The notes under the pieces: generated by a model
Told to the model about the DNA's origin: nothing
Databases searched by the model: none
Seen by the model: the letters and a program-made list of their open reading frames with translations, nothing else
Position numbers and translations under genes: made by a program
Origin: Nitratireductor sp. XY-223
GTDB lineage: Bacteria; Pseudomonadota; Alphaproteobacteria; Rhizobiales; Rhizobiaceae
DNA: 64,000 nt
Assembly: GCF_004959855.1 (NCBI RefSeq)
Contig: NZ_SPNT01000002.1
Coordinates: 124,001 to 188,000, forward strand
Direction: 5' to 3'
Shown: piece by piece, positions 1 through 64,000 of the stretch
Position numbering within the stretch: position 1 is the first letter of the stretch
Layout of the letters: each line of letters starts with the position of its first letter

Positions 1-2
1 AC

Positions 3-1361
3 GATGCCACCAAACAGTCGCTGCGCGAGCGCGCCGCGCGCAACGGCCGCTCGATGGAAGAGGAAGTGCGCCATCTGCTGCGCGAGACCTCGGCACCGGC
101 GGCCGTGGACGAGCCGACATGGCCGGAACCAGGCGGCGGGGACGCGGCGCTCGCCGGCAAGCAGATCCTGCTGATCATCACCGGCGGGATCGCGGCCTAC
201 AAATCGCTCGACCTGATCCGCCGCCTGCGCGAGCGCGGCGCGTCCGTGCGGCCCGTGATGACGCGCGGCGCGATGGAGTTCATCACCCCGCTGGCGGCGG
301 GTGCGCTCGCCGCCGACCGGGTCTTCACCGATCTCTTCTCGCGCGAGGACGAGCAGGATGTCGGCCATATCCGGCTGGCGCGCGGCGCCGACCTCGTGCT
401 GGTGGCGCCCGCGACGGCCGATTTCATCGCCAAGATGGCGCAGGGCCATGCCGACGACCTGGCTTCGACGATCGTGCTTGCCAGCGACCGGCCGATCCTG
501 ATCGCACCGGCGATGAACCCGGTTATGTGGAACGCGCCGGCCCTGCAGCGCAACCTGCGGCAGGTGCGCGAGGACGATGTCCAGGTCGTCGGGCCGATGC
601 GCGGCGAGATGGCCGAAAGCGGTGAAGCGGGCCTTGGCCGCATGGCCGAGCCGCTCGACATCGTCGCTGCCGCCACGCACATGCTCGACGACCGGCCCAG
701 ACCGCTGACGGGCAAGACCGCCATTGTCACCTCGGGCCCGACCCATGAGCCGATCGATCCGGTGCGCTATATCGCCAACCGCTCCTCCGGCAAGCAGGGC
801 CACGCCATCGCCGCGGAACTGGCGGCGCTCGGCGCCAGCGTGACGCTGGTGTCGGGCCCGGTCACCATTCCGGATCCGCACGGCGTGTCGACGGTGCGTG
901 TCGAAAGCGCCCGCGAGATGCTCGATGCGGTCGAGCAGCTGCTGCCCGCCGACATCGCCGTCATGGTCGCCGCCGTCGCCGACTGGCGCGCGGCAGGCGA
1001 ATCGGGCGAGAAGATCAAGAAGAAGCCGGGCAAGGCACCGCCGCCGCTGAAGCTGGCGGAAAACCCGGACATCCTGAAAACGGTCGGCCATTACGGCAAG
1101 CGCCCGTCACTCGTCGTCGGGTTCGCCGCCGAGACCCAGAACCTGATCGACAACGCGCGGGCCAAGCTGGAGCGCAAGGGCGCCGACTTCATCGTCGCCA
1201 ACGATGTGTCGCCAGAGACGGGTGTCATGGGCGGCGACAGGAACCGCGTGCGCATCGTCTCGGCAAAGGGCGTCGAAGAATGGCCGGAGATGGACAAGCA
1301 GTCGGTCGCGGCGCGTCTCGCGCAGGAGATCGCCGCTCGATTTCAGACGGCGATGGCCTGA
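3..1361 (+). CDS. coaBC: Bifunctional phosphopantothenoylcysteine decarboxylase / phosphopantothenate-cysteine ligase with N-terminal RHH-like segment (5' end cut)
   Basis: Makes 4'-phosphopantetheine for coenzyme A: the CoaB part joins phosphopantothenate to cysteine, the CoaC part decarboxylates the product on FMN. Visible CoaC motifs are GGIAAYK, the catalytic-His segment GHIRLA, APATADFIAKMA and PAMNPVMW. CoaB motifs are NRSSGKQGHAIA and the lysine-rich EKIKKKPGKAPPP. An ATG lies at base 54, but the frame is open to the window edge. The upstream part reads DATKQSLRERAARNGRSMEEEVRHLLRET, which resembles a FitA-type ribbon-helix-helix antitoxin, so the protein starts before this window. The flap that in E. 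coli reads ACGDIGPGRM reads ESGEAGLGRM here, with Ser in place of the usual Cys. Its 3' end overlaps the convergent glutamine amidotransferase gene by 19 bp. The enzyme call is firm; the role of the N-terminal segment is unknown. Confidence 0.95.
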   Translation, partial: DATKQSLRERAARNGRSMEEEVRHLLRETSAPAAVDEPTWPEPGGGDAALAGKQILLIITGGIAAYKSLDLIRRLRERGASVRPVMTRGAMEFITPLAAGALAADRVFTDLFSREDEQDVGHIRLARGADLVLVAPATADFIAKMAQGHADDLASTIVLASDRPILIAPAMNPVMWNAPALQRNLRQVREDDVQVVGPMRGEMAESGEAGLGRMAEPLDIVAAATHMLDDRPRPLTGKTAIVTSGPTHEPIDPVRYIANRSSGKQGHAIAAELAALGASVTLVSGPVTIPDPHGVSTVRVESAREMLDAVEQLLPADIAVMVAAVADWRAAGESGEKIKKKPGKAPPPLKLAENPDILKTVGHYGKRPSLVVGFAAETQNLIDNARAKLERKGADFIVANDVSPETGVMGGDRNRVRIVSAKGVEEWPEMDKQSVAARLAQEIAARFQTAMA

Positions 1362-2149
1362 ACCTGTCCCGACGGCGCGAACGGTGCGACCGTCACGCCA
1401 CCGTCGCTCACGGTCACGAAGCTGGCCGACGGAATCTCGGACCAGCGGTCGGTATCCTCGTCGAACGGTTCTGAAACCAGGCAATGCCCGTCACCGGTCA
1501 GCGGACACATCGTGCCGGAATAGAGCGTCGGCGCGTGGCGGTCGGTGGCATAGCGCACGCAATGAAGCGCCTGACCGTCGCTGAGGGCGGCGGTAAAGCG
1601 GATCAGCGGGCGCAGGCCGAGGGATATCGCTTCGCAAAGCACGAAGCCGAGCGCCGCCTCCAGGGCCGCCTTCGGATCGTCCTCGAGGCCGAACTGCAGG
1701 GCCAGAAGAAACAGCAGCTCCGAATCGGTCGAACCCTTTCGCTGCGCATAGAGCGCATCGTCCAACCGCGTTTCGAGCCGCCGCTCCAGCCGGTCGAAAT
1801 CGCCGAGCTGACCGTTGTGCATGAACGACCAGCGGCCGTGCACGAAGGGATGGCAATTGTCCCTGGTGGTGCGGCCCGCCGTGGAGGCGCGCACATGGGC
1901 AAGAAACAGCGAAGAGCCGATCTGCCGGGCGAGCGAGCGCAGATTGTCGTCCGACCAGGCCGGCAGGATGTCGCGGTAATGACCCGGCTCATTGTGCTCG
2001 CCGTACCAGGCGATGCCGAAACCGTCGCCGTTCGTCGCCGTCTTCGCCTCCGTGGCGCATTGCGACTGGTCGATCAGGGAGTGGGCGGGTGAGGCGATCA
2101 GATCCTCGAGGAAACGGCGGCGACCGCGATAGGCAACCCATCGGCACAT
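1343..2149 (-). CDS. Class II glutamine amidotransferase (YafJ/EgtC-like)
   Basis: 268 aa single-domain N-terminal-nucleophile amidohydrolase. The start at 2149 is chosen because it places Cys directly after Met (MCRWVAYRG), the catalytic nucleophile of class II GATases once Met is removed. The frame continues upstream, but an N-terminal extension would bury that Cys. Other family marks are NGDGFGIAWYG, LAHVRAST and NCHPFVHGRWSFMHNGQL. Such stand-alone domains probably hydrolyse gamma-glutamyl amides; EgtC of ergothioneine synthesis is one member, but no egt genes adjoin it, so the substrate is open. It converges on coaBC and overlaps it by 19 bp. Confidence 0.88.
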   Translation of the reverse strand: MCRWVAYRGRRRFLEDLIASPAHSLIDQSQCATEAKTATNGDGFGIAWYGEHNEPGHYRDILPAWSDDNLRSLARQIGSSLFLAHVRASTAGRTTRDNCHPFVHGRWSFMHNGQLGDFDRLERRLETRLDDALYAQRKGSTDSELLFLLALQFGLEDDPKAALEAALGFVLCEAISLGLRPLIRFTAALSDGQALHCVRYATDRHAPTLYSGTMCPLTGDGHCLVSEPFDEDTDRWSEIPSASFVTVSDGGVTVAPFAPSGQVQAIAV

Positions 2150-2436
2150 GGCTTCATCCGCCCTTCTGGAAAAACGGGAACATTTGACCGGTGTGAATGC
2201 GTTGACCGACCATGCGGATCGGGCGTTGCGGCTTCCTCCCTCCACCGCCTGTGCCCGGCACGGCCGACCGGCGCAAGCGCCCGGCCCGTTCGGATTTTGT
2301 GGTCAATTCTTGTTGTCCTCCCGGGTGGCGGCTCGTCAGCCCGGCGCCCGCCCTGTGCCCTTGTTTGCGCCAATGGCGCGCGGGGCCGACCTTTGGGTCA
2401 TCCGCCATCAAATGCTCCCCTTTTTCCAGCGGAGCC

Positions 2437-2652
2437 TCAACCATTCCGGTTGTGCATGCGATGGTGCATCGTCTCGATCATGCGGCTTGCCGTCTTTTCG
2501 AACAGGAACGGCAGGATAGCGTGCACGCATGCCGCGCAAGCCGCCAGGAAGAGCCGCCCCGAGAACCCCGCGGCAAAGCGCAGATGCTCGAAATAGGTTT
2601 CGTCGACCGATTGCGGATGTTCGGTGAACAGCCTTGTGACCCGTGTCGTCAT
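2437..2652 (-). CDS. DUF6356 family small membrane-associated protein
   Basis: 71 aa protein beginning MTTRVTRLFTEHPQSVDETYFEHLRFA, followed by a hydrophobic stretch with two Cys (about residues 30-50) and a basic His/Arg-rich tail. The TEHPxSVxETYFEH start and the AxxHAxLPFLF segment fit DUF6356, whose function is unknown. Two in-frame ATGs exist (2658 and 2652). The GAAGGG ribosome-binding site is only 2-3 nt from the first but about 8 nt from the second, so 2652 is preferred. It is transcribed divergently from an Lrp-type regulator across an intergenic region with inverted repeats, so it is a likely target of that regulator (inference). Confidence 0.75.
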   Translation of the reverse strand: MTTRVTRLFTEHPQSVDETYFEHLRFAAGFSGRLFLAACAACVHAILPFLFEKTASRMIETMHHRMHNRNG

Positions 2653-2723
2653 CGTCATATCCCTTCGCAGGTTCTTATGGGCAGGTTCTTCTGAATTTTC
2701 ACGCAGCGTATCGCGGAAATGGC

Positions 2724-2786
2724 GGGATATGTTCCCGAAATTCCTGTATTTTCGGTTCATATTGGGATATACGTCCCAAATATGAA
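2724..2786. promoter_or_regulatory. Tandem inverted repeats in the Lrp/DUF6356 divergon
   Basis: Two related inverted repeats lie between the divergent genes. One is GGGATATGTTCCC (2724-2736). The other is larger: left arm TTCATATTGGGA (2756-2767), right arm TCCCAAATATGAA (2774-2786), complementary apart from one extra base, with the right arm covering the Lrp start codon. Both share a GGGATAT...TCCC core. This suits autoregulation by the adjacent Lrp/AsnC protein. Confidence 0.5.
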
Positions 2787-3252
2787 GAAAATTGACGAAT
2801 TCGATCGCAGGATTCTGGAAGAACTGCAACAGGACGGCAGTCTTTCCATCGAATCGCTGGCGGACAAGGTCCACCTGTCGCGCAACGCCTGCTGGCGACG
2901 GCTGCGGGCACTGGAAGAACGCGGCGTGATCACCGGCCGCGTGGCGCTGGTCGATCCCGAGCAGATCGGCTGCGGCCTGTCGGTCTTCATATTCATACGC
3001 ACGGCAAACCACGATCCGGACTGGCTGGAGCGGTTCCGCACGGCCGTCGTCAGCCTGCCGGAAATCACCGGCGTCCACCGCACCAGCGGCGAGTTGGACT
3101 ACGTGCTGAAAGCCCGCGTCGCGGACGTCAAATCCTATGACCGGCTCTATCAGCGGCTGATCGCCAAAGTGCCGCTCTCCGATGTCACCGCCTCCTTCGT
3201 CATGGAGGACATCAAGGACACGACGGCACTGCCGATTGTCGGCACTGTGTGA
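2782..3252 (+). CDS. Lrp/AsnC family transcriptional regulator
   Basis: 156 aa. The N-terminal winged helix-turn-helix begins MKKIDEFDRRILEELQQDGSLSIESLADKVHLSRNACWRRLRALEERGVI, and the C-terminal RAM/AsnC_trans_reg domain carries the ligand-pocket region around GELDYVLKARVADVKSYDRLYQRL. The frame extends 21 codons upstream to 2719, but that stretch is unlike the family and holds the inverted repeats, so the ATG at 2782 is chosen. Lrp proteins are DNA-wrapping octamers that usually sense an amino acid. The neighbours do not reveal the effector. Confidence 0.9.
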   Translation: MKKIDEFDRRILEELQQDGSLSIESLADKVHLSRNACWRRLRALEERGVITGRVALVDPEQIGCGLSVFIFIRTANHDPDWLERFRTAVVSLPEITGVHRTSGELDYVLKARVADVKSYDRLYQRLIAKVPLSDVTASFVMEDIKDTTALPIVGTV

Positions 3253-3370
3253 CCGACCAGAACCGATTGTCGCGGATACGTTGAACAGTCCGTCTTCCGT
3301 GTGCCGCTTATTCGGCCCGCGGCAATCGCTATATGCTGGAACAACCAGTCCAGCTCCAGGAGACACACCG

Positions 3371-4276
3371 ATGTCCATCCGCCCGGTCAAGCAGCTCTCA
3401 TCCGCCGTTCCCACCATGGAGGGCGCCGGCGTCAAGCTGCATCGCGCCTTCGGTTTCACCGATCCGACGCTCGCGGACCCGTTCCTCTTGTTCGACGATT
3501 TCCGCAATGAGCGTCCCGAGGACTATCTGGCCGGCTTTCCGTGGCATCCGCACCGGGGCATCGAAACGATCACCTACGTGCTGGCCGGCACGGTCGACCA
3601 CGGCGACAGCCTCGGCAACCACGGCACGCTGGGCGCCGGAGACGTGCAGTGGATGACCGCCGGCAGCGGCATCATGCACCAGGAAATGCCGAAGGGCGAC
3701 GCGGCCGGCCGCATGCACGGTTTCCAGCTCTGGGCCAACCTGCCGTCGTCGCTGAAGATGACCGATCCGCGCTACCAGGACATCAAGGGCGCCGACATCC
3801 CGGAGGTCATCGACGATGACGGCACGGTGGTGCGCGTCGTCTGCGGCGATTTCTGGGGCAAGTCCGGCCCGGTCGACGGCGTGTCGGCCGATCCGCTCTA
3901 TCTCGATATCTCGGTTCCACCGGGCAAGCGCAAGACCCTGCCGGTCGACACCTACCGGTCGGCTTTCGCCTATATCTTTGCCGGCTCAGGACAGTTCTCG
4001 GGCGCGTCGAAACCCTATGGCGTTCTGACCGAGAAGGAGATCGGCGGCGAGGAGATCCTGCTGCGCGACCAGTCCGGCAACAGGACCCTGGTGGTCTTCG
4101 ATACCGGCGACGAGGTCACCGTGCAGGCGGGCGAGGAAGGCGTCCGGTTTCTTCTTGTAGCCGGCAAACCGATCGAGGAGCCGGTCGCCTGGCACGGTCC
4201 CATCGTCATGAACACGCGCGAGGAGCTGGCTCAGGCGATCCGCGAGCTGCAGTCCGGCACGTTCATCAAGGGGTGA
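3371..4276 (+). CDS. Pirin family protein
   Basis: 301 aa bicupin. The N-terminal cupin holds the metal-binding pirin signature FPWHPHRGIETITYVLAGTVDHGDS, followed by GDVQWMTAGSGIMHQEMP; the C-terminal pirin_C domain follows from about residue 180. Bacterial pirins bind iron; some have quercetinase activity and others modulate central metabolism, so the specific role is open. The start is supported by AGGAGA about 7 nt upstream. The frame stays open farther upstream but without pirin similarity. It overlaps the 3' end of the convergent DUF2855 gene by 11 bp. Confidence 0.92.
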   Translation: MSIRPVKQLSSAVPTMEGAGVKLHRAFGFTDPTLADPFLLFDDFRNERPEDYLAGFPWHPHRGIETITYVLAGTVDHGDSLGNHGTLGAGDVQWMTAGSGIMHQEMPKGDAAGRMHGFQLWANLPSSLKMTDPRYQDIKGADIPEVIDDDGTVVRVVCGDFWGKSGPVDGVSADPLYLDISVPPGKRKTLPVDTYRSAFAYIFAGSGQFSGASKPYGVLTEKEIGGEEILLRDQSGNRTLVVFDTGDEVTVQAGEEGVRFLLVAGKPIEEPVAWHGPIVMNTREELAQAIRELQSGTFIKG

Positions 4277-5354
4277 GCTTGAAGACAAGCCCGGTGTGCG
4301 GCGAGACCGCGCCGGCGACGAGATCGTCGAAGACGCCCCCGGCTCCGGAAAGCCCCTCGACGGTCCGGTAGGTCAGCCAGGACCGGCTCTTTTCGGCAGC
4401 GGCGCGCCAGAAGGCGAATGCCTTTTCCTCAAAGACACCCGGCGCCCAATCGGACGCCCGCTTCTGGATGTGGCCGGGCGCGAAGAACATGGCGCTACGC
4501 TCGCGGATGAAGCCGGGCCCCATCTGGTTGTCGTCCCAGTGGGTGACGCCGACATTCGAGCAGTAGCGCATATTGTCGCCGAGATGGGCGTGCAGGGCCG
4601 AAAGCACGGCGCCCGAACCGGACATGTCGATGATGGCCGTCGGCCGGTCCGCGTCGACCGAGCCGATCTCGTCATAGGTGAGAACCGCGCCGTAGAGGCC
4701 GAGCGCCCGGACCGCGTCCAGGTTGCGCGGCGACGTCAGGCCGATGCTCTCCGGGGCGTTCTGGTCATCCGCCAGGGCATAGGCAACGCCGATGGCCGTC
4801 TTGCTCGAAGCGCTGACGACGATGACCTGCTCGGCCCCGAACCAGGCATTGTCGGAAAAGAAATCGTGCAGGCAGAACGAGGTCGCGTAGAGCGGGTGAA
4901 GCACCATGCGGGCATCATCATAAGCCGGCTCATAATCGGCCTGCCCGTTCACGCGGCCATAGGCGTTATAGACCGGCGGCAGCGCGGCGCGGTGCCCGGC
5001 ACCGTCGAAAAGCCTGGTGCCGCCGACCTTCTGCGGCTTCATCACCAGATGGCTCGCCATCGGGAAATAGCCGTAGAGGCGGTCGCCGACCGGCACGTCC
5101 GGATGGTTCGAGGCGGTAACATCGGCAAAGCCCCAGACCGGAATGATGCCCCAGCCGCCGTCATCGTTGTCGAGGGGCGGAAAGAAATTCCAGTAGCCGA
5201 TCTTCTCGCCGACCACGCCATAGGTGACGTTGTTGGCGGTCAATGCGAAGCGGTCGATCGCCGCGAGCACTTCACCGTCCCCGAGCTGCGGGGTGTCCGC
5301 CTCCGCCAGCCGGTGCCCGGACAGATCGTCCTTGCGGACCTGGAACTGCTGCAT
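4266..5354 (-). CDS. DUF2855 family protein
   Basis: 362 aa. It begins MQQFQVRKDDLSGHRLAEAD and contains LTANNVTYGVVGEKIGYWNFFP, GIIPVWGFADV and the dinucleotide-fold-like stretch VIVVSASSKTAIGVAYAL. The family looks like a divergent medium-chain quinone-reductase/alcohol-dehydrogenase fold, but no substrate is established. The frame runs upstream through the prfC region without a stop; the ATG at 5354 marks the family N terminus. It lies 23 bp downstream of prfC on the same strand, so the two may be cotranscribed. Confidence 0.85.
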   Translation of the reverse strand: MQQFQVRKDDLSGHRLAEADTPQLGDGEVLAAIDRFALTANNVTYGVVGEKIGYWNFFPPLDNDDGGWGIIPVWGFADVTASNHPDVPVGDRLYGYFPMASHLVMKPQKVGGTRLFDGAGHRAALPPVYNAYGRVNGQADYEPAYDDARMVLHPLYATSFCLHDFFSDNAWFGAEQVIVVSASSKTAIGVAYALADDQNAPESIGLTSPRNLDAVRALGLYGAVLTYDEIGSVDADRPTAIIDMSGSGAVLSALHAHLGDNMRYCSNVGVTHWDDNQMGPGFIRERSAMFFAPGHIQKRASDWAPGVFEEKAFAFWRAAAEKSRSWLTYRTVEGLSGAGGVFDDLVAGAVSPHTGLVFKLTP

Positions 5355-5377
5355 GATCGCCTCCCTTGCTGCGGCTG

Positions 5378-6967
5378 TCAGGCCGCCTTTTGCGGATGGT
5401 ATTCCTTGACATGGGCGAAGCGGATCGCCGGCCAGCGCTCGGCTTCGTAATTCAGCGAAAAGCCGTCCGAAGCCAGGAAAACCGCGTCGCCGTCGAGATC
5501 GCGGGCGATATCGCCGCGCTTGGCGTTGATGAATTTTTCGACATCGGCCTCGCTGTCCGCCGAAATCCAGCGGCAGACATTGAACCGCGCCGCCTCGAAG
5601 GAGACCGGCAGGCCGTATTCGGCCCGCAGCCGTTCCTTGAGCACGTCGAGCTGCAGCGCGCCGATGACGCCGACAATGGCGGGCGAACCGTCCTCGGGCG
5701 AGAACAGCTGCACGACGCCCTCCTCCGCCATCTGCTGCAGCGCCTCCTTCAGCTTCTTGGCCTTCATGGCGTCTTCCAGGCGCAGCCGGCGCAGGATTTC
5801 CGGCGCGAAGTTCGGCACGCCCTCGAAAACGATGTCCTCGCCCTCGGTCAGCGTGTCGCCGATGCGCAAGGTTCCGTGGTTCGGTATGCCGACCACGTCG
5901 CCGGCATAGGCATCGTCTGCAAGCTGGCGCTGATGGGCGAAGAAGAACTGCGGCGCCGACAGGCCGAGCGTCTTTCCGGTGCGCGACAGCCGCGCCTTCA
6001 TGCCGCGCTGCAGGCGGCCCGAGCAGACGCGCACGAAGGCGATGCGGTCGCGGTGGTTGGGGTCCATGTTGGCCTGGATCTTGAAGACGAAGGCCGTCAT
6101 TTTCGGATCCGTCGCCTTGACGAGACGGGCGCCGGCCTTTTGCGCGCGCGGCTGCGGGGCGTATTTGCCAAGCGCGTTGATGAGGTCGCGCACGCCGTAA
6201 TTCCGCAGGGCCGAGCCGAAATAGACGGGCGTCAGATGCCCCTCGCGGAAGGCCTCCAGATCGAACGGGCGGCACGCCTCGATCGCCAGGCTGGTCTCTT
6301 CGATGAAGGTGTCATGCTCGTTCTCTGGCAAAAGACCGGCCGCGCTGTCGGCCTCCGGGCCGTTGACCTTCGTCACCGCTTCCTCGCTGTCCATGCGGCG
6401 CACGGCGTTGTCGGCCAGGTGATAGGTGCCGGCAAAGGTGCGTCCCCGGCCGATCGGCCAGGTCATCGGTGCGGTGTCGAGCGCCAGCTTCTCCTCGACC
6501 TCGTCGAGGATCTCGAACGGATCGCGGCTTTCCCGGTCCAGCTTGTTGACGAAGGTGACGATGGGAATGTCGCGCAGGCGGCAGACCTCGAAGAGCTTGA
6601 GCGTGCGCGGCTCGATGCCCTTGGCCGCGTCGATGACCATGATCGCGGCGTCAACGGCGGTCAGCGTGCGGTATGTGTCGTCGGCGAAATCCTCGTGGCC
6701 GGGCGTGTCCAGGAGGTTGAAGACGTGGTCGCCATATTCGAACGTCATCACCGAGGTGACGACGGATATGCCGCGCTCGCGTTCGATCTTCATCCAGTCC
6801 GAGCGGGTCTGCATGCGGTCCTTCTTCGCCTTGACCTCGCCGGCAAGCTGGATGGCACCGCCGAACAGCAACAGCTTTTCTGTCAGCGTCGTCTTGCCCG
6901 CATCCGGGTGCGAGATGATGGCAAATGTACGCCGGCGGGCAACGGCCTTGGCCAGGTGGTCGGTCAT
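5378..6967 (-). CDS. prfC: Peptide chain release factor 3
   Basis: 529 aa, the same length as E. coli RF3. This translational GTPase removes RF1/RF2 from the ribosome after termination. The G-domain motifs are SHPDAGKTT (P loop), RGISVVTSVMTF (switch region), DTPGHEDF (G3) and NKLDRESRDPFEILDEVE (G4), followed by EF-Tu-like domain II and the RF3 C-terminal domain with GVIGALQLDVLKERL. The ATG at 6967 starts MTDHLAKAVARRRTFAI; the frame is open upstream but unlike the family. It is divergent from dut. Confidence 0.97.
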   Translation of the reverse strand: MTDHLAKAVARRRTFAIISHPDAGKTTLTEKLLLFGGAIQLAGEVKAKKDRMQTRSDWMKIERERGISVVTSVMTFEYGDHVFNLLDTPGHEDFADDTYRTLTAVDAAIMVIDAAKGIEPRTLKLFEVCRLRDIPIVTFVNKLDRESRDPFEILDEVEEKLALDTAPMTWPIGRGRTFAGTYHLADNAVRRMDSEEAVTKVNGPEADSAAGLLPENEHDTFIEETSLAIEACRPFDLEAFREGHLTPVYFGSALRNYGVRDLINALGKYAPQPRAQKAGARLVKATDPKMTAFVFKIQANMDPNHRDRIAFVRVCSGRLQRGMKARLSRTGKTLGLSAPQFFFAHQRQLADDAYAGDVVGIPNHGTLRIGDTLTEGEDIVFEGVPNFAPEILRRLRLEDAMKAKKLKEALQQMAEEGVVQLFSPEDGSPAIVGVIGALQLDVLKERLRAEYGLPVSFEAARFNVCRWISADSEADVEKFINAKRGDIARDLDGDAVFLASDGFSLNYEAERWPAIRFAHVKEYHPQKAA

Positions 6968-7060
6968 GGAAGTGAGAATCCTGTTGAATTGGACGTCTTC
7001 TAGCGCCTGTTCGGCAGCGTTGCAATTGACGAAAACCGAACGGGGCGGCAAGAGTGCAGC

Positions 7061-7540
7061 ATGTCCGCCGACCAGCACCACAAGATCCAGCCCCCCGTTG
7101 TCGGGCTCGTGCGGCTGCCGCACGGCGGCGGTCTCGACCTGCCCGCCTACGAGACCGACGGCGCGGCCGGGATGGACCTGCGCGCCGCCAACGATGCCCG
7201 CGCGCCCATCGTGCTTTCGCCGGGCGAACGGGTGCTCGTGCCGACCGGTTTCATCTTCGAAATCCCGGACGGGTTCGAAGCGCAGATCCGGCCGCGTTCG
7301 GGCCTCGCCTTCAAGCACGGCCTGACCTGCCTCAACACGCCCGGCACGATCGACAGCGACTATCGCGGCGAGGTGCAGGTGCTCTTGATCAACCATGGGG
7401 AGGAAGCCTTCACCATCGAGCGCGGCATGCGCATTGCGCAGATGGTGATCGCACCGGTCTCGCAGGCCCTGATCGAGGAGCGCAGCCTGGCCGAAGAGAC
7501 GGAGCGGGGCAGCGGCGGGTTCGGTTCCACGGGCCACTAG
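7061..7540 (+). CDS. dut: dUTP diphosphatase
   Basis: 159 aa homotrimeric dUTPase, hydrolysing dUTP to dUMP and pyrophosphate to keep uracil out of DNA and supply dUMP for thymidylate. All five motifs are present: AAGMDLRA (1), [11 protein letters not shown] (2), [13 protein letters not shown] (3), RGMRIAQMV (4) and the glycine-rich [11 protein letters not shown] (5) at the extreme C terminus. In rhizobia dut often sits near coaBC; here prfC and other genes lie between. It is divergent from prfC with a 93 bp spacer. Confidence 0.97.
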
Positions 7541-7651
7541 CGGCAGCGCATTTTTTCTAACCGACTGGGTTTTTTGGTGTCTCTGTTAGACTATTTTCCT
7601 ACACATCTTGCAAATGCGAAACGGAATTCCAAATTATATCCCGAATTCGAT

Positions 7652-7684
7652 GCCGCGCCGCTGGCGAAGTGCTGCCGGCGCGGC
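7652..7684 (+). other. Stem-loop in the cysK leader
   Basis: GCCGCGCCG (7652-7660) and CGGCGCGGC (7676-7684) form a perfect 9-bp stem around a 15-nt loop, ending 53 nt before the cysK ATG. No T-run follows, so an mRNA leader structure is more likely than a terminator, although a weak dut terminator is possible. Confidence 0.4.
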
Positions 7685-7737
7685 TAATCTTCCCGACCTG
7701 CCGCCCCTTTCGGCGTGCATTCAACTGGAGCCCGATC

Positions 7738-8712
7738 ATGTCTTACCCGACCGACCGTAAACCCGGACGCGGACGCGTCTTCAATTCGATTACCGAAACC
7801 ATCGGCGACACGCCGATCGTGCGGCTGGACAAGCTTGCCGCGGCCACCGGCGTGAAGGCGCATCTGCTGGGCAAGCTGGAGTTCTTCAACCCGATCGCCA
7901 GCGTCAAGGACCGCATCGGCGTCGCCATGATCGAGGCGATGGAACAGGACGGCCGGATCGCGCCCGGCAAGACGGTGCTCGTCGAGCCGACCTCCGGCAA
8001 CACCGGTATCGCGCTGGCATTCGCCGCGGCCGCGAAGGGCTACCGGCTGATCCTGACCATGCCGGAAACCATGTCGGTCGAGCGGCGCAAGATGCTGGCC
8101 CTGCTCGGCGCCGAGCTCGTGCTGACGGAGGGGCCGAAAGGCATGAAAGGCGCGATCGCCCGGGCAGAGGAACTGGCGGCCGAAATCCCGGACGCCGTCA
8201 TCCCGCAACAGTTCGAGAATCCCGCGAACCCGCAGATCCACCGCGAAACCACGGCCGAGGAGATCTGGAACGATACCGATGGCGGTATCGATATTTTCGT
8301 TTCCGGCATCGGCACGGGCGGCACGATCACCGGCGCCGGCCAGGTGCTGAAGGCGCGCAAGCCGGAGCTGGCCATCGTCGCGGTCGAGCCGACGGATTCG
8401 CCGGTGCTTTCAGGCGGCGATCCCGGACCACACAAGATCCAGGGGATCGGTGCCGGCTTCGCGCCGGCCATCCTGGATACCGGCATCTATGACGAGGTGC
8501 TCACGGTATCCAACGACGAGGCGTTCGAGATCGCCCGGCTCGTTGCGCGGACGGAAGGCGTGCCGGTCGGCATCTCCTCCGGCGCAGCGCTGGCGGCCGC
8601 CGTGAAGGTCGGCCAGCGTCCGGAAAACGAAGGCAAGACCATCGTCGTCATCATCCCGTCCTTCGCGGAACGGTATCTTTCGACGGCGCTGTTCGACGGG
8701 CTGGCCGCCTGA
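7738..8712 (+). CDS. cysK: Cysteine synthase A (O-acetylserine sulfhydrylase)
   Basis: 324 aa fold-type II PLP enzyme making L-cysteine from O-acetylserine and sulfide. PLP lysine is Lys57 in [11 protein letters not shown]. The substrate loop is PTSGNTG (86-91), the phosphate-binding glycine loop is [11 protein letters not shown], and the C-terminal GISSGAAL completes the PLP pocket. The chosen ATG at 7738 gives [12 protein letters not shown]; the frame extends 23 codons upstream through the leader hairpin without a clear ribosome-binding site. A terminator-like hairpin follows. Confidence 0.95.
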
Positions 8713-8740
8713 ACGTTGCGGAAAGTTCACAAAGCAGAGT

Positions 8741-8764
8741 CTGCGGCCTTGCATTCGGCCGCAG
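8741..8764 (+). terminator. Probable cysK terminator hairpin
   Basis: CTGCGGCC (8741-8748) and GGCCGCAG (8757-8764) form a perfect 8-bp stem with an 8-nt loop, 29 nt after the cysK stop codon. There is only a weak T-rich follow-on (CCTTGCC). Confidence 0.45.
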
Positions 8765-8830
8765 CCTTGCCTAACTAAACGCCGTCAACGAACGGAGTCT
8801 TGATGCGCGGACGAAAAGAGTCCCGGTAAG

Positions 8831-8852
8831 GCCCGGTCAGGGAAGACCGGGC
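8831..8852. other. Stem-loop upstream of the YjhX-like gene
   Basis: GCCCGGTC (8831-8838) and GACCGGGC (8845-8852) form a perfect 8-bp stem with loop AGGGAA, 76 nt before the next ATG. There is no T-run, so it may be a second cysK transcript end or a leader structure. Confidence 0.35.
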
Positions 8853-8927
8853 GAAATTCGTAACGCTGCCGCCGGCCGTGCCGCTGCGGCACGCCTTGTG
8901 TTACACGCATCAAATTCCGGATAATCA

Positions 8928-9185
8928 ATGGACATTTCTAGGCACGAGCAGCGGGTCCTGCACCTGCTGGCTCAAGGCGGCCACATCCTCGTCGACAAGG
9001 ACGAGCGCGGCCGTATCGTCGATAATTCCTGCGTGACGCGCGACGGCTGGTTCTGGAACGGCTGCTCGCTGGAGCTGTTCAGAAAGCTGAAACGCCGACG
9101 GCTCATCGCGTCGAGAGGTGGCGGTCCCTACCAGATCACGCAACTCGGCCTGAAACGGGTCCGCTCGCAGGCAAACAACCGATAA
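8928..9185 (+). CDS. YjhX (UPF0386) family protein
   Basis: 85 aa, matching UPF0386/YjhX over its whole length: MDISRHEQRVLHLLAQGG at the start, then a LELFRKLKRRRLIAS winged-helix-like segment, and PYQITQLGLKRVRSQANNR at the end. E. coli YjhX has been called a toxin paired with YjhQ. No acetyltransferase-type partner adjoins it here, so the toxin label should not be carried over. Small, stand-alone and flanked by hairpins on both sides. Confidence 0.85.
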   Translation: MDISRHEQRVLHLLAQGGHILVDKDERGRIVDNSCVTRDGWFWNGCSLELFRKLKRRRLIASRGGGPYQITQLGLKRVRSQANNR

Positions 9186-9196
9186 ACGCAAGCAAC

Positions 9197-9222
9197 GGAG
9201 GCGGCGCACACACGCCGCCTCC
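9197..9222. terminator. Hairpin between convergent genes
   Basis: GGAGGCGGCG (9197-9206) and CGCCGCCTCC (9213-9222) form a perfect 10-bp stem with loop CACACA. It lies 11 nt after the YjhX-like stop codon and before the end of the convergent EF-hand gene. Position and strength suggest transcription termination, though no T-run is present. Confidence 0.6.
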
Positions 9223-9314
9223 ATCCGGCCGAACCCGAGCGAGGGGTTGCCACGGGGAGTGGCCCGGCCAGATAAATTCCTGAAGCTGTTCGAATGATCG
9301 CCGTCCGGCGGGTG

Positions 9315-10130
9315 TCAGAACTCGATTCCGAACGGCGGCTGGTTGTTCAGGTATTCGGGAAGCGACACCTTGTTGTCACGGTTCTCGTCAAGGATCGCGA
9401 ATGCCACCTTGACCTCGTATTCCGCATCGAATTCCTCGTCTTCTTCCGCTTGCGCATCAAGCGCTATCTCGCATTGGAGCCTTGCGAATACGCCGTCCGC
9501 GGCGAGACCCTTCACAAGCTCCGTGTGGATCAGGTAGCCGCTCTTGTCGGTATCGTAGTCCTTGAACGTCTTGGTATGTCTCGATGCAAAGGCGTTCTCC
9601 AACTCCGTGTAGTCGATCCTGCCGTTGCCGTCGCCATCGAACGCTGCGAAATTCTGCAGGGGACCGTCCATCGACAGGTCTTGCTCCTCGTCGCAGTCTT
9701 CCGGCTCCCGGACCTCGGACACCTCCTTGTCTTCCCTGCCCGTAACATCGTCTTCCTGCTCGATGCCGAGATACTCGGAAAACTCGTCGCTGCTGATGAC
9801 GCCGTCGCCGTCGACATCCATTTCGGCAAAGGCAACGCGCACGTCGGCCTGCGCCGCAACGTTGTTCTGGGTGGCCATGTTCCAGCCGAATGCAAGCGCC
9901 AGCAGCGCTGCGGCGGAGACGCCAAAGGTCGCCACGCGGTTCGGATTGATCGATTTCATGAGGGGAACTCCCGTGTCCGTTTCGTACTGCGCATGCGCTG
10001 AAACCTCTCTTTCCAGGAGTTGCCTGATGAGCCTGCTGGTCGGCAGACCGCGCCGCGCGCTCACGACGCTCACGCGTTCCTTCAGCTCGGGCGAAACACG
10101 AATCTCGATGGATTCCGTCTTCTTGCTCAT
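9315..10130 (-). CDS. RHH domain - transmembrane segment - four EF-hand protein
   Basis: 271 aa, unusual architecture. Residues 7-46 read as a ribbon-helix-helix DNA-binding domain (SIEIRVSPELKERVSVVSAR then LPTSRLIRQLLEREV). Residues 66-85 are one hydrophobic segment preceded by K59/R65. The acidic remainder holds four EF-hand loops: D105-E116 (DVDGDGVISSDE), D165-E176 (DGDGNGRIDYTE), D193-E204 (DTDKSGYLIHTE) and D248-E259 (DENRDNKVSLPE). As a single protein it would put DNA binding inside and calcium binding in the periplasm. An internal ATG at 9959 with GGGAG 8 nt upstream would instead give a normal exported EF-hand protein with a signal peptide cut near VAAQA, so both products are possible. 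Repeated TGTCC motifs upstream may be its operator. Confidence 0.75.
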   Translation of the reverse strand: MSKKTESIEIRVSPELKERVSVVSARRGLPTSRLIRQLLEREVSAHAQYETDTGVPLMKSINPNRVATFGVSAAALLALAFGWNMATQNNVAAQADVRVAFAEMDVDGDGVISSDEFSEYLGIEQEDDVTGREDKEVSEVREPEDCDEEQDLSMDGPLQNFAAFDGDGNGRIDYTELENAFASRHTKTFKDYDTDKSGYLIHTELVKGLAADGVFARLQCEIALDAQAEEDEEFDAEYEVKVAFAILDENRDNKVSLPEYLNNQPPFGIEF

Positions 10131-10210
10131 GCCGGACAACTCCCTGGGTTCAGGCCTGCACAATGGAACGTTGGTTCCCGATGCGCCCTATCTCAACACA
10201 ATTCGTGACA

Positions 10211-10258
10211 GGACACAGGCTTATTCGTGTCCGGTTGACAGAGTTATTTTGTCCGGAC
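10211..10258. promoter_or_regulatory. TGTCC/GGACA repeats upstream of the RHH/EF-hand gene
   Basis: GGACAC (10211-10216) and GTGTCC (10227-10232) form an inverted repeat, and GTCCGGAC (10251-10258) is a perfect palindrome. All share the TGTCC half-site and lie 80-130 bp upstream of the minus-strand gene, next to an AT-rich stretch (10259-10275). RHH proteins bind short repeated half-sites, so autoregulation is a reasonable inference. Confidence 0.4.
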
Positions 10259-10405
10259 ATTTTTTTTATTTAAATACAGGAAGATATAAGCACAACGCGC
10301 GGCTCGCGCCGGGTTCGGCGAACCCGGAAACGGAGCGCTGCGGCTGCTCTCGGAACCGGTTTTGCCAGCACCCCGCGCCGATCCGCGGATCGCACCTCCA
10401 CGGCT

Positions 10406-11431
10406 TTACTTCGGAATCTCGAAGCCGGTTATTGCATTCCAGTCCGAATGGTCGCTTTCGACGACAGATTTCACGGCGTTCTCGACGGCGGCGAGGCGTT
10501 TGAGTCCTGCCTGAGCGGACGCGTGGGCGGTACGGATATTGTCGATTTCCTCGTGGCTGAGCATCAGCGCGGTGGACTGGTCCGCGACCTTGCCCGCCTC
10601 GGCCTCGACGTGATCCATCAATGCGTCGACCGCTTTCTCGCGCTTGTCCGCCTCTTCCCGCGTGTCGGCTTCTTCGGCCTCATCGCGAAGCTCCATGAGC
10701 TTGTCGAGCAGTGTCTTTTGGAGCGTGGCCGTGTGGGTGATCGCCTCCTGGATGGCCAGTTTCTTCTCCGCCGCCTCGTTGACTATCCGGTTTTGGTCGG
10801 CCGTGTCCTGCGCGGCGCCGGCCGAGCGGCTGCCGAAGTAGAATCCGACGATCGCCGTCAGCGCCGTCGCCAGCATGGTCAGGATCTGCTGCGCCAGTTG
10901 GACGACCGCGCTGTTGTCGACAACGGTATAGACACTGACCGTGGCGACCGCCTTGTCGCCGGTCCCGTCTATTGTTGTCTCATAGATATGCTCCGGGCCG
11001 AACGCCTCCTTCAAGCGCTCAAGCTCCTGCGACACGGTGGTCAGGATCGCCTGGCCGGGAAACGGCCCGACGACTTTCTGGGTCGCGACGAGCATGCGTC
11101 CGGTCTCACCCGCCTCGGTCAGCACGAAGACGCCGAAGATCAGCACGAGGACGATGAACGCTATGGCCAGGACGGCGCGGATCGAACCCTGCGGCAGGCC
11201 GAAGGCATGGGTGCTGTTGGCGATCGACAGTTTCGACATGACCCAGGCGCAGAAGACGATCGACAGGATCAGGATCGGAAAGGCGACCAGGCCAATCAGC
11301 ACGGGCAGGAGATAGCGGTATTCCTGGAGTGTCGGCGGCGGCCAGCGGATCATCGCCAGTACGGCCAGAAACGCGACAAGGGCGCACAATGCCGCGATAA
11401 AGGGAAACAGGCGGCCAAGCATGTCTAGCAT
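10406..11431 (-). CDS. Unknown membrane protein with C-terminal coiled coil
   Basis: 341 aa, not recognised as a named family. Hydrophobic segments lie at about residues 8-27, 42-63 and 87-107, with a fourth at about 185-205. The segment GLPQGSIRAVLAIAFIVLVL after the second helix resembles a 'LPxGSxRAxxA' pre-helix motif found in other uncharacterised bacterial membrane proteins. From about 215 the chain is charged and helical (EEADTREEADKREKAVDALM), a likely cytoplasmic coiled coil. Two ATGs (11431, 11422) are possible starts. It lies between yifB and the EF-hand gene on the same strand, with spacers of 180 and 275 bp. Confidence 0.7.
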   Translation of the reverse strand: MLDMLGRLFPFIAALCALVAFLAVLAMIRWPPPTLQEYRYLLPVLIGLVAFPILILSIVFCAWVMSKLSIANSTHAFGLPQGSIRAVLAIAFIVLVLIFGVFVLTEAGETGRMLVATQKVVGPFPGQAILTTVSQELERLKEAFGPEHIYETTIDGTGDKAVATVSVYTVVDNSAVVQLAQQILTMLATALTAIVGFYFGSRSAGAAQDTADQNRIVNEAAEKKLAIQEAITHTATLQKTLLDKLMELRDEAEEADTREEADKREKAVDALMDHVEAEAGKVADQSTALMLSHEEIDNIRTAHASAQAGLKRLAAVENAVKSVVESDHSDWNAITGFEIPK

Positions 11432-11611
11432 CCCCGCTTTCTTGCAGGCGCGTGCTATTTCAACCGTTCACGCGCCCTGAGCACTGTGAAGCCGACATTC
11501 CGGAGCCAAGGCGCCTGTGCGTCGCGGTCGTGCGGCAACCACGAGCATGTAAGCGCAAACGCGCTGAAAATACAACCAGATATAGAATTTTCACGCAATT
11601 CGCGCGAGACT

Positions 11612-13138
11612 TCAGGCGGCGGCCGCCATGCCCTCGCCCGGCAGGCGATAGGAAATCGCCTCGGCGATGTGTACGCGGCCGACTTCGGCGGCGCCGTCGA
11701 GATCGGCGAGCGTGCGGGCGACCTTGAGCACCCGGTGATAGGCGCGGGCCGAGAATTTCATCCGCTCGGCCGCCTCGTGCAGCAGCGCCGTTCCGGCGGC
11801 GTCGGGGCCGGCAACCGTCTCGATGAGCGATGTCGGGCACAGCGCGTTGGCGGTGACGCCCGGCATCCCGGCGAAGCGCTCCTTCTGGCGCTCCCGCGCC
11901 CGCGCCACGCGTTCCGCCACATCGGCGCTCCGCTCGCTGGTTCCGGGCTTGATCAGATCGGCCGCGGTGACGGCAGGCACCGTGATCCTGAGATCGATGC
12001 GGTCGAGCAGCGGGCCGGATATGCGGGCCTGGTAGTCGGCCTGGCAGCGCGGGCCGCGGGCGCAAGTGTGCCCGGGCTCGCCGGCCATGCCGCAGCGGCA
12101 GGGGTTCATTGCCGCGACCAGCTGGATGCGGGCCGGATAGCTGACATGGTGATTGGCCCGGGCGATGACGCACTCGCCGTTTTCCAGCGGCTGGCGCAGC
12201 GAATCGAGCACCTGCGGCGAAAACTCCGGAAACTCGTCAAGGAACAGGACGCCATTGTGGGCGAGCGATACCTCGCCCGGCCGCGCCCGCATGCCGCCGC
12301 CCACCATCGCGGCCATGGAGGCCGAATGGTGCGGCGCGCGATAGGGCCGACGGTCGGACAGTTCGCCGCCGGACAGCAATCCGGCGATCGAATGGATCAT
12401 GGAGACTTCCAGGAGCTCGGCCGGCGACAGCGGCGGAAGGATGGAGGGAAGCCTTGCGGCCAGCATCGACTTGCCGGAGCCGGGCGGGCCGGACATCAGC
12501 AGGTTGTGGCCGCCGGCCGCGGCCACCTCGAGCGCCCGCTTGGCGGTTTCCTGGCCCTTGATGTCGGAAAGGTCGGGCAGGCCGTCCGAGGGGCCGCGGA
12601 TCGCCGCCTGAGGACGCGACAGGACCTGCGTCCCCTTGAAATGGTTGGCCATAGCAATGAGGCTGCGCGGCGCGAGGATGTCGAGATCGGCACTGGCCCA
12701 GGCGGCTTCCGGGCCGCAGGCGGCGGGGCAGATCAGCCCCTTGCCCTCGCTATTGGCGCCGATCGCCGCCGGCAGCGCGCCTGCGACCGCCGCGATGGTT
12801 CCGTCGAGCGACAATTCGCCGAGCACCACGTAGCCCGACAGCGCATCGGCCGGGACGGCGCCGAGCGCCGCCATCAGCCCGAGCGCGATCGGCAGGTCGA
12901 AATGGCTGCCTTCCTTCGGCAGGTCGGCCGGGGCGAGATTGACGGTCACCTTCTTGGCCGGCAGGGAAAGGCCCGACGCGTGCAGCGCCGCCTGCACGCG
13001 CTCGCGGCTCTCGGCCACCGCCTTGTCCGGCAGGCCGACGATATTCATGCCGATCTTGCCCGGCGCGACCATGACCTGGACGTCGACCGGAACGGCGTTG
13101 ACGCCCTGAAAGGAAACGGTGCTGACGCGCGAAACCAT
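11612..13138 (-). CDS. YifB/ComM family Mg-chelatase-like AAA+ ATPase
   Basis: 508 aa. An N-terminal ribosomal-S5-domain-2-like fold (MVSRVSTVSFQGVNAVPVDVQV...NIVGLPDKAVAESRERVQAAL) is followed by an AAA+ core with Walker A GPPGSGKS, Walker B LFLDEFPEF and the arginine region LLDRIDLRI. The Cys-rich loop NPCRCGMAGEPGHTCARGPRC is typical of the family. Vibrio ComM is a helicase that promotes branch migration during integration of transforming DNA; the role outside competent species is less clear. The gene is divergent from the RNase D gene. Confidence 0.92.
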   Translation of the reverse strand: MVSRVSTVSFQGVNAVPVDVQVMVAPGKIGMNIVGLPDKAVAESRERVQAALHASGLSLPAKKVTVNLAPADLPKEGSHFDLPIALGLMAALGAVPADALSGYVVLGELSLDGTIAAVAGALPAAIGANSEGKGLICPAACGPEAAWASADLDILAPRSLIAMANHFKGTQVLSRPQAAIRGPSDGLPDLSDIKGQETAKRALEVAAAGGHNLLMSGPPGSGKSMLAARLPSILPPLSPAELLEVSMIHSIAGLLSGGELSDRRPYRAPHHSASMAAMVGGGMRARPGEVSLAHNGVLFLDEFPEFSPQVLDSLRQPLENGECVIARANHHVSYPARIQLVAAMNPCRCGMAGEPGHTCARGPRCQADYQARISGPLLDRIDLRITVPAVTAADLIKPGTSERSADVAERVARARERQKERFAGMPGVTANALCPTSLIETVAGPDAAGTALLHEAAERMKFSARAYHRVLKVARTLADLDGAAEVGRVHIAEAISYRLPGEGMAAAA

Positions 13139-13366
13139 CTGCCTACCTCATCCGCCTGCACGCTGCGGCTGCATAAAACCCGACATACATCCATACACCA
13201 TCGGCGCGCGAGCAACAAGAACAAAAATAGAACATGGCGTGACGGCCCGGACCGTTGAAAACCGCGCGAGCGGCTGGACGCGCGAACGCCGAGACGGTAT
13301 GTGCATTGCACGCCCGCCTGTGCGGGCGGTCGGCCGACTTCCATACTGAACGGGCAGGTGCCAACC

Positions 13367-13987
13367 ATGACGATCCGGTTTCACAAGGGCGATATCAGCG
13401 AAGGGGACATGGCCCGTTACGACGGGGATATCGCCATCGATACCGAGACGCTCGGTCTCAAGCCGCACCGCGACAGGCTGTGCGTGGTGCAGCTCTCGCC
13501 GGGCGACGGCACCGCCGACGTCATCCAGATCGCCAAGGGCCAGAAGAAGGCGCCCAACCTGACGCGGCTGCTCAAGGACCGCAAGAAGACCAAGATCTTC
13601 CATTTCGGCCGCTTCGACATCGCCATCCTGTTCCACAATTTCGGCATCACGTGCGAGCCGGTCTTCTGCACCAAGATCGCCTCGCGGCTGACGCGCACCT
13701 ACACCGACCGGCACGGCCTGAAGGACAATCTGCGCGAACTCCTGGACATCGACATCTCCAAGCAGCAGCAGTCCTCGGACTGGGCGGCGGAAGAGCTCAG
13801 CCAGGCGCAGCTCGAATATGCGGCAACGGATGTGCTTTACCTGCATGCGCTGCGGGAAAAACTGCAGGAACGGCTGGAGCGCGACGGGCGCGAAAAGCAC
13901 GCCGAGGCCTGTTTCAGGTTCCTGCCGACGCGCGCCAAGCTCGACCTGATCGGCTGGGACGACACCGACATCTTCGCGCACAGCTAG
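13367..13987 (+). CDS. Short ribonuclease D (DEDDy 3'-5' exonuclease)
   Basis: 206 aa. Exonuclease motifs: Exo I AIDTETLGLKPHRDRLCVVQLSPGDG, Exo II around FHFGRFDIAILFHNFG, Exo III LEYAATDVLYLHAL with the DEDDy tyrosine. It lacks the two C-terminal HRDC domains of E. coli RNase D, as is usual for the short alphaproteobacterial form. Likely acts in 3' trimming of tRNA or other stable RNAs. The ATG at 13367 is preferred; the upstream 22 codons of open frame are unlike the family. Confidence 0.9.
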   Translation: MTIRFHKGDISEGDMARYDGDIAIDTETLGLKPHRDRLCVVQLSPGDGTADVIQIAKGQKKAPNLTRLLKDRKKTKIFHFGRFDIAILFHNFGITCEPVFCTKIASRLTRTYTDRHGLKDNLRELLDIDISKQQQSSDWAAEELSQAQLEYAATDVLYLHALREKLQERLERDGREKHAEACFRFLPTRAKLDLIGWDDTDIFAHS

Positions 13988-14151
13988 AGCTCACGGCCGA
14001 CGCCTTCCGCAGCTGCCACATGGAGCCGGCGCGCACCTGTTGCCAGAACCCACAGATGGGCGCATCATGCCTCAGCGGGACCGTCCATCCGATGGATGTC
14101 GGCAACCCGGAATTGGCCATAACATCGGCGTGCAGTAAACGGGAGATGCTT

Positions 14152-14481
14152 ATGCCTATCTACATTCAAACCGGCAGAATGAGTGAGCAAACGCTTCAGG
14201 GATTGATCGAGAACCCGGAAGACCGGTTCCAGGCCGTCAGTGACGTCCTGGCGGAAGCCGGAGCGACCTTGAAGGACTACTACTTCACCAGCGGAGAAAC
14301 GGACTGGCTGATGATCATCGAAGCCGACAGTCTCGAGGCCGTCGCTGCGGCGGCCATGGTTGCGGGCGGTTCAGGTGCGGCGGCAAGCGTATCGACGCGC
14401 CAGGCATGGACATCGGCGGAGTTCAAGGCCGTGGCGGCGAAGGCCGGACAGATCGCCGGAAAGTACCGCAAGCCGGGTTAG
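14152..14481 (+). CDS. GYD domain-containing protein
   Basis: 109 aa. Matches the GYD (ferredoxin-like, dimeric alpha-beta barrel type) domain: MPIYIQTGRMSEQTLQGLIENPEDRFQAV at the start, LKDYYFTSGETDWLMIIEADSLEAVAAAAM in the middle. The name-giving G-Y-D is G-E-T-D here. No enzymatic role is known. Start chosen at 14152 because GGGAG lies 6 nt upstream; an ATG two codons earlier (14146) overlaps that site. Confidence 0.85.
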   Translation: MPIYIQTGRMSEQTLQGLIENPEDRFQAVSDVLAEAGATLKDYYFTSGETDWLMIIEADSLEAVAAAAMVAGGSGAAASVSTRQAWTSAEFKAVAAKAGQIAGKYRKPG

Positions 14482-14664
14482 GGCGAGGTGCGGCGGCTGC
14501 CACGGAAGTCCCAATCCACTTTCGGGCAAGCCCTTCTTTCACAAGCATAAAACCAGCCACTCGCACGCCGGGTGGCGAGGACAGCACGCAATTTTGACTG
14601 GCCGACCCGGCGGCCGGGGCCGTATATTGCCGGCTACGATCAATGCGGATGCGCCGAGGGGACG

Positions 14665-15840
14665 ATGACTGGTACCGATGGAGCCCAGGAACCGCGCTTT
14701 TCCACAGTTGCCGAACTCACCGACTGGATGATCGACGGCGCCCGCCCGAGCGCCGACGCGCGCGAGATCGTCACCGGCATCTGCGATGGGCTGGTCGGTC
14801 TCGACGTCGCGGTCGACCGCTTCATGCTGTTCATCTACACGCTGCACCCGAACCTGCAGGGAAGCCGCTTCCGCTGGATCAAGGGCGAAGGGGTCGACAT
14901 CGCCCACGCCAAGATGGGCACCTTCTCCCAGGAGGTCTACACGTCCAATCCGCTACCCCGGGTGGTCGAGCAGCAGGAGACGATCCGCCGCCACCTGGAG
15001 CGCGAGGACTGCCCGGACGACTACATCATCGTCGGCGAGCTGCGCGAACAGGGCTTTACCGACTACATCGCCCTGCCGCTCATCTTTACCACCGGCGAGA
15101 CCCATGCCTGCACCTGGTCGTCGGCGCAGGAAGGCGGTTTCAGCGACCGGGACCTCGACATATTGAAGCGGATCAACGCGCCGCTGGCGCGGCTGACCGA
15201 GACATACATGGTGCGGCTCAATGCGGCGGTGCTGCTGTCCACCTATGTCGGGCGCAACAGCGGCACGCTGATCCGCGACGGCAAGGTGCACCGCGGCGAC
15301 GGCGAGGAGATCACCGCCGTCATCCTCTTCGTGGACCTCAAGAACTTCACGCGGCTATCCAACGAGATCGCCGGCTCCGAGCTCGTCAGCCTGCTCAACG
15401 ACACGTTCGACCACCTTGTCCCATCGGTGACGAGCCGCGGCGGCGAGGTTCTGAAGTTCATGGGCGACGGATTCTTCGCGATATTCCCGTATTCCGACGA
15501 GAAGGGCCTCGCCGAGATGGCGGCCGCGGCCATGGACGCGGTCGACGAGGGCGCCGAGGCGCTTTCGAAGGATGCGCTCGGCGACAGCGTCTCATTCCGC
15601 GCGGCGCTGCATTGCGGCACCTTCCATTACGGCAATATCGGCGGTGCCGACCGGCTCGATTTCACGGCGATCGGACCGCCGGTCAATTACACCGCACGGC
15701 TGCTTTCGGCCGCCACCGGGCTCGGCTGCGACAAGGTTGCCTCCTCCGACATCGCCTCGCGCGCACCGGGGCGGTGCGATAATGCCGGTTCCGCCGAGCT
15801 CAAGGGCTTTACGGGCGAACAGACGATCTGGCGGTTCTAG
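14665..15840 (+). CDS. Class III adenylate/guanylate cyclase with N-terminal sensor region
   Basis: 391 aa, soluble. Residues 1-200 form an uncharacterised GAF-like region (LQGSRFRWIKGEGVDIAHAKM, then LREQGFTDYIALPLIFTTGE). The C-terminal cyclase domain has metal-binding Asp224 (LFVDLKNFTRLS) and Asp268 with purine-selecting Lys264 (VLKFMGDGF), plus ALHCGTFHYGNIG and VNYTARLL. These residues predict an active cAMP synthase. First of three class III cyclase genes in 6 kb. Its TAG stop and that of the convergent methyltransferase share the four bases CTAG (15837-15840). Confidence 0.9.
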   Translation: MTGTDGAQEPRFSTVAELTDWMIDGARPSADAREIVTGICDGLVGLDVAVDRFMLFIYTLHPNLQGSRFRWIKGEGVDIAHAKMGTFSQEVYTSNPLPRVVEQQETIRRHLEREDCPDDYIIVGELREQGFTDYIALPLIFTTGETHACTWSSAQEGGFSDRDLDILKRINAPLARLTETYMVRLNAAVLLSTYVGRNSGTLIRDGKVHRGDGEEITAVILFVDLKNFTRLSNEIAGSELVSLLNDTFDHLVPSVTSRGGEVLKFMGDGFFAIFPYSDEKGLAEMAAAAMDAVDEGAEALSKDALGDSVSFRAALHCGTFHYGNIGGADRLDFTAIGPPVNYTARLLSAATGLGCDKVASSDIASRAPGRCDNAGSAELKGFTGEQTIWRF

Positions 15841-16667
15841 GCTTTGATCATCACGACTTGCGTATATTTCGACGGCACACGCATGGAGCCGTCATCGGCC
15901 GTGTTGAACGCGTCGACGAGATTCAGGATATCGTCCGCGAGCGCCTTCTCGCCTCGCGGTCCGGCCTTCTCGAACGCCTTGTGAAGCAGGCCGTAGTGGG
16001 TCCTGAAAAATTCCAGAAAGTGTTGCGGTGAACGGTAGCGGTAGATGAACGTCCTGCGGCTGATCGACAGCGACGCTGCCGCGTCCTCGAAGTGATCCCT
16101 GATCCAGCCTTCGCGGCCCCAGTTTGCCGGCGCCTTGAAGCCCGGCGAGGCCGACATGTGACTGCCGATGATGCTGCACATCCGGCCGATGAAGCCGCGT
16201 GGCGTCCAGTTGGCCAGCGCGATCTTCCCGCCCGGCTTGCAGACCCGGACGATTTCCTTCGCGGCGGCCTGCTGGTCGGGGGCGAACATAACGCCGAATG
16301 TCGAAATCACACCGTCGAACGAGTCGTCCGGATAATGGAGGTTCTGGGCGTCCGCAACCTCGAAATCGATTTCCAGGCCCTCCGCCTCGGCGCGCCGGCG
16401 GCCGCTATCGAGCAGCGACTCGACATAATCCGTCGAAGTCACCCTGCAAAAGCGGCGGGCGACCGCCAGCGTGGCGTTGCCGTTGCCGGCCGCAACGTCG
16501 AGAATGTGCGATCCGGGCGTGAAATCGGCCGCCTCCGCCAGATCCTCGCCGGATTTCTGCAGGGTGACGCCGAAGCGCGCGTAGTCGGCGCAGGACCAGG
16601 AGCCGTTGAGCCGCCTGTTCCATTTCTCGTAATCCGGCGCGATGCCCTTTTTCAATGCGATGTTCAT
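15837..16667 (-). CDS. SAM-dependent class I methyltransferase
   Basis: 276 aa. Rossmann-fold methyltransferase of the UbiE/Methyltransf_11 type: motif I HILDVAAGNGNATLAVARRF, post-I acidic VTSTDYVESLL, motif II DAQNLHYPDDSFDGVISTFGVMFAPD, and the post-motif VRVCKPGGKIALANWTPRGFIGRM. The substrate is not indicated by its neighbours. ATG 16667 has GGAGGA 6 nt upstream and gives MNIALKKGIAPDYEKWNRRLN; the longer frame to 16817 lacks such support. Confidence 0.88.
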   Translation of the reverse strand: MNIALKKGIAPDYEKWNRRLNGSWSCADYARFGVTLQKSGEDLAEAADFTPGSHILDVAAGNGNATLAVARRFCRVTSTDYVESLLDSGRRRAEAEGLEIDFEVADAQNLHYPDDSFDGVISTFGVMFAPDQQAAAKEIVRVCKPGGKIALANWTPRGFIGRMCSIIGSHMSASPGFKAPANWGREGWIRDHFEDAAASLSISRRTFIYRYRSPQHFLEFFRTHYGLLHKAFEKAGPRGEKALADDILNLVDAFNTADDGSMRVPSKYTQVVMIKA

Positions 16668-16894
16668 GACGCGTCCTCCAGGCCCCAGAGCAATTCTGGT
16701 CGGCTGAACTATCGCGCGCACCTGTTTCAATCGAACGGCGGAAAAGGCGTAAATTGTTTCAATTGTTGCCCGCACGGCGCGTGACCGGGCGATGCGGACC
16801 GCGGGTTCCCCGGGCACAGGGTTGCGGTGCAGACGACCGGTCTGCTAGCGACCGTCACGTCGGCCGTGCCCATGCGGCCGGCAACCGGACGCCA

Positions 16895-18232
16895 TCACTG
16901 CAGCATCAGGACGTCCGTCTTGGCGGTTCGGCCGCGCAGGCTGAGCGGGCCGTGCTTCTTCAGCCGCGCCAGCGCGATCTTCGTCTCCGTCGGGTTCTCC
17001 GCCATGGCCGCATCCACAAGGGCGACGCTGACGATGCAACGGCAGCCGATCTCCCGGTTCGCCTGCTCGAGCCGGCTTGCGACGTTGACGGTGTCGCCGA
17101 GGACCGCGAATTCCATGCGGCGGTCGTTGCCGATGTCGCCAAGCACGATCGGGCCGTAGTGGACGCCGATCGCCAGCTCCAGCTCGCCTGCCTCGCTTCC
17201 CGCGCGCGTCTGTTTCCAGCTCCTGAAGGCATCCGCCATCTCGACCGCGGCGGCCAGCGCGCTCACGGCATCATGGTCTGACGGTTCGGGCGTTCCGAAG
17301 GTCGCCATCAGGCCGTCGCCGATGAACTTGTCCAGCGTCCCGTCGTGCCGGAAGACGGTTTCGGCCAGCATTGCGTGGACCTCGCGCAGCACCCCTATCG
17401 TGTCGCGGGGCGAACGGTTCTCCGCCCATCCCGTGAAGGAAACGAGATCGGCGAACAGGACTGCGGCCTTATGCTCGCGCGGTTCCGACAACGGGTTGGT
17501 CTTCGTGGCGAGCAACTCGACGGTCTTGCGCGGGAAATAGCGCGACAGGTTGGTCTTCTCGCTGGCGAGGTCGGCCTGGCGCAGCGCAATGGCGCGGGCG
17601 CGGTTGACCGCAAGCGCCAGCAGCCCGGCCGTGATCAGCAGCGCCATGATTTCCTGGAGCCTGATGCCGAGGTCGACAAAATACGGGGACACCAGTGCGC
17701 CAAGAAGCTGATCGCCGCTTTCACCGGTGGGCGGCTGAATGACGGTTTCGGGCAGGCTGGCAAGCCAGCCGACGCCGATCGCCCAGCTTACCGCCGCCGA
17801 TACGCCGCCCCACAGGACCAGCATCGGCCGGTAGACATAGGCAAGGCCCGCCAGCAGCACGAAGAAGTAGATGAAGGTTCCGAAGCGCAGCGCGAATTGC
17901 GGGGGGAAATCGTAGGGTACCAGCGGATTCGGATAGAGCAGCGTGAATGTCAGCAGTGCAAAGTCCGCGGTCACGAAAGCGTAGCGGAGCCAGCCCCGGC
18001 GCCAGCGTGCCTCCGCCAGATAGGCGCCGAAGCCGAGCAACATGAACACAACGAGCAGCGGGTAGTAGAAAAGCGGCCCGGGCCACGGCGTCAACACCGA
18101 AATAAGCGCCGCGATCACCAGCAGCGCGACGACCCGCCCCGACAGCGCCGAACGCTGCGCCGCCAGCTCTTCGGCGGCGAAGGACATTTCGGCCGCTGAG
18201 TGACCCGTGTCGGGATTGCCTTGGTTCTTCAT
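16895..18232 (-). CDS. Membrane-bound class III adenylate cyclase
   Basis: 445 aa. An N-terminal integral-membrane sensor has about six hydrophobic segments between residues 30 and 210, with no long periplasmic domain. A short linker (RQADLASEKTNLSRYFPRKTVELLA) leads to the cyclase domain. Metal-binding Asp262 (VLFADLVSFTGWAE) and Asp306, and purine-selecting Lys302 (DKFIGDGLMATFG), are intact, as are GVHYGPIVLGDIG and VNVASRLEQ. Predicted to be catalytically active. Transcribed divergently from the GNAT gene over a 224 bp spacer. Confidence 0.92.
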   Translation of the reverse strand: MKNQGNPDTGHSAAEMSFAAEELAAQRSALSGRVVALLVIAALISVLTPWPGPLFYYPLLVVFMLLGFGAYLAEARWRRGWLRYAFVTADFALLTFTLLYPNPLVPYDFPPQFALRFGTFIYFFVLLAGLAYVYRPMLVLWGGVSAAVSWAIGVGWLASLPETVIQPPTGESGDQLLGALVSPYFVDLGIRLQEIMALLITAGLLALAVNRARAIALRQADLASEKTNLSRYFPRKTVELLATKTNPLSEPREHKAAVLFADLVSFTGWAENRSPRDTIGVLREVHAMLAETVFRHDGTLDKFIGDGLMATFGTPEPSDHDAVSALAAAVEMADAFRSWKQTRAGSEAGELELAIGVHYGPIVLGDIGNDRRMEFAVLGDTVNVASRLEQANREIGCRCIVSVALVDAAMAENPTETKIALARLKKHGPLSLRGRTAKTDVLMLQ

Positions 18233-18456
18233 ACGTCGCCCGGGTCCTGAATAATCTTGGTTTCTTAGAGAAATGAACTGTGCCCCGCAATTTCAAGTGC
18301 CCGACGGGGTGGACAATCGGGCGCCGGAACAGAAAAACGCGGCGGCGCCGGATCGGGTTTTCAGTGTTTATAAGGTTTTCCGCAACCTCTAAACTGTTAC
18401 GCCGCATCTAATTGCATGATATGTTTTACTAAAGGTGTGATTTACTGGAACGGCCA

Positions 18457-19071
18457 ATGAAGAATAGTGCCGCGCAAGTCGCATATTTCATGAGACCCAT
18501 GGGATTGGACGATGTTCCGACCATTGCGCGCTGGTTCGAAAATTTCGAGGACATCGCCCTCTTCGACCGGAACCTGCCGGTGCCGATCGGCCCGGAGGCT
18601 GTGCGCGAAAGCTGGAGACCGGCGCTCGAATATTCCGATCCGCCGCGATCCCTGTGGTTCGTGGCCGAAGATGCGGACGGACATCCGGCGGGAATCGGCG
18701 GCCTGCAGGCGATCAACTACATTCACGGCGATGCCGTCCTGCCGATGTTCGTCGACCGTCCGGCGCGAACCAACGGCCTGGCGACCGGCATGACGATCAC
18801 CCTGCTCGACCTTGCTTTCGGGCAATTGCGCCTTCACCGGGTCTCGACCTTCTTCAGGGCCGACCATGACGCGACGGCCAATGTCGTCGGCAAGGCCGGT
18901 TTCCGCGAGGAAGGCCGCATCCGCCAGGCGTGGTTCGCCGGGGGGAAACACCACGATGTCGTCCAGGTGGGGATACTGCGCAGCGAATGGCTCGACGGAT
19001 GCGAGAGGCTGCGGACGGACCTGAAAACGAATTCGGGGGTTCAACTGAGGCTAGAGGGAACCGAAGCGTGA
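18457..19071 (+). CDS. GNAT family N-acetyltransferase (RimJ/RimL type)
   Basis: 204 aa. It begins MKNSAAQVAYFMRPMGLDDVPTIARWFEN, has the acetyl-CoA-binding region around PARTNGLATGMTITLLDLAF (a degenerate Q/RxxGxG/A loop) and the AT1-type core LRLHRVSTFFRADHDATANVVGKAGFREEGRIRQAW. Protein or small-molecule amine substrates are both possible. Only 13 bp separate it from the downstream cyclase gene, so they probably form an operon. Confidence 0.85.
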   Translation: MKNSAAQVAYFMRPMGLDDVPTIARWFENFEDIALFDRNLPVPIGPEAVRESWRPALEYSDPPRSLWFVAEDADGHPAGIGGLQAINYIHGDAVLPMFVDRPARTNGLATGMTITLLDLAFGQLRLHRVSTFFRADHDATANVVGKAGFREEGRIRQAWFAGGKHHDVVQVGILRSEWLDGCERLRTDLKTNSGVQLRLEGTEA

Positions 19072-19084
19072 CGGCGGACATGGC

Positions 19085-20860
19085 ATGATGGAACAAACCT
19101 CCAGCCGGTTGCGGCGGCGGCTTTCGGCGATCGTTTTCGCCGACATGGTCGGCTACAGCCGCATGATGGCGGTCGACGAGGTCGCCACCACGATGGCGGT
19201 CAAGTCCTGTATCGAGATGTTCACGGCGCTCGCCGCGGATTTCTCGGGCCAGGTCACGGGCACCAATGGCGACGGCGTCTTCCTGATTTTCGACAGCGCC
19301 GTCGACGCGGTTTCCTTCGCCGTGGAAATCCAGAACAGGATAAAGGCCCAGAACGAGGGCATCAGCGAAGACAAGCAGACACTGTTCCGCATCGGCATCA
19401 ATGTCGGCGAGATCATCATCGACGATGTCGACCTGCACGGCGACAGCATCAACATCGCCTCGCGGATCGAGGCCTTCGCGCAGCCCGGCAGAATCTGCAT
19501 TTCCGGCGCCGTGCACGACCAGGTCAGCAAGAAGCTCGCATTCGGTTACGAGTATCTCGGGGCCCAGGAATTCAAGAACATCAGCGAACTGGTCGATGTC
19601 TTCCAGGTGCACGAGGACCCGGCGGCTGCAACCCTGACCACCGGCCTGCGCCGGCCGGCGCGCGCATCGGAATACGACCGTGGCAGCGAGTCCAAGGACC
19701 AATCCATCGTCGTCCTTCCCTTCGGCTTCCAGGGGAACGATCCGAGCGAGAGCTGGTTCGCCGACGGACTTGCCGAGGACGTGACCACGAACCTGTCGCG
19801 CTTCCACGATTTTTTCGTCATCGCCCGCGGCTCCGCCTATGTCTACAACGACCGGACCATCGCGCCGAAGGAAGTCGCACGGGAACTGGGTGTGCGCTAC
19901 GTCGTCGACGGATCGGTGCGCAAGGCGGGTCCGCGAATCCGGGTGGCGCTGCAGCTGCTCGACGCGCAGCGCGACCGCACCATCTGGGGCGAGCAGTACA
20001 ACCGCGAGATCGACGACATTTTCGAGCTGCAGGACGAGATCACTCAGGTGATCGTCTCCGCCACCGCGGCGCAGATCGAGGCGTCGGAACTGGAGCGGTC
20101 GCGCCAGCAGCCGCCGACCAACTTAGCCGCCTATGGTTACGTGCTCCAGGGACAGGGCCACATATTCCGCTACACGAAGGACGATGTCCGCCGGGCGCGT
20201 GAGCTGTACGACAGCGCCCTGAAGATCGACCCGAGCTATGCCAGGGCGCTGGCGGCGAAATCAAGGACCCTGAATATCGACTGGCGCTATGACTGGGCGG
20301 AGCATCCGGACAGGGCCCTGGACGACGCGCTCAGCCTGGCGCGCAAGGCCGTGGAGTTCGACGGCACCGATGCCCGCGGCTTCGGCGAGCTCGGCTTCGC
20401 CCACCTCTACCGCAAGGAGCACGAGGCGGCGATCAGCGCCTATGAACGGGCGCTCCGGCTCAATCCCAATGATGCTGACCTGATGTCGGACATGGCCGAT
20501 GCGCTGGCCCATTGCGGCCGGTCCGAGGAAGCCATCGACATGCTTCAAAAAGCGATGCGGCTCAACCCGTTCTATCCTGACCAGTATATCTGGCACCTGG
20601 GCGGCGCCTATTTCAACCTGGAGCGCTACGAGGACGCCGTGCGCACCATCCAGACCATGCAAAACCCGACCGAGGGACGACGCCTGCTGGCCGCCAGCTA
20701 CGCCCATCTCGGCCGCGAGGCCGAGGCCCGCGCCGAAGCGCGGAAGGTGCTCGAGGCGCACCCCAATTTCAGCGTCGAAAGCTGGGCCGCGGTGCAGCCG
20801 GACAAATACGAGGAGGACGTCGCCCGTTTCGTCGAGGGTCTGAAGCGGGCCGGTCTCTAA
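19085..20860 (+). CDS. Class III cyclase domain - TolB-like domain - TPR protein
   Basis: 591 aa. The N-terminal cyclase homology domain (about 12-190) has metal Asp20 (IVFADMVGYSR), Asp63 and DSINIASRIEAF, but the purine-selecting Lys of the usual KTIGDG is replaced (GTNGDG, Gly59), so substrate choice or activity is in doubt. Residues about 195-335 are a FlgO/TolB-N-like domain (IVVLPFGFQGNDPSESWFADGLAEDV, VRYVVDGSVRKAGPRIRVALQLLD). From about 370 there are tandem TPR units (GFAHLYRKEHEAAISAYERALRLNPNDADL). This domain order is common in rhizobia; its physiological output is largely unknown. Confidence 0.88.
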   Translation: MMEQTSSRLRRRLSAIVFADMVGYSRMMAVDEVATTMAVKSCIEMFTALAADFSGQVTGTNGDGVFLIFDSAVDAVSFAVEIQNRIKAQNEGISEDKQTLFRIGINVGEIIIDDVDLHGDSINIASRIEAFAQPGRICISGAVHDQVSKKLAFGYEYLGAQEFKNISELVDVFQVHEDPAAATLTTGLRRPARASEYDRGSESKDQSIVVLPFGFQGNDPSESWFADGLAEDVTTNLSRFHDFFVIARGSAYVYNDRTIAPKEVARELGVRYVVDGSVRKAGPRIRVALQLLDAQRDRTIWGEQYNREIDDIFELQDEITQVIVSATAAQIEASELERSRQQPPTNLAAYGYVLQGQGHIFRYTKDDVRRARELYDSALKIDPSYARALAAKSRTLNIDWRYDWAEHPDRALDDALSLARKAVEFDGTDARGFGELGFAHLYRKEHEAAISAYERALRLNPNDADLMSDMADALAHCGRSEEAIDMLQKAMRLNPFYPDQYIWHLGGAYFNLERYEDAVRTIQTMQNPTEGRRLLAASYAHLGREAEARAEARKVLEAHPNFSVESWAAVQPDKYEEDVARFVEGLKRAGL

Positions 20861-20881
20861 AGACGTTACAAGAGGTTTCGA

Positions 20882-21478
20882 TCAGTCGCCGGCGTCACCA
20901 CGGGCGCCGCTGATGCGAGCGCCGGACACACGGGCGCCCGAAACGCGCGCGCCCGAGACGCGGGCTCCGGAGACACGCGCCCCGGAAACACGGGCACCGG
21001 ACACGCGGGCGCCCGAAACGCCGGGACCGCCTTCGCCGATCGTCGACAGCAGCACTTCCTCGAAGGAGCCGGAATCGATGTCGAGCCGCATGGTGTCGTC
21101 GCCGCGGTCATAGGCCCATGCGCGCAAATCCTCGAAGAAATTCTTGTCGTCCTTGTCGGGTCCGGGAACCTTGATGGCCGACAGCGGCGCGCCCTCGCCG
21201 TGAACCAGGAACAGCACCGGCACACCGACCTCGAAATAGGCGCCTTCGTAGCTGAACCCGTAAATGCGGGCAAAGCGTGCAAGGCCACCGCCCGAACCGG
21301 CGGAAAAATCACCCCAATCCCTGCGGGTCAGCTGTTGCTGCAGTCCGGACGAGTTCCCCTTCGAGGTGGCCATGGACGGGCTATGCGCTTTGTTTCCCTT
21401 CGGCGTGACAATATTCAGGTCTTCAACGACACGTCCGAACAAAACAACATTCGATGCGCTTAACAGTGTTTCCGGCAT
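20882..21478 (-). CDS. Unknown protein with eight C-terminal VSGAR-type pentapeptides
   Basis: 198 aa, family not recognised. Residues 1-150 look like a soluble folded domain (FARIYGFSYEGAYFEVGVPVLFLVHGEGAPLSAIKVPG, then DKNFFEDLRAWAYDRGDDTMRLDIDSGSFEEVLLS). After a Gly-rich hinge (GEGGPG) come seven VSGAR units and one ISGAR, ending GDAGD. In the register A-R-V-S-G they resemble a pentapeptide-repeat beta-helix with Arg where Asp/Asn is usual. ATG 21478 has AGGGGAA upstream. It is the last gene after YcaO, TfuA and a metallopeptidase on the same strand, so it is a candidate substrate or partner of those enzymes (inference). Confidence 0.8.
   Translation of the reverse strand: MPETLLSASNVVLFGRVVEDLNIVTPKGNKAHSPSMATSKGNSSGLQQQLTRRDWGDFSAGSGGGLARFARIYGFSYEGAYFEVGVPVLFLVHGEGAPLSAIKVPGPDKDDKNFFEDLRAWAYDRGDDTMRLDIDSGSFEEVLLSTIGEGGPGVSGARVSGARVSGARVSGARVSGARVSGARVSGARISGARGDAGD
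20900..21019 (-). repeat. Eight tandem 15-bp units encoding [VI]SGAR
   Basis: One ISGAR unit (20900-20914) and seven VSGAR units (20915-21019). The units differ mainly at synonymous positions, for example the Gly, Ala and Arg third bases. Confidence 0.95.
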
Positions 21479-21574
21479 TGGCTTCCCCTAAACCTTGTGA
21501 CCGCTTGGTTATGTTCTATCGTTTTATTTGGTTTTTCTTATTTCATCCAAATATTATTAAACCACATGCGATTG

Positions 21575-22840
21575 TCAGTCCATAGGCGTCAGCGTGCGCA
21601 CGGAATTTGCATGACTATCCTTCTGCAGCGGGGCCAGCTGCGGCCCGACCCGGACCTTTCCGATATCGCGCATTTCGAAGTTGCCCCTGATCAAGGTGCG
21701 GAAACGCCCGCCCGTATGCTGCTTGTCGACCCTCTCGAACGCCCGCGCCACATCGACGAAATTCAGGTCGTTGCGGTCGAGCCGCTGCCAGGTGTCGGCA
21801 AGATAGGTGCCGAGTATGTCGCGGGCATCGATCAGCGCCATCTTGAAACCGTCCGGATTGGCCGCGAATGCACCGTCGAACAGCGTTTGCATAACCGGCT
21901 CATAATCGGGTGTGGCCAGAAGTTCGTCGGATAAATTCTCCACGTCCGGATCGATCGCGCCATAGTCGAGCAGGCACTCGTGGAACAGGTCGACAAGAAT
22001 ATCGAAGAAAGCGCCCGTCAGGGGCTGCGACAGCTTGTGCTCCTTGATCCAGCCGCGCGCGAACTCAGACAGCCGCACATCATTGGCTGCGATGCGGATC
22101 TGCGCGTTTTCCGACAGCTCCGCCATGCGGGTAATCGAATTCAGGCGGTAGAGATTGCCGCTGGTGTTGACGAGCAGCCGATCGATGAGCGAATTGAAAT
22201 GCAGCGACGAGATCAGAGCGACCAGGTCGGCAGCGCTTTCGTGGAAACCGTAATATTCGCCGGTCGCGCCGGACGGATCGGGAACGCCGACCTCGGAATA
22301 GATGATCGCGTGCCCAACCTCGTGGGCGATCACGTCGAAATTGAGACTGAACGGCTTGTAGCGACCGTGCTTGCGGTCACCGCCCATCTCCAGGAAGCCG
22401 TAGCCGGAATAAGCGTTTTCCAGTGACGGCAATATGGTGAGTTCGAGACGGTCGTAATGTTTGCGGCTGTGCCAGGGAATGGGTCGGTCGAAATAGCCCT
22501 CCCAGATATCCATTACGAAGCGCACCGTGCCGAACAGGTGCGCCGCCTCGAACTGCGGTGTGCCGGGTTCCAGATGGTCGAAATGGCCCTGTGCATCCGG
22601 CAATGCCGGATCATGGATGTCGCCGGTCCAGGGCGGCATCAGCGCATCGTCGCCCTGCTCCGGATCGGGACTGATGCCGTAGGGCGACGGCTTGCCGACC
22701 GGGAAGATCGTATACATGCGGTCATCGGCGGGCCCCGGCGAAAGCGAACCGGCCGGTGAGGAAACGTAGACGGTCTCGGGTTCCTCGAAATCGTCCAGAA
22801 ACCGCGGCTGCGGATAGAGTCTGAAGCGGGTCCCTTCCAT
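21575..22840 (-). CDS. Thermolysin-like (gluzincin) zinc metallopeptidase
   Basis: 421 aa. The zinc site is HEVGH (173-177, in FDVIAHEVGHAIIYSEVG) with the likely third ligand Glu201 in GFHESAADLVALI, a gluzincin arrangement. Upstream, HSRKHYDRLELTILPSLENAYSGYGFLEMG precedes the active-site helix as in M4-like enzymes. No signal peptide is visible, so it probably acts in the cytosol. ATG 22840 is chosen because AAGGA lies 6 nt upstream; a GTG at 22876 overlaps the tfuA stop and is the alternative. In an operon with YcaO and TfuA it could process a modified peptide or protein (inference). Confidence 0.82.
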   Translation of the reverse strand: MEGTRFRLYPQPRFLDDFEEPETVYVSSPAGSLSPGPADDRMYTIFPVGKPSPYGISPDPEQGDDALMPPWTGDIHDPALPDAQGHFDHLEPGTPQFEAAHLFGTVRFVMDIWEGYFDRPIPWHSRKHYDRLELTILPSLENAYSGYGFLEMGGDRKHGRYKPFSLNFDVIAHEVGHAIIYSEVGVPDPSGATGEYYGFHESAADLVALISSLHFNSLIDRLLVNTSGNLYRLNSITRMAELSENAQIRIAANDVRLSEFARGWIKEHKLSQPLTGAFFDILVDLFHECLLDYGAIDPDVENLSDELLATPDYEPVMQTLFDGAFAANPDGFKMALIDARDILGTYLADTWQRLDRNDLNFVDVARAFERVDKQHTGGRFRTLIRGNFEMRDIGKVRVGPQLAPLQKDSHANSVRTLTPMD

Positions 22841-22872
22841 TTCTGTCCTTCCCCTTCCAGGATCGGCCTTGT

Positions 22873-23676
22873 TCACTCGTCGCCGCCGACAATCCGGAAC
22901 AGCCGCTCCGGCTCAACGGGGCGACGGGAACCGTCACGCGCCCGTTCCGAAGGATCGCGGCGCGCGCGCCATTCCTCGACGCCCCGGCGCCATAATTCGG
23001 TGTGCTCGAAATGGAATCCGACCGGTCGGTCCGGCCAGGACCCCTTGTCTTCCAGGCACTGCAGCAGCGCCAGCGCGTCGCGCTTCTTCTGGTCGAAGTG
23101 GTTTTTGCGCATCCACGCGCCGCATTCGCGAGTGGCGGTATCGCAGTCGTTCCCGATGGCCTGCAGCAAGGCCTCCCAGGTCCGCGCCTTGAAATGGATG
23201 GCCTTCGCCACCCCCGCGAGCGACCGGCACTGGTCCGCGCTCGCCCGGCCCGTTCGCAGCGCTTCATCGAGGGTCGCGCGGATGTTGACCATGGCAAGCG
23301 TCAGCGGCGCGTAACCCGCATCCGCCGGGCCGTGCTGCAGGGCGACCTCATCATCGTCTTCCAGTTCGCCATCGCGATAGGCTTCATAGACGCGGCCGAT
23401 GCCGGTCATGCCGAAAGCATCGAGTTCGGCGGCGCGCAGCGCGCCCATGCTGGCGGCGCCGAAGACCGGTATGCCCTGCGTCAGTGCCCACAGGATTTCC
23501 TTGTGCCAGACGGACGGCACACCGTCGAAAACACCGTCGATGACGCCGATGGCGTCCGGCCGGTCCAGGCTCGCCCGGAAGAGATCGCCCTGCTTGACGG
23601 GCGGCCGGAACTCCATGCCGTCATAGCGTTCGAGTGGCTCTCCGTGGAGCGACGGGCCGGCGAACACGACGATCAC
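22873..23676 (-). CDS. TfuA-like protein
   Basis: 267 aa. The TfuA core is clear: MIVVFAGPSLHGEP, RPPVKQGDLFRA, DAIGVIDGVFDGVPSVWHKEIL and the signature IPVFGAASMGALRAAEL, then GIGRVYEAYRDGE. TfuA proteins partner YcaO enzymes in backbone thioamidation (McrA thioglycine in methanogens, thioamide RiPPs) and were named from trifolitoxin production in Rhizobium. The ATG overlaps the stop of the ycaO gene by 4 bp, indicating coupled translation and joint function. Confidence 0.92.
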   Translation of the reverse strand: MIVVFAGPSLHGEPLERYDGMEFRPPVKQGDLFRASLDRPDAIGVIDGVFDGVPSVWHKEILWALTQGIPVFGAASMGALRAAELDAFGMTGIGRVYEAYRDGELEDDDEVALQHGPADAGYAPLTLAMVNIRATLDEALRTGRASADQCRSLAGVAKAIHFKARTWEALLQAIGNDCDTATRECGAWMRKNHFDQKKRDALALLQCLEDKGSWPDRPVGFHFEHTELWRRGVEEWRARRDPSERARDGSRRPVEPERLFRIVGGDE

Positions 23677-24944
23677 GGCAACGCCTCCCCGGCATCGAGG
23701 CCCTGAAACGCGCGGTCGCCGGCGACATAGGTGACATCGTCATGGGGTGCCTCGAGACCCGGAATGATGATGCGCATGACGGGAATGCCGAATTCGGAGC
23801 GGCTGAGATCCACGGCAGCGACCTCATCGATCCCTGCTTTCCGCAATCCGTCCAGCAAGTCGGCCAGGTCGGCCTGCAATGTGTCGTTCTCGGCCGAAGG
23901 CGCGTCGGCGAACCTTCGGGCCCGGCCGTTTTCCGCGAGCATCCGGCCCACCGCACCGGCTTTCTCGCCGCGGCCGCGGGCTGTGAACTCGGACAGCATC
24001 AGGTCGTCGCGCGAGCCGCTGATGTAGTTCAGCCGCGTCTGGGCCGCCTCCGTCAGCGACCGGCGCAGCGCAACACCCTGGCTGAGATGGGTTCCCGATC
24101 CGATGCCGATATGCCCGGGCTCCGCCGCGCCATCCCGGATGACGCAAAGGAACGTCGCCACGCCGATATCGGTGGTGATGTCCCAGACCCCCATTTCAAG
24201 ACCCGCTGCCGCTATCTTCCCGATCGCCGCTTTGCAGTCGGGATCGTCGACGCTTTCGGGATCGACCCCGCGCCCTGCCTGCTGCTCAGGCGGCGCGTGG
24301 TGCCAGATCGAAAGCGCGTCGCGCTCGATCACCTCGCAAATGCCGTGGCAGATCGCTTCCAGCGGATGATTGCCGGAGGCAAGGCCGTTGGTGCTTGCCG
24401 GAAAGCAGCCGTGGCCGGGCTGGACCGGATGGGTGTAGTCGGCGTGGACCATTTCGAAAGGCACCAGCAAAGCGTCGCCGCTCATCAGATCGACGGCCTC
24501 GGCCCAAAGCATGCGCAAGGAGGCGTTAAAACGGCCGTCGGCGATGGCCGGCAGCCGCCCGACGTCGATCAGCCGGTGGGAACAGGCGAGTTCACGGGCA
24601 CTGGAAAAGCGCATGGGCCGGTCGTAGTGCTCGGCATGCCAGATTTCGACGGCTTCCATCAGGGCCGAGGCGCGGGCTTCCGAATCGCGCATGCCCTTGC
24701 CCTGCGAAACCGCAACGGACCGCGCATTGGGCCGTGTCGCCAGGAAGACTGGCAGGCCGATCCGGTCCAGGCCTGTGACATTGGCGATGCGGGTGATGCC
24801 GAACCGGTGCTTCTGCGGCAATATGCGCGCCAGTGTGTCTTCCGCCGCGCAAACCCTCTGCAGCCCGCGCGAGCAGTCTTTCAGTCCGGGATCTGCAGAC
24901 AAAATGTCCACCGGGTCGCTGCTTTCCCTCAACACCTGAAACAT
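23673..24944 (-). CDS. YcaO-like cyclodehydratase/thioamidase
   Basis: 423 aa. ATP-binding YcaO motifs are GKGMRDSEARASALMEAVEIW (about 82-102) and ICEVIERDALSIWHH (about 202-216), with TNGLASGNHPLEA between. It activates peptide backbone amides with ATP to form azolines or, with TfuA, thioamides. There is no fused E1-like or Ocin-ThiF-like domain, so leader-peptide recognition must come from elsewhere. The C terminus (QGLDAGEALP) is not the proline-rich type of azoline synthetases, which also favours thioamidation. First gene of a four-gene operon, divergent from aspT across 246 bp. Confidence 0.93.
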   Translation of the reverse strand: MFQVLRESSDPVDILSADPGLKDCSRGLQRVCAAEDTLARILPQKHRFGITRIANVTGLDRIGLPVFLATRPNARSVAVSQGKGMRDSEARASALMEAVEIWHAEHYDRPMRFSSARELACSHRLIDVGRLPAIADGRFNASLRMLWAEAVDLMSGDALLVPFEMVHADYTHPVQPGHGCFPASTNGLASGNHPLEAICHGICEVIERDALSIWHHAPPEQQAGRGVDPESVDDPDCKAAIGKIAAAGLEMGVWDITTDIGVATFLCVIRDGAAEPGHIGIGSGTHLSQGVALRRSLTEAAQTRLNYISGSRDDLMLSEFTARGRGEKAGAVGRMLAENGRARRFADAPSAENDTLQADLADLLDGLRKAGIDEVAAVDLSRSEFGIPVMRIIIPGLEAPHDDVTYVAGDRAFQGLDAGEALP

Positions 24945-25190
24945 CTGCGCCTATTGTTACTTCTCTTGGGCGGATTGATCCAGATTTTTACTGGCAACAG
25001 ACTTAATAGCAATACATTCATACTGACCGCCGAACCGTATCAGCCGGCATTATCTGCATTCAATTCCGAAAACCGCGGGAATCATGCCGCCGACCAGGTT
25101 GCGCGCCACCCGAATTGCGTCTTGTATCTCCCGGCAAACGTGTTGCACATTGCCCGTGCATCGCCGCTTCTCAGAACCGTGGAGCTGTCC

Positions 25191-26903
25191 ATGATTGAAA
25201 TGCTCGACCGGCTGTTCGATGCAGCGCCCCTTTTGGCGCTGTTCATCACCATTTCCCTCGGCTATGTGGTCGGCAAACTGAAAATCGGACAGTTCGTTCT
25301 CGGCGGCATTGCCGGATCGCTGATCGTCGGGGTGATCATCGGCCAGCTGGGAATCCATCTGGACACGGCGATGAAGTCGGTCTTCTTCGCGCTTTTCATC
25401 TACGCGGTCGGCTATCAGGGCGGACCGCAATTCTTCCGGTCGCTCAACCGGCGGTCGCTGAACCAGCTCGTATCCGCCTTCGTCATGTGTCTCGTCGGCC
25501 TGATCTGCGTGCTTGTCAGCGCCTGGACATTCGACCTCGACCGGGGCACCGCTGCCGGTCTTGCGGCGGGCGGACTGACGCAATCGGCGATCATCGGAAC
25601 GGCGGGCGACGCCATCGCCAAGCTCGGCGTCTCGGCGGAGCAGATCAAGATCATGCAGACCAATGTCGCCGTCGGCTACGCGGTCTGCTACATCTTCGGC
25701 AATCTCGGCCCGATCATCGTGGTGACGTGGTTCCTGCCCATGGTGATGGGTTGGGACGTGCGCAAGGAAGCAGTCAAGCTCGCCCGGGAACTGTCCGGCG
25801 GCAAGGCCGAACTGGAACCCGGCCAGTTCAATGCCATACGCCAGGTCAACACCCGCCTTTACGAAGTATCGGCCGACAGCAGGGCGGCCGGCAAGACCGC
25901 CCTTGCCATCGACCAGGACCTTTCGGACGCCGCGGTCGAATCCGTTTTGCGCAACGGCGAGGAACTAGCCGTCAACGACGACACCGTGGTGCAGGCGGGC
26001 GATCAAATCGCCGTCACCGGTGTGGTTACGGTCATGAAGGGCGTGTCGGACTATTTCGGCCCCGAACGCACCGCGCCCGACCAGTATCAACTGGTCGAGG
26101 AGCAGCGCGAGGTCATCGTCACCAAGCCGCAGTTCATCGGCAAGACGATCGGCGAAATGCACGACGAACTCAGCGTGCAGACGCGGCACGGCGTCTATCT
26201 CGTCGCCGCCCGGCGCATGGGCCGCGACCTGCCGAACCTGCACGGTCTCGAACTGCACAAGGGAGACGAACTGCTGTTCACCGGCGCGCCCAAGGATCTG
26301 GACAGGGTGCAAGGCCTGATCGGCTACAAGATCACCGCCGCGGCGGTGACCGATTTCGTGTTCTTCGGCATCGGCATGGCGCTCGGCATTCTCGTCGGCA
26401 TGATCGAGTTCCGGGTTGCCGGCATTCCGGTGACCATCGGAACCGGCGGCGGCTGCCTGCTGTCGGGGCTGTTGTTCGGATGGCTGCGCAGCACGCATCC
26501 GCAGTTCGCGGCGCTGCCCACCGGCGCGTCCAACTTCCTGAGGGATTTCGGCCTCGCGGTCTTTGTCGCCATCGTCGGCATCTCGGCCGGGCCGCAGGCG
26601 GTGACCACGATGCAGCAATACGGCCTGACGCTGTTTTTCCTCGGCGTCGGTGTCACCATCATCCCGCAGATTGTGGTTTTCTATTTCTCCTACTACGTGC
26701 TGCGCATCCGCAACCCGATCGAGGCGCTGGCCTGCGTCGTCGGCGGCCGCAGCGCCAATCCCGGCTTTGCCGCGTTGCTGGCCAAGGCCGGCAATGCGAC
26801 GCCGGTGGTCACGTTCACGGTCACCTATGCGGTCGCCAATGTCTTCCTGACGATCTGGGGTCCCCTGATTGTCGGGATCATCGCCAAGAACCCTTCGCCC
26901 TAA
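25191..26903 (+). CDS. aspT: AspT-type aspartate:alanine antiporter
   Basis: 570 aa, AAE transporter family. Two blocks of about five membrane helices (residues 10-190 and 385-565) flank a hydrophilic middle with a TrkA-C/RCK_C-like section (TRLYEVSADSRAAGKT ... DDTVVQAGDQIAVTG). Repeat signatures AVGYQGGPQFFRSL and GISAGPQAV are typical. It exchanges aspartate in for alanine out, an electrogenic step. ATG 25191 follows GGAG at 6-7 nt. The frame is open upstream for 500 codons across the minus-strand ycaO, but that is a shadow. aspD follows after 17 bp. Confidence 0.92.
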   Translation: MIEMLDRLFDAAPLLALFITISLGYVVGKLKIGQFVLGGIAGSLIVGVIIGQLGIHLDTAMKSVFFALFIYAVGYQGGPQFFRSLNRRSLNQLVSAFVMCLVGLICVLVSAWTFDLDRGTAAGLAAGGLTQSAIIGTAGDAIAKLGVSAEQIKIMQTNVAVGYAVCYIFGNLGPIIVVTWFLPMVMGWDVRKEAVKLARELSGGKAELEPGQFNAIRQVNTRLYEVSADSRAAGKTALAIDQDLSDAAVESVLRNGEELAVNDDTVVQAGDQIAVTGVVTVMKGVSDYFGPERTAPDQYQLVEEQREVIVTKPQFIGKTIGEMHDELSVQTRHGVYLVAARRMGRDLPNLHGLELHKGDELLFTGAPKDLDRVQGLIGYKITAAAVTDFVFFGIGMALGILVGMIEFRVAGIPVTIGTGGGCLLSGLLFGWLRSTHPQFAALPTGASNFLRDFGLAVFVAIVGISAGPQAVTTMQQYGLTLFFLGVGVTIIPQIVVFYFSYYVLRIRNPIEALACVVGGRSANPGFAALLAKAGNATPVVTFTVTYAVANVFLTIWGPLIVGIIAKNPSP

Positions 26904-26920
26904 CTTGAGATGAGGTCATC

Positions 26921-28516
26921 ATGCAGGACCAGGATTTCAGCGAATTCGCCGATCTCAGCCCCTTCGAACTGAAGGACAAGCTGATTGCCGTCGCCAGGAC
27001 CGAGTCGCAGAAGGTGATGCTCAACGCCGGGCGCGGCAATCCGAATTTCCTGGCAACCCAGCCGCGCCGGGCCTTCCTCAGGCTCGGCGAGTTCGCGGTT
27101 CTCGAGGCGGAACGCTCCTATTCCTATCTCAACAGCGGCTTCGGCGGCCTTCCGGAAAAGGACGGCATGATCGAGCGGTTCGAATCCTTTGCCGGCCGGT
27201 TCCCCGACGATCCGGGCGTTACTTTCCTGCGCGCCTCGATCTCTTTCGTGCGCGACCAGCTGGAACTGCAACGCGAGGACTTCATCTTCGAAATGGTCCA
27301 GGCCTTCCTCGGCTGCGTCTACCCGGTGCCGCCGCGCATGCTCGAGCATGCCGAGGAAATCGTCGGTGCCTATATCGGCCAGGAAATGTTCGGCAATGTT
27401 CCGAAGTCCGGCGACTATTCGCTTTTCGCCACCGAAGGCGGCACCGCCGCGATGACCTATATTTTCCAGACGCTGAAGAACAACGGCCTGATTGCCCCTG
27501 GCGACAAGGTGGCGCTGGGCACGCCCATCTTCTCGCCCTACCTGGAAATTCCGCCGCTGCCCGAATACGCGATGGACATCGTCGATATCCGCATGGACGA
27601 GGACAATGACTGGCAGTTCCCGAAGGAAGAGATTGCCAAGCTCGAGGATCCGGCGATCAAGGTGTTCTGCCTCGTCAATCCGAGCAACCCGCCCTCCTAC
27701 AAGCTGTCGGACGCCTGCCTCAAGCAGCTCTCGGACCTGATCAACACCAAGCGCCGCGACCTGATCGTCGTGACCGACGATGTTTACGGCACCTTCGCGG
27801 ACGACTTCGTGTCGCTGTTCGCCACCTGTCCGCACAACACGCTTTGCGTCTATTCCTTCTCGAAATATTTCGGCGCCACCGGCTGGCGGCTCGGCGTCAT
27901 CGCGCTGCATGAGGACAACGTGCTCGACGAGGCCCTCGCCGGCCTGCCCGCCTCCGTCAAGAAGAAGCTCGATCAGCGCTATTCCTCGCTGACCACGGAC
28001 GTTGCGGGGCTGCGCTTCATCGACCGGCTGGTCGCCGACAGCCGCGCCGTGGCGCTCAACCACACGGCGGGTCTTTCCACGCCCCAGCAATTGCAGATGA
28101 CACTGCTGGCGCTCAACGGGCTGATGGACCTTGACGGCAGCTACAAGGCGGCGGCCAAACACCTGATCCGACACCGGTACCGCACGCTCTGCCAGGAGAT
28201 GGGCATCGAGCCGCGCATCGGCCCGAACGGTGTCAACTACTACACGCTGATCGACCTGCAGCAGCTTGGCGCACAGCTCTATGGAAAACAGTTCGCCAAA
28301 TGGTTCGCCTCGGGCGAGCGCGGCACCGATTTCCTGTTCCGGCTGGCGCGCGAGACCGGCGTCGTGTTGTTGCCCGGCAAGGGTTTCGAGGTGGTCGATT
28401 CATCGGCGCGCGTCTCGCTCGCCAACCTGACCGAGGCCGAATATGCCGAAATCGGCGCCTTCACCCGGCGAGTGCTCGACGAGCTCCACCAGGAGTTCAC
28501 GTCGGGCAAGAAGTAG
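26921..28516 (+). CDS. aspD: Bifunctional aspartate aminotransferase / aspartate 4-decarboxylase
   Basis: 531 aa, the usual AspD length and longer than plain class I aminotransferases. PLP lysine is Lys315 (VYSFSKYFGATGWRLG); LVNPSNPPSYK and VVTDDVYGTFADDF line the pocket. It converts aspartate to alanine and CO2 with proton consumption, plus some transamination. Together with AspT this is the known aspartate decarboxylation cycle that builds proton-motive force and consumes acid. It converges on the TPR gene with 3 bp between them. Confidence 0.95.
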   Translation: MQDQDFSEFADLSPFELKDKLIAVARTESQKVMLNAGRGNPNFLATQPRRAFLRLGEFAVLEAERSYSYLNSGFGGLPEKDGMIERFESFAGRFPDDPGVTFLRASISFVRDQLELQREDFIFEMVQAFLGCVYPVPPRMLEHAEEIVGAYIGQEMFGNVPKSGDYSLFATEGGTAAMTYIFQTLKNNGLIAPGDKVALGTPIFSPYLEIPPLPEYAMDIVDIRMDEDNDWQFPKEEIAKLEDPAIKVFCLVNPSNPPSYKLSDACLKQLSDLINTKRRDLIVVTDDVYGTFADDFVSLFATCPHNTLCVYSFSKYFGATGWRLGVIALHEDNVLDEALAGLPASVKKKLDQRYSSLTTDVAGLRFIDRLVADSRAVALNHTAGLSTPQQLQMTLLALNGLMDLDGSYKAAAKHLIRHRYRTLCQEMGIEPRIGPNGVNYYTLIDLQQLGAQLYGKQFAKWFASGERGTDFLFRLARETGVVLLPGKGFEVVDSSARVSLANLTEAEYAEIGAFTRRVLDELHQEFTSGKK

Positions 28517-28519
28517 CCC

Positions 28520-30157
28520 TCAAGCGGCGTTGCGCCGGCAGAAGCAGGAGGCGCGCACCGGAACCTCGGCTCGGGCCTGCGCCTTGTCGAGCTGCAGCTT
28601 GACGTGCAGCCGCTCCGCCTCCTCGCCACGGTGCGCCAGGCACTCGTGGAGACCATGCAGGCTCCACACGTTGCCCGGGTGCTGACAGGCGCGGGACAGC
28701 GTCGAATCGAGCCCGAGATCGGCGCGGTAGACCGCCTCGGCCTCTTCGTACCGTTCCTGCTCCAAGAGCAGCGCACCGAGCGCGTGACGGGTCGGCTGCA
28801 TCCATCCCCACGGCTCGTCATAGGGCAGCGTATCGTCGAGCTCGATGGATTTGCCCAGATGTTCGAAGGCGGTGTCGATATTGCCCTTGCGGTACTCCAG
28901 CTCGCCGAGCATCATCTGCTCGCCCACCTTGAGGATGTCGACGCAGGTGTTGTTGAACACCATGCGGGTTTCGGGAACCTTGTCGCGCGCCGCGAAGAAC
29001 AGGTCGCGCTCGGCATCGGCCGCACTGAGTTGGTCGGTGTTGGAAAGGGCGACGGTTCTCGCGTAATGCAGCATCGCAGTGGTCACGCAGAACAGCTCCC
29101 GATCGTCCGGAAGCGGCTGCGCCAGGATTGCGTCCCAAAGCCCGAAGCGCACCAGCGCGTGCTGCTTCATCGGTACGAATCCCTCGAACCAATCGGCGAG
29201 CGGGCGGACCACCGATTCCGGCAGGTTCCCGACCAGTTCGTCGGCTGTCCGCAGCGCCGTCGCGGCCTGGCCGAGAAACATCGCGCCGTAAATCTTGAAA
29301 TGGAAATTGTGGCAGCGGTAGAGCGTGTAGAAATTGTCCGCGCCGGCCTCCTGCAGGAACATGTAGTCGGCTTCGATGGCCCTCGAGTTGCGCGCCACGA
29401 CATTCTCGTAGTCGCCGCACAAAACGTCGATATGCGTCGGCATGTGGATGAGGTGACCGGCATCCGGCACGAGCGTCACCAGCCGGTCGCCCTGCCGCAA
29501 TGCCCGCTCCGGATGCGGCGACATCTCCATCAGGTGGATATACATGTGCAACAGGCCCGGATGGTCCCACGCGCCGTCGATCGTGTCGAAGGCGTTTTCC
29601 AGCACGCGGATCGCCTCCGTGGTGTCGGCGCCCTTCGCCGGCGCGCCGGTCTCAAGGTCCCAGAGCTGCCAGGGCGTGCGGTTCATGATCGCCTCGGCAA
29701 ACAGGGCCGACAGGTCGAGATCGCCGGGGAACGAGCCGTTGACGAGCCGCATCTCGTCGGCATAGGCGTCGTTGAAGGGTGAAAAATCCTCGACATCACC
29801 GGTCTCGGGATAGCGCGCGCGCAGCGCCTTGATCAACGCCCGCTCGGCGGGCAGCGCCTGCGGTGCGAACTCGGCGGCTGCCGCCAGTGCCGACTGCGCC
29901 AGGGCAATGGCCTCGGGCTTTTCCTCCGGCTCGAAGGCCTCCCAGGGCTTGTTGTAATTCGGTCCGATGGCGTAGGCGATACCCCAATGGGCCATGGCGC
30001 AGCCGGGATCGTGCTGAAGCGCCTTGTTGAAACAGGCGATCGCCTCTTCGTGGTTATAGGCATAGGTCCATATCAGGCCGCGGTTGAACCAGCGCTGCGC
30101 GTCTTTTGACGTGGTGGTAATCTCGCGGCGATAGGTTCCGAGATCGTAGTAATCCAT
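28520..30157 (-). CDS. TPR-repeat protein of unknown function
   Basis: 545 aa. Tetratricopeptide-type units at the N terminus (WFNRGLIWTYAYNHEEAIACFNKALQHDPGCAMAHWGIAYAIG) and C terminus (HLGKSIELDDTLPYDEPWGW...LLLEQERYEEAEAVYRADL). The middle contains HMYIHLMEMSPHPERAL and HLIHMPTHIDVLCGDY, His-rich segments conserved in similar proteins from many bacteria. No signal peptide. ATG 30157 has GGAGGGG just upstream; the frame continues 24 codons further. Function unknown. Confidence 0.82.
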   Translation of the reverse strand: MDYYDLGTYRREITTTSKDAQRWFNRGLIWTYAYNHEEAIACFNKALQHDPGCAMAHWGIAYAIGPNYNKPWEAFEPEEKPEAIALAQSALAAAAEFAPQALPAERALIKALRARYPETGDVEDFSPFNDAYADEMRLVNGSFPGDLDLSALFAEAIMNRTPWQLWDLETGAPAKGADTTEAIRVLENAFDTIDGAWDHPGLLHMYIHLMEMSPHPERALRQGDRLVTLVPDAGHLIHMPTHIDVLCGDYENVVARNSRAIEADYMFLQEAGADNFYTLYRCHNFHFKIYGAMFLGQAATALRTADELVGNLPESVVRPLADWFEGFVPMKQHALVRFGLWDAILAQPLPDDRELFCVTTAMLHYARTVALSNTDQLSAADAERDLFFAARDKVPETRMVFNNTCVDILKVGEQMMLGELEYRKGNIDTAFEHLGKSIELDDTLPYDEPWGWMQPTRHALGALLLEQERYEEAEAVYRADLGLDSTLSRACQHPGNVWSLHGLHECLAHRGEEAERLHVKLQLDKAQARAEVPVRASCFCRRNAA

Positions 30158-30259
30158 AACCCCTCCGGGAGTGTTCGCTTCGCCGCACTGCCGAAAGAGT
30201 AACACGGACACCGATCCGTGCAATTTCAATTTGTTTTAAAGCAACGCGGCCGGCGCCGA

Positions 30260-30592
30260 TCAGCGAATACCGACGCGGACAAGTACTTCCGCCGGGATTG
30301 CATAGCGCTTTACAAGCTGTGACTGCGAGGAAAGGCCGGCCATTTCATACTGTACGAAAAGCACCCAGGCCCGGTTGGCCGCATTCTGAACAAGCTCCTG
30401 CCGCCGCTCGTCGGTCCCGGTCCCGGGTGCCTGCGCATCAAAATCGCGCAGCTCGGCAAGCGCCTTTTCCATCCCGCGGCCCGCGCGGCCGATGGAAGCC
30501 GCCATCTCCGCTAGGAGCTCCCCGTCAAGGATGCCCGCGCCGGTCTCCGGACCGCGACGCCTGCGGAAGAATATCGGTGCCCTGACGGCCAT
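30260..30592 (-). CDS. DUF6665-like small protein
   Basis: 110 aa, helical. The layout of ILDGELLAEMAASIGRAGRGMEKALAELRDFDA, then a helix ending ANRAWVLFVQYEMAGLSSQ and KRYAIPAEVLVRVG, resembles DUF6665 proteins of Rhizobiales, known only as uncharacterised. Same strand as the TPR gene, 102 bp upstream of it. Confidence 0.6.
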   Translation of the reverse strand: MAVRAPIFFRRRRGPETGAGILDGELLAEMAASIGRAGRGMEKALAELRDFDAQAPGTGTDERRQELVQNAANRAWVLFVQYEMAGLSSQSQLVKRYAIPAEVLVRVGIR

Positions 30593-30684
30593 GCCCTGTC
30601 ATCCCGTCTGCGGATCGGCTTCCTGCCCGCCGGCACAGCCGCCGGACAATTTCCAGACCTATCTGTCGCCGGTTCTACCGATTG

Positions 30685-31704
30685 TCAAACGGCAATCTGG
30701 AACAGCCAGCCCGACGCCAGCGAACCGATGACCGCCAGCGCGACGAACAGGAGAAACGGTTTTGCCTTGAGGACCGGGAAAATTGCCAGGGCGCCCCAGA
30801 TGCTGACCGCGCTCCCGGACACCAGGAAGGCCATCGCGGCGCCGGGCGCCATTCCATGATCGATCAGGGCGCGCGTCAGTGGCAGCGCCGCATAACCGTC
30901 CACATAGGCCGGCGCGCCGACGAAGACCGCCAACGGCACCGCCCACCAGCTGTCCTCGCCGACATAGGCCGACAGCGCTTCGGGATGCAGCAGGCCGTTT
31001 AGAACATGTTCGGCGGCAAAGGCCGGAATGAGGCAGATCAGAACCAGCCGCCCGGTGGCGCGGCATTCGCTTCCGAACCGCCGGCGCCGCGCCGGATCGG
31101 TCCAGACGGCCCAGTCAAAGCCACCGTCGTCACAGCAACCGGACCCGGCGCTGCCGACGATCGCGTTTTTGCGCAGCGGTCGTTCGATCCAGGGGCGGCG
31201 CGCCACGAGCCATGTCGCCGATCCGCCGAGAATGCCGAGGCCGAATGCGGCCAGCGTCTTTCCGACCGCGAAGGAGAGGCCTAGCGTTGCGGCGGTGGCG
31301 GCGAGCATGGCGGGATCGGTGACGGGCGAAGAAAGCCAGAAGGCCATGACCGGCGCCAGCGGAACACCGGCCGCCAGCAGACCCGCCATGAGCGGCAGCA
31401 CGGTGACGCCGCACACGGGCGTGACGGCGCCGATGGCGGACGCCGCAACAACGGCCGGCAGCATGCGGCGGCCGAACAGGCCGGCGACCCGGTCGCCGGC
31501 GCCGCTTGCCGCGACCCAGGCCGCAAGCAATATGCCGGGAATGATGAGCGGCGCGACCTCGACCAGGCTGAGTGCGACGAAACGGGCGGTGTCGAGCGTC
31601 TGGCCGGGCCGCAAAAGCGCCGCCGTGGCCAATGCCACGGCGGCCAGGGCCAGGAGCACATTCCGGGAGACGATTGGTCTGTGTCCAGCGGCAAAATCAG
31701 ACAT
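30685..31704 (-). CDS. ArsP-type (PF03773) permease
   Basis: 339 aa, about eight to ten membrane helices. The family core is seen twice: AIGAVTPVCGVTVLPLMAGLLAAGVPLAPVMAFWLSSPVTDPAML and the mirrored AVFVGAPAYVDGYAALPLTRALIDHGMAPGAAMAFLVSGSAVS. The central cytoplasmic loop has a CCDDGG motif (about residue 190). ArsP members export organoarsenicals in some bacteria, but the function of this branch is not established. Divergent from a LysR regulator over 91 bp, a likely regulatory pair. Confidence 0.8.
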   Translation of the reverse strand: MSDFAAGHRPIVSRNVLLALAAVALATAALLRPGQTLDTARFVALSLVEVAPLIIPGILLAAWVAASGAGDRVAGLFGRRMLPAVVAASAIGAVTPVCGVTVLPLMAGLLAAGVPLAPVMAFWLSSPVTDPAMLAATAATLGLSFAVGKTLAAFGLGILGGSATWLVARRPWIERPLRKNAIVGSAGSGCCDDGGFDWAVWTDPARRRRFGSECRATGRLVLICLIPAFAAEHVLNGLLHPEALSAYVGEDSWWAVPLAVFVGAPAYVDGYAALPLTRALIDHGMAPGAAMAFLVSGSAVSIWGALAIFPVLKAKPFLLFVALAVIGSLASGWLFQIAV

Positions 31705-31795
31705 GTCGGGCTCCGATTGATCGGGCGCAGTATGGGGCTGGCGAGAAATTAGAAAAACGAATATTATAAACAGCAGCTATTGAAAAAATTGAACG

Positions 31796-32638
31796 ATGAA
31801 CACCCTCGATACCGACCTGCTTCGCACGTTCCTGGCCATCGCCGACGCCGGCAGCTTCGTCGGCGGAGCGGCACGCATCTACCGCTCGCAGTCGGCGGCC
31901 AGCATCCAGATCAAGAAGCTCGAAGAACTGATCGGCGCGCCGGTTTTCGAGCGCCACGGGCGCGGCATTCGCCTGACACCGGTCGGCGAGACGCTTGAGC
32001 CGGCGGCGCGGCAGGCGGTGCGGCTGATGGACACGACGCTCGCCCAATTGCGGGACGACGGGCTCACGGGCGCGCTGCGTATCGGCATTCCGGACGATCA
32101 CAGCCGCGATGTCCTGTCGCGGATCATCGCGGACTTTTCGCAGCAGCATCCGAATGTCGAACTGTCGGTTCACTGCGCGCTTTCGAGCGGTTTCTCAAAA
32201 TCGCTGGCCACCGATACGCTCGATATCGCGGTGCATGAGGTGGCCACCGTCCGCCCAGACATGACGCTGCTGCGCCGCGAGCCCCTGTTCTGGGCGGCCT
32301 CGCGCATGTTTGAACATGATGCCGGCAGCCCGTTGCCGATCGCGCTTTACGACCGCGCCTGCTGGTGGCGCGATGTCGCCCTCAGGTCCCTTGAAAGTTC
32401 CGGCCGCGCATACCGCATCGTCTATTCGAGCGAAAGCACGATCGGCATCGTGGCGGCGCTCGAAGCGGGCATCGCCGCCGGCGTGCTCGGCGCGTCTGCG
32501 ATGACGGGGCGGCTGGAACCTGTCGAGGAACTCGGCGCCATTCCGCCATCGAATCTGGTGATCGAATATGGCAGCGGCGCCGAAACGGAAACCCGCCGGG
32601 CGATGGCGGCGGCCATCAGGGACGCCTTTTCGGCCTGA
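31796..32638 (+). CDS. LysR family transcriptional regulator
   Basis: 280 aa. N-terminal HTH: DLLRTFLAIADAGSFVGGAARIYRSQSAASIQIKKLEELIGAPVFERHGRGIRLTPVGE. The C-terminal substrate-binding domain starts near GALRIGIPDDHSRDVLSRIIADFSQQHPNVEL. It begins 91 bp from the divergent ArsP-type permease gene, the typical arrangement for a LysR activator and its target; the inducer is unknown. Confidence 0.92.
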   Translation: MNTLDTDLLRTFLAIADAGSFVGGAARIYRSQSAASIQIKKLEELIGAPVFERHGRGIRLTPVGETLEPAARQAVRLMDTTLAQLRDDGLTGALRIGIPDDHSRDVLSRIIADFSQQHPNVELSVHCALSSGFSKSLATDTLDIAVHEVATVRPDMTLLRREPLFWAASRMFEHDAGSPLPIALYDRACWWRDVALRSLESSGRAYRIVYSSESTIGIVAALEAGIAAGVLGASAMTGRLEPVEELGAIPPSNLVIEYGSGAETETRRAMAAAIRDAFSA

Positions 32639-32663
32639 CCGACCGCCCGTACCGGCGGGCAAC

Positions 32664-32692
32664 AAAAAAACCCGCGGCGTTTCCGCCGCGGG
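32664..32692 (-). terminator. Rho-independent terminator of rpsA
   Basis: Read on the minus strand, CCCGCGGCG and CGCCGCGGG (32671-32679 and 32684-32692) form a perfect 9-bp stem with a 4-nt loop. It is followed by seven T (32670-32664), 25 nt after the rpsA stop codon. Confidence 0.93.
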
Positions 32693-32717
32693 TCGCTGTT
32701 CGTTAATGCAGGACGGC

Positions 32718-34424
32718 TTACTTCTCGTCGCCGTTCTGCTTTTTCAGGGCCGCGCCAAGGATGTCGCCGAGCGATGCGCCGCTGTCGGACGATCCGAACT
32801 GGGCGACGGCTTCCTTTTCCTCGGCGATTTCCAGCGCCTTGATCGACAGGCTGATCTTGCGGTCCTTCTTGGAGAAGTTGGTGACACGCGCGTCGATCGT
32901 CTGGCCGACCGAGAAGCGCTCGGGACGCTGCTCGTCGCGGTCGCGCGACAGGTCGGAGCGGCGGACAAAGGACGACACATCCGGGTGATCGACCAGTTTG
33001 ACCTCGATGCCGCCATCGGTGATGCCGGTGACTTCGGCGGAAACGACGGCATTCTTGCGCAGTTCGCCCGAAGCGGCGGCCTCGCCGACCGCGTCCTTGC
33101 CAAGCTGCTTGATGCCGAGCGAAATGCGCTCCTTCTCGACGTCCACATCAAGGACCACGGCTTTCACCACGTCGCCCTTGTTGAATTCCTCGATGACCTG
33201 CTCGCCGGGACGGTTCCAGTCGAGGTCGGACAGGTGCACCATGCCGTCGACATCGCCTTCGAGGCCGATGAACAGGCCGAACTCGGTCTTGTTCTTGACC
33301 TCGCCCTCGACCTCGGAGCCGACAGCGTGGTTCTGCGCGAAGACTTCCCACGGATTGTCGAGCGTCTGCTTGAGGCCGAGCGAGATGCGGCGCTTGCTCG
33401 GATCGACTTCCAGGACGACGACCTCGACTTCCTGGCTGGTCGACAGGATCTTGCCCGGATGGACGTTCTTCTTGGTCCAGGACATTTCCGAGATGTGGAT
33501 GAGGCCCTCGATGCCCGGCTCCAGCTCGACGAACGCGCCGTAGTCGGTGATGTTCGTGACCGTGCCCTTGATCTTCTTGCCTTCCGGATACTTGACGCCG
33601 ATGCCGTCCCACGGATCGGCCTCGAGCTGCTTCATGCCGAGCGAAATGCGATGCGTTTCCTGGTTGATGCGGATGATCTGGACCTTGACGGTCTGGCCGA
33701 TCGACAGGATCTCGGTCGGATGGTTGACGCGGCGCCAGGCCATGTCGGTGACGTGCAGCAGGCCGTCAATGCCGCCGAGGTCGACGAACGCACCGTAATC
33801 GGTGATGTTCTTGACGACGCCCTCGACCACCTGGCCTTCCTCGAGGTTCTGGACGATCTCGGAGCGCTGTTCGGCGCGGCTTTCCTCAAGCACCGTGCGG
33901 CGCGAGACAACGATGTTGCCGCGGCGCTTGTCCATCTTGAGGATTTCGAAGGGCTGCGGGTTGTGCATCAGCGGGGTGACGTCGCGGATCGGCCGGATAT
34001 CGACCTGGGAGCGCGGCAGGAACGCCACGGCGCCGTCGAGATCGACGGTGAAGCCGCCCTTGACCTGGTTGAAGATGATGCCCTCGACCCGCTCATTGGC
34101 CTCGAACTTGGCTTCGAGGCGAACCCAGCTTTCCTCGCGGCGCGCCTTTTCGCGCGACAGGACCGCCTCGCCCAGCGCGTTCTCGATGCGCTCGACATAG
34201 ACCTCGACCTCGTCGCCCGGCTTCAGCGAACCGTCCTTCGACTTGGCGCCGAATTCCTTCAGCGGAACGCGGCCCTCGACCTTGAGGCCGACATCGACGA
34301 TGGCGACGTCTTTTTCGATGGCCGTGATGATGCCCTTGGCGACATAGCCTTCGGCGAGATCCTGGGTGGCAAAAGATTCCTCGAGGAGGGACGCAAAGTC
34401 CTCCGTAGACGATTGTGCAGACAT
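32718..34424 (-). CDS. rpsA: 30S ribosomal protein S1
   Basis: 568 aa, the normal alphaproteobacterial length. Six S1 OB-fold repeats; the central ones are clearest (GTVTNITDYGAFVELEPGIEGLIHISEMSW and VEGVVKNITDYGAFVDLGGIDGLLHVTDMAW). S1 unfolds mRNA and docks it on the 30S subunit. ATG 34424 has AGGAG 6 nt upstream. Downstream of aroA and cmk on the same strand, the classic gene order, with a 142 bp leader that could hold its own promoter or autoregulatory site. Confidence 0.98.
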   Translation of the reverse strand: MSAQSSTEDFASLLEESFATQDLAEGYVAKGIITAIEKDVAIVDVGLKVEGRVPLKEFGAKSKDGSLKPGDEVEVYVERIENALGEAVLSREKARREESWVRLEAKFEANERVEGIIFNQVKGGFTVDLDGAVAFLPRSQVDIRPIRDVTPLMHNPQPFEILKMDKRRGNIVVSRRTVLEESRAEQRSEIVQNLEEGQVVEGVVKNITDYGAFVDLGGIDGLLHVTDMAWRRVNHPTEILSIGQTVKVQIIRINQETHRISLGMKQLEADPWDGIGVKYPEGKKIKGTVTNITDYGAFVELEPGIEGLIHISEMSWTKKNVHPGKILSTSQEVEVVVLEVDPSKRRISLGLKQTLDNPWEVFAQNHAVGSEVEGEVKNKTEFGLFIGLEGDVDGMVHLSDLDWNRPGEQVIEEFNKGDVVKAVVLDVDVEKERISLGIKQLGKDAVGEAAASGELRKNAVVSAEVTGITDGGIEVKLVDHPDVSSFVRRSDLSRDRDEQRPERFSVGQTIDARVTNFSKKDRKISLSIKALEIAEEKEAVAQFGSSDSGASLGDILGAALKKQNGDEK

Positions 34425-34566
34425 GAATACTCCTGAACGGTCCGGACCGGAGTGCCTCGACGGCCGGACTGGATGCGCCGACGGTTGGTGTTGCTTTCAC
34501 TTTCGATGCAGGCCGGCAGTCCCTGAGACTGCCCGTTCGGCGCGAGGCCGCATCAAAAGCGGTGGT

Positions 34567-35213
34567 TCATTTGCGGGTTCCGTCCGTATTGGCGGCATCG
34601 ATCAGCCGTTTGGCGGCGCGGAACGCCGCTTCTATATCCATTTCGCTCGTATCTAGCAAGTGGGCATCTTCGGCGGGGCGCAGGGGCGAGTCGGCGCGGG
34701 CGCTGTCCCGGGCGTCGCGTTTCTTCAGATCCTCGAGAACCGCGTCGTAGGAAAGCCCGTTTCCGGCGGCCTCGATCTCGGCAAAGCGGCGGCGGGCGCG
34801 CACCTCGGGCGTCGCCGTCACATAAAGTTTCACCGGCGCATCGGGGCATACCACGGTGCCGATGTCCCGGCCGTCCAGCACGGCGCCCGGCGGGCGGGCC
34901 GCGAAACGCCGCTGCACCTCAACCAGTGCTGCGCGCACCTGAGGCATCACCGCGACGCGCGAGGCCGCCTCGCCGATGCCGTGTGCCGACAGTGTCGCGC
35001 GGTCGAGCCCGGAAAAGTCGAGGTCTGCTGCAACCGCCGCGGCCCTGCTCTCGTCATCCAGCGGGGCGCCGGCATCGAGCAGCGCCTTGGCGACGGCCCG
35101 GTAGGTCAACCCGGTGTCGAGATGGTGGAAGCCGTATTCATCTGCGATGTGCCGGGCCAGCGTTCCCTTGCCGGATGCGGCCGGGCCGTCGATGGCGACC
35201 GTGAAGCCAGCCA

Positions 35214-35214
<1 letters not shown>
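34567..35214 (-). CDS. cmk: Cytidylate kinase
   Basis: 215 aa. Phosphorylates CMP and dCMP. P loop [15 protein letters not shown] at residues 7-21, [12 protein letters not shown] in the CMP site, [21 protein letters not shown] and the lid region [11 protein letters not shown]...[12 protein letters not shown]. The ATG at 35214 shares one base with the aroA stop (TGATG), so translation is coupled to aroA. Confidence 0.97.
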
Positions 35215-36929
<1,715 letters not shown>

Positions 36930-37328
36930 GTGACAAAGCCTGAACTCGGAACCAAGCGCGTCTGTCCCGAAACCGGCCGCAAATTCTACGATCTCAATCG
37001 CGATCCGATCGTTTCGCCCTACACCGGACAAAGTTATCCGCTGTCCTATTTCGAGGGTGGCGAGACCGAACCCGAAACGGAGGAGGCGGATGTTCAGGCC
37101 GAGAGCACCGAAGTGGAGAAGGAAAGCGCGAACGTCGAAATTGTTTCCCTGGAAGATGCCGACGAGGAGGCATCCGATACGGGTGAAACCATTCCGGATA
37201 TCGATTCGGACGACGACGACGTCGATATCGGCGATGATGACGACGACACTTTCCTCGAAACCGACGACGACGATGACGACGATGTCAGCGGCATCATCGC
37301 GGTTTCCGAAGACGAAGAGGAAACCTGA
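36930..37328 (+). CDS. TIGR02300 family (FYDLN acid) protein
   Basis: 132 aa. N-terminal zinc-ribbon-like part TKPELGTKRVCPETGRKFYDLNRDPIVSPYTGQSYP carries the FYDLN signature; the rest is extremely acidic, with runs of Asp such as DSDDDDVDIGDDDDD. Found across Alphaproteobacteria, function unknown. The start is GTG at 36930, supported by AGAGG 8 nt upstream and by the family N terminus. Only 121 bp before the tRNA-Ala gene. Confidence 0.92.
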   Translation: MTKPELGTKRVCPETGRKFYDLNRDPIVSPYTGQSYPLSYFEGGETEPETEEADVQAESTEVEKESANVEIVSLEDADEEASDTGETIPDIDSDDDDVDIGDDDDDTFLETDDDDDDDVSGIIAVSEDEEET

Positions 37329-37449
37329 CCGGCAGCCCCTCGCACCCGGCCCGGGCGGGCGCGGCGCGGGGGCTGGAAAAATTTCCGGCGCGCGAATCCA
37401 TTTTCATCTTGATCTGCGCGACCAGCGGCATTAGAAAGCCGCACCTGTT

Positions 37450-37525
<76 letters not shown>

Positions 37526-37854
37526 AAATTTCTCTTTCATAGACGTTCAGCGCCATTCATAGAATTGGCGTTTGCCTTATTTTTCCGGGCATTACTGTGT
37601 CATGGCCTTACAGCGTTCAGCAAATGGCATATTTTTGTTGGAAGACACTGACGGGGACAATGGCAAAAGTGCGTCACCGCCTCACAGTCGCTGCCGTTGA
37701 AAAGCGGAAAGCCAAGGGTCGAAAGAAAGAGTCATTGAGGCCTATCGTATAGCTAATGGAAGAAGGATGCGGCCACGTCTAGTTGGGGTTTTCGCTTTTT
37801 CAGAGCCACTAAAAACAGCCGTCCATACTACGAAAACGCGTACCTACCCTTTTC
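37526..37854. other. Left end of the island
   Basis: 329 bp with no intact gene. An imperfect inverted repeat (CGCCATTC / GAATTGGCG, about 37551-37571) lies near the junction and could be an integrase arm site. The integrase remnant follows. Confidence 0.4.
37660..37755 (+). pseudogene. Remnant of a tyrosine recombinase N terminus
   Basis: ATG at 37660 opens a 31-codon frame reading MAKVRHRLTVAAVEKRKAKG then RKKESLRPIV, ending at TAG. The MAKVRxxLTxxAVEKxxAxG start resembles the N-terminal arm-binding segment of P4-type integrases, and its place about 130 bp from attL inside the tRNA is where such a gene begins. The rest is missing. Too short to be certain. Confidence 0.4.
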
Positions 37855-38784
37855 CTAGTCGCGCCCGAACTTTCGTTTAATGTGATCGGAAATCCGTCGA
37901 ATTAGTCTCCAGCAGGCGTCTTCATTGGTAGCCGTTGGATCGACGACCATAATGTGCAAACGAATTCCGGCTCGAATACTCCCGAATGAGTGCCGACTGT
38001 ACCACCCGGATAGAATCAGGCAGCCTGCAATAAATAATCCCAGTAGAAGCAACTGCCACCACTCTAGTGTCTGGAAATGATACTGCAGTAAGGGAACATC
38101 AGTGCCAGCCGTGCCAGTGTTCCCGTACCAAATAGGGTAACCATGAAGCTCGGTGACGCGAGTTTGCGAACACAGTAATTTAACAGTCGCAATTACAATT
38201 CCGATCACGGGAAGGAAGCACAAAACCAGGTGAAATATCCAGGTGTTGATGCACCTAGACACATCTCTTCCCATTTCTCCTACGTTATCGCTCAACGCCT
38301 TTACTGAGTGAAAACCGCCGTGCATTAGAGCGGACACAAAATTGTGCCGATTGAATTTTTTGTCCTCTTTGTTGGGTATGGGAATCGTGAGAAACGGATT
38401 TTTGCCGTTGTCCAAACGCAATGACAAACCGGTTATCATGTTGAATGTTTCAGATGTTCGCAAACGTGCTGAGGAATAGGGTACGGATAGAAATGTCATC
38501 AACACAATGAAACATATCAAATACCTCTCGTAAGGAAGATTCACTCCAAGGAGACTAAAGGTCTTAGCTCCTTCGCCCGTTAAAATGTCGCCGGGGTCGG
38601 CCAAAAGGGTTACGAATATTAGAGTTGCGACGAAAATAAGTATCCGGCTAAAGCCCTTTTGGTGTTCAGCATGAGCGGGAAGCAGCCGCTCGATAAGTTG
38701 CTCGTCGTCCTCCTCCTGGTCTATATCCAATTCGAATTCGACCGGGTTACCAGATGGACCCAAAAACTTTGTTTTTAGTAACAT
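37855..38784 (-). CDS. Unknown multi-pass membrane protein of the island
   Basis: 309 aa, no family recognised. A soluble acidic N terminus (VEFELDIDQEEDDEQLIERLL) is followed by hydrophobic segments near residues 47-63, 84-104, 182-207 and 246-268. A cytosolic-looking loop of about 75 residues (RLRTSETFNMITGLSLRLDN...RHNFVSALMHGGFHSVKAL) lies between the second and third. ATG 38784 is chosen because GGGGAG lies 4-5 nt upstream; a TTG five codons earlier is the alternative. Divergent from the HEPN-like gene across 182 bp. Confidence 0.75.
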   Translation of the reverse strand: MLLKTKFLGPSGNPVEFELDIDQEEDDEQLIERLLPAHAEHQKGFSRILIFVATLIFVTLLADPGDILTGEGAKTFSLLGVNLPYERYLICFIVLMTFLSVPYSSARLRTSETFNMITGLSLRLDNGKNPFLTIPIPNKEDKKFNRHNFVSALMHGGFHSVKALSDNVGEMGRDVSRCINTWIFHLVLCFLPVIGIVIATVKLLCSQTRVTELHGYPIWYGNTGTAGTDVPLLQYHFQTLEWWQLLLLGLFIAGCLILSGWYSRHSFGSIRAGIRLHIMVVDPTATNEDACWRLIRRISDHIKRKFGRD

Positions 38785-38966
38785 AATCTCCCCCTGCAAT
38801 CGCCCCTAAAGCACCAAGCACAGGTTGAAACGCCAAGTCCAGCGCAAGGCGAGATAAATGACCAAGCAGTCATGAAATGGGGCCCGTAAGAATATGCCAC
38901 CTGAACGAAGGTGACGGTGTTTTCCATTAGTTTGAGAACACTTCCTTTTCGGGCTATCTTTCCGAA

Positions 38967-39641
38967 ATGGAAACAGAAACCCCGCCGTCAGATATACCCA
39001 GCGGTCAGAAGGAAAAAGTGGTTGAAGCGTTTGTATTGCTTGATCGCCAATACGAACTGACACGCCATCTTATTCAGACATCTGGTACAGCACTAGACAA
39101 ATTCGAAAACGCGATGGGTGAGAATAGGCAGGATTTGACTAATGTTCTCAGCGTCTTCAATTACGTGTTCGCTTTGATAGACCATCTAGTCCGATACCAG
39201 AAAATCGTTTTCTCGTTTCCAGTCATCAGCCAGAAATCGGCGGAATGCCGTGCGCTCAACACCACAATGGGTGAATTGAAGGATGCGCGTAATCAGCTGC
39301 AGCACATAAACATGGACATTGAAAACGAAAACTCGGGCCCGCTTCTGGGTGCAGTTGGCTGGGCAAAAGGCAACACTCAATATATGGCTGCGCTCACCGA
39401 CGTTTCTCGAAAACGCTCATCGCCTGGATTGATCTTCGACACTCATGAGGGAAAACACACGTCTGAATTCTGCTACATCTACGGAGAGGTGTATCACGAC
39501 CTTGGCAAGGCGGTTGAGGGAATGCATAAATTTCAGGAGTTCCTCCGCAAAAAGGTTTCGGTCACTGTGGATGGAAAAGATTACAATCCGGCTAAGCATT
39601 TCATTGCGTTGAAGATGCAGATAAATCTATTAGAAAATTAG
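38967..39641 (+). CDS. HEPN-like protein of the island
   Basis: 224 aa, soluble and mainly helical. Residues 103-115 read ELKDARNQLQHIN, with R108-x4-H113 preceded by an acidic residue. This is the RxxxxH pattern (often RNxxxH) of HEPN ribonucleases used in toxin-antitoxin, abortive-infection and CRISPR effectors. Preceding helices (VLSVFNYVFALIDHLVRYQKIV) suit the four-helix HEPN bundle. Family not recognised overall; the HEPN call rests on this motif and the fold pattern. It lies between two unknown membrane-protein genes in the tRNA island. Confidence 0.6.
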   Translation: METETPPSDIPSGQKEKVVEAFVLLDRQYELTRHLIQTSGTALDKFENAMGENRQDLTNVLSVFNYVFALIDHLVRYQKIVFSFPVISQKSAECRALNTTMGELKDARNQLQHINMDIENENSGPLLGAVGWAKGNTQYMAALTDVSRKRSSPGLIFDTHEGKHTSEFCYIYGEVYHDLGKAVEGMHKFQEFLRKKVSVTVDGKDYNPAKHFIALKMQINLLEN

Positions 39642-39918
39642 TAAATACCTACGACATTACTCAGTATATTGTGATTGTTGACATCAATTCGTAGATCCGC
39701 GCAGCTCCAACACTTCACAAAACTCTATAAAACCACGTCTGTGCTGATATCATTCGGATAGCGAGGCGGATTTGCACCGCCCGGTTTGCTCCAAGCACTT
39801 CGCTTGCCTCATCGTTGCCCAGCACTGCCTCTGAGTTATGGGCAGCGACAGTTTCCCAGATACCGCGCTGTGTTCTCCCCAATCATCTGATACATCAACA
39901 ATTGGACTGGAACATTAA

Positions 39919-40818
39919 ATGAGTTTTATCCGACATTACTATCGAGTAACTGGCTATTTTTGCGCCGTGTTCCCACGGGATACCTGTGAGGTTTGCTTGG
40001 CCTCACGCAATGATGCCATCGCAATATTCACTATTCTATTTTCAGTTATTATTGTTAGCAACTTTATATACGATATTACCGACTTGTTGCCTTGGTTTGA
40101 CGCCTATGGTCCGCTGAAGAGCGCAACTAGTTTTATATATGACCTACTATCAAATGTGACGATTCTTTTACTTAACTTATTTCTAATTCCATTGGATTAT
40201 TTTGTTTTTTTATGCACGTTACTCGCAAGCTACGTTTCAAAAATCACCCCATATTTTCCAAATTTCTCTTTACCTGTTTGGTACGGCAAATTAGCTGTTC
40301 CATCGATCCTCCTGACGCGCCTATTCAAAATATGTGATGAAATCGTCCCGACCGAACTAAGAGGGGAACTCCGGGAATCTATGCCCGATGCCGATCAGCG
40401 CATCTTAAAGGATACCGGCAATCCATTCCTTGTATGGCCTTGGTTTTTTACCGACGAAATCAATAGGCGTTTCTACTGGACGCTGATCAATGTAACGGAG
40501 GAAAAGATTTTTCCGTTCATTTTAACGCTGCCTCTTAGACTCACTGGTGTAGATAACAGGTTTGCCACAAGCATCTTCAGGAACCTTGCTTACACTATCG
40601 CCGGAGCACTTATGTTGGGATACGTCAAGCTCGTCGGCTACATCCTATATCTATTCAAGAATAGGAGTTTGAACTATCCTGTCATGGATGCGTATCGGCG
40701 ATGGTTGAAAACCCTCTTGTCGTTAGCAATATTCATTACAGTTTTCTCTTCTTCCCTAATCGTTTTCGAGCGTTTGCTCTTAGAGCTTTTTGAGCCAAGA
40801 ATCGAACAATTCTTGTAG
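39919..40818 (+). CDS. Second unknown membrane protein of the island
   Basis: 299 aa, no family recognised. Hydrophobic segments near residues 33-50, 74-108, 195-207, 228-245 and 265-285, with a central soluble stretch (CDEIVPTELRGELRESMPDADQRILKDTGNPF). Codon use is AT-rich like the rest of the island. It is 277 bp downstream of the HEPN-like gene on the same strand; the spacer is richer in GC and holds no convincing gene. Confidence 0.75.
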   Translation: MSFIRHYYRVTGYFCAVFPRDTCEVCLASRNDAIAIFTILFSVIIVSNFIYDITDLLPWFDAYGPLKSATSFIYDLLSNVTILLLNLFLIPLDYFVFLCTLLASYVSKITPYFPNFSLPVWYGKLAVPSILLTRLFKICDEIVPTELRGELRESMPDADQRILKDTGNPFLVWPWFFTDEINRRFYWTLINVTEEKIFPFILTLPLRLTGVDNRFATSIFRNLAYTIAGALMLGYVKLVGYILYLFKNRSLNYPVMDAYRRWLKTLLSLAIFITVFSSSLIVFERLLLELFEPRIEQFL

Positions 40819-41256
40819 GTTAGATTGGCCAAAATCAATTAGAGGCCGGCCACGATCAGCTATAAAGGAGCCACCAGGGCGTTTCATTGAAATGAAATAT
40901 TGAAAGACTGATGAGTTTTTGAAGTCATTTTTTTGTTTTATTTTCGATTCTTATCTGAAATAGATGGTTCCCCTTGGCTCCACCAAAATCCACACCTTTC
41001 AACACTACCGGCTGTTGCCGTTTGCGGCGCGCTCACGCTTCAGCACTTCACAATATTCCCGCGACAAGCGCGCGGCTGTGATTCGAAACCTGGTCAAAAC
41101 CTGCAAAATACCTGCACACGGACACTCCGGGTGAACGAAGCATTAGGCACATTTGCCAATAAGTTCCGACCTTTACAACTTTGAGTGCGCGTCACGTTGC
41201 CAATACAAATCAGATCACTTAACACATTGACCATCAACTAAGCAGGGAGAATTCTC
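40819..41256. other. Right island end and DUF805 upstream region
   Basis: 438 bp. Contains the right repeat (40969-40989). To its left is AT-rich island DNA; to its right is GC-rich host DNA with only short, unconvincing frames. A GGGAG ribosome-binding site precedes the DUF805 ATG. Confidence 0.5.
40969..40989 (+). repeat. attR-like repeat
   Basis: 21 bp identical to the tRNA-Ala 3' end copy at 37509-37529. The bases just outside differ, which sets the core to 21 bp. Confidence 0.85.
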
Positions 41257-41718
41257 ATGGGATTCCAGGATGCGGTAAGGGTCTGTCTGCGTGAAAAGTA
41301 CATCACATTCTCGGGCCGCGCCCCGCGGTCGGAATTTTGGTACTTCATGCTGTTCAATTTGCTCGTGATGCTCGCATTTTTTGTCCTGGTATTGGTGTTC
41401 GGCGGGTTCGGTTCCCTGGTGAGCGGCGATACGAATGCGCTGTTTTCCGGCGGAATTGCGATCATCGGCGTATTGTTCTTTCTGTACTGGCTGGCGGTTA
41501 TCCTGCCATCCATCGCGGTCGTCGTGCGCCGCTTTCACGACGTCAATATCTCGGGATGGTGGTATCTTGGCTGCGTTGTCGGCGGGTTCATTCCCTATGT
41601 CGGCTTTCTGGCCACGCTCGCGCCCTACGTGATCGCGGTCATCAAGGGCACGGAAGGCGACAACAAATACGGCCCGGATCCGCTGGTCGAGCGGCACGCC
41701 GCGGATGTATTCGCCTGA
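41257..41718 (+). CDS. DUF805 family membrane protein
   Basis: 153 aa. Typical DUF805 (YhaH-like) layout: FSGRAPRSEFWYFMLFNLLV at the start, three further hydrophobic helices, the VVRRFHDVNISGWWYL motif, and IKGTEGDNKYGPDPL at the end. Function unknown. Its 3' end overlaps the next gene by 14 bp, so it may be read with the MoxR operon. Confidence 0.92.
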   Translation: MGFQDAVRVCLREKYITFSGRAPRSEFWYFMLFNLLVMLAFFVLVLVFGGFGSLVSGDTNALFSGGIAIIGVLFFLYWLAVILPSIAVVVRRFHDVNISGWWYLGCVVGGFIPYVGFLATLAPYVIAVIKGTEGDNKYGPDPLVERHAADVFA

Positions 41719-42496
41719 TCCCAGGCGAAGGAGGCGCAGCCGGGCGGGTGCGCTTTACGTAACGGCCTTTGTCCTGCTGTTTCCAGGTTGCGGCCTGCCG
41801 GCCGCGGCGCAGGAAACGGCCGATGGTCCGCTGGTCATTTCGACGGTGGACCCGCCCCGAACACAGGCATCGAAGGCCTATGACAATGTTGCGCGGCCGC
41901 GCAACATTTCCTCCGATGCCACCTACGCCGACGAGATCTCCGGACCGGTGACCCGGGAAAGGGCCATTCGCGAGCGAAGGGAGATGCGGCGGATAAGCAC
42001 CGGCCCCATTGCGGATGGCGGGTGGAGTGTCGCCGCCGCTGTCCTGGCGATCCTCGCTCTGTTGTTCCTGTGGCTCAAGTTCGGCGGCAGCAGCACCCTG
42101 TTCTCGCGCCCGGTGCGCGAAAGCAGGAAAGCCGAGGCACCGCCGGAGATGTGGAACATCGCCGGGGACGAGGCGGACATGGACGCCACGACGCTGCTGC
42201 GCCATCTGGCCGCCATGAAGGACCGACGCGAGGCGCTGGCGCGGCTCCTGCGTCACTGCCTTTTGTCGGCCGGGACGGACTGCGATACCCGCTTTGCAAG
42301 ATCCGATACCGAACGCGAGGCATTCGCCCGCCTGCCGCCCGCCTTCAGATACCACGACGCCCTCAAGGCGCTGCTCCACGACGCCGAGCTGGCGCACTAT
42401 GGCGGCCGGCCGGTCAGCGACGCGGTTTTTGACCGCAACCTTCAAGTGGGGCGCCTCTTGCTGATCAGGCAGGAGGCAGGGCGTCATGCGCAATAA
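41705..42496 (+). CDS. Exported, membrane-anchored protein with DUF4129-like C terminus
   Basis: 263 aa. A basic start then a hydrophobic signal segment (AGALYVTAFVLLFPGCGLPAAAQE, possible lipobox at PGCG), a periplasmic stretch, one membrane helix (about 108-125) and a cytoplasmic part with REALARLLRHCLLSAG and DALKALLHDAELAHYGG. The last segment matches the DUF4129 'ExAHYGG' pattern found in MoxR/DUF58 clusters. Overlaps the next gene (42486) by 11 bp. Confidence 0.75.
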   Translation: MYSPDPRRRRRSRAGALYVTAFVLLFPGCGLPAAAQETADGPLVISTVDPPRTQASKAYDNVARPRNISSDATYADEISGPVTRERAIRERREMRRISTGPIADGGWSVAAAVLAILALLFLWLKFGGSSTLFSRPVRESRKAEAPPEMWNIAGDEADMDATTLLRHLAAMKDRREALARLLRHCLLSAGTDCDTRFARSDTEREAFARLPPAFRYHDALKALLHDAELAHYGGRPVSDAVFDRNLQVGRLLLIRQEAGRHAQ

Positions 42497-43805
42497 CGTT
42501 CCACTGATCATTGTTGTCGTCCTGTTGTTCGCAGGGGCAATCGCCCTGTTGTTCCTCAGCGGCGGCGACCGCCGCCTCGACAACTCGATCATCGGCATGA
42601 ACGGGCTGGCGGCATGGCTCGAGGAGAACGGCGTCGCCGCCAGGAAATCCCACCCGCGCCTGTCACCGGATGTGGAGGAATTCACGCTGCGCGTCCTGCC
42701 GCTTTACGATGTGGACCTTTCCAGAGAGGCCGCCGAGCCGGAGAATTCCGCCGACCTCATCGGTCAGAAAACGCAGAGCGACATCGATGTCGAGGATTTC
42801 AACAGCAAGATTCTCGAATTGCCGTCCGTCGTGCTGCTGCCGAAATGGACGACGGGTTTCATCGAGACCGGCATCGCCCACGAGCGGACGCTGATCGGTG
42901 TCGGCAGCTACCCGCTCCTTTTCGCACAGATGGGCCTGAACGGGCTACAGCTGCGGCGGCGCGGCGCGGCGTTCACTTCGGCCCGTCCGGGACCTGGCGG
43001 CGCGAATGAGGTGACGCTGTTCCACGCCCAGACCTTCGCGCCGGACAGCCTGCCCGATTTTTGCGCGCGCCATCTCGAACTTGACGGCGGTCTGCTTGTC
43101 ATCGCCTGCGAATTCGAGGAGCACGATCACGCCACCTATTTCGTGTCCGACCCGGACCTGTTGAACAATCACGGGCTGTCGCTCGGTGAAAACGCCGACC
43201 ACGCCATCGCCTTCCTGTCGCAACTGAAACCGGAAACAACCAAGCAGATCTATATCGATACGAGCCCGCAATTGCTGACACGATACGAGGCGGTCGAGGA
43301 ACAGCGCCGGGACTATAAGAGATCCGGATCCGATCTGGCACGGTTCTTTGCCTATCCCCTGTCGATCCTCTGGGCCGTCATGCTCATCGTCCTCGCCGTG
43401 CTTTTCTGGCGGGGCGCGATACGGTTCGGGCCGCTCGAGCGCGAGGACGACCCGTCGATCAATCAGGCAAAAACAGTCGCCATTGCCACCAAGGCGAGGC
43501 TTTTGCGCCTGTCGGAAAGCGACGGCGAGATGGTGTCCGATTTCGTCCGGCACCAGCTGTCGGAGCTGACAGCGCAGACCCTCGGGCCCGACCTGGGCGA
43601 CACCGGTCTGAAGCGCTTCTTTGAGCATTTGTCGCGCAAGGATGCGGAACTGGCGGCAGCGTTCCGGGATATTTCGGAAAGGCTGACCCTGCACGCCGAC
43701 ATAATGACCCAGACCGAACTGTCCAAAGGTCTGGAACGCTACAGAAACCTGCTGGAAAAGGTAACCCGTCTCAATGGATCTCCAGGAATTCCAAAAACTC
43801 GCTGA
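42486..43805 (+). CDS. DUF4350-type membrane protein
   Basis: 439 aa. N-terminal helix ([20 protein letters not shown]), a large periplasmic domain beginning [26 protein letters not shown], a second helix (about 291-308, [19 protein letters not shown]) and a cytoplasmic tail. The GxxALxxWLxxxG start and two-helix plan fit the DUF4350 proteins that accompany MoxR and DUF58 genes. Overlaps moxR by 32 bp. Confidence 0.78.
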
Positions 43806-44730
43806 AAGTGTCCGCAAGGAAATCGGATCGGTCGTGCAAGGGCAGGACCGGTTGATCGATTTCCTGATGGTTTCGCTGTTTGCCCGCGGCCATTGCCTGC
43901 TCGAGGGGCCGCCCGGCACCGCCAAAACGCTGCTGGCGCGCTGCCTGACACAGGCGACAAGCCTGGCATTCGGGCGTATTCAGTTCACGCCCGACCTGAT
44001 GCCGGGGGACGTTCTCGGCGTCAACCTGTTCAATTTCCAGACCAACGAATTCCGGTTGACGAAGGGGCCGGTCTTTACCGACATCCTGCTTGCCGACGAA
44101 ATCAACCGCGCCCCGCCGAAGACGCAGTCGGCCCTGCTTCAGGCAATGAACGAACGCGAGGTGACGATTGACGGGACCAGCTATCCGCTCGGCGAGGAAT
44201 TCTTCGTCGTGGCCACGCAGAACCCGATCGAGCAGCACGGAACCTACCCGCTCCCGGAAGCGCAACTGGACCGTTTCCTGTTCAAGCTCCTTGTGGACTT
44301 TCCCGATCGCGACACGGAGATCAACATCCTCACCCGGCATGCCAGCCAACCGCTGCAATCCGGCCGCGGCCCGGCGACCATCAAGCAGGTGATGACGCGC
44401 GAGGATCTCAACGCGGGCCACCGGATCGTCGACAGCATCCGCCTGGACCGCTCGATTGTCGAGTACATCGTCAGCCTTGCACGCGCCACGCGCGACGACG
44501 GGGAAATACTGCATGGCGTGTCCACCCGCGCAGCGGACGCTCTGGCCACCGCCGTGCGCGCCCACGCGGCGCTCGACGGCAGGGACTATGCCATTCCCGA
44601 CGACGTCCAGGCGCTCGTGGTTCCGGCATTCCGCCACCGCATCGTGCTTGGCCCCACGGCCGAGATCGAAGGCCGCACCCCGGACGACGTGCTGAACGCC
44701 ATCGTCAACCGCATGGAAGCGCCGAGATAA
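43774..44730 (+). CDS. MoxR family AAA+ ATPase
   Basis: 318 aa. Walker [14 protein letters not shown], Walker [28 protein letters not shown], sensor-1 [24 protein letters not shown]. MoxR ATPases act as chaperones for VWA or DUF58 partners in assembling envelope or metal-enzyme complexes. The partner here is presumably the DUF58 protein one base downstream. Confidence 0.95.
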
Positions 44731-44731
44731 A

Positions 44732-46045
44732 ATGCGTCCGTCGCGCCCATTCCTGGCACTTGTGCTGGTGCTCACCGGGCTTTCCGTGCTGCTCGTCTTG
44801 ATCGGGCGCGACGTCACAACGGCCGTGGCGACCCTTTGGGGCGGGCTGGTCCTGCTGTCGGTGGCCGATCTGTTTGTAACCCCGTCGCGCCGCAACATCG
44901 CTGCCCTGATCGACTTGCCCAAAAGCGGGTTTTGCGGCACGGACGTTCCCCTCGTCGTCGATCTTTCGGCGCGTCGTGGCCACCTTCCGCAACAGTTTGA
45001 AATCCGGCTGAACATGGACGACGGCCTGGATGCGGACTGGGATGAGGCGATCCGGCTCGAAGGGAACACGAGCGCGACCCGGCTTGAAACCGCGATGATG
45101 CTGGGCGACCGCGGCGAAAAGGCTCTCACCGGACTGGCGATGCGATACCGGTCCCGCCTGCGGCTGTTCGAGATCATCGCAAACTGGCCGCTGGACCGGA
45201 AAATCTCTGTAATGCCGAATATCGCTCCCATCCTGAACGGCACGATCCAGACGCAGATGCTGCCATTGCTGGATGGCGCCAAGGACATGCAGATCCGCGG
45301 CGACGGCTCCGAGTTTCATCAATTGCGCGACTTCGTGGCGGGCATGGACCCGAGGACCATCGACTGGAAACGGTCTGCGCGCATGCTGCGGCTGACAGCG
45401 CGCGAAACGCGCGCCGAACGCAATCATCAGATCGTCCTGTGCCTGGATACCGGTCACCTGATGGGCGAGCGGCTGGGAAACCTTTCGAAGCTTGACCGGT
45501 CGATCAATGCCGCGCTGGCGCTGGCCTGGGCCGGCGGTCTCGGCGGCGACCTTGTCGGGTTCTACAGTTTCAACAGCCGGCCGCATCAGTTCATACCGCC
45601 ACGTCCCGGGCGCATGGCGTTCTCGCGCATTCAGGGGGTCAGCGCCGCGCTGCGGCACGACAGCGCCGAGACCAATCACACGCTCGGCCTGTCCAATCTG
45701 AACGCAAAACTGGCGCGGCGTTCGCTGATCGTGATCTTCTCCGACTTCGTCGACAGCGTGACGGCGGAGCTGCTCGTCGAGAACCTTGCGGTGATGACCC
45801 GCAAGCATCTGATCCTTTATGTCGCCATCCGCGATCCCGCACTCCAGGAGCTGACCCATCCGGACGCCATTTCGCTGGACGCGGTGTCGCGCTCCGTCTC
45901 GGCCCGGCAGATCCTGCGGGAGCGCCAGCAGGTCTTCGACCGGCTGCGGCGCCTGGGCATACTGTGCCTGGATACCGAGCCCGGCGCGCTGACCCCGACG
46001 CTGGTTTCCCGCTACATGGATATCAAGGCGCAGGAGTTGATATGA
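44732..46045 (+). CDS. DUF58 domain protein (VWA-like)
   Basis: 437 aa. Two N-terminal helices (LALVLVLTGLSVLLVLIG; VATLWGGLVLLSVADLFV), a beta-rich extracytoplasmic part, then the DUF58 hallmark FHQLRDFVAGMDPRTIDWKRSARMLRL and a VWA-like fold (IVLCLDTGHLM, LIVIFSDFVD). Expected partner of MoxR. ATGA overlap with the downstream SpoIIM-like gene. Confidence 0.93.
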   Translation: MRPSRPFLALVLVLTGLSVLLVLIGRDVTTAVATLWGGLVLLSVADLFVTPSRRNIAALIDLPKSGFCGTDVPLVVDLSARRGHLPQQFEIRLNMDDGLDADWDEAIRLEGNTSATRLETAMMLGDRGEKALTGLAMRYRSRLRLFEIIANWPLDRKISVMPNIAPILNGTIQTQMLPLLDGAKDMQIRGDGSEFHQLRDFVAGMDPRTIDWKRSARMLRLTARETRAERNHQIVLCLDTGHLMGERLGNLSKLDRSINAALALAWAGGLGGDLVGFYSFNSRPHQFIPPRPGRMAFSRIQGVSAALRHDSAETNHTLGLSNLNAKLARRSLIVIFSDFVDSVTAELLVENLAVMTRKHLILYVAIRDPALQELTHPDAISLDAVSRSVSARQILRERQQVFDRLRRLGILCLDTEPGALTPTLVSRYMDIKAQELI

Positions 46046-47073
46046 GCGCGTTGCCACAGGACCGGGACGCGGAAACGGCGACGCTGCGGTCGGCCCGATT
46101 CCGCAAGGAGCGCGAAGCCGGATGGAAACGGCTGGAAAAACTCATCGCAGTCGCCGAAAAGTCCGGAATCCGCCGTCTGACCTATCGGGAAACGCTGGAA
46201 TTGAGCGGCCTTTACCGCCAGGCCGTGAACTCGCTGAGCGCCGCACGGGCGATTTCCCTCGACAAGGCGCTCCTGACCTATCTCGACCGGCTGTGCGCGC
46301 GCGCATATCTCGTCGTTTACGCCCCCCAGGAGAGCATTGGCGATGCGGTCTGGCGCCTTTTTGCGCAGGGCATTCCGCAGGCGGTTCGCCGCTCGGGCGT
46401 GGCACTGCTCGTCGGCTTCCTGGCGATGGGCCTCGGTGCGCTGCTCGGCTATACGCTCTTCCAACGGGATCCGTCCTGGTTCTTTACATTCGTTCCGGCC
46501 GAACTCGCCGCCGGCCGGACCCCGGAAGCATCGGCGGCGTATCTTCGGGAAACGCTCTACGATACGTCGAACCGGTCGGGTGCGGCGCTGAGCGTATTCG
46601 CGTCGTTTCTGTTTTCGCACAACACCCAGATCGCGATCCTGATCTTTGCGCTCGGTATTTTTGCGGCGCTGCCTAGCTTCATACTGACATTCTACAACGG
46701 CCTGCTGCTCGGGCCCTTCGTGGCGATTTTCGTCAATGCCGGTCTCGGGTTCGACCTCTTCGGCTGGCTGTCGATCCACGGCGTGACGGAGCTGGCAGCG
46801 ATCTGCATCGCGTGCGCGGGCGGAGCGCGCCTCGGCCTTGCCGTGCTGCTGCCGGGGCGGCTAAGCCGCCGCGCAGCGCTGCGCGACAATGGCCGGGACG
46901 CCGTCAAGCTCCTGATCCTTGCGGGACTGATGCTGATCGTCGCGGGACTTGTCGAAGGCTTCCTGCGGCAGCTCATCCAGGCGACCGAATGGCGCCTGAT
47001 CATCGGTTGGGGTCTGGGGCTGATGTGGCTTGGCTGGTTGACCCTCGCCGGCAGGACCGGGGCGGCGCGATGA
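46042..47073 (+). CDS. Stage II sporulation protein M-like membrane protein
   Basis: 343 aa. A cytoplasmic helical N terminus (RFRKEREAGWKRLEKLIAVAEKSG) is followed by about six helices, with the SpoIIM signature LPSFILTFYNGLLLGPFVAIF and LSIHGVTELAAICIACAGGARLG. The organism shows no sign of sporulation; such DUF95/SpoIIM proteins are regular members of MoxR clusters. Start at 46042 overlaps the DUF58 stop (ATGA); the end overlaps the RDD gene in the same way. Confidence 0.92.
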   Translation: MSALPQDRDAETATLRSARFRKEREAGWKRLEKLIAVAEKSGIRRLTYRETLELSGLYRQAVNSLSAARAISLDKALLTYLDRLCARAYLVVYAPQESIGDAVWRLFAQGIPQAVRRSGVALLVGFLAMGLGALLGYTLFQRDPSWFFTFVPAELAAGRTPEASAAYLRETLYDTSNRSGAALSVFASFLFSHNTQIAILIFALGIFAALPSFILTFYNGLLLGPFVAIFVNAGLGFDLFGWLSIHGVTELAAICIACAGGARLGLAVLLPGRLSRRAALRDNGRDAVKLLILAGLMLIVAGLVEGFLRQLIQATEWRLIIGWGLGLMWLGWLTLAGRTGAAR

Positions 47074-47966
47074 ACGGCGTGACGGTCGCCCGAAACGGGC
47101 AAATTGAGAACTTCATCCCGCCGGAAGGCGTTCCCATCACCTTTGTTCTGGCATCGCGCGGCGCCCGCGTGGGTGCCCAGGTGCTCGACATTATCATCAC
47201 CTTCGGCGGCACGCTGGCCTTCATCCTGCTTCTGGCGTGGAGCGGGGTTCTCGGCCTCGCGCCGCTGATGGCGCTTTACCTGCTGCTGACCTTCTTCATC
47301 CGCATTCCCTATTACATCTTCGCCGAACTGGTCTGGAACGGGCGGACCCTCGGAAAGCGGATCGTCCGGATCCGCGTCATCAGCGCCGACGGACGCCGGC
47401 TCACGCCGCATCAGATCGTTGCACGCAACCTGATGAAGGAAGTGGAGGTCTTCCTGCCGATCACCACGCTTTTTGCCGCGGCGGACCTGAACACCTGGGT
47501 AGGCATTGCCATCGCAGTCTGGATGATCCTTGTTCTTCTGGTTCCGTTCTTCAACAGGAAACGCCAGCGTTTCGGCGACATGATCGCCGACACGCTGGTG
47601 GTTGAGATGCCGCAGGCGGTTCTGTTGCGTGACCTTTCGGAGTCGCCGAAGAACGAAAGCAGCCAGTTCGTCTTCAATCCGGAGCATCTCGAGATTTACG
47701 GGCAATACGAGCTCCAGGTGCTGGAATCGATCCTGCGCGAGCCGCCGAAATCGCAAGAAGGATACGACCGCGTCCGCGAAGTCTCCCGCATGATCATCAA
47801 GAAGATCGGTTACACCGACCCGGTCCCGCAGATCGACGAATGGAAGTTCCTCCTGGAATTCTACAAGCAGCAGCGCGGATTCCTGGAGAACCGCCACCTC
47901 TTCGGAGACAGCCGGCGGGACAAGTTTCATGCCGACAGGCAGAAAAACTCCGACCCGGACGGTTGA
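47070..47966 (+). CDS. RDD family membrane protein
   Basis: 298 aa. RDD domain: RGARVGAQVLDIIITFGGTLAF and ELVWNGRTLGKRIVRIRVISADGRRLTPHQIVARNL, then FNRKRQRFGDMIADTLVV. Three to four helices are followed by a soluble C-terminal region of about 110 residues (YGQYELQVLESILREPPKSQEGYDRVREVSRMI). Last gene of the MoxR operon. Confidence 0.93.
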   Translation: MNGVTVARNGQIENFIPPEGVPITFVLASRGARVGAQVLDIIITFGGTLAFILLLAWSGVLGLAPLMALYLLLTFFIRIPYYIFAELVWNGRTLGKRIVRIRVISADGRRLTPHQIVARNLMKEVEVFLPITTLFAAADLNTWVGIAIAVWMILVLLVPFFNRKRQRFGDMIADTLVVEMPQAVLLRDLSESPKNESSQFVFNPEHLEIYGQYELQVLESILREPPKSQEGYDRVREVSRMIIKKIGYTDPVPQIDEWKFLLEFYKQQRGFLENRHLFGDSRRDKFHADRQKNSDPDG

Positions 47967-48023
47967 AACCGGCGCCTGTGCGACCGCCGTTGCGGGCATC
48001 AAGCATGCCGTATCGCAGCCGGC

Positions 48024-49202
48024 TCAAATCAGGGTGCGCGCGGCCTCGGCAATGACGGCTTCCTCGTCCGTCGGGATGACGAGGACGTCGATCTTCGAAC
48101 CGGGCGTGCTGATTCTTGCGGAGTGGCCATCGTTGGCGGCCTGATCGATCTCGACCCCGAGCCAGCCGAGACGATCGCAGATCAGCCGGCGCACGGTTTG
48201 CGAGTGCTGTCCGATACCGGCGGTGAAGACGATCGCGTCAAGCCCGCCCAGGGCGGCAACGAGCGAACCGAGTTCCAGCGCGGCGCGGTAGCAGAAGAGG
48301 TCGATCGCCTCCTTCGCGTTGGCGTCGTCGCTCGCTTCCAGAACGCGCATGTCGTTGCTGATGCCGGAGACCCCTAGGAGACCGGATTCGCGGTACAGCA
48401 TCTGCCGCACGGCCGCGACATCCATGCCGTTGCTCTCCTGGAGGTGAAACAGCACACCCGGATCAATCGAACCGCTGCGGCGTCCCATCATCAGGCCGTC
48501 GAGCGGCGTGAAACCCATGCTGGTGGCAACGCTTTGGCGCGCTTTCATGGCGCACATACTGGCGCCGTTGCCGAGATGGGCGACGATCACCCGGCCATCG
48601 GCCCGGTCACCCAGGTGGTCGGGCAGGACCTTTGCGATGTAGCGATAGGAAAGGCCGTGGAAGCCGTAGCGGATGATTCCCGCGTCGCTGAGATGACGCG
48701 GCAGCGCGAAGAGCTGGGCGAGGCGCGGCTGGGTGCGATGGATAGCGGTGTCGAAACAGGCGACCTGCCGAAGATCGGGCAAGCGCGCGGCAACGGCGCG
48801 GATCGCGGCAAGGCTGTGTGGCTGGTGCTGCGGCGCCAGCGGTACCAGTTCCTCGAGCGATGTCATGACCGTGTCATCGATCAGGACCGGCCGGTCGAAC
48901 CGCCGGCCGCCATGAACGACACGGTGACCGGCGGCCGCGATGCAGCCGCCCCAATCGCCGGCAAGCAGCCAGTCCAGGAGGCGCGAGACCAGCCCGCCGT
49001 GATCGGCCGAGCCATCCATTCCTTCGAGGATGTTCACGTCCAGCGGAGCGCCGCCGGCGTCCGCCGCCCTGAAATCCGGCGCGCTGCCGATGCCGCCGAT
49101 CTCGCCGGCAAGGGTCGGGCCTCCCTCCTCGGGTGACGCCGGATGGAGCGCAAACTTGATGCTGGAGGAGCCGGCATTCAGGACCAGGATCAGGTCGGTC
49201 AT
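48024..49202 (-). CDS. ackA: Acetate kinase
   Basis: 392 aa. Acetate plus ATP to acetyl phosphate. Motifs: LVLNAGSSSIKFAL, AAGHRVVHGG, CFDTAIHRTQP, YGFHGLSYRYIAK, VAHLGNGASMCAM, FTAGIGQHS. Its ATG overlaps the last base of the upstream maoC-pta gene, so the two are coupled and together connect acetyl-CoA and acetate. Confidence 0.95.
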   Translation of the reverse strand: MTDLILVLNAGSSSIKFALHPASPEEGGPTLAGEIGGIGSAPDFRAADAGGAPLDVNILEGMDGSADHGGLVSRLLDWLLAGDWGGCIAAAGHRVVHGGRRFDRPVLIDDTVMTSLEELVPLAPQHQPHSLAAIRAVAARLPDLRQVACFDTAIHRTQPRLAQLFALPRHLSDAGIIRYGFHGLSYRYIAKVLPDHLGDRADGRVIVAHLGNGASMCAMKARQSVATSMGFTPLDGLMMGRRSGSIDPGVLFHLQESNGMDVAAVRQMLYRESGLLGVSGISNDMRVLEASDDANAKEAIDLFCYRAALELGSLVAALGGLDAIVFTAGIGQHSQTVRRLICDRLGWLGVEIDQAANDGHSARISTPGSKIDVLVIPTDEEAVIAEAARTLI

Positions 49203-50593
49203 CAGTTCGAGCGCCGTTTGTTGTGCACATAGAGCTGCGCCAGGGTGCAGGAAGCGATCCGCGACAGGGTTCCATCGGCCCTGCTCGTCAGGATGATCGG
49301 CACGCGCGCGCCGAGCACAATCCCCGCCGACTCAGCCCCGGCAAGATAGATCAGCTGCTTGGCGATCATATTGCCGGCTTCGAGGTCGGGCGCCATCAGG
49401 ATGTCGGCATCGCCGGCCACCTCGGAGACAATCCCCTTGGTTTCGGCGGCACTCGCCGAAATCGCGTTGTCGAACGCCAGCGGGCCGTCGAGCCGGCCGC
49501 CGGTGATCTGGCCGCGGTCGGCCATCTTGCACAGCGCCGCCGCGTCCACGGTCGACGATATCTTCGGATGAACGGTCTCGATCGCCGAGAGAATCGCGAC
49601 CTTCGGCTGTTCGACGCCCAGCGCGGCGGCCAGATCGATGGCGTTCTGGATGATGTCGCGCTTGTCCTCGATGCCGGGGTAGATGTTGATGGCCGCATCG
49701 GTGATAAAAAGGGGCTTCGGGTAGTGCGGGACATCGAGCACGAATATGTGGCTGAGGCGCCGCTCCGTGCGCAGCCCCTTTTGCCGGTCGAGGACCGGCT
49801 CGATCAGCTCGTCGGTGTGCAGCTTGCCCTTCATGATGGCATCCGCCCTGCCGCTGCGGACAACCTCGACAGCGGTTTCGGCGGCGGCATGGCTGTGCGG
49901 GACGGCGATGACCTCGACGCCGTCGAGACCGCGCCCGATCCCGGCGGCGGCCGCCTCGATCTTTGCCTGCGGGCCGATGAGGACAGGCTCGATCATGCCC
50001 TGGTTCATCGCTTCCAGCGCGCCGGTGAGGGATTTTTCGTCACACGGGTGCACAACGGCGACGCGGATGGGTTCGAGATCGTGGGCTTCGTTGACCAGTT
50101 CCTGGTAGCGGGCGCCGCGCTCGTGCAGATGCACTTCCGGCAGCACCACCCGCGGCCGGCGCACCTTTTCCGTCGGCGCGATGACCTCCGCCTCGCCCGT
50201 GATCACCGGTTCTCCGTCCTGATTGAGGCACAGGCAGTCGATCTTCAGGCGCTTGTTCTGCTCGTTCTTCTCCTTGACCGTCACGCGCACGGTGACGGTA
50301 TCGCCGAGACCGACGGGCTTGCTGAAATGCAGCGACTGGTTGAGGTAGATCGTTCCCGGGCCCGGCAGTTCCGTGCCGAGCACCGCCGAGATCAGGGAGC
50401 CGCCCCACATGCCGTGCGCGATAACCTGGTGAAAGCGGTCGGACTTCGCAAATTCCGCATCCACATGCGCGGGATTGACGTCGCCGGACATGACCGCGAA
50501 CAACTCGATGTCCTCCGTGCGCAGCACCCGGGTCAGTTCGGCGCTGTCGCCGACCCTGATCTCTTCAAATGTCCGGTTCTCGATGTATTGCAT
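49202..50593 (-). CDS. MaoC-like hydratase fused to phosphate acetyltransferase-like domain
   Basis: 463 aa. Residues 1-150 are a MaoC hot-dog domain with the hydratase dyad in GDVNPAHVDAEFAKSDRFHQVIAHGMWGGSL. From about 175 a Pta/Ptb domain follows (RVAVVHPCDEKSLTGALEAM, ADAIMKGKLHTDELIEPVL, APDLEAGNMIAKQLIYLAGAESAGIVLGARVPIILTSRAD). Annotated in rhizobia as bifunctional enoyl-CoA hydratase/phosphate acetyltransferase; the hydratase activity is not proven here. Start: ATG 50593 (MQYIENRTFEEIRVGD); a TTG seven codons earlier is less likely. 13 bp after the fabI remnant. Confidence 0.92.
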   Translation of the reverse strand: MQYIENRTFEEIRVGDSAELTRVLRTEDIELFAVMSGDVNPAHVDAEFAKSDRFHQVIAHGMWGGSLISAVLGTELPGPGTIYLNQSLHFSKPVGLGDTVTVRVTVKEKNEQNKRLKIDCLCLNQDGEPVITGEAEVIAPTEKVRRPRVVLPEVHLHERGARYQELVNEAHDLEPIRVAVVHPCDEKSLTGALEAMNQGMIEPVLIGPQAKIEAAAAGIGRGLDGVEVIAVPHSHAAAETAVEVVRSGRADAIMKGKLHTDELIEPVLDRQKGLRTERRLSHIFVLDVPHYPKPLFITDAAINIYPGIEDKRDIIQNAIDLAAALGVEQPKVAILSAIETVHPKISSTVDAAALCKMADRGQITGGRLDGPLAFDNAISASAAETKGIVSEVAGDADILMAPDLEAGNMIAKQLIYLAGAESAGIVLGARVPIILTSRADGTLSRIASCTLAQLYVHNKRRSN

Positions 50594-50606
50594 GTGTGTT
50601 TCCCGT

Positions 50607-50801
50607 TCAGGCAATCACGTGACAGCCGGCATCGACATAAGAAGTGTTGCCGGTCGCGTTGCGTGCGGCGTCGCTGACAAGGCCGACCGCCATATTGCCG
50701 ACATCCTCGATCGTGACAAGGCGGCGGGACGGCGCGGGATCGCGCGCATCGTCGAAGAGCTTGTCGAAAAAGGCGATTCCGGAGACGGCGCGGGTCTGAA
50801 G
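50607..50801 (-). pseudogene. C-terminal remnant of a FabI-like enoyl-ACP reductase
   Basis: About 62 codons read TRAVSGIAFFDKLFDD, then SRRLVTIEDVGNMAVGLVSDAARNATGNTSYVDAGCHVIA and a stop. This is the last quarter of a FabI/SDR enoyl reductase (active sites and cofactor loop lost). No credible start codon or ribosome-binding site precedes it. Relatives keep an intact fabI at the head of the fabI-pta-ackA operon, so this copy was truncated by deletion. Confidence 0.8.
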
Positions 50802-50932
50802 GAATTCAGTACCATGAGGGTTAGATATGCATGAAATTGTGCGGCGCAATAGGACACGCCCGCGTTTCCGCGATGCGCGGCAGCGGGGATCGCAGTGCGC
50901 CGCAAGGGGACCGGCGGGCCGGTCCGTCTGAC

Positions 50933-51316
50933 TTACCGGGTCTTCCTGGCGGCGTTGGATGGTTCCGCCGGCGCGTCCGATTCGACGGTCACGTCCTTCT
51001 CGGGACCCAGTTCGCCCATCGTGTCGATAACCCTTTGCGCCTGTTCGCTGTAGTCAGTGAACATTTTGAGAAAGAAGCCGGAGCAGACCTCGGCGACGTC
51101 CTCGGGCGCCTTCGAGCGCGCGATCCTCGCAGAGACCTCCACATCCTCCTTCCACCTTTCGGCGCAAAAGCTCATCGTGTCGGCATTCAGCCTGCCGAGC
51201 CTATGAAGGAAAGCTCCGTATGACTGCGCAAGGCTTTCCATATTGTGCGCGTTGGCCTTCATCATTCCGTCGAAGCCCGATCCGAACGGGTTTGTTGACT
51301 GTGTGTGCTGTGCCAT
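50933..51316 (-). CDS. Phasin family protein
   Basis: 127 aa. Amphipathic helical phasin_2-like core: FDGMMKANAHNMESLAQSYGAFLHRLGRLNADTMSFCAERWKEDVEVSARIARSKAPEDV, then FFLKMFTDYSEQAQRVIDTMGEL and a charged tail. Phasins coat polyhydroxyalkanoate granules. Next to fabI/pta/ackA, consistent with PHB and acetyl-CoA overflow. ATG 51316; the frame is open for 102 codons upstream but without phasin similarity. Confidence 0.85.
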   Translation of the reverse strand: MAQHTQSTNPFGSGFDGMMKANAHNMESLAQSYGAFLHRLGRLNADTMSFCAERWKEDVEVSARIARSKAPEDVAEVCSGFFLKMFTDYSEQAQRVIDTMGELGPEKDVTVESDAPAEPSNAARKTR

Positions 51317-51450
51317 GATCAGTTCCGCCCTGCCTTGTCGTTGATGTCGGGCCGGCTTCCCGGCCGCTTTCAACATACCAGCCGAAGGCGACCGCTTTTT
51401 GACCTTCCTCAATATGAAGCAGCGAAATGACAGACCGCGTCCGCGGACGG

Positions 51451-52068
51451 CTATGCGGATCCGCCCTTTCGCCGCCAGACAAACAGCGCCGCGACGGCGA
51501 GCGCAATGATGATGGCCGGCACCGCGAACATCGCGATCGTTGACAGCTGGTGCCACAGGCGCGGCAGGATCGAGGCGTCCTTGCCGAAATGGTAGGCGAG
51601 CGACGACCACAGGCCGACCCACAGCGCCGCCCCGACCATGTTCGCGGCGAGGAACCGCAGCCAGTGCATCCCGGCGGTGCCGGCGGCGATGCCGTTCAAC
51701 TGCCGCAGAAGAACAAAAAAGCGCGCGAAGGCTACGACGATCGGACCGCGCTTCTGGATCAGGTCCTCGGCAGCGGCCAGCCGTTCATGGGTAATGCCGA
51801 AGCGGCTTCCGTGACGCACGATCAGCGGCCGGCCAAGCTTGCGTCCGATCAGATAGCCGATATTGTCGCCGACCACGGCGGCCGCAAAGGCCGTCGCGGC
51901 GACCGCGAAGATGTTCATCTGGCCCACCGCCGCAAGACCTGAGGCGACGATGATCAGCGTCTCGCCGGGCAGCGGCAGGCCGAGCGCCTCCAGCATCACG
52001 TCGACAAAAAGACCGGGCAATCCAAACTCGCGCACAAGCGGTTCCACATGTGACAACCATGAAGGCAC
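51451..52068 (-). CDS. DedA family membrane protein
   Basis: 205 aa. DedA/VTT (SNARE_assoc) domain: VDVMLEALGLPLPGETLIIVASGLAA, GDNIGYLIGRKLGR, VVAFARFFVLLRQLNGIAAGTAGMHWLRFLAANMVGAALWVG. Members transport undecaprenyl phosphate or other lipids, or affect membrane potential. No ATG fits the start; GTG at 52068 has GGAA 5 nt upstream and is preferred to GTG 52161. Confidence 0.88.
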   Translation of the reverse strand: MPSWLSHVEPLVREFGLPGLFVDVMLEALGLPLPGETLIIVASGLAAVGQMNIFAVAATAFAAAVVGDNIGYLIGRKLGRPLIVRHGSRFGITHERLAAAEDLIQKRGPIVVAFARFFVLLRQLNGIAAGTAGMHWLRFLAANMVGAALWVGLWSSLAYHFGKDASILPRLWHQLSTIAMFAVPAIIIALAVAALFVWRRKGGSA

Positions 52069-52230
52069 TGATTTCCGTCTTTCCTGTCGGTCAACCGCCG
52101 CGTTCCAGGTTTTAGAGGTAGCACAGGGCGCATCCCCGCTCCACCGGAGCGGTTCAGGCACAGACGGTCTTCACAACTGCGTGATCCTGACGCGGTGGCA
52201 TTTGAACGTTCACTGCGCTAAGAACCAGCC

Positions 52231-52569
52231 ATGATGAAGTGGCTTTGCGCGCTCATGCTTCTGGTCTTTTCGGCGACCGTCGCCTCGGCGGCGCATGCGC
52301 CGCCCATGCCGCCACTGGCCAAGTCCGTGGCGGTCCAGGACGCCGTCTTCGTCAGTGCCGGCGCCATGGAAGCCATGGTCACGGCGCCCTGTTGTCCCGA
52401 GACGGCGTCGAAGCCAGGTGCCGCGATGCCGTGTTCGGTCGACTGCTCCTTCCTGCCTGCAAGCTGCGACATAAACATTCCGACCCCCCGGCCGGGTCAC
52501 GGCGGGGCCGAAACGCCCTTCCCACGCTGGTTTGCGGTGGAAGCGGAGCTACGGCCTCCCATCATCTGA
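52231..52569 (+). CDS. Small exported Cys-containing protein
   Basis: 112 aa, family not recognised. A signal peptide (MMKWLCALMLLVFSATVASAAHA) is followed by a short mature chain with a Cys pair (APCCPETA, about 54-55) and three further Cys (CSVDCSFLPASC). The pattern suggests metal binding or disulfides. 166 bp upstream of a DUF411 gene associated with copper, so a periplasmic metal role is a reasonable guess. Confidence 0.65.
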   Translation: MMKWLCALMLLVFSATVASAAHAPPMPPLAKSVAVQDAVFVSAGAMEAMVTAPCCPETASKPGAAMPCSVDCSFLPASCDINIPTPRPGHGGAETPFPRWFAVEAELRPPII

Positions 52570-52735
52570 TCCGCCGTCATCGGCCGGCTCACCGCCGGCT
52601 CCACCCAAGTGCAATCCGAAGAATACCGGCCCCACTTCCGGGACCAACCCGGACGGGCATCCGCTCACCGCTGAACGGGTTCGCGTATTCCTCGCCAGAC
52701 AACAGACCGGTGCTCAAGCCGGTCAGGGAAATACG

Positions 52736-53185
52736 ATGAAAGCCATCCAGATCACAATACTCGCCGCCGCAATCGGCTTTACCGGCGCTGCCGCGGCTTC
52801 CGACAGGACACCGATGACCGTCTTCAAGACGCCGTGGTGCGGCTGCTGCCACGCCTGGACCGAAATCATGCGCGCGGAAGGTTTCGACGTGACTGTCCGC
52901 GACGTAGAGGACCTCGACCCGGTCAAGAAACAGGCCGGCGTGGCCGACCAGCTGCAGAGCTGCCACACGGCCGTTGCGGGCGACTATGTCATCGAGGGTC
53001 ACGTACCGCCGGCAGCGGTCGACAAGCTGCTGAGCGAGCGACCGGCCGTCCGCGGCATTTCGGTCCCGGGCATGCCCGCCGGCTCGCCCGGGATGGGCGA
53101 CGAGCCGTCGGCGCGCTACACGGTCTACTCATTCAGCCACGACCAGGGCAAACCGCCGCAGGTCTATCTCGAAGTCGGGAAGTAG
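52736..53185 (+). CDS. DUF411 domain protein (periplasmic metal-binding)
   Basis: 149 aa. Signal peptide (MKAIQITILAAAIGFTGAAAAS), then the DUF411 core TVFKTPWCGCCHAWTEIMRAEGFDVTVRDVEDL with a CGCC motif, SCHTAVAGDYVIEGHVPPAAVDKLL and GISVPGMPAGSPGM. Often found with copper resistance genes and proposed to bind copper. Start 52736 supported by CAGGGAA. The L,D-transpeptidase gene begins 4 bp downstream. Confidence 0.92.
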   Translation: MKAIQITILAAAIGFTGAAAASDRTPMTVFKTPWCGCCHAWTEIMRAEGFDVTVRDVEDLDPVKKQAGVADQLQSCHTAVAGDYVIEGHVPPAAVDKLLSERPAVRGISVPGMPAGSPGMGDEPSARYTVYSFSHDQGKPPQVYLEVGK

Positions 53186-53189
53186 GGCC

Positions 53190-53867
53190 ATGAACACTGC
53201 AACGGATCCCGGCCGCAGACGGTTCCTCGCGGGCTCGGCCAGTCTTTGCGGGCTGGCCCTTGCCGGGTGCACAACGACGGCGGAGCCGGACGGCGATGTC
53301 GTGCTGCCGCGCGCCAGCGGCAACTATACGCTGATGTACGGACCGGTCCGCGACGAGCGCTTTCCCATTCCGGCGGTCGACATAAGCCGCGTGCCCAAAC
53401 AGTATTACCGCCGGCAGGTGGCCTATCGGGGGCCCGAAACGCCGGGCACCATCGTCGTCGACACGCGTTCGTTCTACCTCTTCCTGGTGGAAAGCAACGG
53501 GCGCGCCACACGCTACGGGGTCGGGCTCGGGCGCGCCGGATTCGAATGGTCCGGGCGGGCACGCGTCGCCTGGAAACAGGCATGGCCGAAGTGGACCCCG
53601 CCGGACAGCATGATCCGGCGCCAGCCGGAGCTCGAGCGCTGGAGCGTCCGGAACGGCGGCATGCCGCCGGGCCTCAACAACCCTCTGGGAGCACGGGCGC
53701 TCTACATCTTCCAGGGCAATGTCGACACGCTCTACCGCATCCACGGCACGCCGGAGTTCTGGACGATCGGCAAGGCGGTGTCGAGCGGCTGCGTACGGAT
53801 GATGAATCAGGACGTCATTCATCTCTACGGCCGGGTGCCGAAGGACGCAAAAATACTAGTTATCTGA
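53190..53867 (+). CDS. L,D-transpeptidase (YkuD/ErfK type)
   Basis: 225 aa. A twin-arginine-like leader GRRRFLAGSASLCGLALAGC ends in a lipobox, so this is probably a Tat-exported lipoprotein. Catalytic YkuD region: YRIHGTPEFWTIGKAVSSGCVRMMNQDVIHLY with the conserved His and Cys. TIVVDTRSFYLFLVESNGRATRYGVGLG starts the domain. Cross-links peptidoglycan 3-3 or attaches proteins to it. Confidence 0.93.
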   Translation: MNTATDPGRRRFLAGSASLCGLALAGCTTTAEPDGDVVLPRASGNYTLMYGPVRDERFPIPAVDISRVPKQYYRRQVAYRGPETPGTIVVDTRSFYLFLVESNGRATRYGVGLGRAGFEWSGRARVAWKQAWPKWTPPDSMIRRQPELERWSVRNGGMPPGLNNPLGARALYIFQGNVDTLYRIHGTPEFWTIGKAVSSGCVRMMNQDVIHLYGRVPKDAKILVI

Positions 53868-53873
53868 AAGACC

Positions 53874-53911
53874 GTGTGCGGAACCGGCTTGCAACAGCCG
53901 GCTCCGCACAC
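53874..53911. terminator. Long hairpin after the L,D-transpeptidase gene
   Basis: GTGTGCGGA (53874-53882) pairs with TCCGCACAC (53903-53911), and inside it CCGGCT pairs with AGCCGG, with one mismatch between and loop TGCAAC. It begins 7 nt after the stop codon and is followed by ATATCTTTC. A strong terminator candidate. Confidence 0.7.
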
Positions 53912-53977
53912 ATATCTTTCATTATGATGCCATCAAACCGGTCTGTATACTTGCCGCAGACCCCTTGGAGCGATCCC

Positions 53978-54694
53978 ATGTCCGTCTCACGCCACAGCCT
54001 CGTCCCCACTTTCGTTGCCACGGCGGCGCTTGCCGCGCTGACGGGAATTTCCACGCCGGCAGTGGCCGGGTGTTCGGACAATCCTGGCCCGGGCGTCGAC
54101 TGGACGGGTTGCCGGAAACAAAATCTCATTCTCCGCGGCACCAACCTGTCCGGCGCGAACATGACCGGCACCGACCTTTCAACCACGGATCTGCGCGACT
54201 CCAATCTCGATGGCGCGAATATGACAAAGGCCAACCTGGTCCGATCGCATCTGGACAGCGCCAGCCTTGTCGGCACCAATTTGAACGGCGCGCTGGGATA
54301 CCGGACGCGCTTCCACAAGACGAACCTCACCGACAGCAATTTCGAGAAAGCCGAGATGCAAAGGGCGGATTTTTCGGGATCCACCATGACCAATGTCAAT
54401 TTCTCCAAGGCTGAACTCGGCCGGGCTCAGTTTGCCGGCGCAAGTCTGGAAAATGTCGATTTCGATTTTGCGATCCTGGCCCGTGCGGATTTCCGCGACG
54501 CCGACCTGGGAAGCGGAATCAATTTCGATTCGGCCTATCTGTTCCTGGCGCGCTTCGAAGGCCAGGACCTGAGCGACGCGCTGGGTCTTTCCGATGCCCA
54601 GCTCGAACTGAGCTGCGGCGATGCCGAAACGACCCTGCCGGATGGTCTCAAGCGGCCGGAAAGCTGGCCGTGCGACGACGAGGCGGTGAACTAG
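53978..54694 (+). CDS. Exported pentapeptide-repeat protein
   Basis: 238 aa. Signal peptide (VPTFVATAALAALTGISTPAVAG), then C-x(12)-C and about 20 pentapeptides of A(D/N)LxG type: LRGTNLSGANMTGTDLSTTDLRDSNLDGANMTKANL and onwards to about residue 195. A C-terminal Cys pair follows. A right-handed beta-helix is expected in the periplasm. No function is indicated. Start 53978 follows TTGGAG at 8 nt; ATGs upstream lack such a site. Confidence 0.85.
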   Translation: MSVSRHSLVPTFVATAALAALTGISTPAVAGCSDNPGPGVDWTGCRKQNLILRGTNLSGANMTGTDLSTTDLRDSNLDGANMTKANLVRSHLDSASLVGTNLNGALGYRTRFHKTNLTDSNFEKAEMQRADFSGSTMTNVNFSKAELGRAQFAGASLENVDFDFAILARADFRDADLGSGINFDSAYLFLARFEGQDLSDALGLSDAQLELSCGDAETTLPDGLKRPESWPCDDEAVN

Positions 54695-55950
54695 GGCGCC
54701 GGCCCTTCCCCGTTTGAAGAATTCGCGACGACACCCGCATCGCGCCAGCCGTCGAATATCTCAAGGACCGTGTCGGCGAATGCGTCGTCATTGATGTGGC
54801 AGTCCAGTTCACGGAAGTCGACATTTGACGGCACCTGGCTGCGCATTTCAGCCAGGAAGGCGTCAAGCCCCTGCGGATCGTGCAGGTCGGCGCCTTCCCG
54901 GTCCCATTCGCCGAACCCCTTGTTCGGCATCACGAAGGCCGTCGGACCCTGCGCCGAGGCAAGGCGCTCGCAATGGGCGCGGGCAACGGCGCGGCGCTCC
55001 TCCTCGTTCAGCACCACCGAATTAATGAGCCGGTTATGCGTGTGGCTCGGATGGCCGGACCATTTTTCCGGCACGCCCTGCCAGGCGACGATATCGACAA
55101 GGTCGTAACAGCCGGCGGAGACGATCTGCGGCACGCCCCGGCGCCCGGCCGCCGTCAGTCGGTCCGGGCCGGCGGAGATGTTCGAGCCGTGGATGTGGTT
55201 GCCGACCTCCTGGGTGCAGAAGTCCATCACGCAGGCGAAGGCGCCCTGGGCGGCAAGGCCCTCGAAGGCGCGCCCGCCCATGCCTGTCGCGTGGAACACG
55301 GCGAGATCGAAGCCGCGCTCCTCCAGCGCCGGCTTCAGGCGCAGCATGTAGCGCAACGCGCTCGAGCCAAGGCTTGTCATGCCGACAAGGGGGCGGTCCC
55401 GCGGCGGATATTCGACCGCACGCGCGGCGCCGAGCACAGCGCCAGCGGCCTGCGAAAGGGAGGATCTGCAAATGGCATTGAGCCCGTAGAGGCCGCCGGC
55501 CCACAGGATCATCTGCACATCCGGAGCCAGGCGTTCCGGCGGCAGCATCGGCGAGAACGAGACCGTCGAGACGATATACTTCGGAACACCCACCGGCAGG
55601 GCGGCGGTCACGTCGAGCGCCAGGTCCGTGCCCATCGATCCGCCGAGCATGATCAGGCCGTCGAACATGCGATCGTGCCAGAGCCTCAGGCACAGGGCGG
55701 CGCAGCCCTCGGCCATGATCTGCATGGCGGTGTTCTCGTCGCCGGAATCGATCGCTGCCTGGATCGTCGATCCGCCGGCCTCGGCGACCGCATGCTTGGA
55801 ATAGTCCGTCGGCGTCGACGGATCGCCGAGCACGCTGACATCCATGGTCAGAACCTGGCCGCCCTGCGCCTTGATGCGGGACGCCACATAGTTCAGCTCG
55901 TCATCCTTGGTGTCATAGGTTCCTATGATGAGGATCGTCTTGTCCGACAT
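54691..55950 (-). CDS. Tm-1-like (UPF0261) ATP-binding domain protein
   Basis: 419 aa. Begins MSDKTILIIGTYDTKDDELNYVASRI and includes GLIMLGGSMGTDLALDVTAALPVGVPKYIVSTV, TSLGSSALRYMLRLKP, VFHATGMGGRAFEGLA and GGRRGVPQIVSAGCYDLVD. The plant relative Tm-1 is an antiviral protein; bacterial members have no settled role and are often paired with a TIM-barrel PEP-hydrolase-like gene, which is absent here. Terminal gene of the transporter/ALDH operon. Confidence 0.9.
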   Translation of the reverse strand: MSDKTILIIGTYDTKDDELNYVASRIKAQGGQVLTMDVSVLGDPSTPTDYSKHAVAEAGGSTIQAAIDSGDENTAMQIMAEGCAALCLRLWHDRMFDGLIMLGGSMGTDLALDVTAALPVGVPKYIVSTVSFSPMLPPERLAPDVQMILWAGGLYGLNAICRSSLSQAAGAVLGAARAVEYPPRDRPLVGMTSLGSSALRYMLRLKPALEERGFDLAVFHATGMGGRAFEGLAAQGAFACVMDFCTQEVGNHIHGSNISAGPDRLTAAGRRGVPQIVSAGCYDLVDIVAWQGVPEKWSGHPSHTHNRLINSVVLNEEERRAVARAHCERLASAQGPTAFVMPNKGFGEWDREGADLHDPQGLDAFLAEMRSQVPSNVDFRELDCHINDDAFADTVLEIFDGWRDAGVVANSSNGEGPAP

Positions 55951-55960
55951 GGGAAACCCC

Positions 55961-57445
55961 CTAAAGCTGGATCCAGGCAGTCTTGAGATCAATATATTTA
56001 TCCAGCGCATGCAGCGACTTGTCATGCCCGTTGCCCGACTGCCTGACGCCGCCGAGCGGAACGGTCGCGTCGGCGCCGCCGTAGGTGTTGACGTGAATGA
56101 CGCCCGTCTTGACGCACCGCACCATGCGGTGGGCACGGGAAAGGTCGGAGGTCCAGACCGCGCCGGCCAGGCCGAAATTGCTGTCATTGGCAATGGCGAC
56201 GGCCTCTTCCTCGGTATCGAAGGGAATCACCGCAAGCACCGGACCGAACACCTCCTCCTGGGCGATCGTATCGCGGCGGCCGACGCCGGTGAGGATCGTC
56301 GGCTGCATGTAGTATCCGCCCGTTTCCTCCAGGATCCTGTCGCCCCCGGTGACGCGGCGGGCACCCTCCTTTTCGGCCGTAGCGACGAATTCGAGATCGC
56401 CCTCGAGCTGGGCAAGGCTGTTGACGGCACCGATGTCGCTTTGAAGGTCGAGCGGGTCGCCGACCCTGAAGGCCTCGGCCCTTTGCGCAAGAGCCGCAAC
56501 GAAATCGTCGTGGATGTCGCGCTGCACCAGCAGGCGCGAACCGGCAACGCAGACCTGGCCCGAATTGCGGAAGATGCCGGAGGCGGAGATATTGGCGGCC
56601 TTGTCGAGATCCGGCGCATCGGCAAAGACGATGTTGGGCGACTTGCCGCCGAGTTCCAGATAGCAGCGCTTCAGGTTCGAGCGCGCCGCGTATTCGAGCA
56701 GGCGCCGGCCGGTGGCGCCGGAGCCGGTGAAGGCCAGGACATCGACATCCATGGAAAGGGCAAGCGCCTCGCCGACGACGGAGCCCTTGCCGGTCACGAC
56801 ATTGAAAACGCCATCGGGCAGGCCGGCCTCCGAGGCGAGCTCGGCCAGCCGCAGCAGCGACAGCGACGCGGTTTCCGCCGGCTTCAGCACAATGCTGTTG
56901 CCGGCCGCCAGCGCCGGGGCGATCTTCCAGGCGCCGATCATCAGCGGGAAGTTCCACGGCACGATGGCGCCGACCACGCCGACCGGCTCCCTGTGGACCA
57001 GCGCCAGGATGTTCTCATCCGTCGGCGCGATCTCGCCGTAGACCTTGTCGATGGCCTCGGCATAGTAGCGGAAGGTGCCGGCGGCCGACCCGCTCTCGGC
57101 CTTGAAGGCCATGTTGATTTCGGTGCCGTTGTCGCGCACGCCGAGCACCGACAGGGCGAGCGCCTCGCGCTCGATGAGATCGGCCAGCCGGTGCAGCACC
57201 TTCTTGCGGGCGGCCGGCGCCAGGCGCGACCAGCGCCCGTCATCGAAGGCGCTGCGCGCGGCGGCCACCGCCCGCGTCATGTCATCGGCCGTGGCGCGCT
57301 CGATCGTGGTCAGCACCGTGCCGTCAATCGGGCTCAGCACCTCGAGCGCACCGCCGCTCCCGCCCTGCCACTTGCCGTCGATAAACAGCTTCTGCGCGGC
57401 AACGGGTTCCTGACGCAGGGCGTCGATGCGTTGCTGGTCAAGCAT
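55961..57445 (-). CDS. NAD(P)-dependent aldehyde dehydrogenase
   Basis: 494 aa. Cofactor motifs VPWNFPLMIGAWKIAPALAAGNSIVLKPAE and FTGSGATGRRLLEYAA; catalytic Glu in LELGGKSPNIVFADA and Cys in FRNSGQVCVAGSRLLV. Closest in layout to gamma-aminobutyraldehyde/PuuC-type enzymes (KVYGEIAPT, GGVRQSGNGHDKSLHALDKYIDLKTAWI). Would oxidise an aldehyde such as that made by the aminotransferase across the locus (inference). Overlaps the tctA-like gene by 8 bp. Confidence 0.93.
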   Translation of the reverse strand: MLDQQRIDALRQEPVAAQKLFIDGKWQGGSGGALEVLSPIDGTVLTTIERATADDMTRAVAAARSAFDDGRWSRLAPAARKKVLHRLADLIEREALALSVLGVRDNGTEINMAFKAESGSAAGTFRYYAEAIDKVYGEIAPTDENILALVHREPVGVVGAIVPWNFPLMIGAWKIAPALAAGNSIVLKPAETASLSLLRLAELASEAGLPDGVFNVVTGKGSVVGEALALSMDVDVLAFTGSGATGRRLLEYAARSNLKRCYLELGGKSPNIVFADAPDLDKAANISASGIFRNSGQVCVAGSRLLVQRDIHDDFVAALAQRAEAFRVGDPLDLQSDIGAVNSLAQLEGDLEFVATAEKEGARRVTGGDRILEETGGYYMQPTILTGVGRRDTIAQEEVFGPVLAVIPFDTEEEAVAIANDSNFGLAGAVWTSDLSRAHRMVRCVKTGVIHVNTYGGADATVPLGGVRQSGNGHDKSLHALDKYIDLKTAWIQL

Positions 57446-58928
57446 TTTCGGTTCTTTCCTGTTTGCGGTTCTTCAACAGACCGCGGACATGCATGGCGAT
57501 GATAATCACGATGGCGCAGAAGAGGATGAAGGCGATCGGCCGGTCGATGAAATCGAGCGGTGTCTTGACCCGTGCCATGGAGGCACGCAGCTTCACCTCC
57601 ATGATGCGGCCGAGCACCATGCCGAGGATGATCGGGACGATGGGCAATTGCAGCCGCTTCAGAACAAAGCCGATGAACCCGAACACCGCCGCGATGGCGC
57701 AGTCCCAGACGCTGTTGCGCAGCGAGTAGACGCCGACGAAAGCGAGCGTCAGGATCATGACGCCGAGGAACCGTGTCGGGATGCGAATGACCTGCAGCAG
57801 CGTGTTGGTGGAAAACAGAAGGAAGACCAGCACCATCACGTTGAGGATCAAGAGCGCCAGATAGAGCGCCATGACGAAGTCCATCTGGTTCTGGAAGAGC
57901 TGCGGTCCGGGCACGACATTGTGGACGTAGAAGACGGACAACATCATCGCGGTCAGCGCCTCGCCCGGAACACCGAGCGCCAGCAGCGGGATCATCGCCG
58001 CGCCCGGAACGGCATTGTTCGCGGCCTCTGAGGCAATCAGTCCCTCGGGCGCGCCGTCGCCGAACTTCTCCGGCGTCTTCGAGCGGCGCTGCGCGAACGT
58101 GTAGGAAAGGAACTGGGCCATGAATTCGCCGACGCCGGGGATCATGCCCATCACGACGCCGAAGCCGGACGATGCCGAGGCGGTGCCCGGATATTTGAAC
58201 AGTTCGCCCAATCCCTGGAAAAGTCCGCCGCTGACCGGCGCGGCCTTGGGGCTGTCGTCGCGTCCGACAAGCAGGACGAACGCCTGGCTGAGCGCAAAGA
58301 GGCCGAGGACGACGACGATGAGGTCGATGCCTGAGGCGAGGAAATTCAGGTCGAACGTGAAGCGGCGCGTGAGCGTCGCCGTATGCAGGCCGATGGTGTT
58401 GATGAAGATGCCGAAGAACACCAGAAAGGCGGCGATCACCGTCTGGCCGCGGTGCACGACCACGGCCAGGACAAGGCCCAGAAGCGCCGCCAGGAATATC
58501 TCGCGCGAGCCGAAATGCGGGGCGATGGACGCCAGCAGCGGCGACAAAATGATGAGGCACAGGACCGAAAAGATGCCGCCGAAGAACGAGGCCGAATAGG
58601 CGAGGCTGAGGGCGCGGCGCCCCTCTCCGCGCCTGGTCATCGGATAGCCGTCATAGGTGGTGAGCGCGTTGACCGCGGTCCCCGGCGTATTGATCAGGAC
58701 CGCCGGGATCGAGCCGCCATACATGGACGATCCATAGATGCCGAGCAGCACCGTCAGCCCGACGATCGGATCGAAGGAGAAGGTGGCGGGCAGCAGTATC
58801 GCGATGGCAACGGCTGCGCCCACGCCCGGGATCGCGCCTATTATGACACCGCCGATCGAGCCGATCAGCAGCGCCGCGACGACATCCCAGCGGGCCAAGA
58901 TCGAAAGTCCGTCAAGAATAACGTCCAT
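57438..58928 (-). CDS. Tripartite tricarboxylate transporter, large permease (TctA family)
   Basis: 496 aa, about 11-12 helices. Signatures: GAIPGVGAAVAIAILLPATFSFDPI, GIYGSSMYGGSIPAVLINTPGTA, MGMIPGVGEFMAQFLSYTFAQRRSK, and a second NTPGT-like repeat, NNAVPGAAMIPLLALGVPG. Works with the small permease TctB and the binding protein TctC to take up a carboxylate using ion gradients. Confidence 0.95.
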   Translation of the reverse strand: MDVILDGLSILARWDVVAALLIGSIGGVIIGAIPGVGAAVAIAILLPATFSFDPIVGLTVLLGIYGSSMYGGSIPAVLINTPGTAVNALTTYDGYPMTRRGEGRRALSLAYSASFFGGIFSVLCLIILSPLLASIAPHFGSREIFLAALLGLVLAVVVHRGQTVIAAFLVFFGIFINTIGLHTATLTRRFTFDLNFLASGIDLIVVVLGLFALSQAFVLLVGRDDSPKAAPVSGGLFQGLGELFKYPGTASASSGFGVVMGMIPGVGEFMAQFLSYTFAQRRSKTPEKFGDGAPEGLIASEAANNAVPGAAMIPLLALGVPGEALTAMMLSVFYVHNVVPGPQLFQNQMDFVMALYLALLILNVMVLVFLLFSTNTLLQVIRIPTRFLGVMILTLAFVGVYSLRNSVWDCAIAAVFGFIGFVLKRLQLPIVPIILGMVLGRIMEVKLRASMARVKTPLDFIDRPIAFILFCAIVIIIAMHVRGLLKNRKQERTENA

Positions 58929-58937
58929 GGCCGTTGC

Positions 58938-59483
58938 TCACAGGTAAAGGATCATGAAATTGCGCAGCCCGTCGGGCAGGACCTCGTAAAGCGCGCCGCC
59001 CGGAACACGAACCTGCAGCAACGCCTTGAAGAGGACGACGATGACGGCACCCATCAGCGCCGCGGACAAAAGCGCCCGCGCCGAGCGGTAGCCCGCGCGG
59101 CGTGCCAGCAGCGGACAGAAGAGGACCGTAGTCGGCAGGTAGCCGACGACCGGCACGATGAACACATAGGCCATGAACCAGAGCGGGTATTCGAGACAGC
59201 GGATCCACACGAAGAACTCGCGCCTGTCCCAGGCGGCTATGCGCCGGGCGGCCAGGGACTGGGCCAAATAGAGCGCGGCGCAGGCGGTCATGCCGATCAG
59301 GCCTATTCCGGGCCAGAACGCAGGCTGATTCAACAGGCCCTTGCCGGCCTTCCACTGCGTCTGGTCGCCGATCAGGGCGAGCAGGCCGGCCGAAATCACC
59401 AGTATGGCAATGGCAAAGTAGCGGTCGCCGCCAAGCCGTTCGGAGGCGGCAATGTCGTCGACGTCGGGCGTCCGGTCCGTCAT
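58938..59483 (-). CDS. Tripartite tricarboxylate transporter, small permease (TctB family)
   Basis: 181 aa, four helices: FAIAILVISAGLLALIGDQ, WPGIGLIGMTACAALYLAQSL, CLEYPLWFMAYVFIVPVVGYLPTTVLF and SAALMGAVIVVLFKALLQV, ending GGALYEVLPDGLRNFMILYL. ATG 59483; the longer frame overlaps no family sequence. 9 bp upstream of tctA. Confidence 0.9.
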   Translation of the reverse strand: MTDRTPDVDDIAASERLGGDRYFAIAILVISAGLLALIGDQTQWKAGKGLLNQPAFWPGIGLIGMTACAALYLAQSLAARRIAAWDRREFFVWIRCLEYPLWFMAYVFIVPVVGYLPTTVLFCPLLARRAGYRSARALLSAALMGAVIVVLFKALLQVRVPGGALYEVLPDGLRNFMILYL

Positions 59484-59541
59484 GGCAATCGCTCCACTGA
59501 GCCGGGCGGCGGCCGCTGCTTGCGCAACGGCCGCACGGGAC

Positions 59542-60477
59542 TTAGTTGGCCAGCATCTTTTCGATGGCAGCCGTGGTGGCGATATCCTTCTGGATCTGCG
59601 CCGCCGATTCATCGGCCCCGAGCCAGTAGATCTGGGCGCCGGTGTTCTTGGCGACCTCCTGGGCCCGGTCGGACATCACGGTCTCGCTGGCGACGGCGAT
59701 GATCTTGTCGCGCACATCCTGGGGCGTGTCCTTGTGGACGAACAGGCCGTTCCAGAGCGCGATTGCAAGGCTCGGCTCGAGTTCGCCGACAGTCGGCGTA
59801 TCAGGCGTCTTGGAGATGCGGTCGCCGGTGATCGAGGCAATGACGTTGACGTCCTCGAGGCACGGCAGGATGAGTTGCAGCGTGGTGTTGATCACATCGA
59901 CGTCGCCGGATGCCAGCGTGTTGCAGTCCAGCGCGTCAAAGGCCGCCTCGGAGCCCCATTCGAATCCCATCTGCTTGGCAAGTGCGAAGGAGACCTGGGT
60001 GGGAATGAGGAAGGAGCCGAAATGACCGAGCACCTTATCGTCGGTGCCCTTCAGGTCCTCGACGGTGTCGATGCCGCTGTTCTTGGCCGACGCCATGACG
60101 AAGGGATAGGTGACAAAGATGCCGAGCGGCTCGAACGGGTCCGGGTTGAGTTCGGGAATGCCGACCTGCGGTCCGACCACCGGGATGCCGACGACGAAGG
60201 AGCCGATCGTGTAACCGTCGGCAGGCGCGACCGCCACTTCGGCGGCGCCGGGGAACGGCCCGCCATCGGACGGCTTGTTTATGACGGCCGCGGCGACGCC
60301 GTATTTCTCCTGGAAATCCTCGGCGATCATCCGCGTGATGACGTCCTCGAGGTCGCCCGGCGGGAACGGCACCACAAAGGACACCGGCTTTTCCGGATAT
60401 TCGGCCATCGCCGTTGTCACCCCGAGGCCCGTAACAGTGAGTGCCGCGATCGCGGCGGTCGAAATCAGTCTGCGCAT
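59542..60477 (-). CDS. Tripartite tricarboxylate transporter substrate-binding protein (TctC/Bug family)
   Basis: 311 aa. Signal peptide MRRLISTAAIAALTVTGLGVTTAMA, then the Bug start EYPEKPVSFVVPFPPGDLEDVITRMIAEDFQEKYG, NKPSDGGPFPGAAEVAVAPADGYTIG and the hinge region. The pocket Asp-Leu-Glu near residue 42 replaces the common GGxxD, so the ligand may be atypical. ATG 60477 has GGGAGG 5 nt upstream. First gene of the transporter operon, divergent from IclR. Confidence 0.93.
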   Translation of the reverse strand: MRRLISTAAIAALTVTGLGVTTAMAEYPEKPVSFVVPFPPGDLEDVITRMIAEDFQEKYGVAAAVINKPSDGGPFPGAAEVAVAPADGYTIGSFVVGIPVVGPQVGIPELNPDPFEPLGIFVTYPFVMASAKNSGIDTVEDLKGTDDKVLGHFGSFLIPTQVSFALAKQMGFEWGSEAAFDALDCNTLASGDVDVINTTLQLILPCLEDVNVIASITGDRISKTPDTPTVGELEPSLAIALWNGLFVHKDTPQDVRDKIIAVASETVMSDRAQEVAKNTGAQIYWLGADESAAQIQKDIATTAAIEKMLAN

Positions 60478-60516
60478 ATCATCCTCCCTGGAAAAGCATC
60501 CTGTCATTCGTTGTTC

Positions 60517-60533
60517 GGTTTAATATTTGAACC
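60517..60533. promoter_or_regulatory. IclR-type operator candidate
   Basis: GGTTTAATATTTGAACC is an imperfect palindrome (12 of 17 positions symmetrical). It lies 40 bp upstream of the tctC-like start and 84 bp upstream of iclR, matching the AT-rich palindromes IclR proteins bind. Confidence 0.45.
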
Positions 60534-60617
60534 GCTGGTTTATTTTTAGCTTGAATTGAATCCGTTAATCTGTCAAGAAAAAACAGACGAAGCTTGAGGA
60601 GGCGCAGTCTCAAAACC

Positions 60618-61397
60618 ATGGGAACGATTGATAAAGCACTGTCTTTATTGGATTTTTTCTCGGAGTCGCAGTCCGAGATCGGGTTGAGCGATCTGGCGCG
60701 CATGGCCGGTTACGACAAGGCGACCGTGCTGCGATTGATGACGGCACTGGCCGATCGCGGCTTCGTTGAGCAAAATGTGAAGACCCGCGATTTCCGCCTC
60801 GGTCCCGCGTTGCTGCGGCTCGCGCACATAAGGGAAGCGACGCTTCCGCAGCGCGCCTCTGCCCGGCCGATCCTGGAACGCATGTCGCAGGAAAGCGGCG
60901 AGACGGTGCACCTGCTGCTGCTCGGCAGGAATCATCTCGAAACGATCGATTTCATCGAAACCAGCGCGCACGCGATGCGCGTCTATATGGATGCCGGCGA
61001 GCGGATCCCGCTGCACGCCTCGGCATCGGGCCTCGCCTGCCTCGCCCATATGCCGGCAAGGGATGCCGAACGGGCGCTGTCGGGTGCGCTGAAGAGTTAT
61101 ACCGATCATACCATTACCGATCCCGCCGAAATCCTCTCGCGTCTCGACGACATCCGCGAAACCGGCATTGCGGAAATAGACCGCGGCTTCGAGGACGATG
61201 TCTACGGCATGGCGGCGCCGGTGTTCGCGTCGGATGGCCGTGTGACCGGTGCGGTCGGGATCGCGACCCCCTGTTCGCGGGTGACGGCTGCATTCCGGCA
61301 AACGGCGCACGCGATCATCCGGCAGGCGGCGAACGACATCACCCGGGCCTGGGGCGGCGTGGCGCCCGAGGGCCAGGTCGCGGGGACGGCGGCATGA
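60618..61397 (+). CDS. IclR family transcriptional regulator
   Basis: 259 aa. N-terminal winged helix (MGTIDKALSLLDFFSESQSEIGLSDLARMAGYDKATVLRLMTAL) and the IclR ligand domain with RIPLHASASGLACLAHMP and EIDRGFEDDVYGMAAPVF. ATG 60618 starts at the family N terminus; an AGGAGG lies 15 nt upstream, rather far. It probably controls the divergent transporter operon and its own operon. Overlaps the HAD gene by 4 bp. Confidence 0.92.
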   Translation: MGTIDKALSLLDFFSESQSEIGLSDLARMAGYDKATVLRLMTALADRGFVEQNVKTRDFRLGPALLRLAHIREATLPQRASARPILERMSQESGETVHLLLLGRNHLETIDFIETSAHAMRVYMDAGERIPLHASASGLACLAHMPARDAERALSGALKSYTDHTITDPAEILSRLDDIRETGIAEIDRGFEDDVYGMAAPVFASDGRVTGAVGIATPCSRVTAAFRQTAHAIIRQAANDITRAWGGVAPEGQVAGTAA

Positions 61398-62053
61398 AAA
61401 AGGCGCTGGTTCTCGATTTCGGCGGTGTCGTCACCCGGACGCTATTCGAAACGCACCGGCTGACGGAACAGGCGCTCGGCCTGGCGGAAGGAACGCTGAC
61501 CTGGCGCGGCCCGTTCGACCCGGACGGCGACCCGCTCTGGAAGTCGATGCAGGCCGATGAAATCACCGAACGGCAATACTGGCAGCAGCGCACGCGCGAA
61601 GTGGCGGAACTGGCGGGTGAAGACTGGACCGATATGGCGCAGTTCGTCATCGCGGCACGCGGCGCCGATCCCCTTGCGGTCATCAGGCCCGAAGCGATCG
61701 CCGCCATCGATGCGGCCCATCGGGCGGGTGTCGCGCTCGCCATCCTCTCGAACGAGCTCGACCTGTTCTACGGCGCGGATTTCCGCAAGAAACTGCCGTT
61801 CCTGCAGACGTTCGACGTTATCCACGACGCCACCTACACCCACATCCTCAAGCCCGACCGCCGTGCCTATGAGGATTGCATCGCGGCGTTGCAAACGGCG
61901 GCCGAGAACTGCGTCTTCGTCGACGACCAGGCCCGCAACATTGCCGGCGCCAGGGCGGTCGGCATGAAAACAGTTCATTTCGACGTATCGAAGCCCGCAG
62001 CCGGCTATGCACAAGCGCTCGGCCTGCTCGACATCACCGGAGAGATCTCATGA
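61394..62053 (+). CDS. HAD family hydrolase
   Basis: 219 aa. HAD motifs: LVLDFGGVVTRT (nucleophile Asp8), AILSNELDLFYG (motif II Ser), KPDRRAYEDCIAAL (motif III Lys), CVFVDDQARNIAGARAVGM (motif IV). Subtype near epoxide-hydrolase-N/haloacid-like phosphatases with a helical cap. ATGA overlaps with both neighbours show it is part of the iclR-HAD-aminotransferase operon; substrate unknown. Confidence 0.9.
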   Translation: MKKALVLDFGGVVTRTLFETHRLTEQALGLAEGTLTWRGPFDPDGDPLWKSMQADEITERQYWQQRTREVAELAGEDWTDMAQFVIAARGADPLAVIRPEAIAAIDAAHRAGVALAILSNELDLFYGADFRKKLPFLQTFDVIHDATYTHILKPDRRAYEDCIAALQTAAENCVFVDDQARNIAGARAVGMKTVHFDVSKPAAGYAQALGLLDITGEIS

Positions 62054-63405
62054 AGGACTCGAATTTCCTGAAGGAAAACAATGCCAAGTTCCTGTGGCAT
62101 CCGATGGGCCATCCGGGACAGCTCAGGGCTAAGACGCCGAAGATCATCACCGGCGCGTCGGGGGTGCGCATCGCCGATATCGACGGGCACGAGACCATCG
62201 ACGCGGTCGGCGGCCTGTGGAACGTCAATCTCGGCTATTCGTGCGAGCCGGTCAAACAGGCGATTGCCGGCCAGCTCGACGCGCTGCCCTACTATTCGGC
62301 CTTCGCCGGCACCTCCAACAACGCCGCCATCGAGCTTTCCTGGGAACTGCAGGAGTGGTTCGGCGCCGACGGCCTCGGCCGCGCCTTCTTCACCTCGGGC
62401 GGCTCCGACTCGGTGGAAACGGCGCTGCGCCTGTCGCGCCAGTATCACAAGGTCCGGGGCGAAGCGGGGCGCACCAAGTTCCTGTCGCTGAAAAAGGGCT
62501 ATCACGGCACCCATACAGGCGGCGCATCGGTGAACGGCAACGCGCGGTTCCGCACCGCCTATGAGCCGATGCTGCCGGGTTGTTTCCACATCCCGTCGCC
62601 CTACACCTATCGCAACCCGTTCAACGAGAGCGACCCGGCGCGGCTCGCCGAACTGTGCGCGCAGGCGCTGGAGGACGAGATCGCCTTCCAGGGACCGGAG
62701 ACCATCGCCGCTTTCATCATGGAGCCGGTTCTCGGCGCAGGCGGCATCATCCCGCCGCATGAGAGCTTCATGCCGCGGGTGCGCGAGATCTGCTCGAAAA
62801 ACGGCATCCTGCTGATCGCCGACGAGGTCATCACCGGCTTCGGCCGCACCGGCGACTGGTCGGGTTCCCGCCACTGGGGCGTCAAGCCGGACATGATGTG
62901 CCTGGCCAAGGCAATCACCAACGGCTACTTCCCGTTCGGCGCGGTGATGATCTCGGAGGCCATTGCGGAGACCTTCGAGGACGACACCACCGGCACCGCC
63001 AATATCGGCCACGGCTACACCTATTCCGCCCACCCGGTCGGCGCCGCGGCGGCAATCGCCTGCCTTGCAGAGACCAAGCGGCTCAATGTCGCGGAAAACG
63101 CCGCGGCACGCGGCGACCAGATGTTTGCCGGCGTTCTGAAGCTGAAGGAGAAACACGCGCTTGTCGGCGACGTGCGCGGCGGCCACGGGCTGATGACGGC
63201 GGTGGAGCTGGTCGGCGACCGTGCGAGCAAGAAACCGGTCGACAAGGCCATCGCGGCGAGCGTTGCCCAGACGGCCTATGAAAACGGCGTCATGGTGCGT
63301 GTGTCCGGCCACAACATCCTGATGTCGCCGCCGCTGATTATCGGCGCCGAGGATGTCGATCGCATTCTGGCGGGCCTCGATGCCGGTCTTGCGGCGGCCG
63401 GCTAG
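62050..63405 (+). CDS. Class III (omega) aminotransferase
   Basis: 451 aa fold-type I PLP enzyme. FFTSGGSDSVETALRLSRQYH binds PLP phosphate, GYHGTHTGGASVNGN, EPVLGAGGIIPPHESFM, LLIADEVITGFGRTGDW (Asp for the pyridine N) and MCLAKAITNGYFPFGAV (PLP Lys). Likely transfers an amine from an omega-amino acid or diamine to pyruvate or 2-oxoglutarate, giving an aldehyde. With the ALDH across the locus this would form a two-step route to a carboxylate (inference). Confidence 0.93.
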   Translation: MKDSNFLKENNAKFLWHPMGHPGQLRAKTPKIITGASGVRIADIDGHETIDAVGGLWNVNLGYSCEPVKQAIAGQLDALPYYSAFAGTSNNAAIELSWELQEWFGADGLGRAFFTSGGSDSVETALRLSRQYHKVRGEAGRTKFLSLKKGYHGTHTGGASVNGNARFRTAYEPMLPGCFHIPSPYTYRNPFNESDPARLAELCAQALEDEIAFQGPETIAAFIMEPVLGAGGIIPPHESFMPRVREICSKNGILLIADEVITGFGRTGDWSGSRHWGVKPDMMCLAKAITNGYFPFGAVMISEAIAETFEDDTTGTANIGHGYTYSAHPVGAAAAIACLAETKRLNVAENAAARGDQMFAGVLKLKEKHALVGDVRGGHGLMTAVELVGDRASKKPVDKAIAASVAQTAYENGVMVRVSGHNILMSPPLIIGAEDVDRILAGLDAGLAAAG

Positions 63406-64000
63406 CTATTTCAGGAACGACCAGTTCTTGTAGAAGATGCCGTTGAAATTGATGAGGATCGTCTGCAGGACGCGCATCATCGCGTTTTGCAGCCCGGTGA
63501 AGCTGGACGGGCGCAGGACATCGACAAACACGCAGTACCGCTCCCGGTCCTCGTCGTTTATCGAGCAATGTTCGAGTGTGTCGTCAAAGATAAAGAGCGG
63601 GTCGTCGTGCCAGAAGTGCTTCTTGCCGTCGACCTCGATATAGACCTTGTCGCTCTTGAAAGCAGACAGGTTGTAGAGGACCCGCACGGTCAGGCGCAAC
63701 GGACCGAAATGGCGCGACGTGAATTCCTTTTCGCTGAATGCGGAAAGGCCGATGGTTTTCACATAGGTGAAATCCTCGTTGAATTCCGGCACCGCGTCAT
63801 CGGTGTTCTTGTCATACCATTTGTAAAACAGCATGCCGCGCTTCTTGTCGCCCATCCTCTGCCGGACGTCGGCGATAATCGCTTCCTTCTTGTCCTTGAA
63901 CGTGTTCAGCACGCTCTCGATTTCCGCCCGCTCCTCTGGCGGAAAGTCCTCGAGGCTGTAGACATATTTGTTGCGCCAGGAAATCAGGTCGAAGAACAGA
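63406..64000 (-). CDS. Aspartyl/asparaginyl beta-hydroxylase-like protein (5' end cut)
   Basis: At least 197 aa; the frame is open to the window edge, beginning FFDLISWRNKYVYSLEDFPPEERAEIES. The Fe(II)/2-oxoglutarate domain shows HFGPLRLTVRVLYNLSAF, KKHFWHDDPLFIFDDTLEHCSINDEDRERYCVFVDVLRPS, with a metal His in DTLEHC and the 2-oxoglutarate Arg in RERYCVFVDVLRP. Members hydroxylate protein Asp/Asn or lipid acyl chains; the target is unknown. It converges on the aminotransferase gene directly, with no spacer. Confidence 0.85.
   Translation of the reverse strand, partial: LFFDLISWRNKYVYSLEDFPPEERAEIESVLNTFKDKKEAIIADVRQRMGDKKRGMLFYKWYDKNTDDAVPEFNEDFTYVKTIGLSAFSEKEFTSRHFGPLRLTVRVLYNLSAFKSDKVYIEVDGKKHFWHDDPLFIFDDTLEHCSINDEDRERYCVFVDVLRPSSFTGLQNAMMRVLQTILINFNGIFYKNWSFLK

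What the first reader, a model, noticed from the sequence alone, without database searches (positions are those of the whole stretch)
20882..24944. YcaO-TfuA-metallopeptidase operon with a repeat-tailed protein: possible new thioamidation or RiPP system
Four genes run on one strand, three of them overlapping or nearly so: YcaO (23673-24944), TfuA (22873-23676), a cytosolic HEVGH gluzincin (21575-22840), and an unknown protein ending in eight VSGAR-type units (20882-21478). Known biochemistry: YcaO plus TfuA installs backbone thioamides in McrA and some peptides. No short precursor gene is visible nearby. The 198-aa protein, with its folded N-terminal part, Gly-rich hinge and repetitive Ser/Gly tail, is therefore the natural candidate substrate, and the peptidase a candidate maturation enzyme. 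I know of no described pathway with this set.
Basis: partly seen in the sequence, partly recalled or inferred. Interest (0 to 1): 0.85.

Follow-up and report, generated by a model that had tools for sequence, protein, structure and literature searches.

The report
Repeat-tailed substrate beside thioamide-forming enzymes
A conserved set of bacterial genes appears to make a protein whose tail is one five-residue word repeated eight times, together with enzymes expected to swap an oxygen for sulfur in that tail and a protease expected to cut it, which points to a widespread and uncharacterised way of making small modified peptides.

Summary
In detail: YcaO, TfuA, a thermolysin-fold peptidase and a protein ending in eight VSGAR-type units lie in one operon. 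In the 80 best named relatives the same four genes recur in the same order; with enough upstream sequence, YcaO is present in 76 of 76 and TfuA in 75 (the 76th is a YcaO-TfuA fusion). A nucleotide cyclase/TPR gene lies within 5 kb in 62 of 66. No other conserved small ORF was found (weak test below about 35 aa). Fifteen exact tail unit types (5-7 residues) occur. Units are held at the protein level while codons are randomised (pN/pS 0.07), so this is not recent slippage. YcaO resembles the thioamide-forming branch more than azoline formers. Best reading: the repeat protein is a RiPP precursor with a folded leader and many cores, thioamidated by YcaO-TfuA and cut by the peptidase. Chemistry and cleavage are inferred. 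Against it: one clade (Rhizobium p42c-type, genome G333) keeps cyclase, peptidase and repeat protein without neighbouring YcaO-TfuA; one unit lacks Gly; distant relatives have non-repeated tails. New variant of a known kind.

The parts
23673..24944 (-). YcaO enzyme, 423 aa, first gene of the operon; closest profiles are the McrA-glycine thioamidation YcaO (methan_mark_1) and MJ1094
   Evidence: PF02624 1.6e-81; TIGR03266 240.8 bits, below its cut-off 365, against 132.5 for TOMM SagD, also below its cut-off; PDB 6pe3 MJ1094 2.6e-39 against TruD 4e-22
22873..23676 (-). TfuA, 267 aa, GTG start overlapping the YcaO stop by 4 nt
   Evidence: PF07812 1.9e-47; NF033432 200.5 bits, below its cut-off 235.2; PDB 6xp8 1.5e-34; sequence
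21575..22840 (-). Thermolysin-fold zinc peptidase, 421 aa
   Evidence: AlphaFold2 pLDDT 86, pTM 0.89; Foldseek to M36/M4 proteases, thermolysin 4tln E 3e-7, probability 1.00; N142-A143, HExGH (173-177), E201 and H268 invariant in 32 sequences
20882..21478 (-). Repeat-tailed protein, 198 aa: N-terminal domain of no known family plus tandem tail; proposed precursor
   Evidence: 79 of 80 named loci; no solved relative by sequence, best E 0.9, or by fold, best E 2.2
20900..21019 (-). Tail array: 7 x VSGAR + 1 x ISGAR (residues 154-193), proposed repeated core
   Evidence: modelled as disordered, pLDDT below 50 over 150-189; pN/pS 0.067 within arrays of 80 proteins
19085..20860 (+). Nucleotide cyclase with TPR repeats, convergent with the operon; conserved partner
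   Evidence: PF00211 1.6e-10 plus TPR; a match to its profile within 5 kb after the peptidase in 62 of 66 loci with enough flank, convergent in 57 and co-directional in 5
18457..19071 (+). GNAT N-acetyltransferase, frequent partner
   Evidence: PF13302 2.1e-12; 55 of 66 loci

Best explanation
The 198-aa protein is a RiPP precursor of an unusual build: a leader domain of about 145 residues, partly folded in the model, followed by a disordered core region of near-identical short units. YcaO and TfuA recognise the leader domain and install thioamides at repeated backbone positions of the tail, most simply one per unit (Gly, or the residue before Arg/Lys). The thermolysin-like peptidase, probably cytosolic, then cuts at the units; a thermolysin preference for a bulky residue in P1' (recalled) would cut before Val and release VSGAR-type pentapeptides carrying one thioamide. 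The linked cyclase probably couples the system to cAMP or cGMP, and the GNAT may N-acetylate the released peptide. Shown: gene content, order and co-occurrence, selection on the units, predicted peptidase fold and conserved catalytic residues, YcaO affinity. Inferred: substrate, chemistry, cleavage sites, cell compartment, and the roles of cyclase and GNAT.
For: Co-occurrence and fixed order in diverged genomes (Fisher P 3.4e-17 in the order sample, relatedness not corrected). The repeat protein is the only conserved non-enzyme found: 2388 small intergenic ORFs of 79 loci gave none matched in more than 2 diverged loci. Conserved N-terminal domain with a lineage-specific tail (15 unit types), the leader/core pattern. 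Units held by selection, not by copying. Gly in 14 of 15 unit types, Ser/Thr absent from 3, no Cys, which fits backbone thioamidation better than azoline formation. YcaO nearer the McrA-type than the cyclodehydratases. Precedents in print: thiovarsolins come from a repeated core of VarA modified by YcaO-TfuA (PMC6511847, passages); a YcaO can bind a long folded leader (PMC12455567, abstract and passages). Thermolysin-like active site; a bulky hydrophobic residue in 13 of 15 unit types (my reading of the units).
Against: No chemistry was observed. The clade with Rhizobium p42c-type plasmids and G333 keeps cyclase, peptidase and repeat protein without YcaO-TfuA beside them; G333 (88% complete) has neither anywhere, so the peptidase/repeat-protein pair can apparently persist without the modification. 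Unit AMMQSR (L212) has no Gly. Distant members have a single non-repeated tail (LPGKRSP...HRxGRL) and L165 has no repeat. No sulfur carrier (ThiS/ThiF) and no exporter was matched among the nine window genes scanned, the only transporter being an aspartate-alanine antiporter. The leader domain has no known fold. 31 of 55 members match Pfam Pentapeptide weakly or better, the rival structural reading. Seven peptidase places (G183 and G247; G392, G455, G545, G589, G627) are reported with one stop inside the matched stretch; I did not examine whether these genes are intact.
Confidence: 0.6

Rival explanations
1. The tail is thioamidated but never released: the repeat protein works as an intact modified protein, like McrA or ribosomal uL16, and the peptidase trims, activates or destroys it under control of the cyclase.
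For: Thioamidation of intact proteins is known: McrA (PMC5589413, abstract and passages) and uL16 (PMC13063428, passages). No exporter was matched among the nine window genes scanned. The window peptidase begins directly with the conserved MxGTRF block, which speaks for a cytosolic enzyme; no signal-peptide test was run.
Against: Unit type changes wholesale between lineages, unlike what one expects of a fixed site such as that of McrA or uL16 (inference).
Confidence: 0.17
2. YcaO-TfuA modifies something else, for example the peptidase, and the repeat protein is a peptidase partner, inhibitor or adaptor whose tail acts as a bait.
For: Cyclase, peptidase and repeat protein persist without neighbouring YcaO-TfuA in one clade, three rows of the tree, supported 100/100, and in a further plasmid not in the tree.
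Against: In a midpoint-rooted tree that clade is nested among YcaO-bearing rows, so loss is the simpler reading, though the root is unknown; the tail units are under strong purifying selection in the YcaO-bearing majority.
Confidence: 0.13
3. YcaO forms oxazolines on the Ser residues of the tail rather than thioamides.
For: Ser or Thr occurs in 12 of 15 unit types.
Against: Three unit types (MNARG, ANARG, GGGKV) have no Ser, Thr or Cys; TfuA is the partner in nearly every locus; no cyclodehydratase partner or dehydrogenase was matched among the nine window genes scanned; YcaO scores nearer the McrA type.
Confidence: 0.05
4. The tail is a structural pentapeptide-repeat beta-helix and is not a substrate.
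For: 31 of 55 members match Pfam Pentapeptide PF00805 at E up to 0.1, best 1.8e-7; whether any passes the gathering score is not shown there except for the window protein, which does not.
Against: The window protein is below the Pfam cut-off (17.3 against 20.2 bits); the tail is modelled without strands at pLDDT under 50; arrays have 4 to 16 units and some relatives have 6- and 7-residue units.
Confidence: 0.05

Closest known systems
Thiovarsolin pathway (VarA/VarY/VarT, Streptomyces varsoviensis)
   Same: YcaO-TfuA with a precursor that carries several copies of a short core containing Arg (PMC6511847, passages).
   Different: The authors note no specific protease in that cluster; here there is a leader domain of about 145 residues, an adjacent thermolysin-fold peptidase, and a nucleotide cyclase. 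Homology between VarA and the repeat protein was not tested.
McrA-glycine thioamidation YcaO-TfuA of methanogens
   Same: YcaO and TfuA match these profiles best among NCBIfam and share the ycaO-tfuA stop/start overlap (PMC5589413, passages).
   Different: Both score below the equivalog cut-offs; the partners here are a repeat-tailed protein and a peptidase.
TOMM system kinase/cyclase fusion (NCBIfam TIGR03903)
   Same: In distant members a cyclase/AAA protein of about 1000-1200 aa stands directly upstream of YcaO; the two that were scanned (L093, L095) match this profile at 426 and 345 bits over positions 273-1259 and 281-1267 of 1267.
   Different: Below the cut-off 705.75, and the first 270 profile positions, presumably the kinase, are unmatched; in the window the cyclase is a shorter TPR type. 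That TIGR03903 belongs to YcaO-peptide systems rests on the family's name and on recall.
Nitrile-hydratase-like leader peptides modified by YcaO (MprE/MprC)
   Same: Long folded leader read by a YcaO as a protein-protein contact (PMC12455567, abstract and passages).
   Different: Azoline chemistry and a helical leader of 81 residues; the leader here is mixed alpha/beta in the model and matches no family or fold.
Malit et al. 2021 survey of TfuA clusters
   Same: Reports over 500 TfuA clusters in Rhizobium (PMC8120280, section 9 parts 1 and 2), which probably include members of the rhizobial subtype.
   Different: The main text has no 'metallopeptidase', 'pentapeptide', 'repeat' or 'adenylate cyclase'; part 3 of section 9 was not read and supplements were not readable here.

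Membership tests
TfuA-associated thioamidated RiPP clusters | Adjacent ycaO and tfuA genes | tested here: met
   Window. Of 80 named relatives YcaO in 79 and TfuA in 79; the misses are a contig end (L146) and a YcaO-TfuA fusion (L165)
TfuA-associated thioamidated RiPP clusters | A precursor encoded nearby, with conserved leader and variable core | tested here: inconclusive
   The sequence pattern is met by the repeat protein, but it is larger than usual precursors (recalled) and its modification was not tested
TfuA-associated thioamidated RiPP clusters | Thioamide in the product | not testable with these tools
   needs mass spectrometry
McrA-glycine thioamidation YcaO (TIGR03266) / TfuA (NF033432) | Score over the curated equivalog cut-off | tested here: not met
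   240.8 against 365 and 200.5 against 235.2 bits
Azoline-forming TOMM cyclodehydratase (SagD family) | Score over the cut-off, and Ser/Thr/Cys in the core | tested here: not met
   132.5 against 219.25 bits; three unit types without Ser/Thr/Cys
Peptidase family M4 (thermolysin) | Thermolysin fold with HExxH, Glu ligand and second His | tested here: met
   On a predicted model: Foldseek E 3e-7 to thermolysin; residues invariant; equating H268 with thermolysin His231 is recalled and by motif
Peptidase family M4 (thermolysin) | Pfam PF01447 gathering score | tested here: not met
   15.1 against 22.4 bits; a distant relative rather than a listed member
Pentapeptide-repeat proteins (PF00805) | Gathering score and strict five-residue period | tested here: not met
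   17.3 against 20.2 bits for the window protein; relatives with 6- and 7-residue units. Other members match better, best E 1.8e-7

The most novel reading that the evidence does not exclude
A cyclase-coupled intracellular peptide system: one precursor yields several copies of a thioamidated pentapeptide that acts inside the cell, so that modification, proteolysis and cyclic-nucleotide signalling form one circuit in alphaproteobacteria, with the word of the tail re-invented in each lineage.
Probability: 0.25. Interest if true: 0.88.

Novelty: new variant of a known kind. Interest (0 to 1): 0.74.

Why it matters
The block recurs in marine roseobacters (Roseobacter, Ruegeria, Leisingera, Roseovarius) and in rhizobia, including the laboratory strain Rhizobium johnstonii 3841, where the peptidase and the repeat-protein homologue are annotated only as hypothetical proteins. 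If right, it gives a class of YcaO-TfuA substrate with a large leader domain and many near-identical cores, an adjacent protease for thioamide peptides, and a conserved genetic link between such peptides and nucleotide cyclases. The main steps can be tested by mass spectrometry and a few gene deletions.

Tried and rejected
A separate small precursor: 2388 ORFs of 20-120 aa outside the six genes, from 2 kb upstream of YcaO to 1.5 kb after the repeat protein, in 79 loci (the window and 78 of the 80 named ones); none matched in more than two loci whose peptidases are under 80% identical, and no window ORF matched in such a locus. The E 1e-4 cut and low-complexity filter make the test weak for ORFs under about 35 aa.

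Gly as a universal residue of the units: held in the repeated tails, then broken by AMMQSR in L212.

Repeat slippage as the origin of unit identity: rejected, codons are saturated. The long frame with VSGRR repeats in G226 (L015) that turned up is a plain 15-bp minisatellite. Of the 41 genomes with a match at E up to 0.001, 11 have a match at E under 1e-15; most of the others match the tail region alone and were not pursued.

Rows dropped: one search found no exact repeat in 12 of 98 distinct proteins: L146 is truncated; L123 has imperfect units; L033/L034 have imperfect heptads; L165, L094, L097-L100, L217 and L218 are non-repeated. These are left out of the unit counts. The pN/pS figure covers the 80 proteins with five-residue units and at least 4 copies. 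The L172 gene is broken by a masked stretch and only one of its two pieces entered. In one search the row L096 was read in a wrong frame; the tree was rebuilt without it, and without L086 (identical to L175). In one search two of 54 peptidase places (G465, and the second of G501; E 2e-12 and 2.4e-11) were set aside as remote homologues. Adjacency counts for and 47/50 were read off the two tables by eye.

Literature: searches listed no paper in the held open-access library that, by title, abstract start or the passages I opened, describes this gene set; most listed papers were not opened. Subscription papers, including the TfuA biochemistry paper (not held), could not be read.
Full report
Observation. 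The peptidase has only a sub-threshold M4 match, but its AlphaFold2 model (pLDDT 86, pTM 0.89) matches M36 and M4 proteases, with thermolysin at E 3e-7 and probability 1.00. In 32 aligned homologues N142, A143, H173, E174, H177, E201 and H268 are invariant; by motif, and from recall, these correspond to the Asn-Ala edge strand, HExxH, third ligand and His231 of thermolysin. The array has eight units at 20900-21019.

The units are kept by selection. All eight DNA units of the window differ; the codon-difference fraction is 0.664 against 0.691 (sd 0.054) for codons drawn independently from local usage, and a minisatellite found on the way (L015) has 54 identical units. Over 80 proteins with five-residue units, pS within arrays is 0.796 and pN 0.053, ratio 0.067. 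These 80 are related, so the number describes the pattern and is not a test with independent samples.

Co-occurrence. In 297 genomes of the order the peptidase is in 18 and TfuA in 44; all 18 are among the 44 and 19 of 19 peptidase places lie next to TfuA (Fisher P 3.4e-17, without correction for relatedness). In 394 genomes of the family, 50 of 52 clear peptidase places lie within about 3 kb of TfuA. The exceptions are G382, a match at the end of a contig in a fragmented genome, and G333; YcaO was found in neither genome. Eighteen fetched loci all have YcaO-TfuA-peptidase in that order, with the repeat protein behind in 16: 11 by homology, 4 by position and alignment, 1 by profile; the contigs of the other two end just after the peptidase. 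The named scan gave 327 stretches that encode a relative and returned the best 80, from Hoeflea poritis (91% identity) to Roseibium, Labrenzia, Roseobacter, Ruegeria, Leisingera, Roseovarius, Aurantimonas and Mesorhizobium. Of these 80, YcaO, TfuA and the repeat protein were each found in 79; the misses are contig ends (L146, L124) and a YcaO-TfuA fusion (L165). With at least 2.7 kb upstream, YcaO is present in 76 of 76 and TfuA in 75 of 76. Because this scan used the peptidase as bait and kept only the best matches, it leaves out more distant members; the two genome samples do not have that limit. Seven peptidase places are reported with one stop inside the match; I did not look into them.

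The wider block. A cyclase/TPR gene lies within 5 kb after the peptidase in 62 of 66 loci with enough flank and a GNAT gene in 55 of 66; the cyclase is convergent in 57 and co-directional in 5. In five of the distant loci (L093-L096, L099) a different, 1000-1200 aa cyclase-type protein stands directly upstream of YcaO; two of them were scanned and match the TOMM kinase/cyclase profile at 345 and 426 bits, below its cut-off. Rhizobium johnstonii 3841 has this arrangement on pRL11, and its YcaO, TfuA, peptidase and repeat-protein homologues were confirmed by profile. In the p42c-type plasmids a cyclase stands upstream of the peptidase. Three arrangements, each with a cyclase, suggest a functional link rather than chance; what the cyclase does is not known.

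The repeat protein. The N-terminal domain is conserved (G15 and W121 invariant in 55 sequences). Across 55 members most Pfam matches are pentapeptide families, which fall on the tail in the window protein; a few other families match in one or two members each. There is no PDB sequence at a meaningful E-value and no fold match (best E 2.2). In the model, parts of the domain are confident and others are not (29-42 and 56-64 under 50), and the tail is under 50 over 150-189. Tails of 98 distinct proteins fall into 15 exact unit types plus 12 proteins without an exact repeat: ten types of five residues, four of six and one of seven. Gly is in 14 of 15 types, Arg or Lys in 14, Ser or Thr in 12, Cys in none. 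The most distant members end instead in a single LPGKRSP...HRxGRL-like stretch.

Why thioamidation. TfuA is the near-constant partner of YcaO here, and YcaO plus TfuA is required for McrA thioglycine in Methanosarcina acetivorans (PMC5589413, abstract and passages). The window YcaO scores 240.8 bits with the McrA-type profile and 132.5 with the SagD type, both below their cut-offs, and its best solved relative is MJ1094. Three unit types have no residue that could form an azoline. A thioamide RiPP from a repeated core is known: thiovarsolins derive from APR units of VarA (PMC6511847, passages). A folded leader read by YcaO is known for azoline formers (PMC12455567, abstract and passages).

Results against the reading. 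Two Rhizobium plasmids and G333 have cyclase, peptidase and repeat protein without YcaO-TfuA next door, and a third plasmid shows the same. The first three form one clade at 100/100 within a midpoint-rooted tree of 50 peptidases, so a single loss is the simplest account, though the root is not known. Their tails (RSSGG; LSRSGG with imperfect heptads) are shorter and less regular. R. acidisoli FH23 carries such a locus on one plasmid and a YcaO-TfuA pair on another, with small ORFs of its own beside it, so modification in trans is open there. The unit AMMQSR has no Gly, so the modified residue cannot be Gly everywhere. No sulfur carrier or exporter was matched among the nine window genes scanned.

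Conclusion. The gene set is real, conserved and its repeat under selection; the repeat protein is the best substrate candidate and the only conserved one found. I file it as a new variant of TfuA-associated thioamide RiPP systems: the adjacent ycaO-tfuA feature is met, the precursor feature is met in sequence pattern only, and the chemistry is untested.

Noticed in passing
L002 1399-2775 (own genome, contig C55): A second YcaO of 458 aa with no TfuA partner: the one TfuA match in the genome is the one in the window. Its substrate is unknown.
   Followed up: partly
window 22873-23676; compare L086 6032-7345, L089 5194-6540, L092 6844-8187: TfuA of the window is 267 aa, but many relatives have a C-terminal extension of about 170-180 aa that matches no Pfam family in the two scanned, L086 and L092.
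   Followed up: partly
L033 6027-10349, L034, L209, L221: Rhizobium p42c-type loci and G333 keep cyclase, peptidase and repeat protein without neighbouring YcaO-TfuA; an extra small gene follows in L033 and L034.
   Followed up: partly
L212 6581-7558: A same-genus genome (G454) carries a diverged repeat protein with about 16 AMMQSR units and a large cyclase-type gene upstream of YcaO.
   Followed up: partly
window 25323-28516: Aspartate-alanine antiporter next to aspartate 4-decarboxylase (TIGR03802, NF006755), from recall a proton-motive pair, divergent from the YcaO operon.
   Followed up: no
window 16895-18232: A second cyclase-domain protein just beyond the GNAT gene; hits of the cyclase profile at the same place appear in the near relatives L102, L210 and L211.
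   Followed up: no
L165 1173-4004: YcaO and TfuA fused in one frame of about 943 aa, with a non-repeated tail in the downstream protein.
   Followed up: partly
L015 1075-1991: A 15-bp minisatellite reading VSGRR in one frame, 54 identical units; unrelated to the system and useful as a control.
   Followed up: yes
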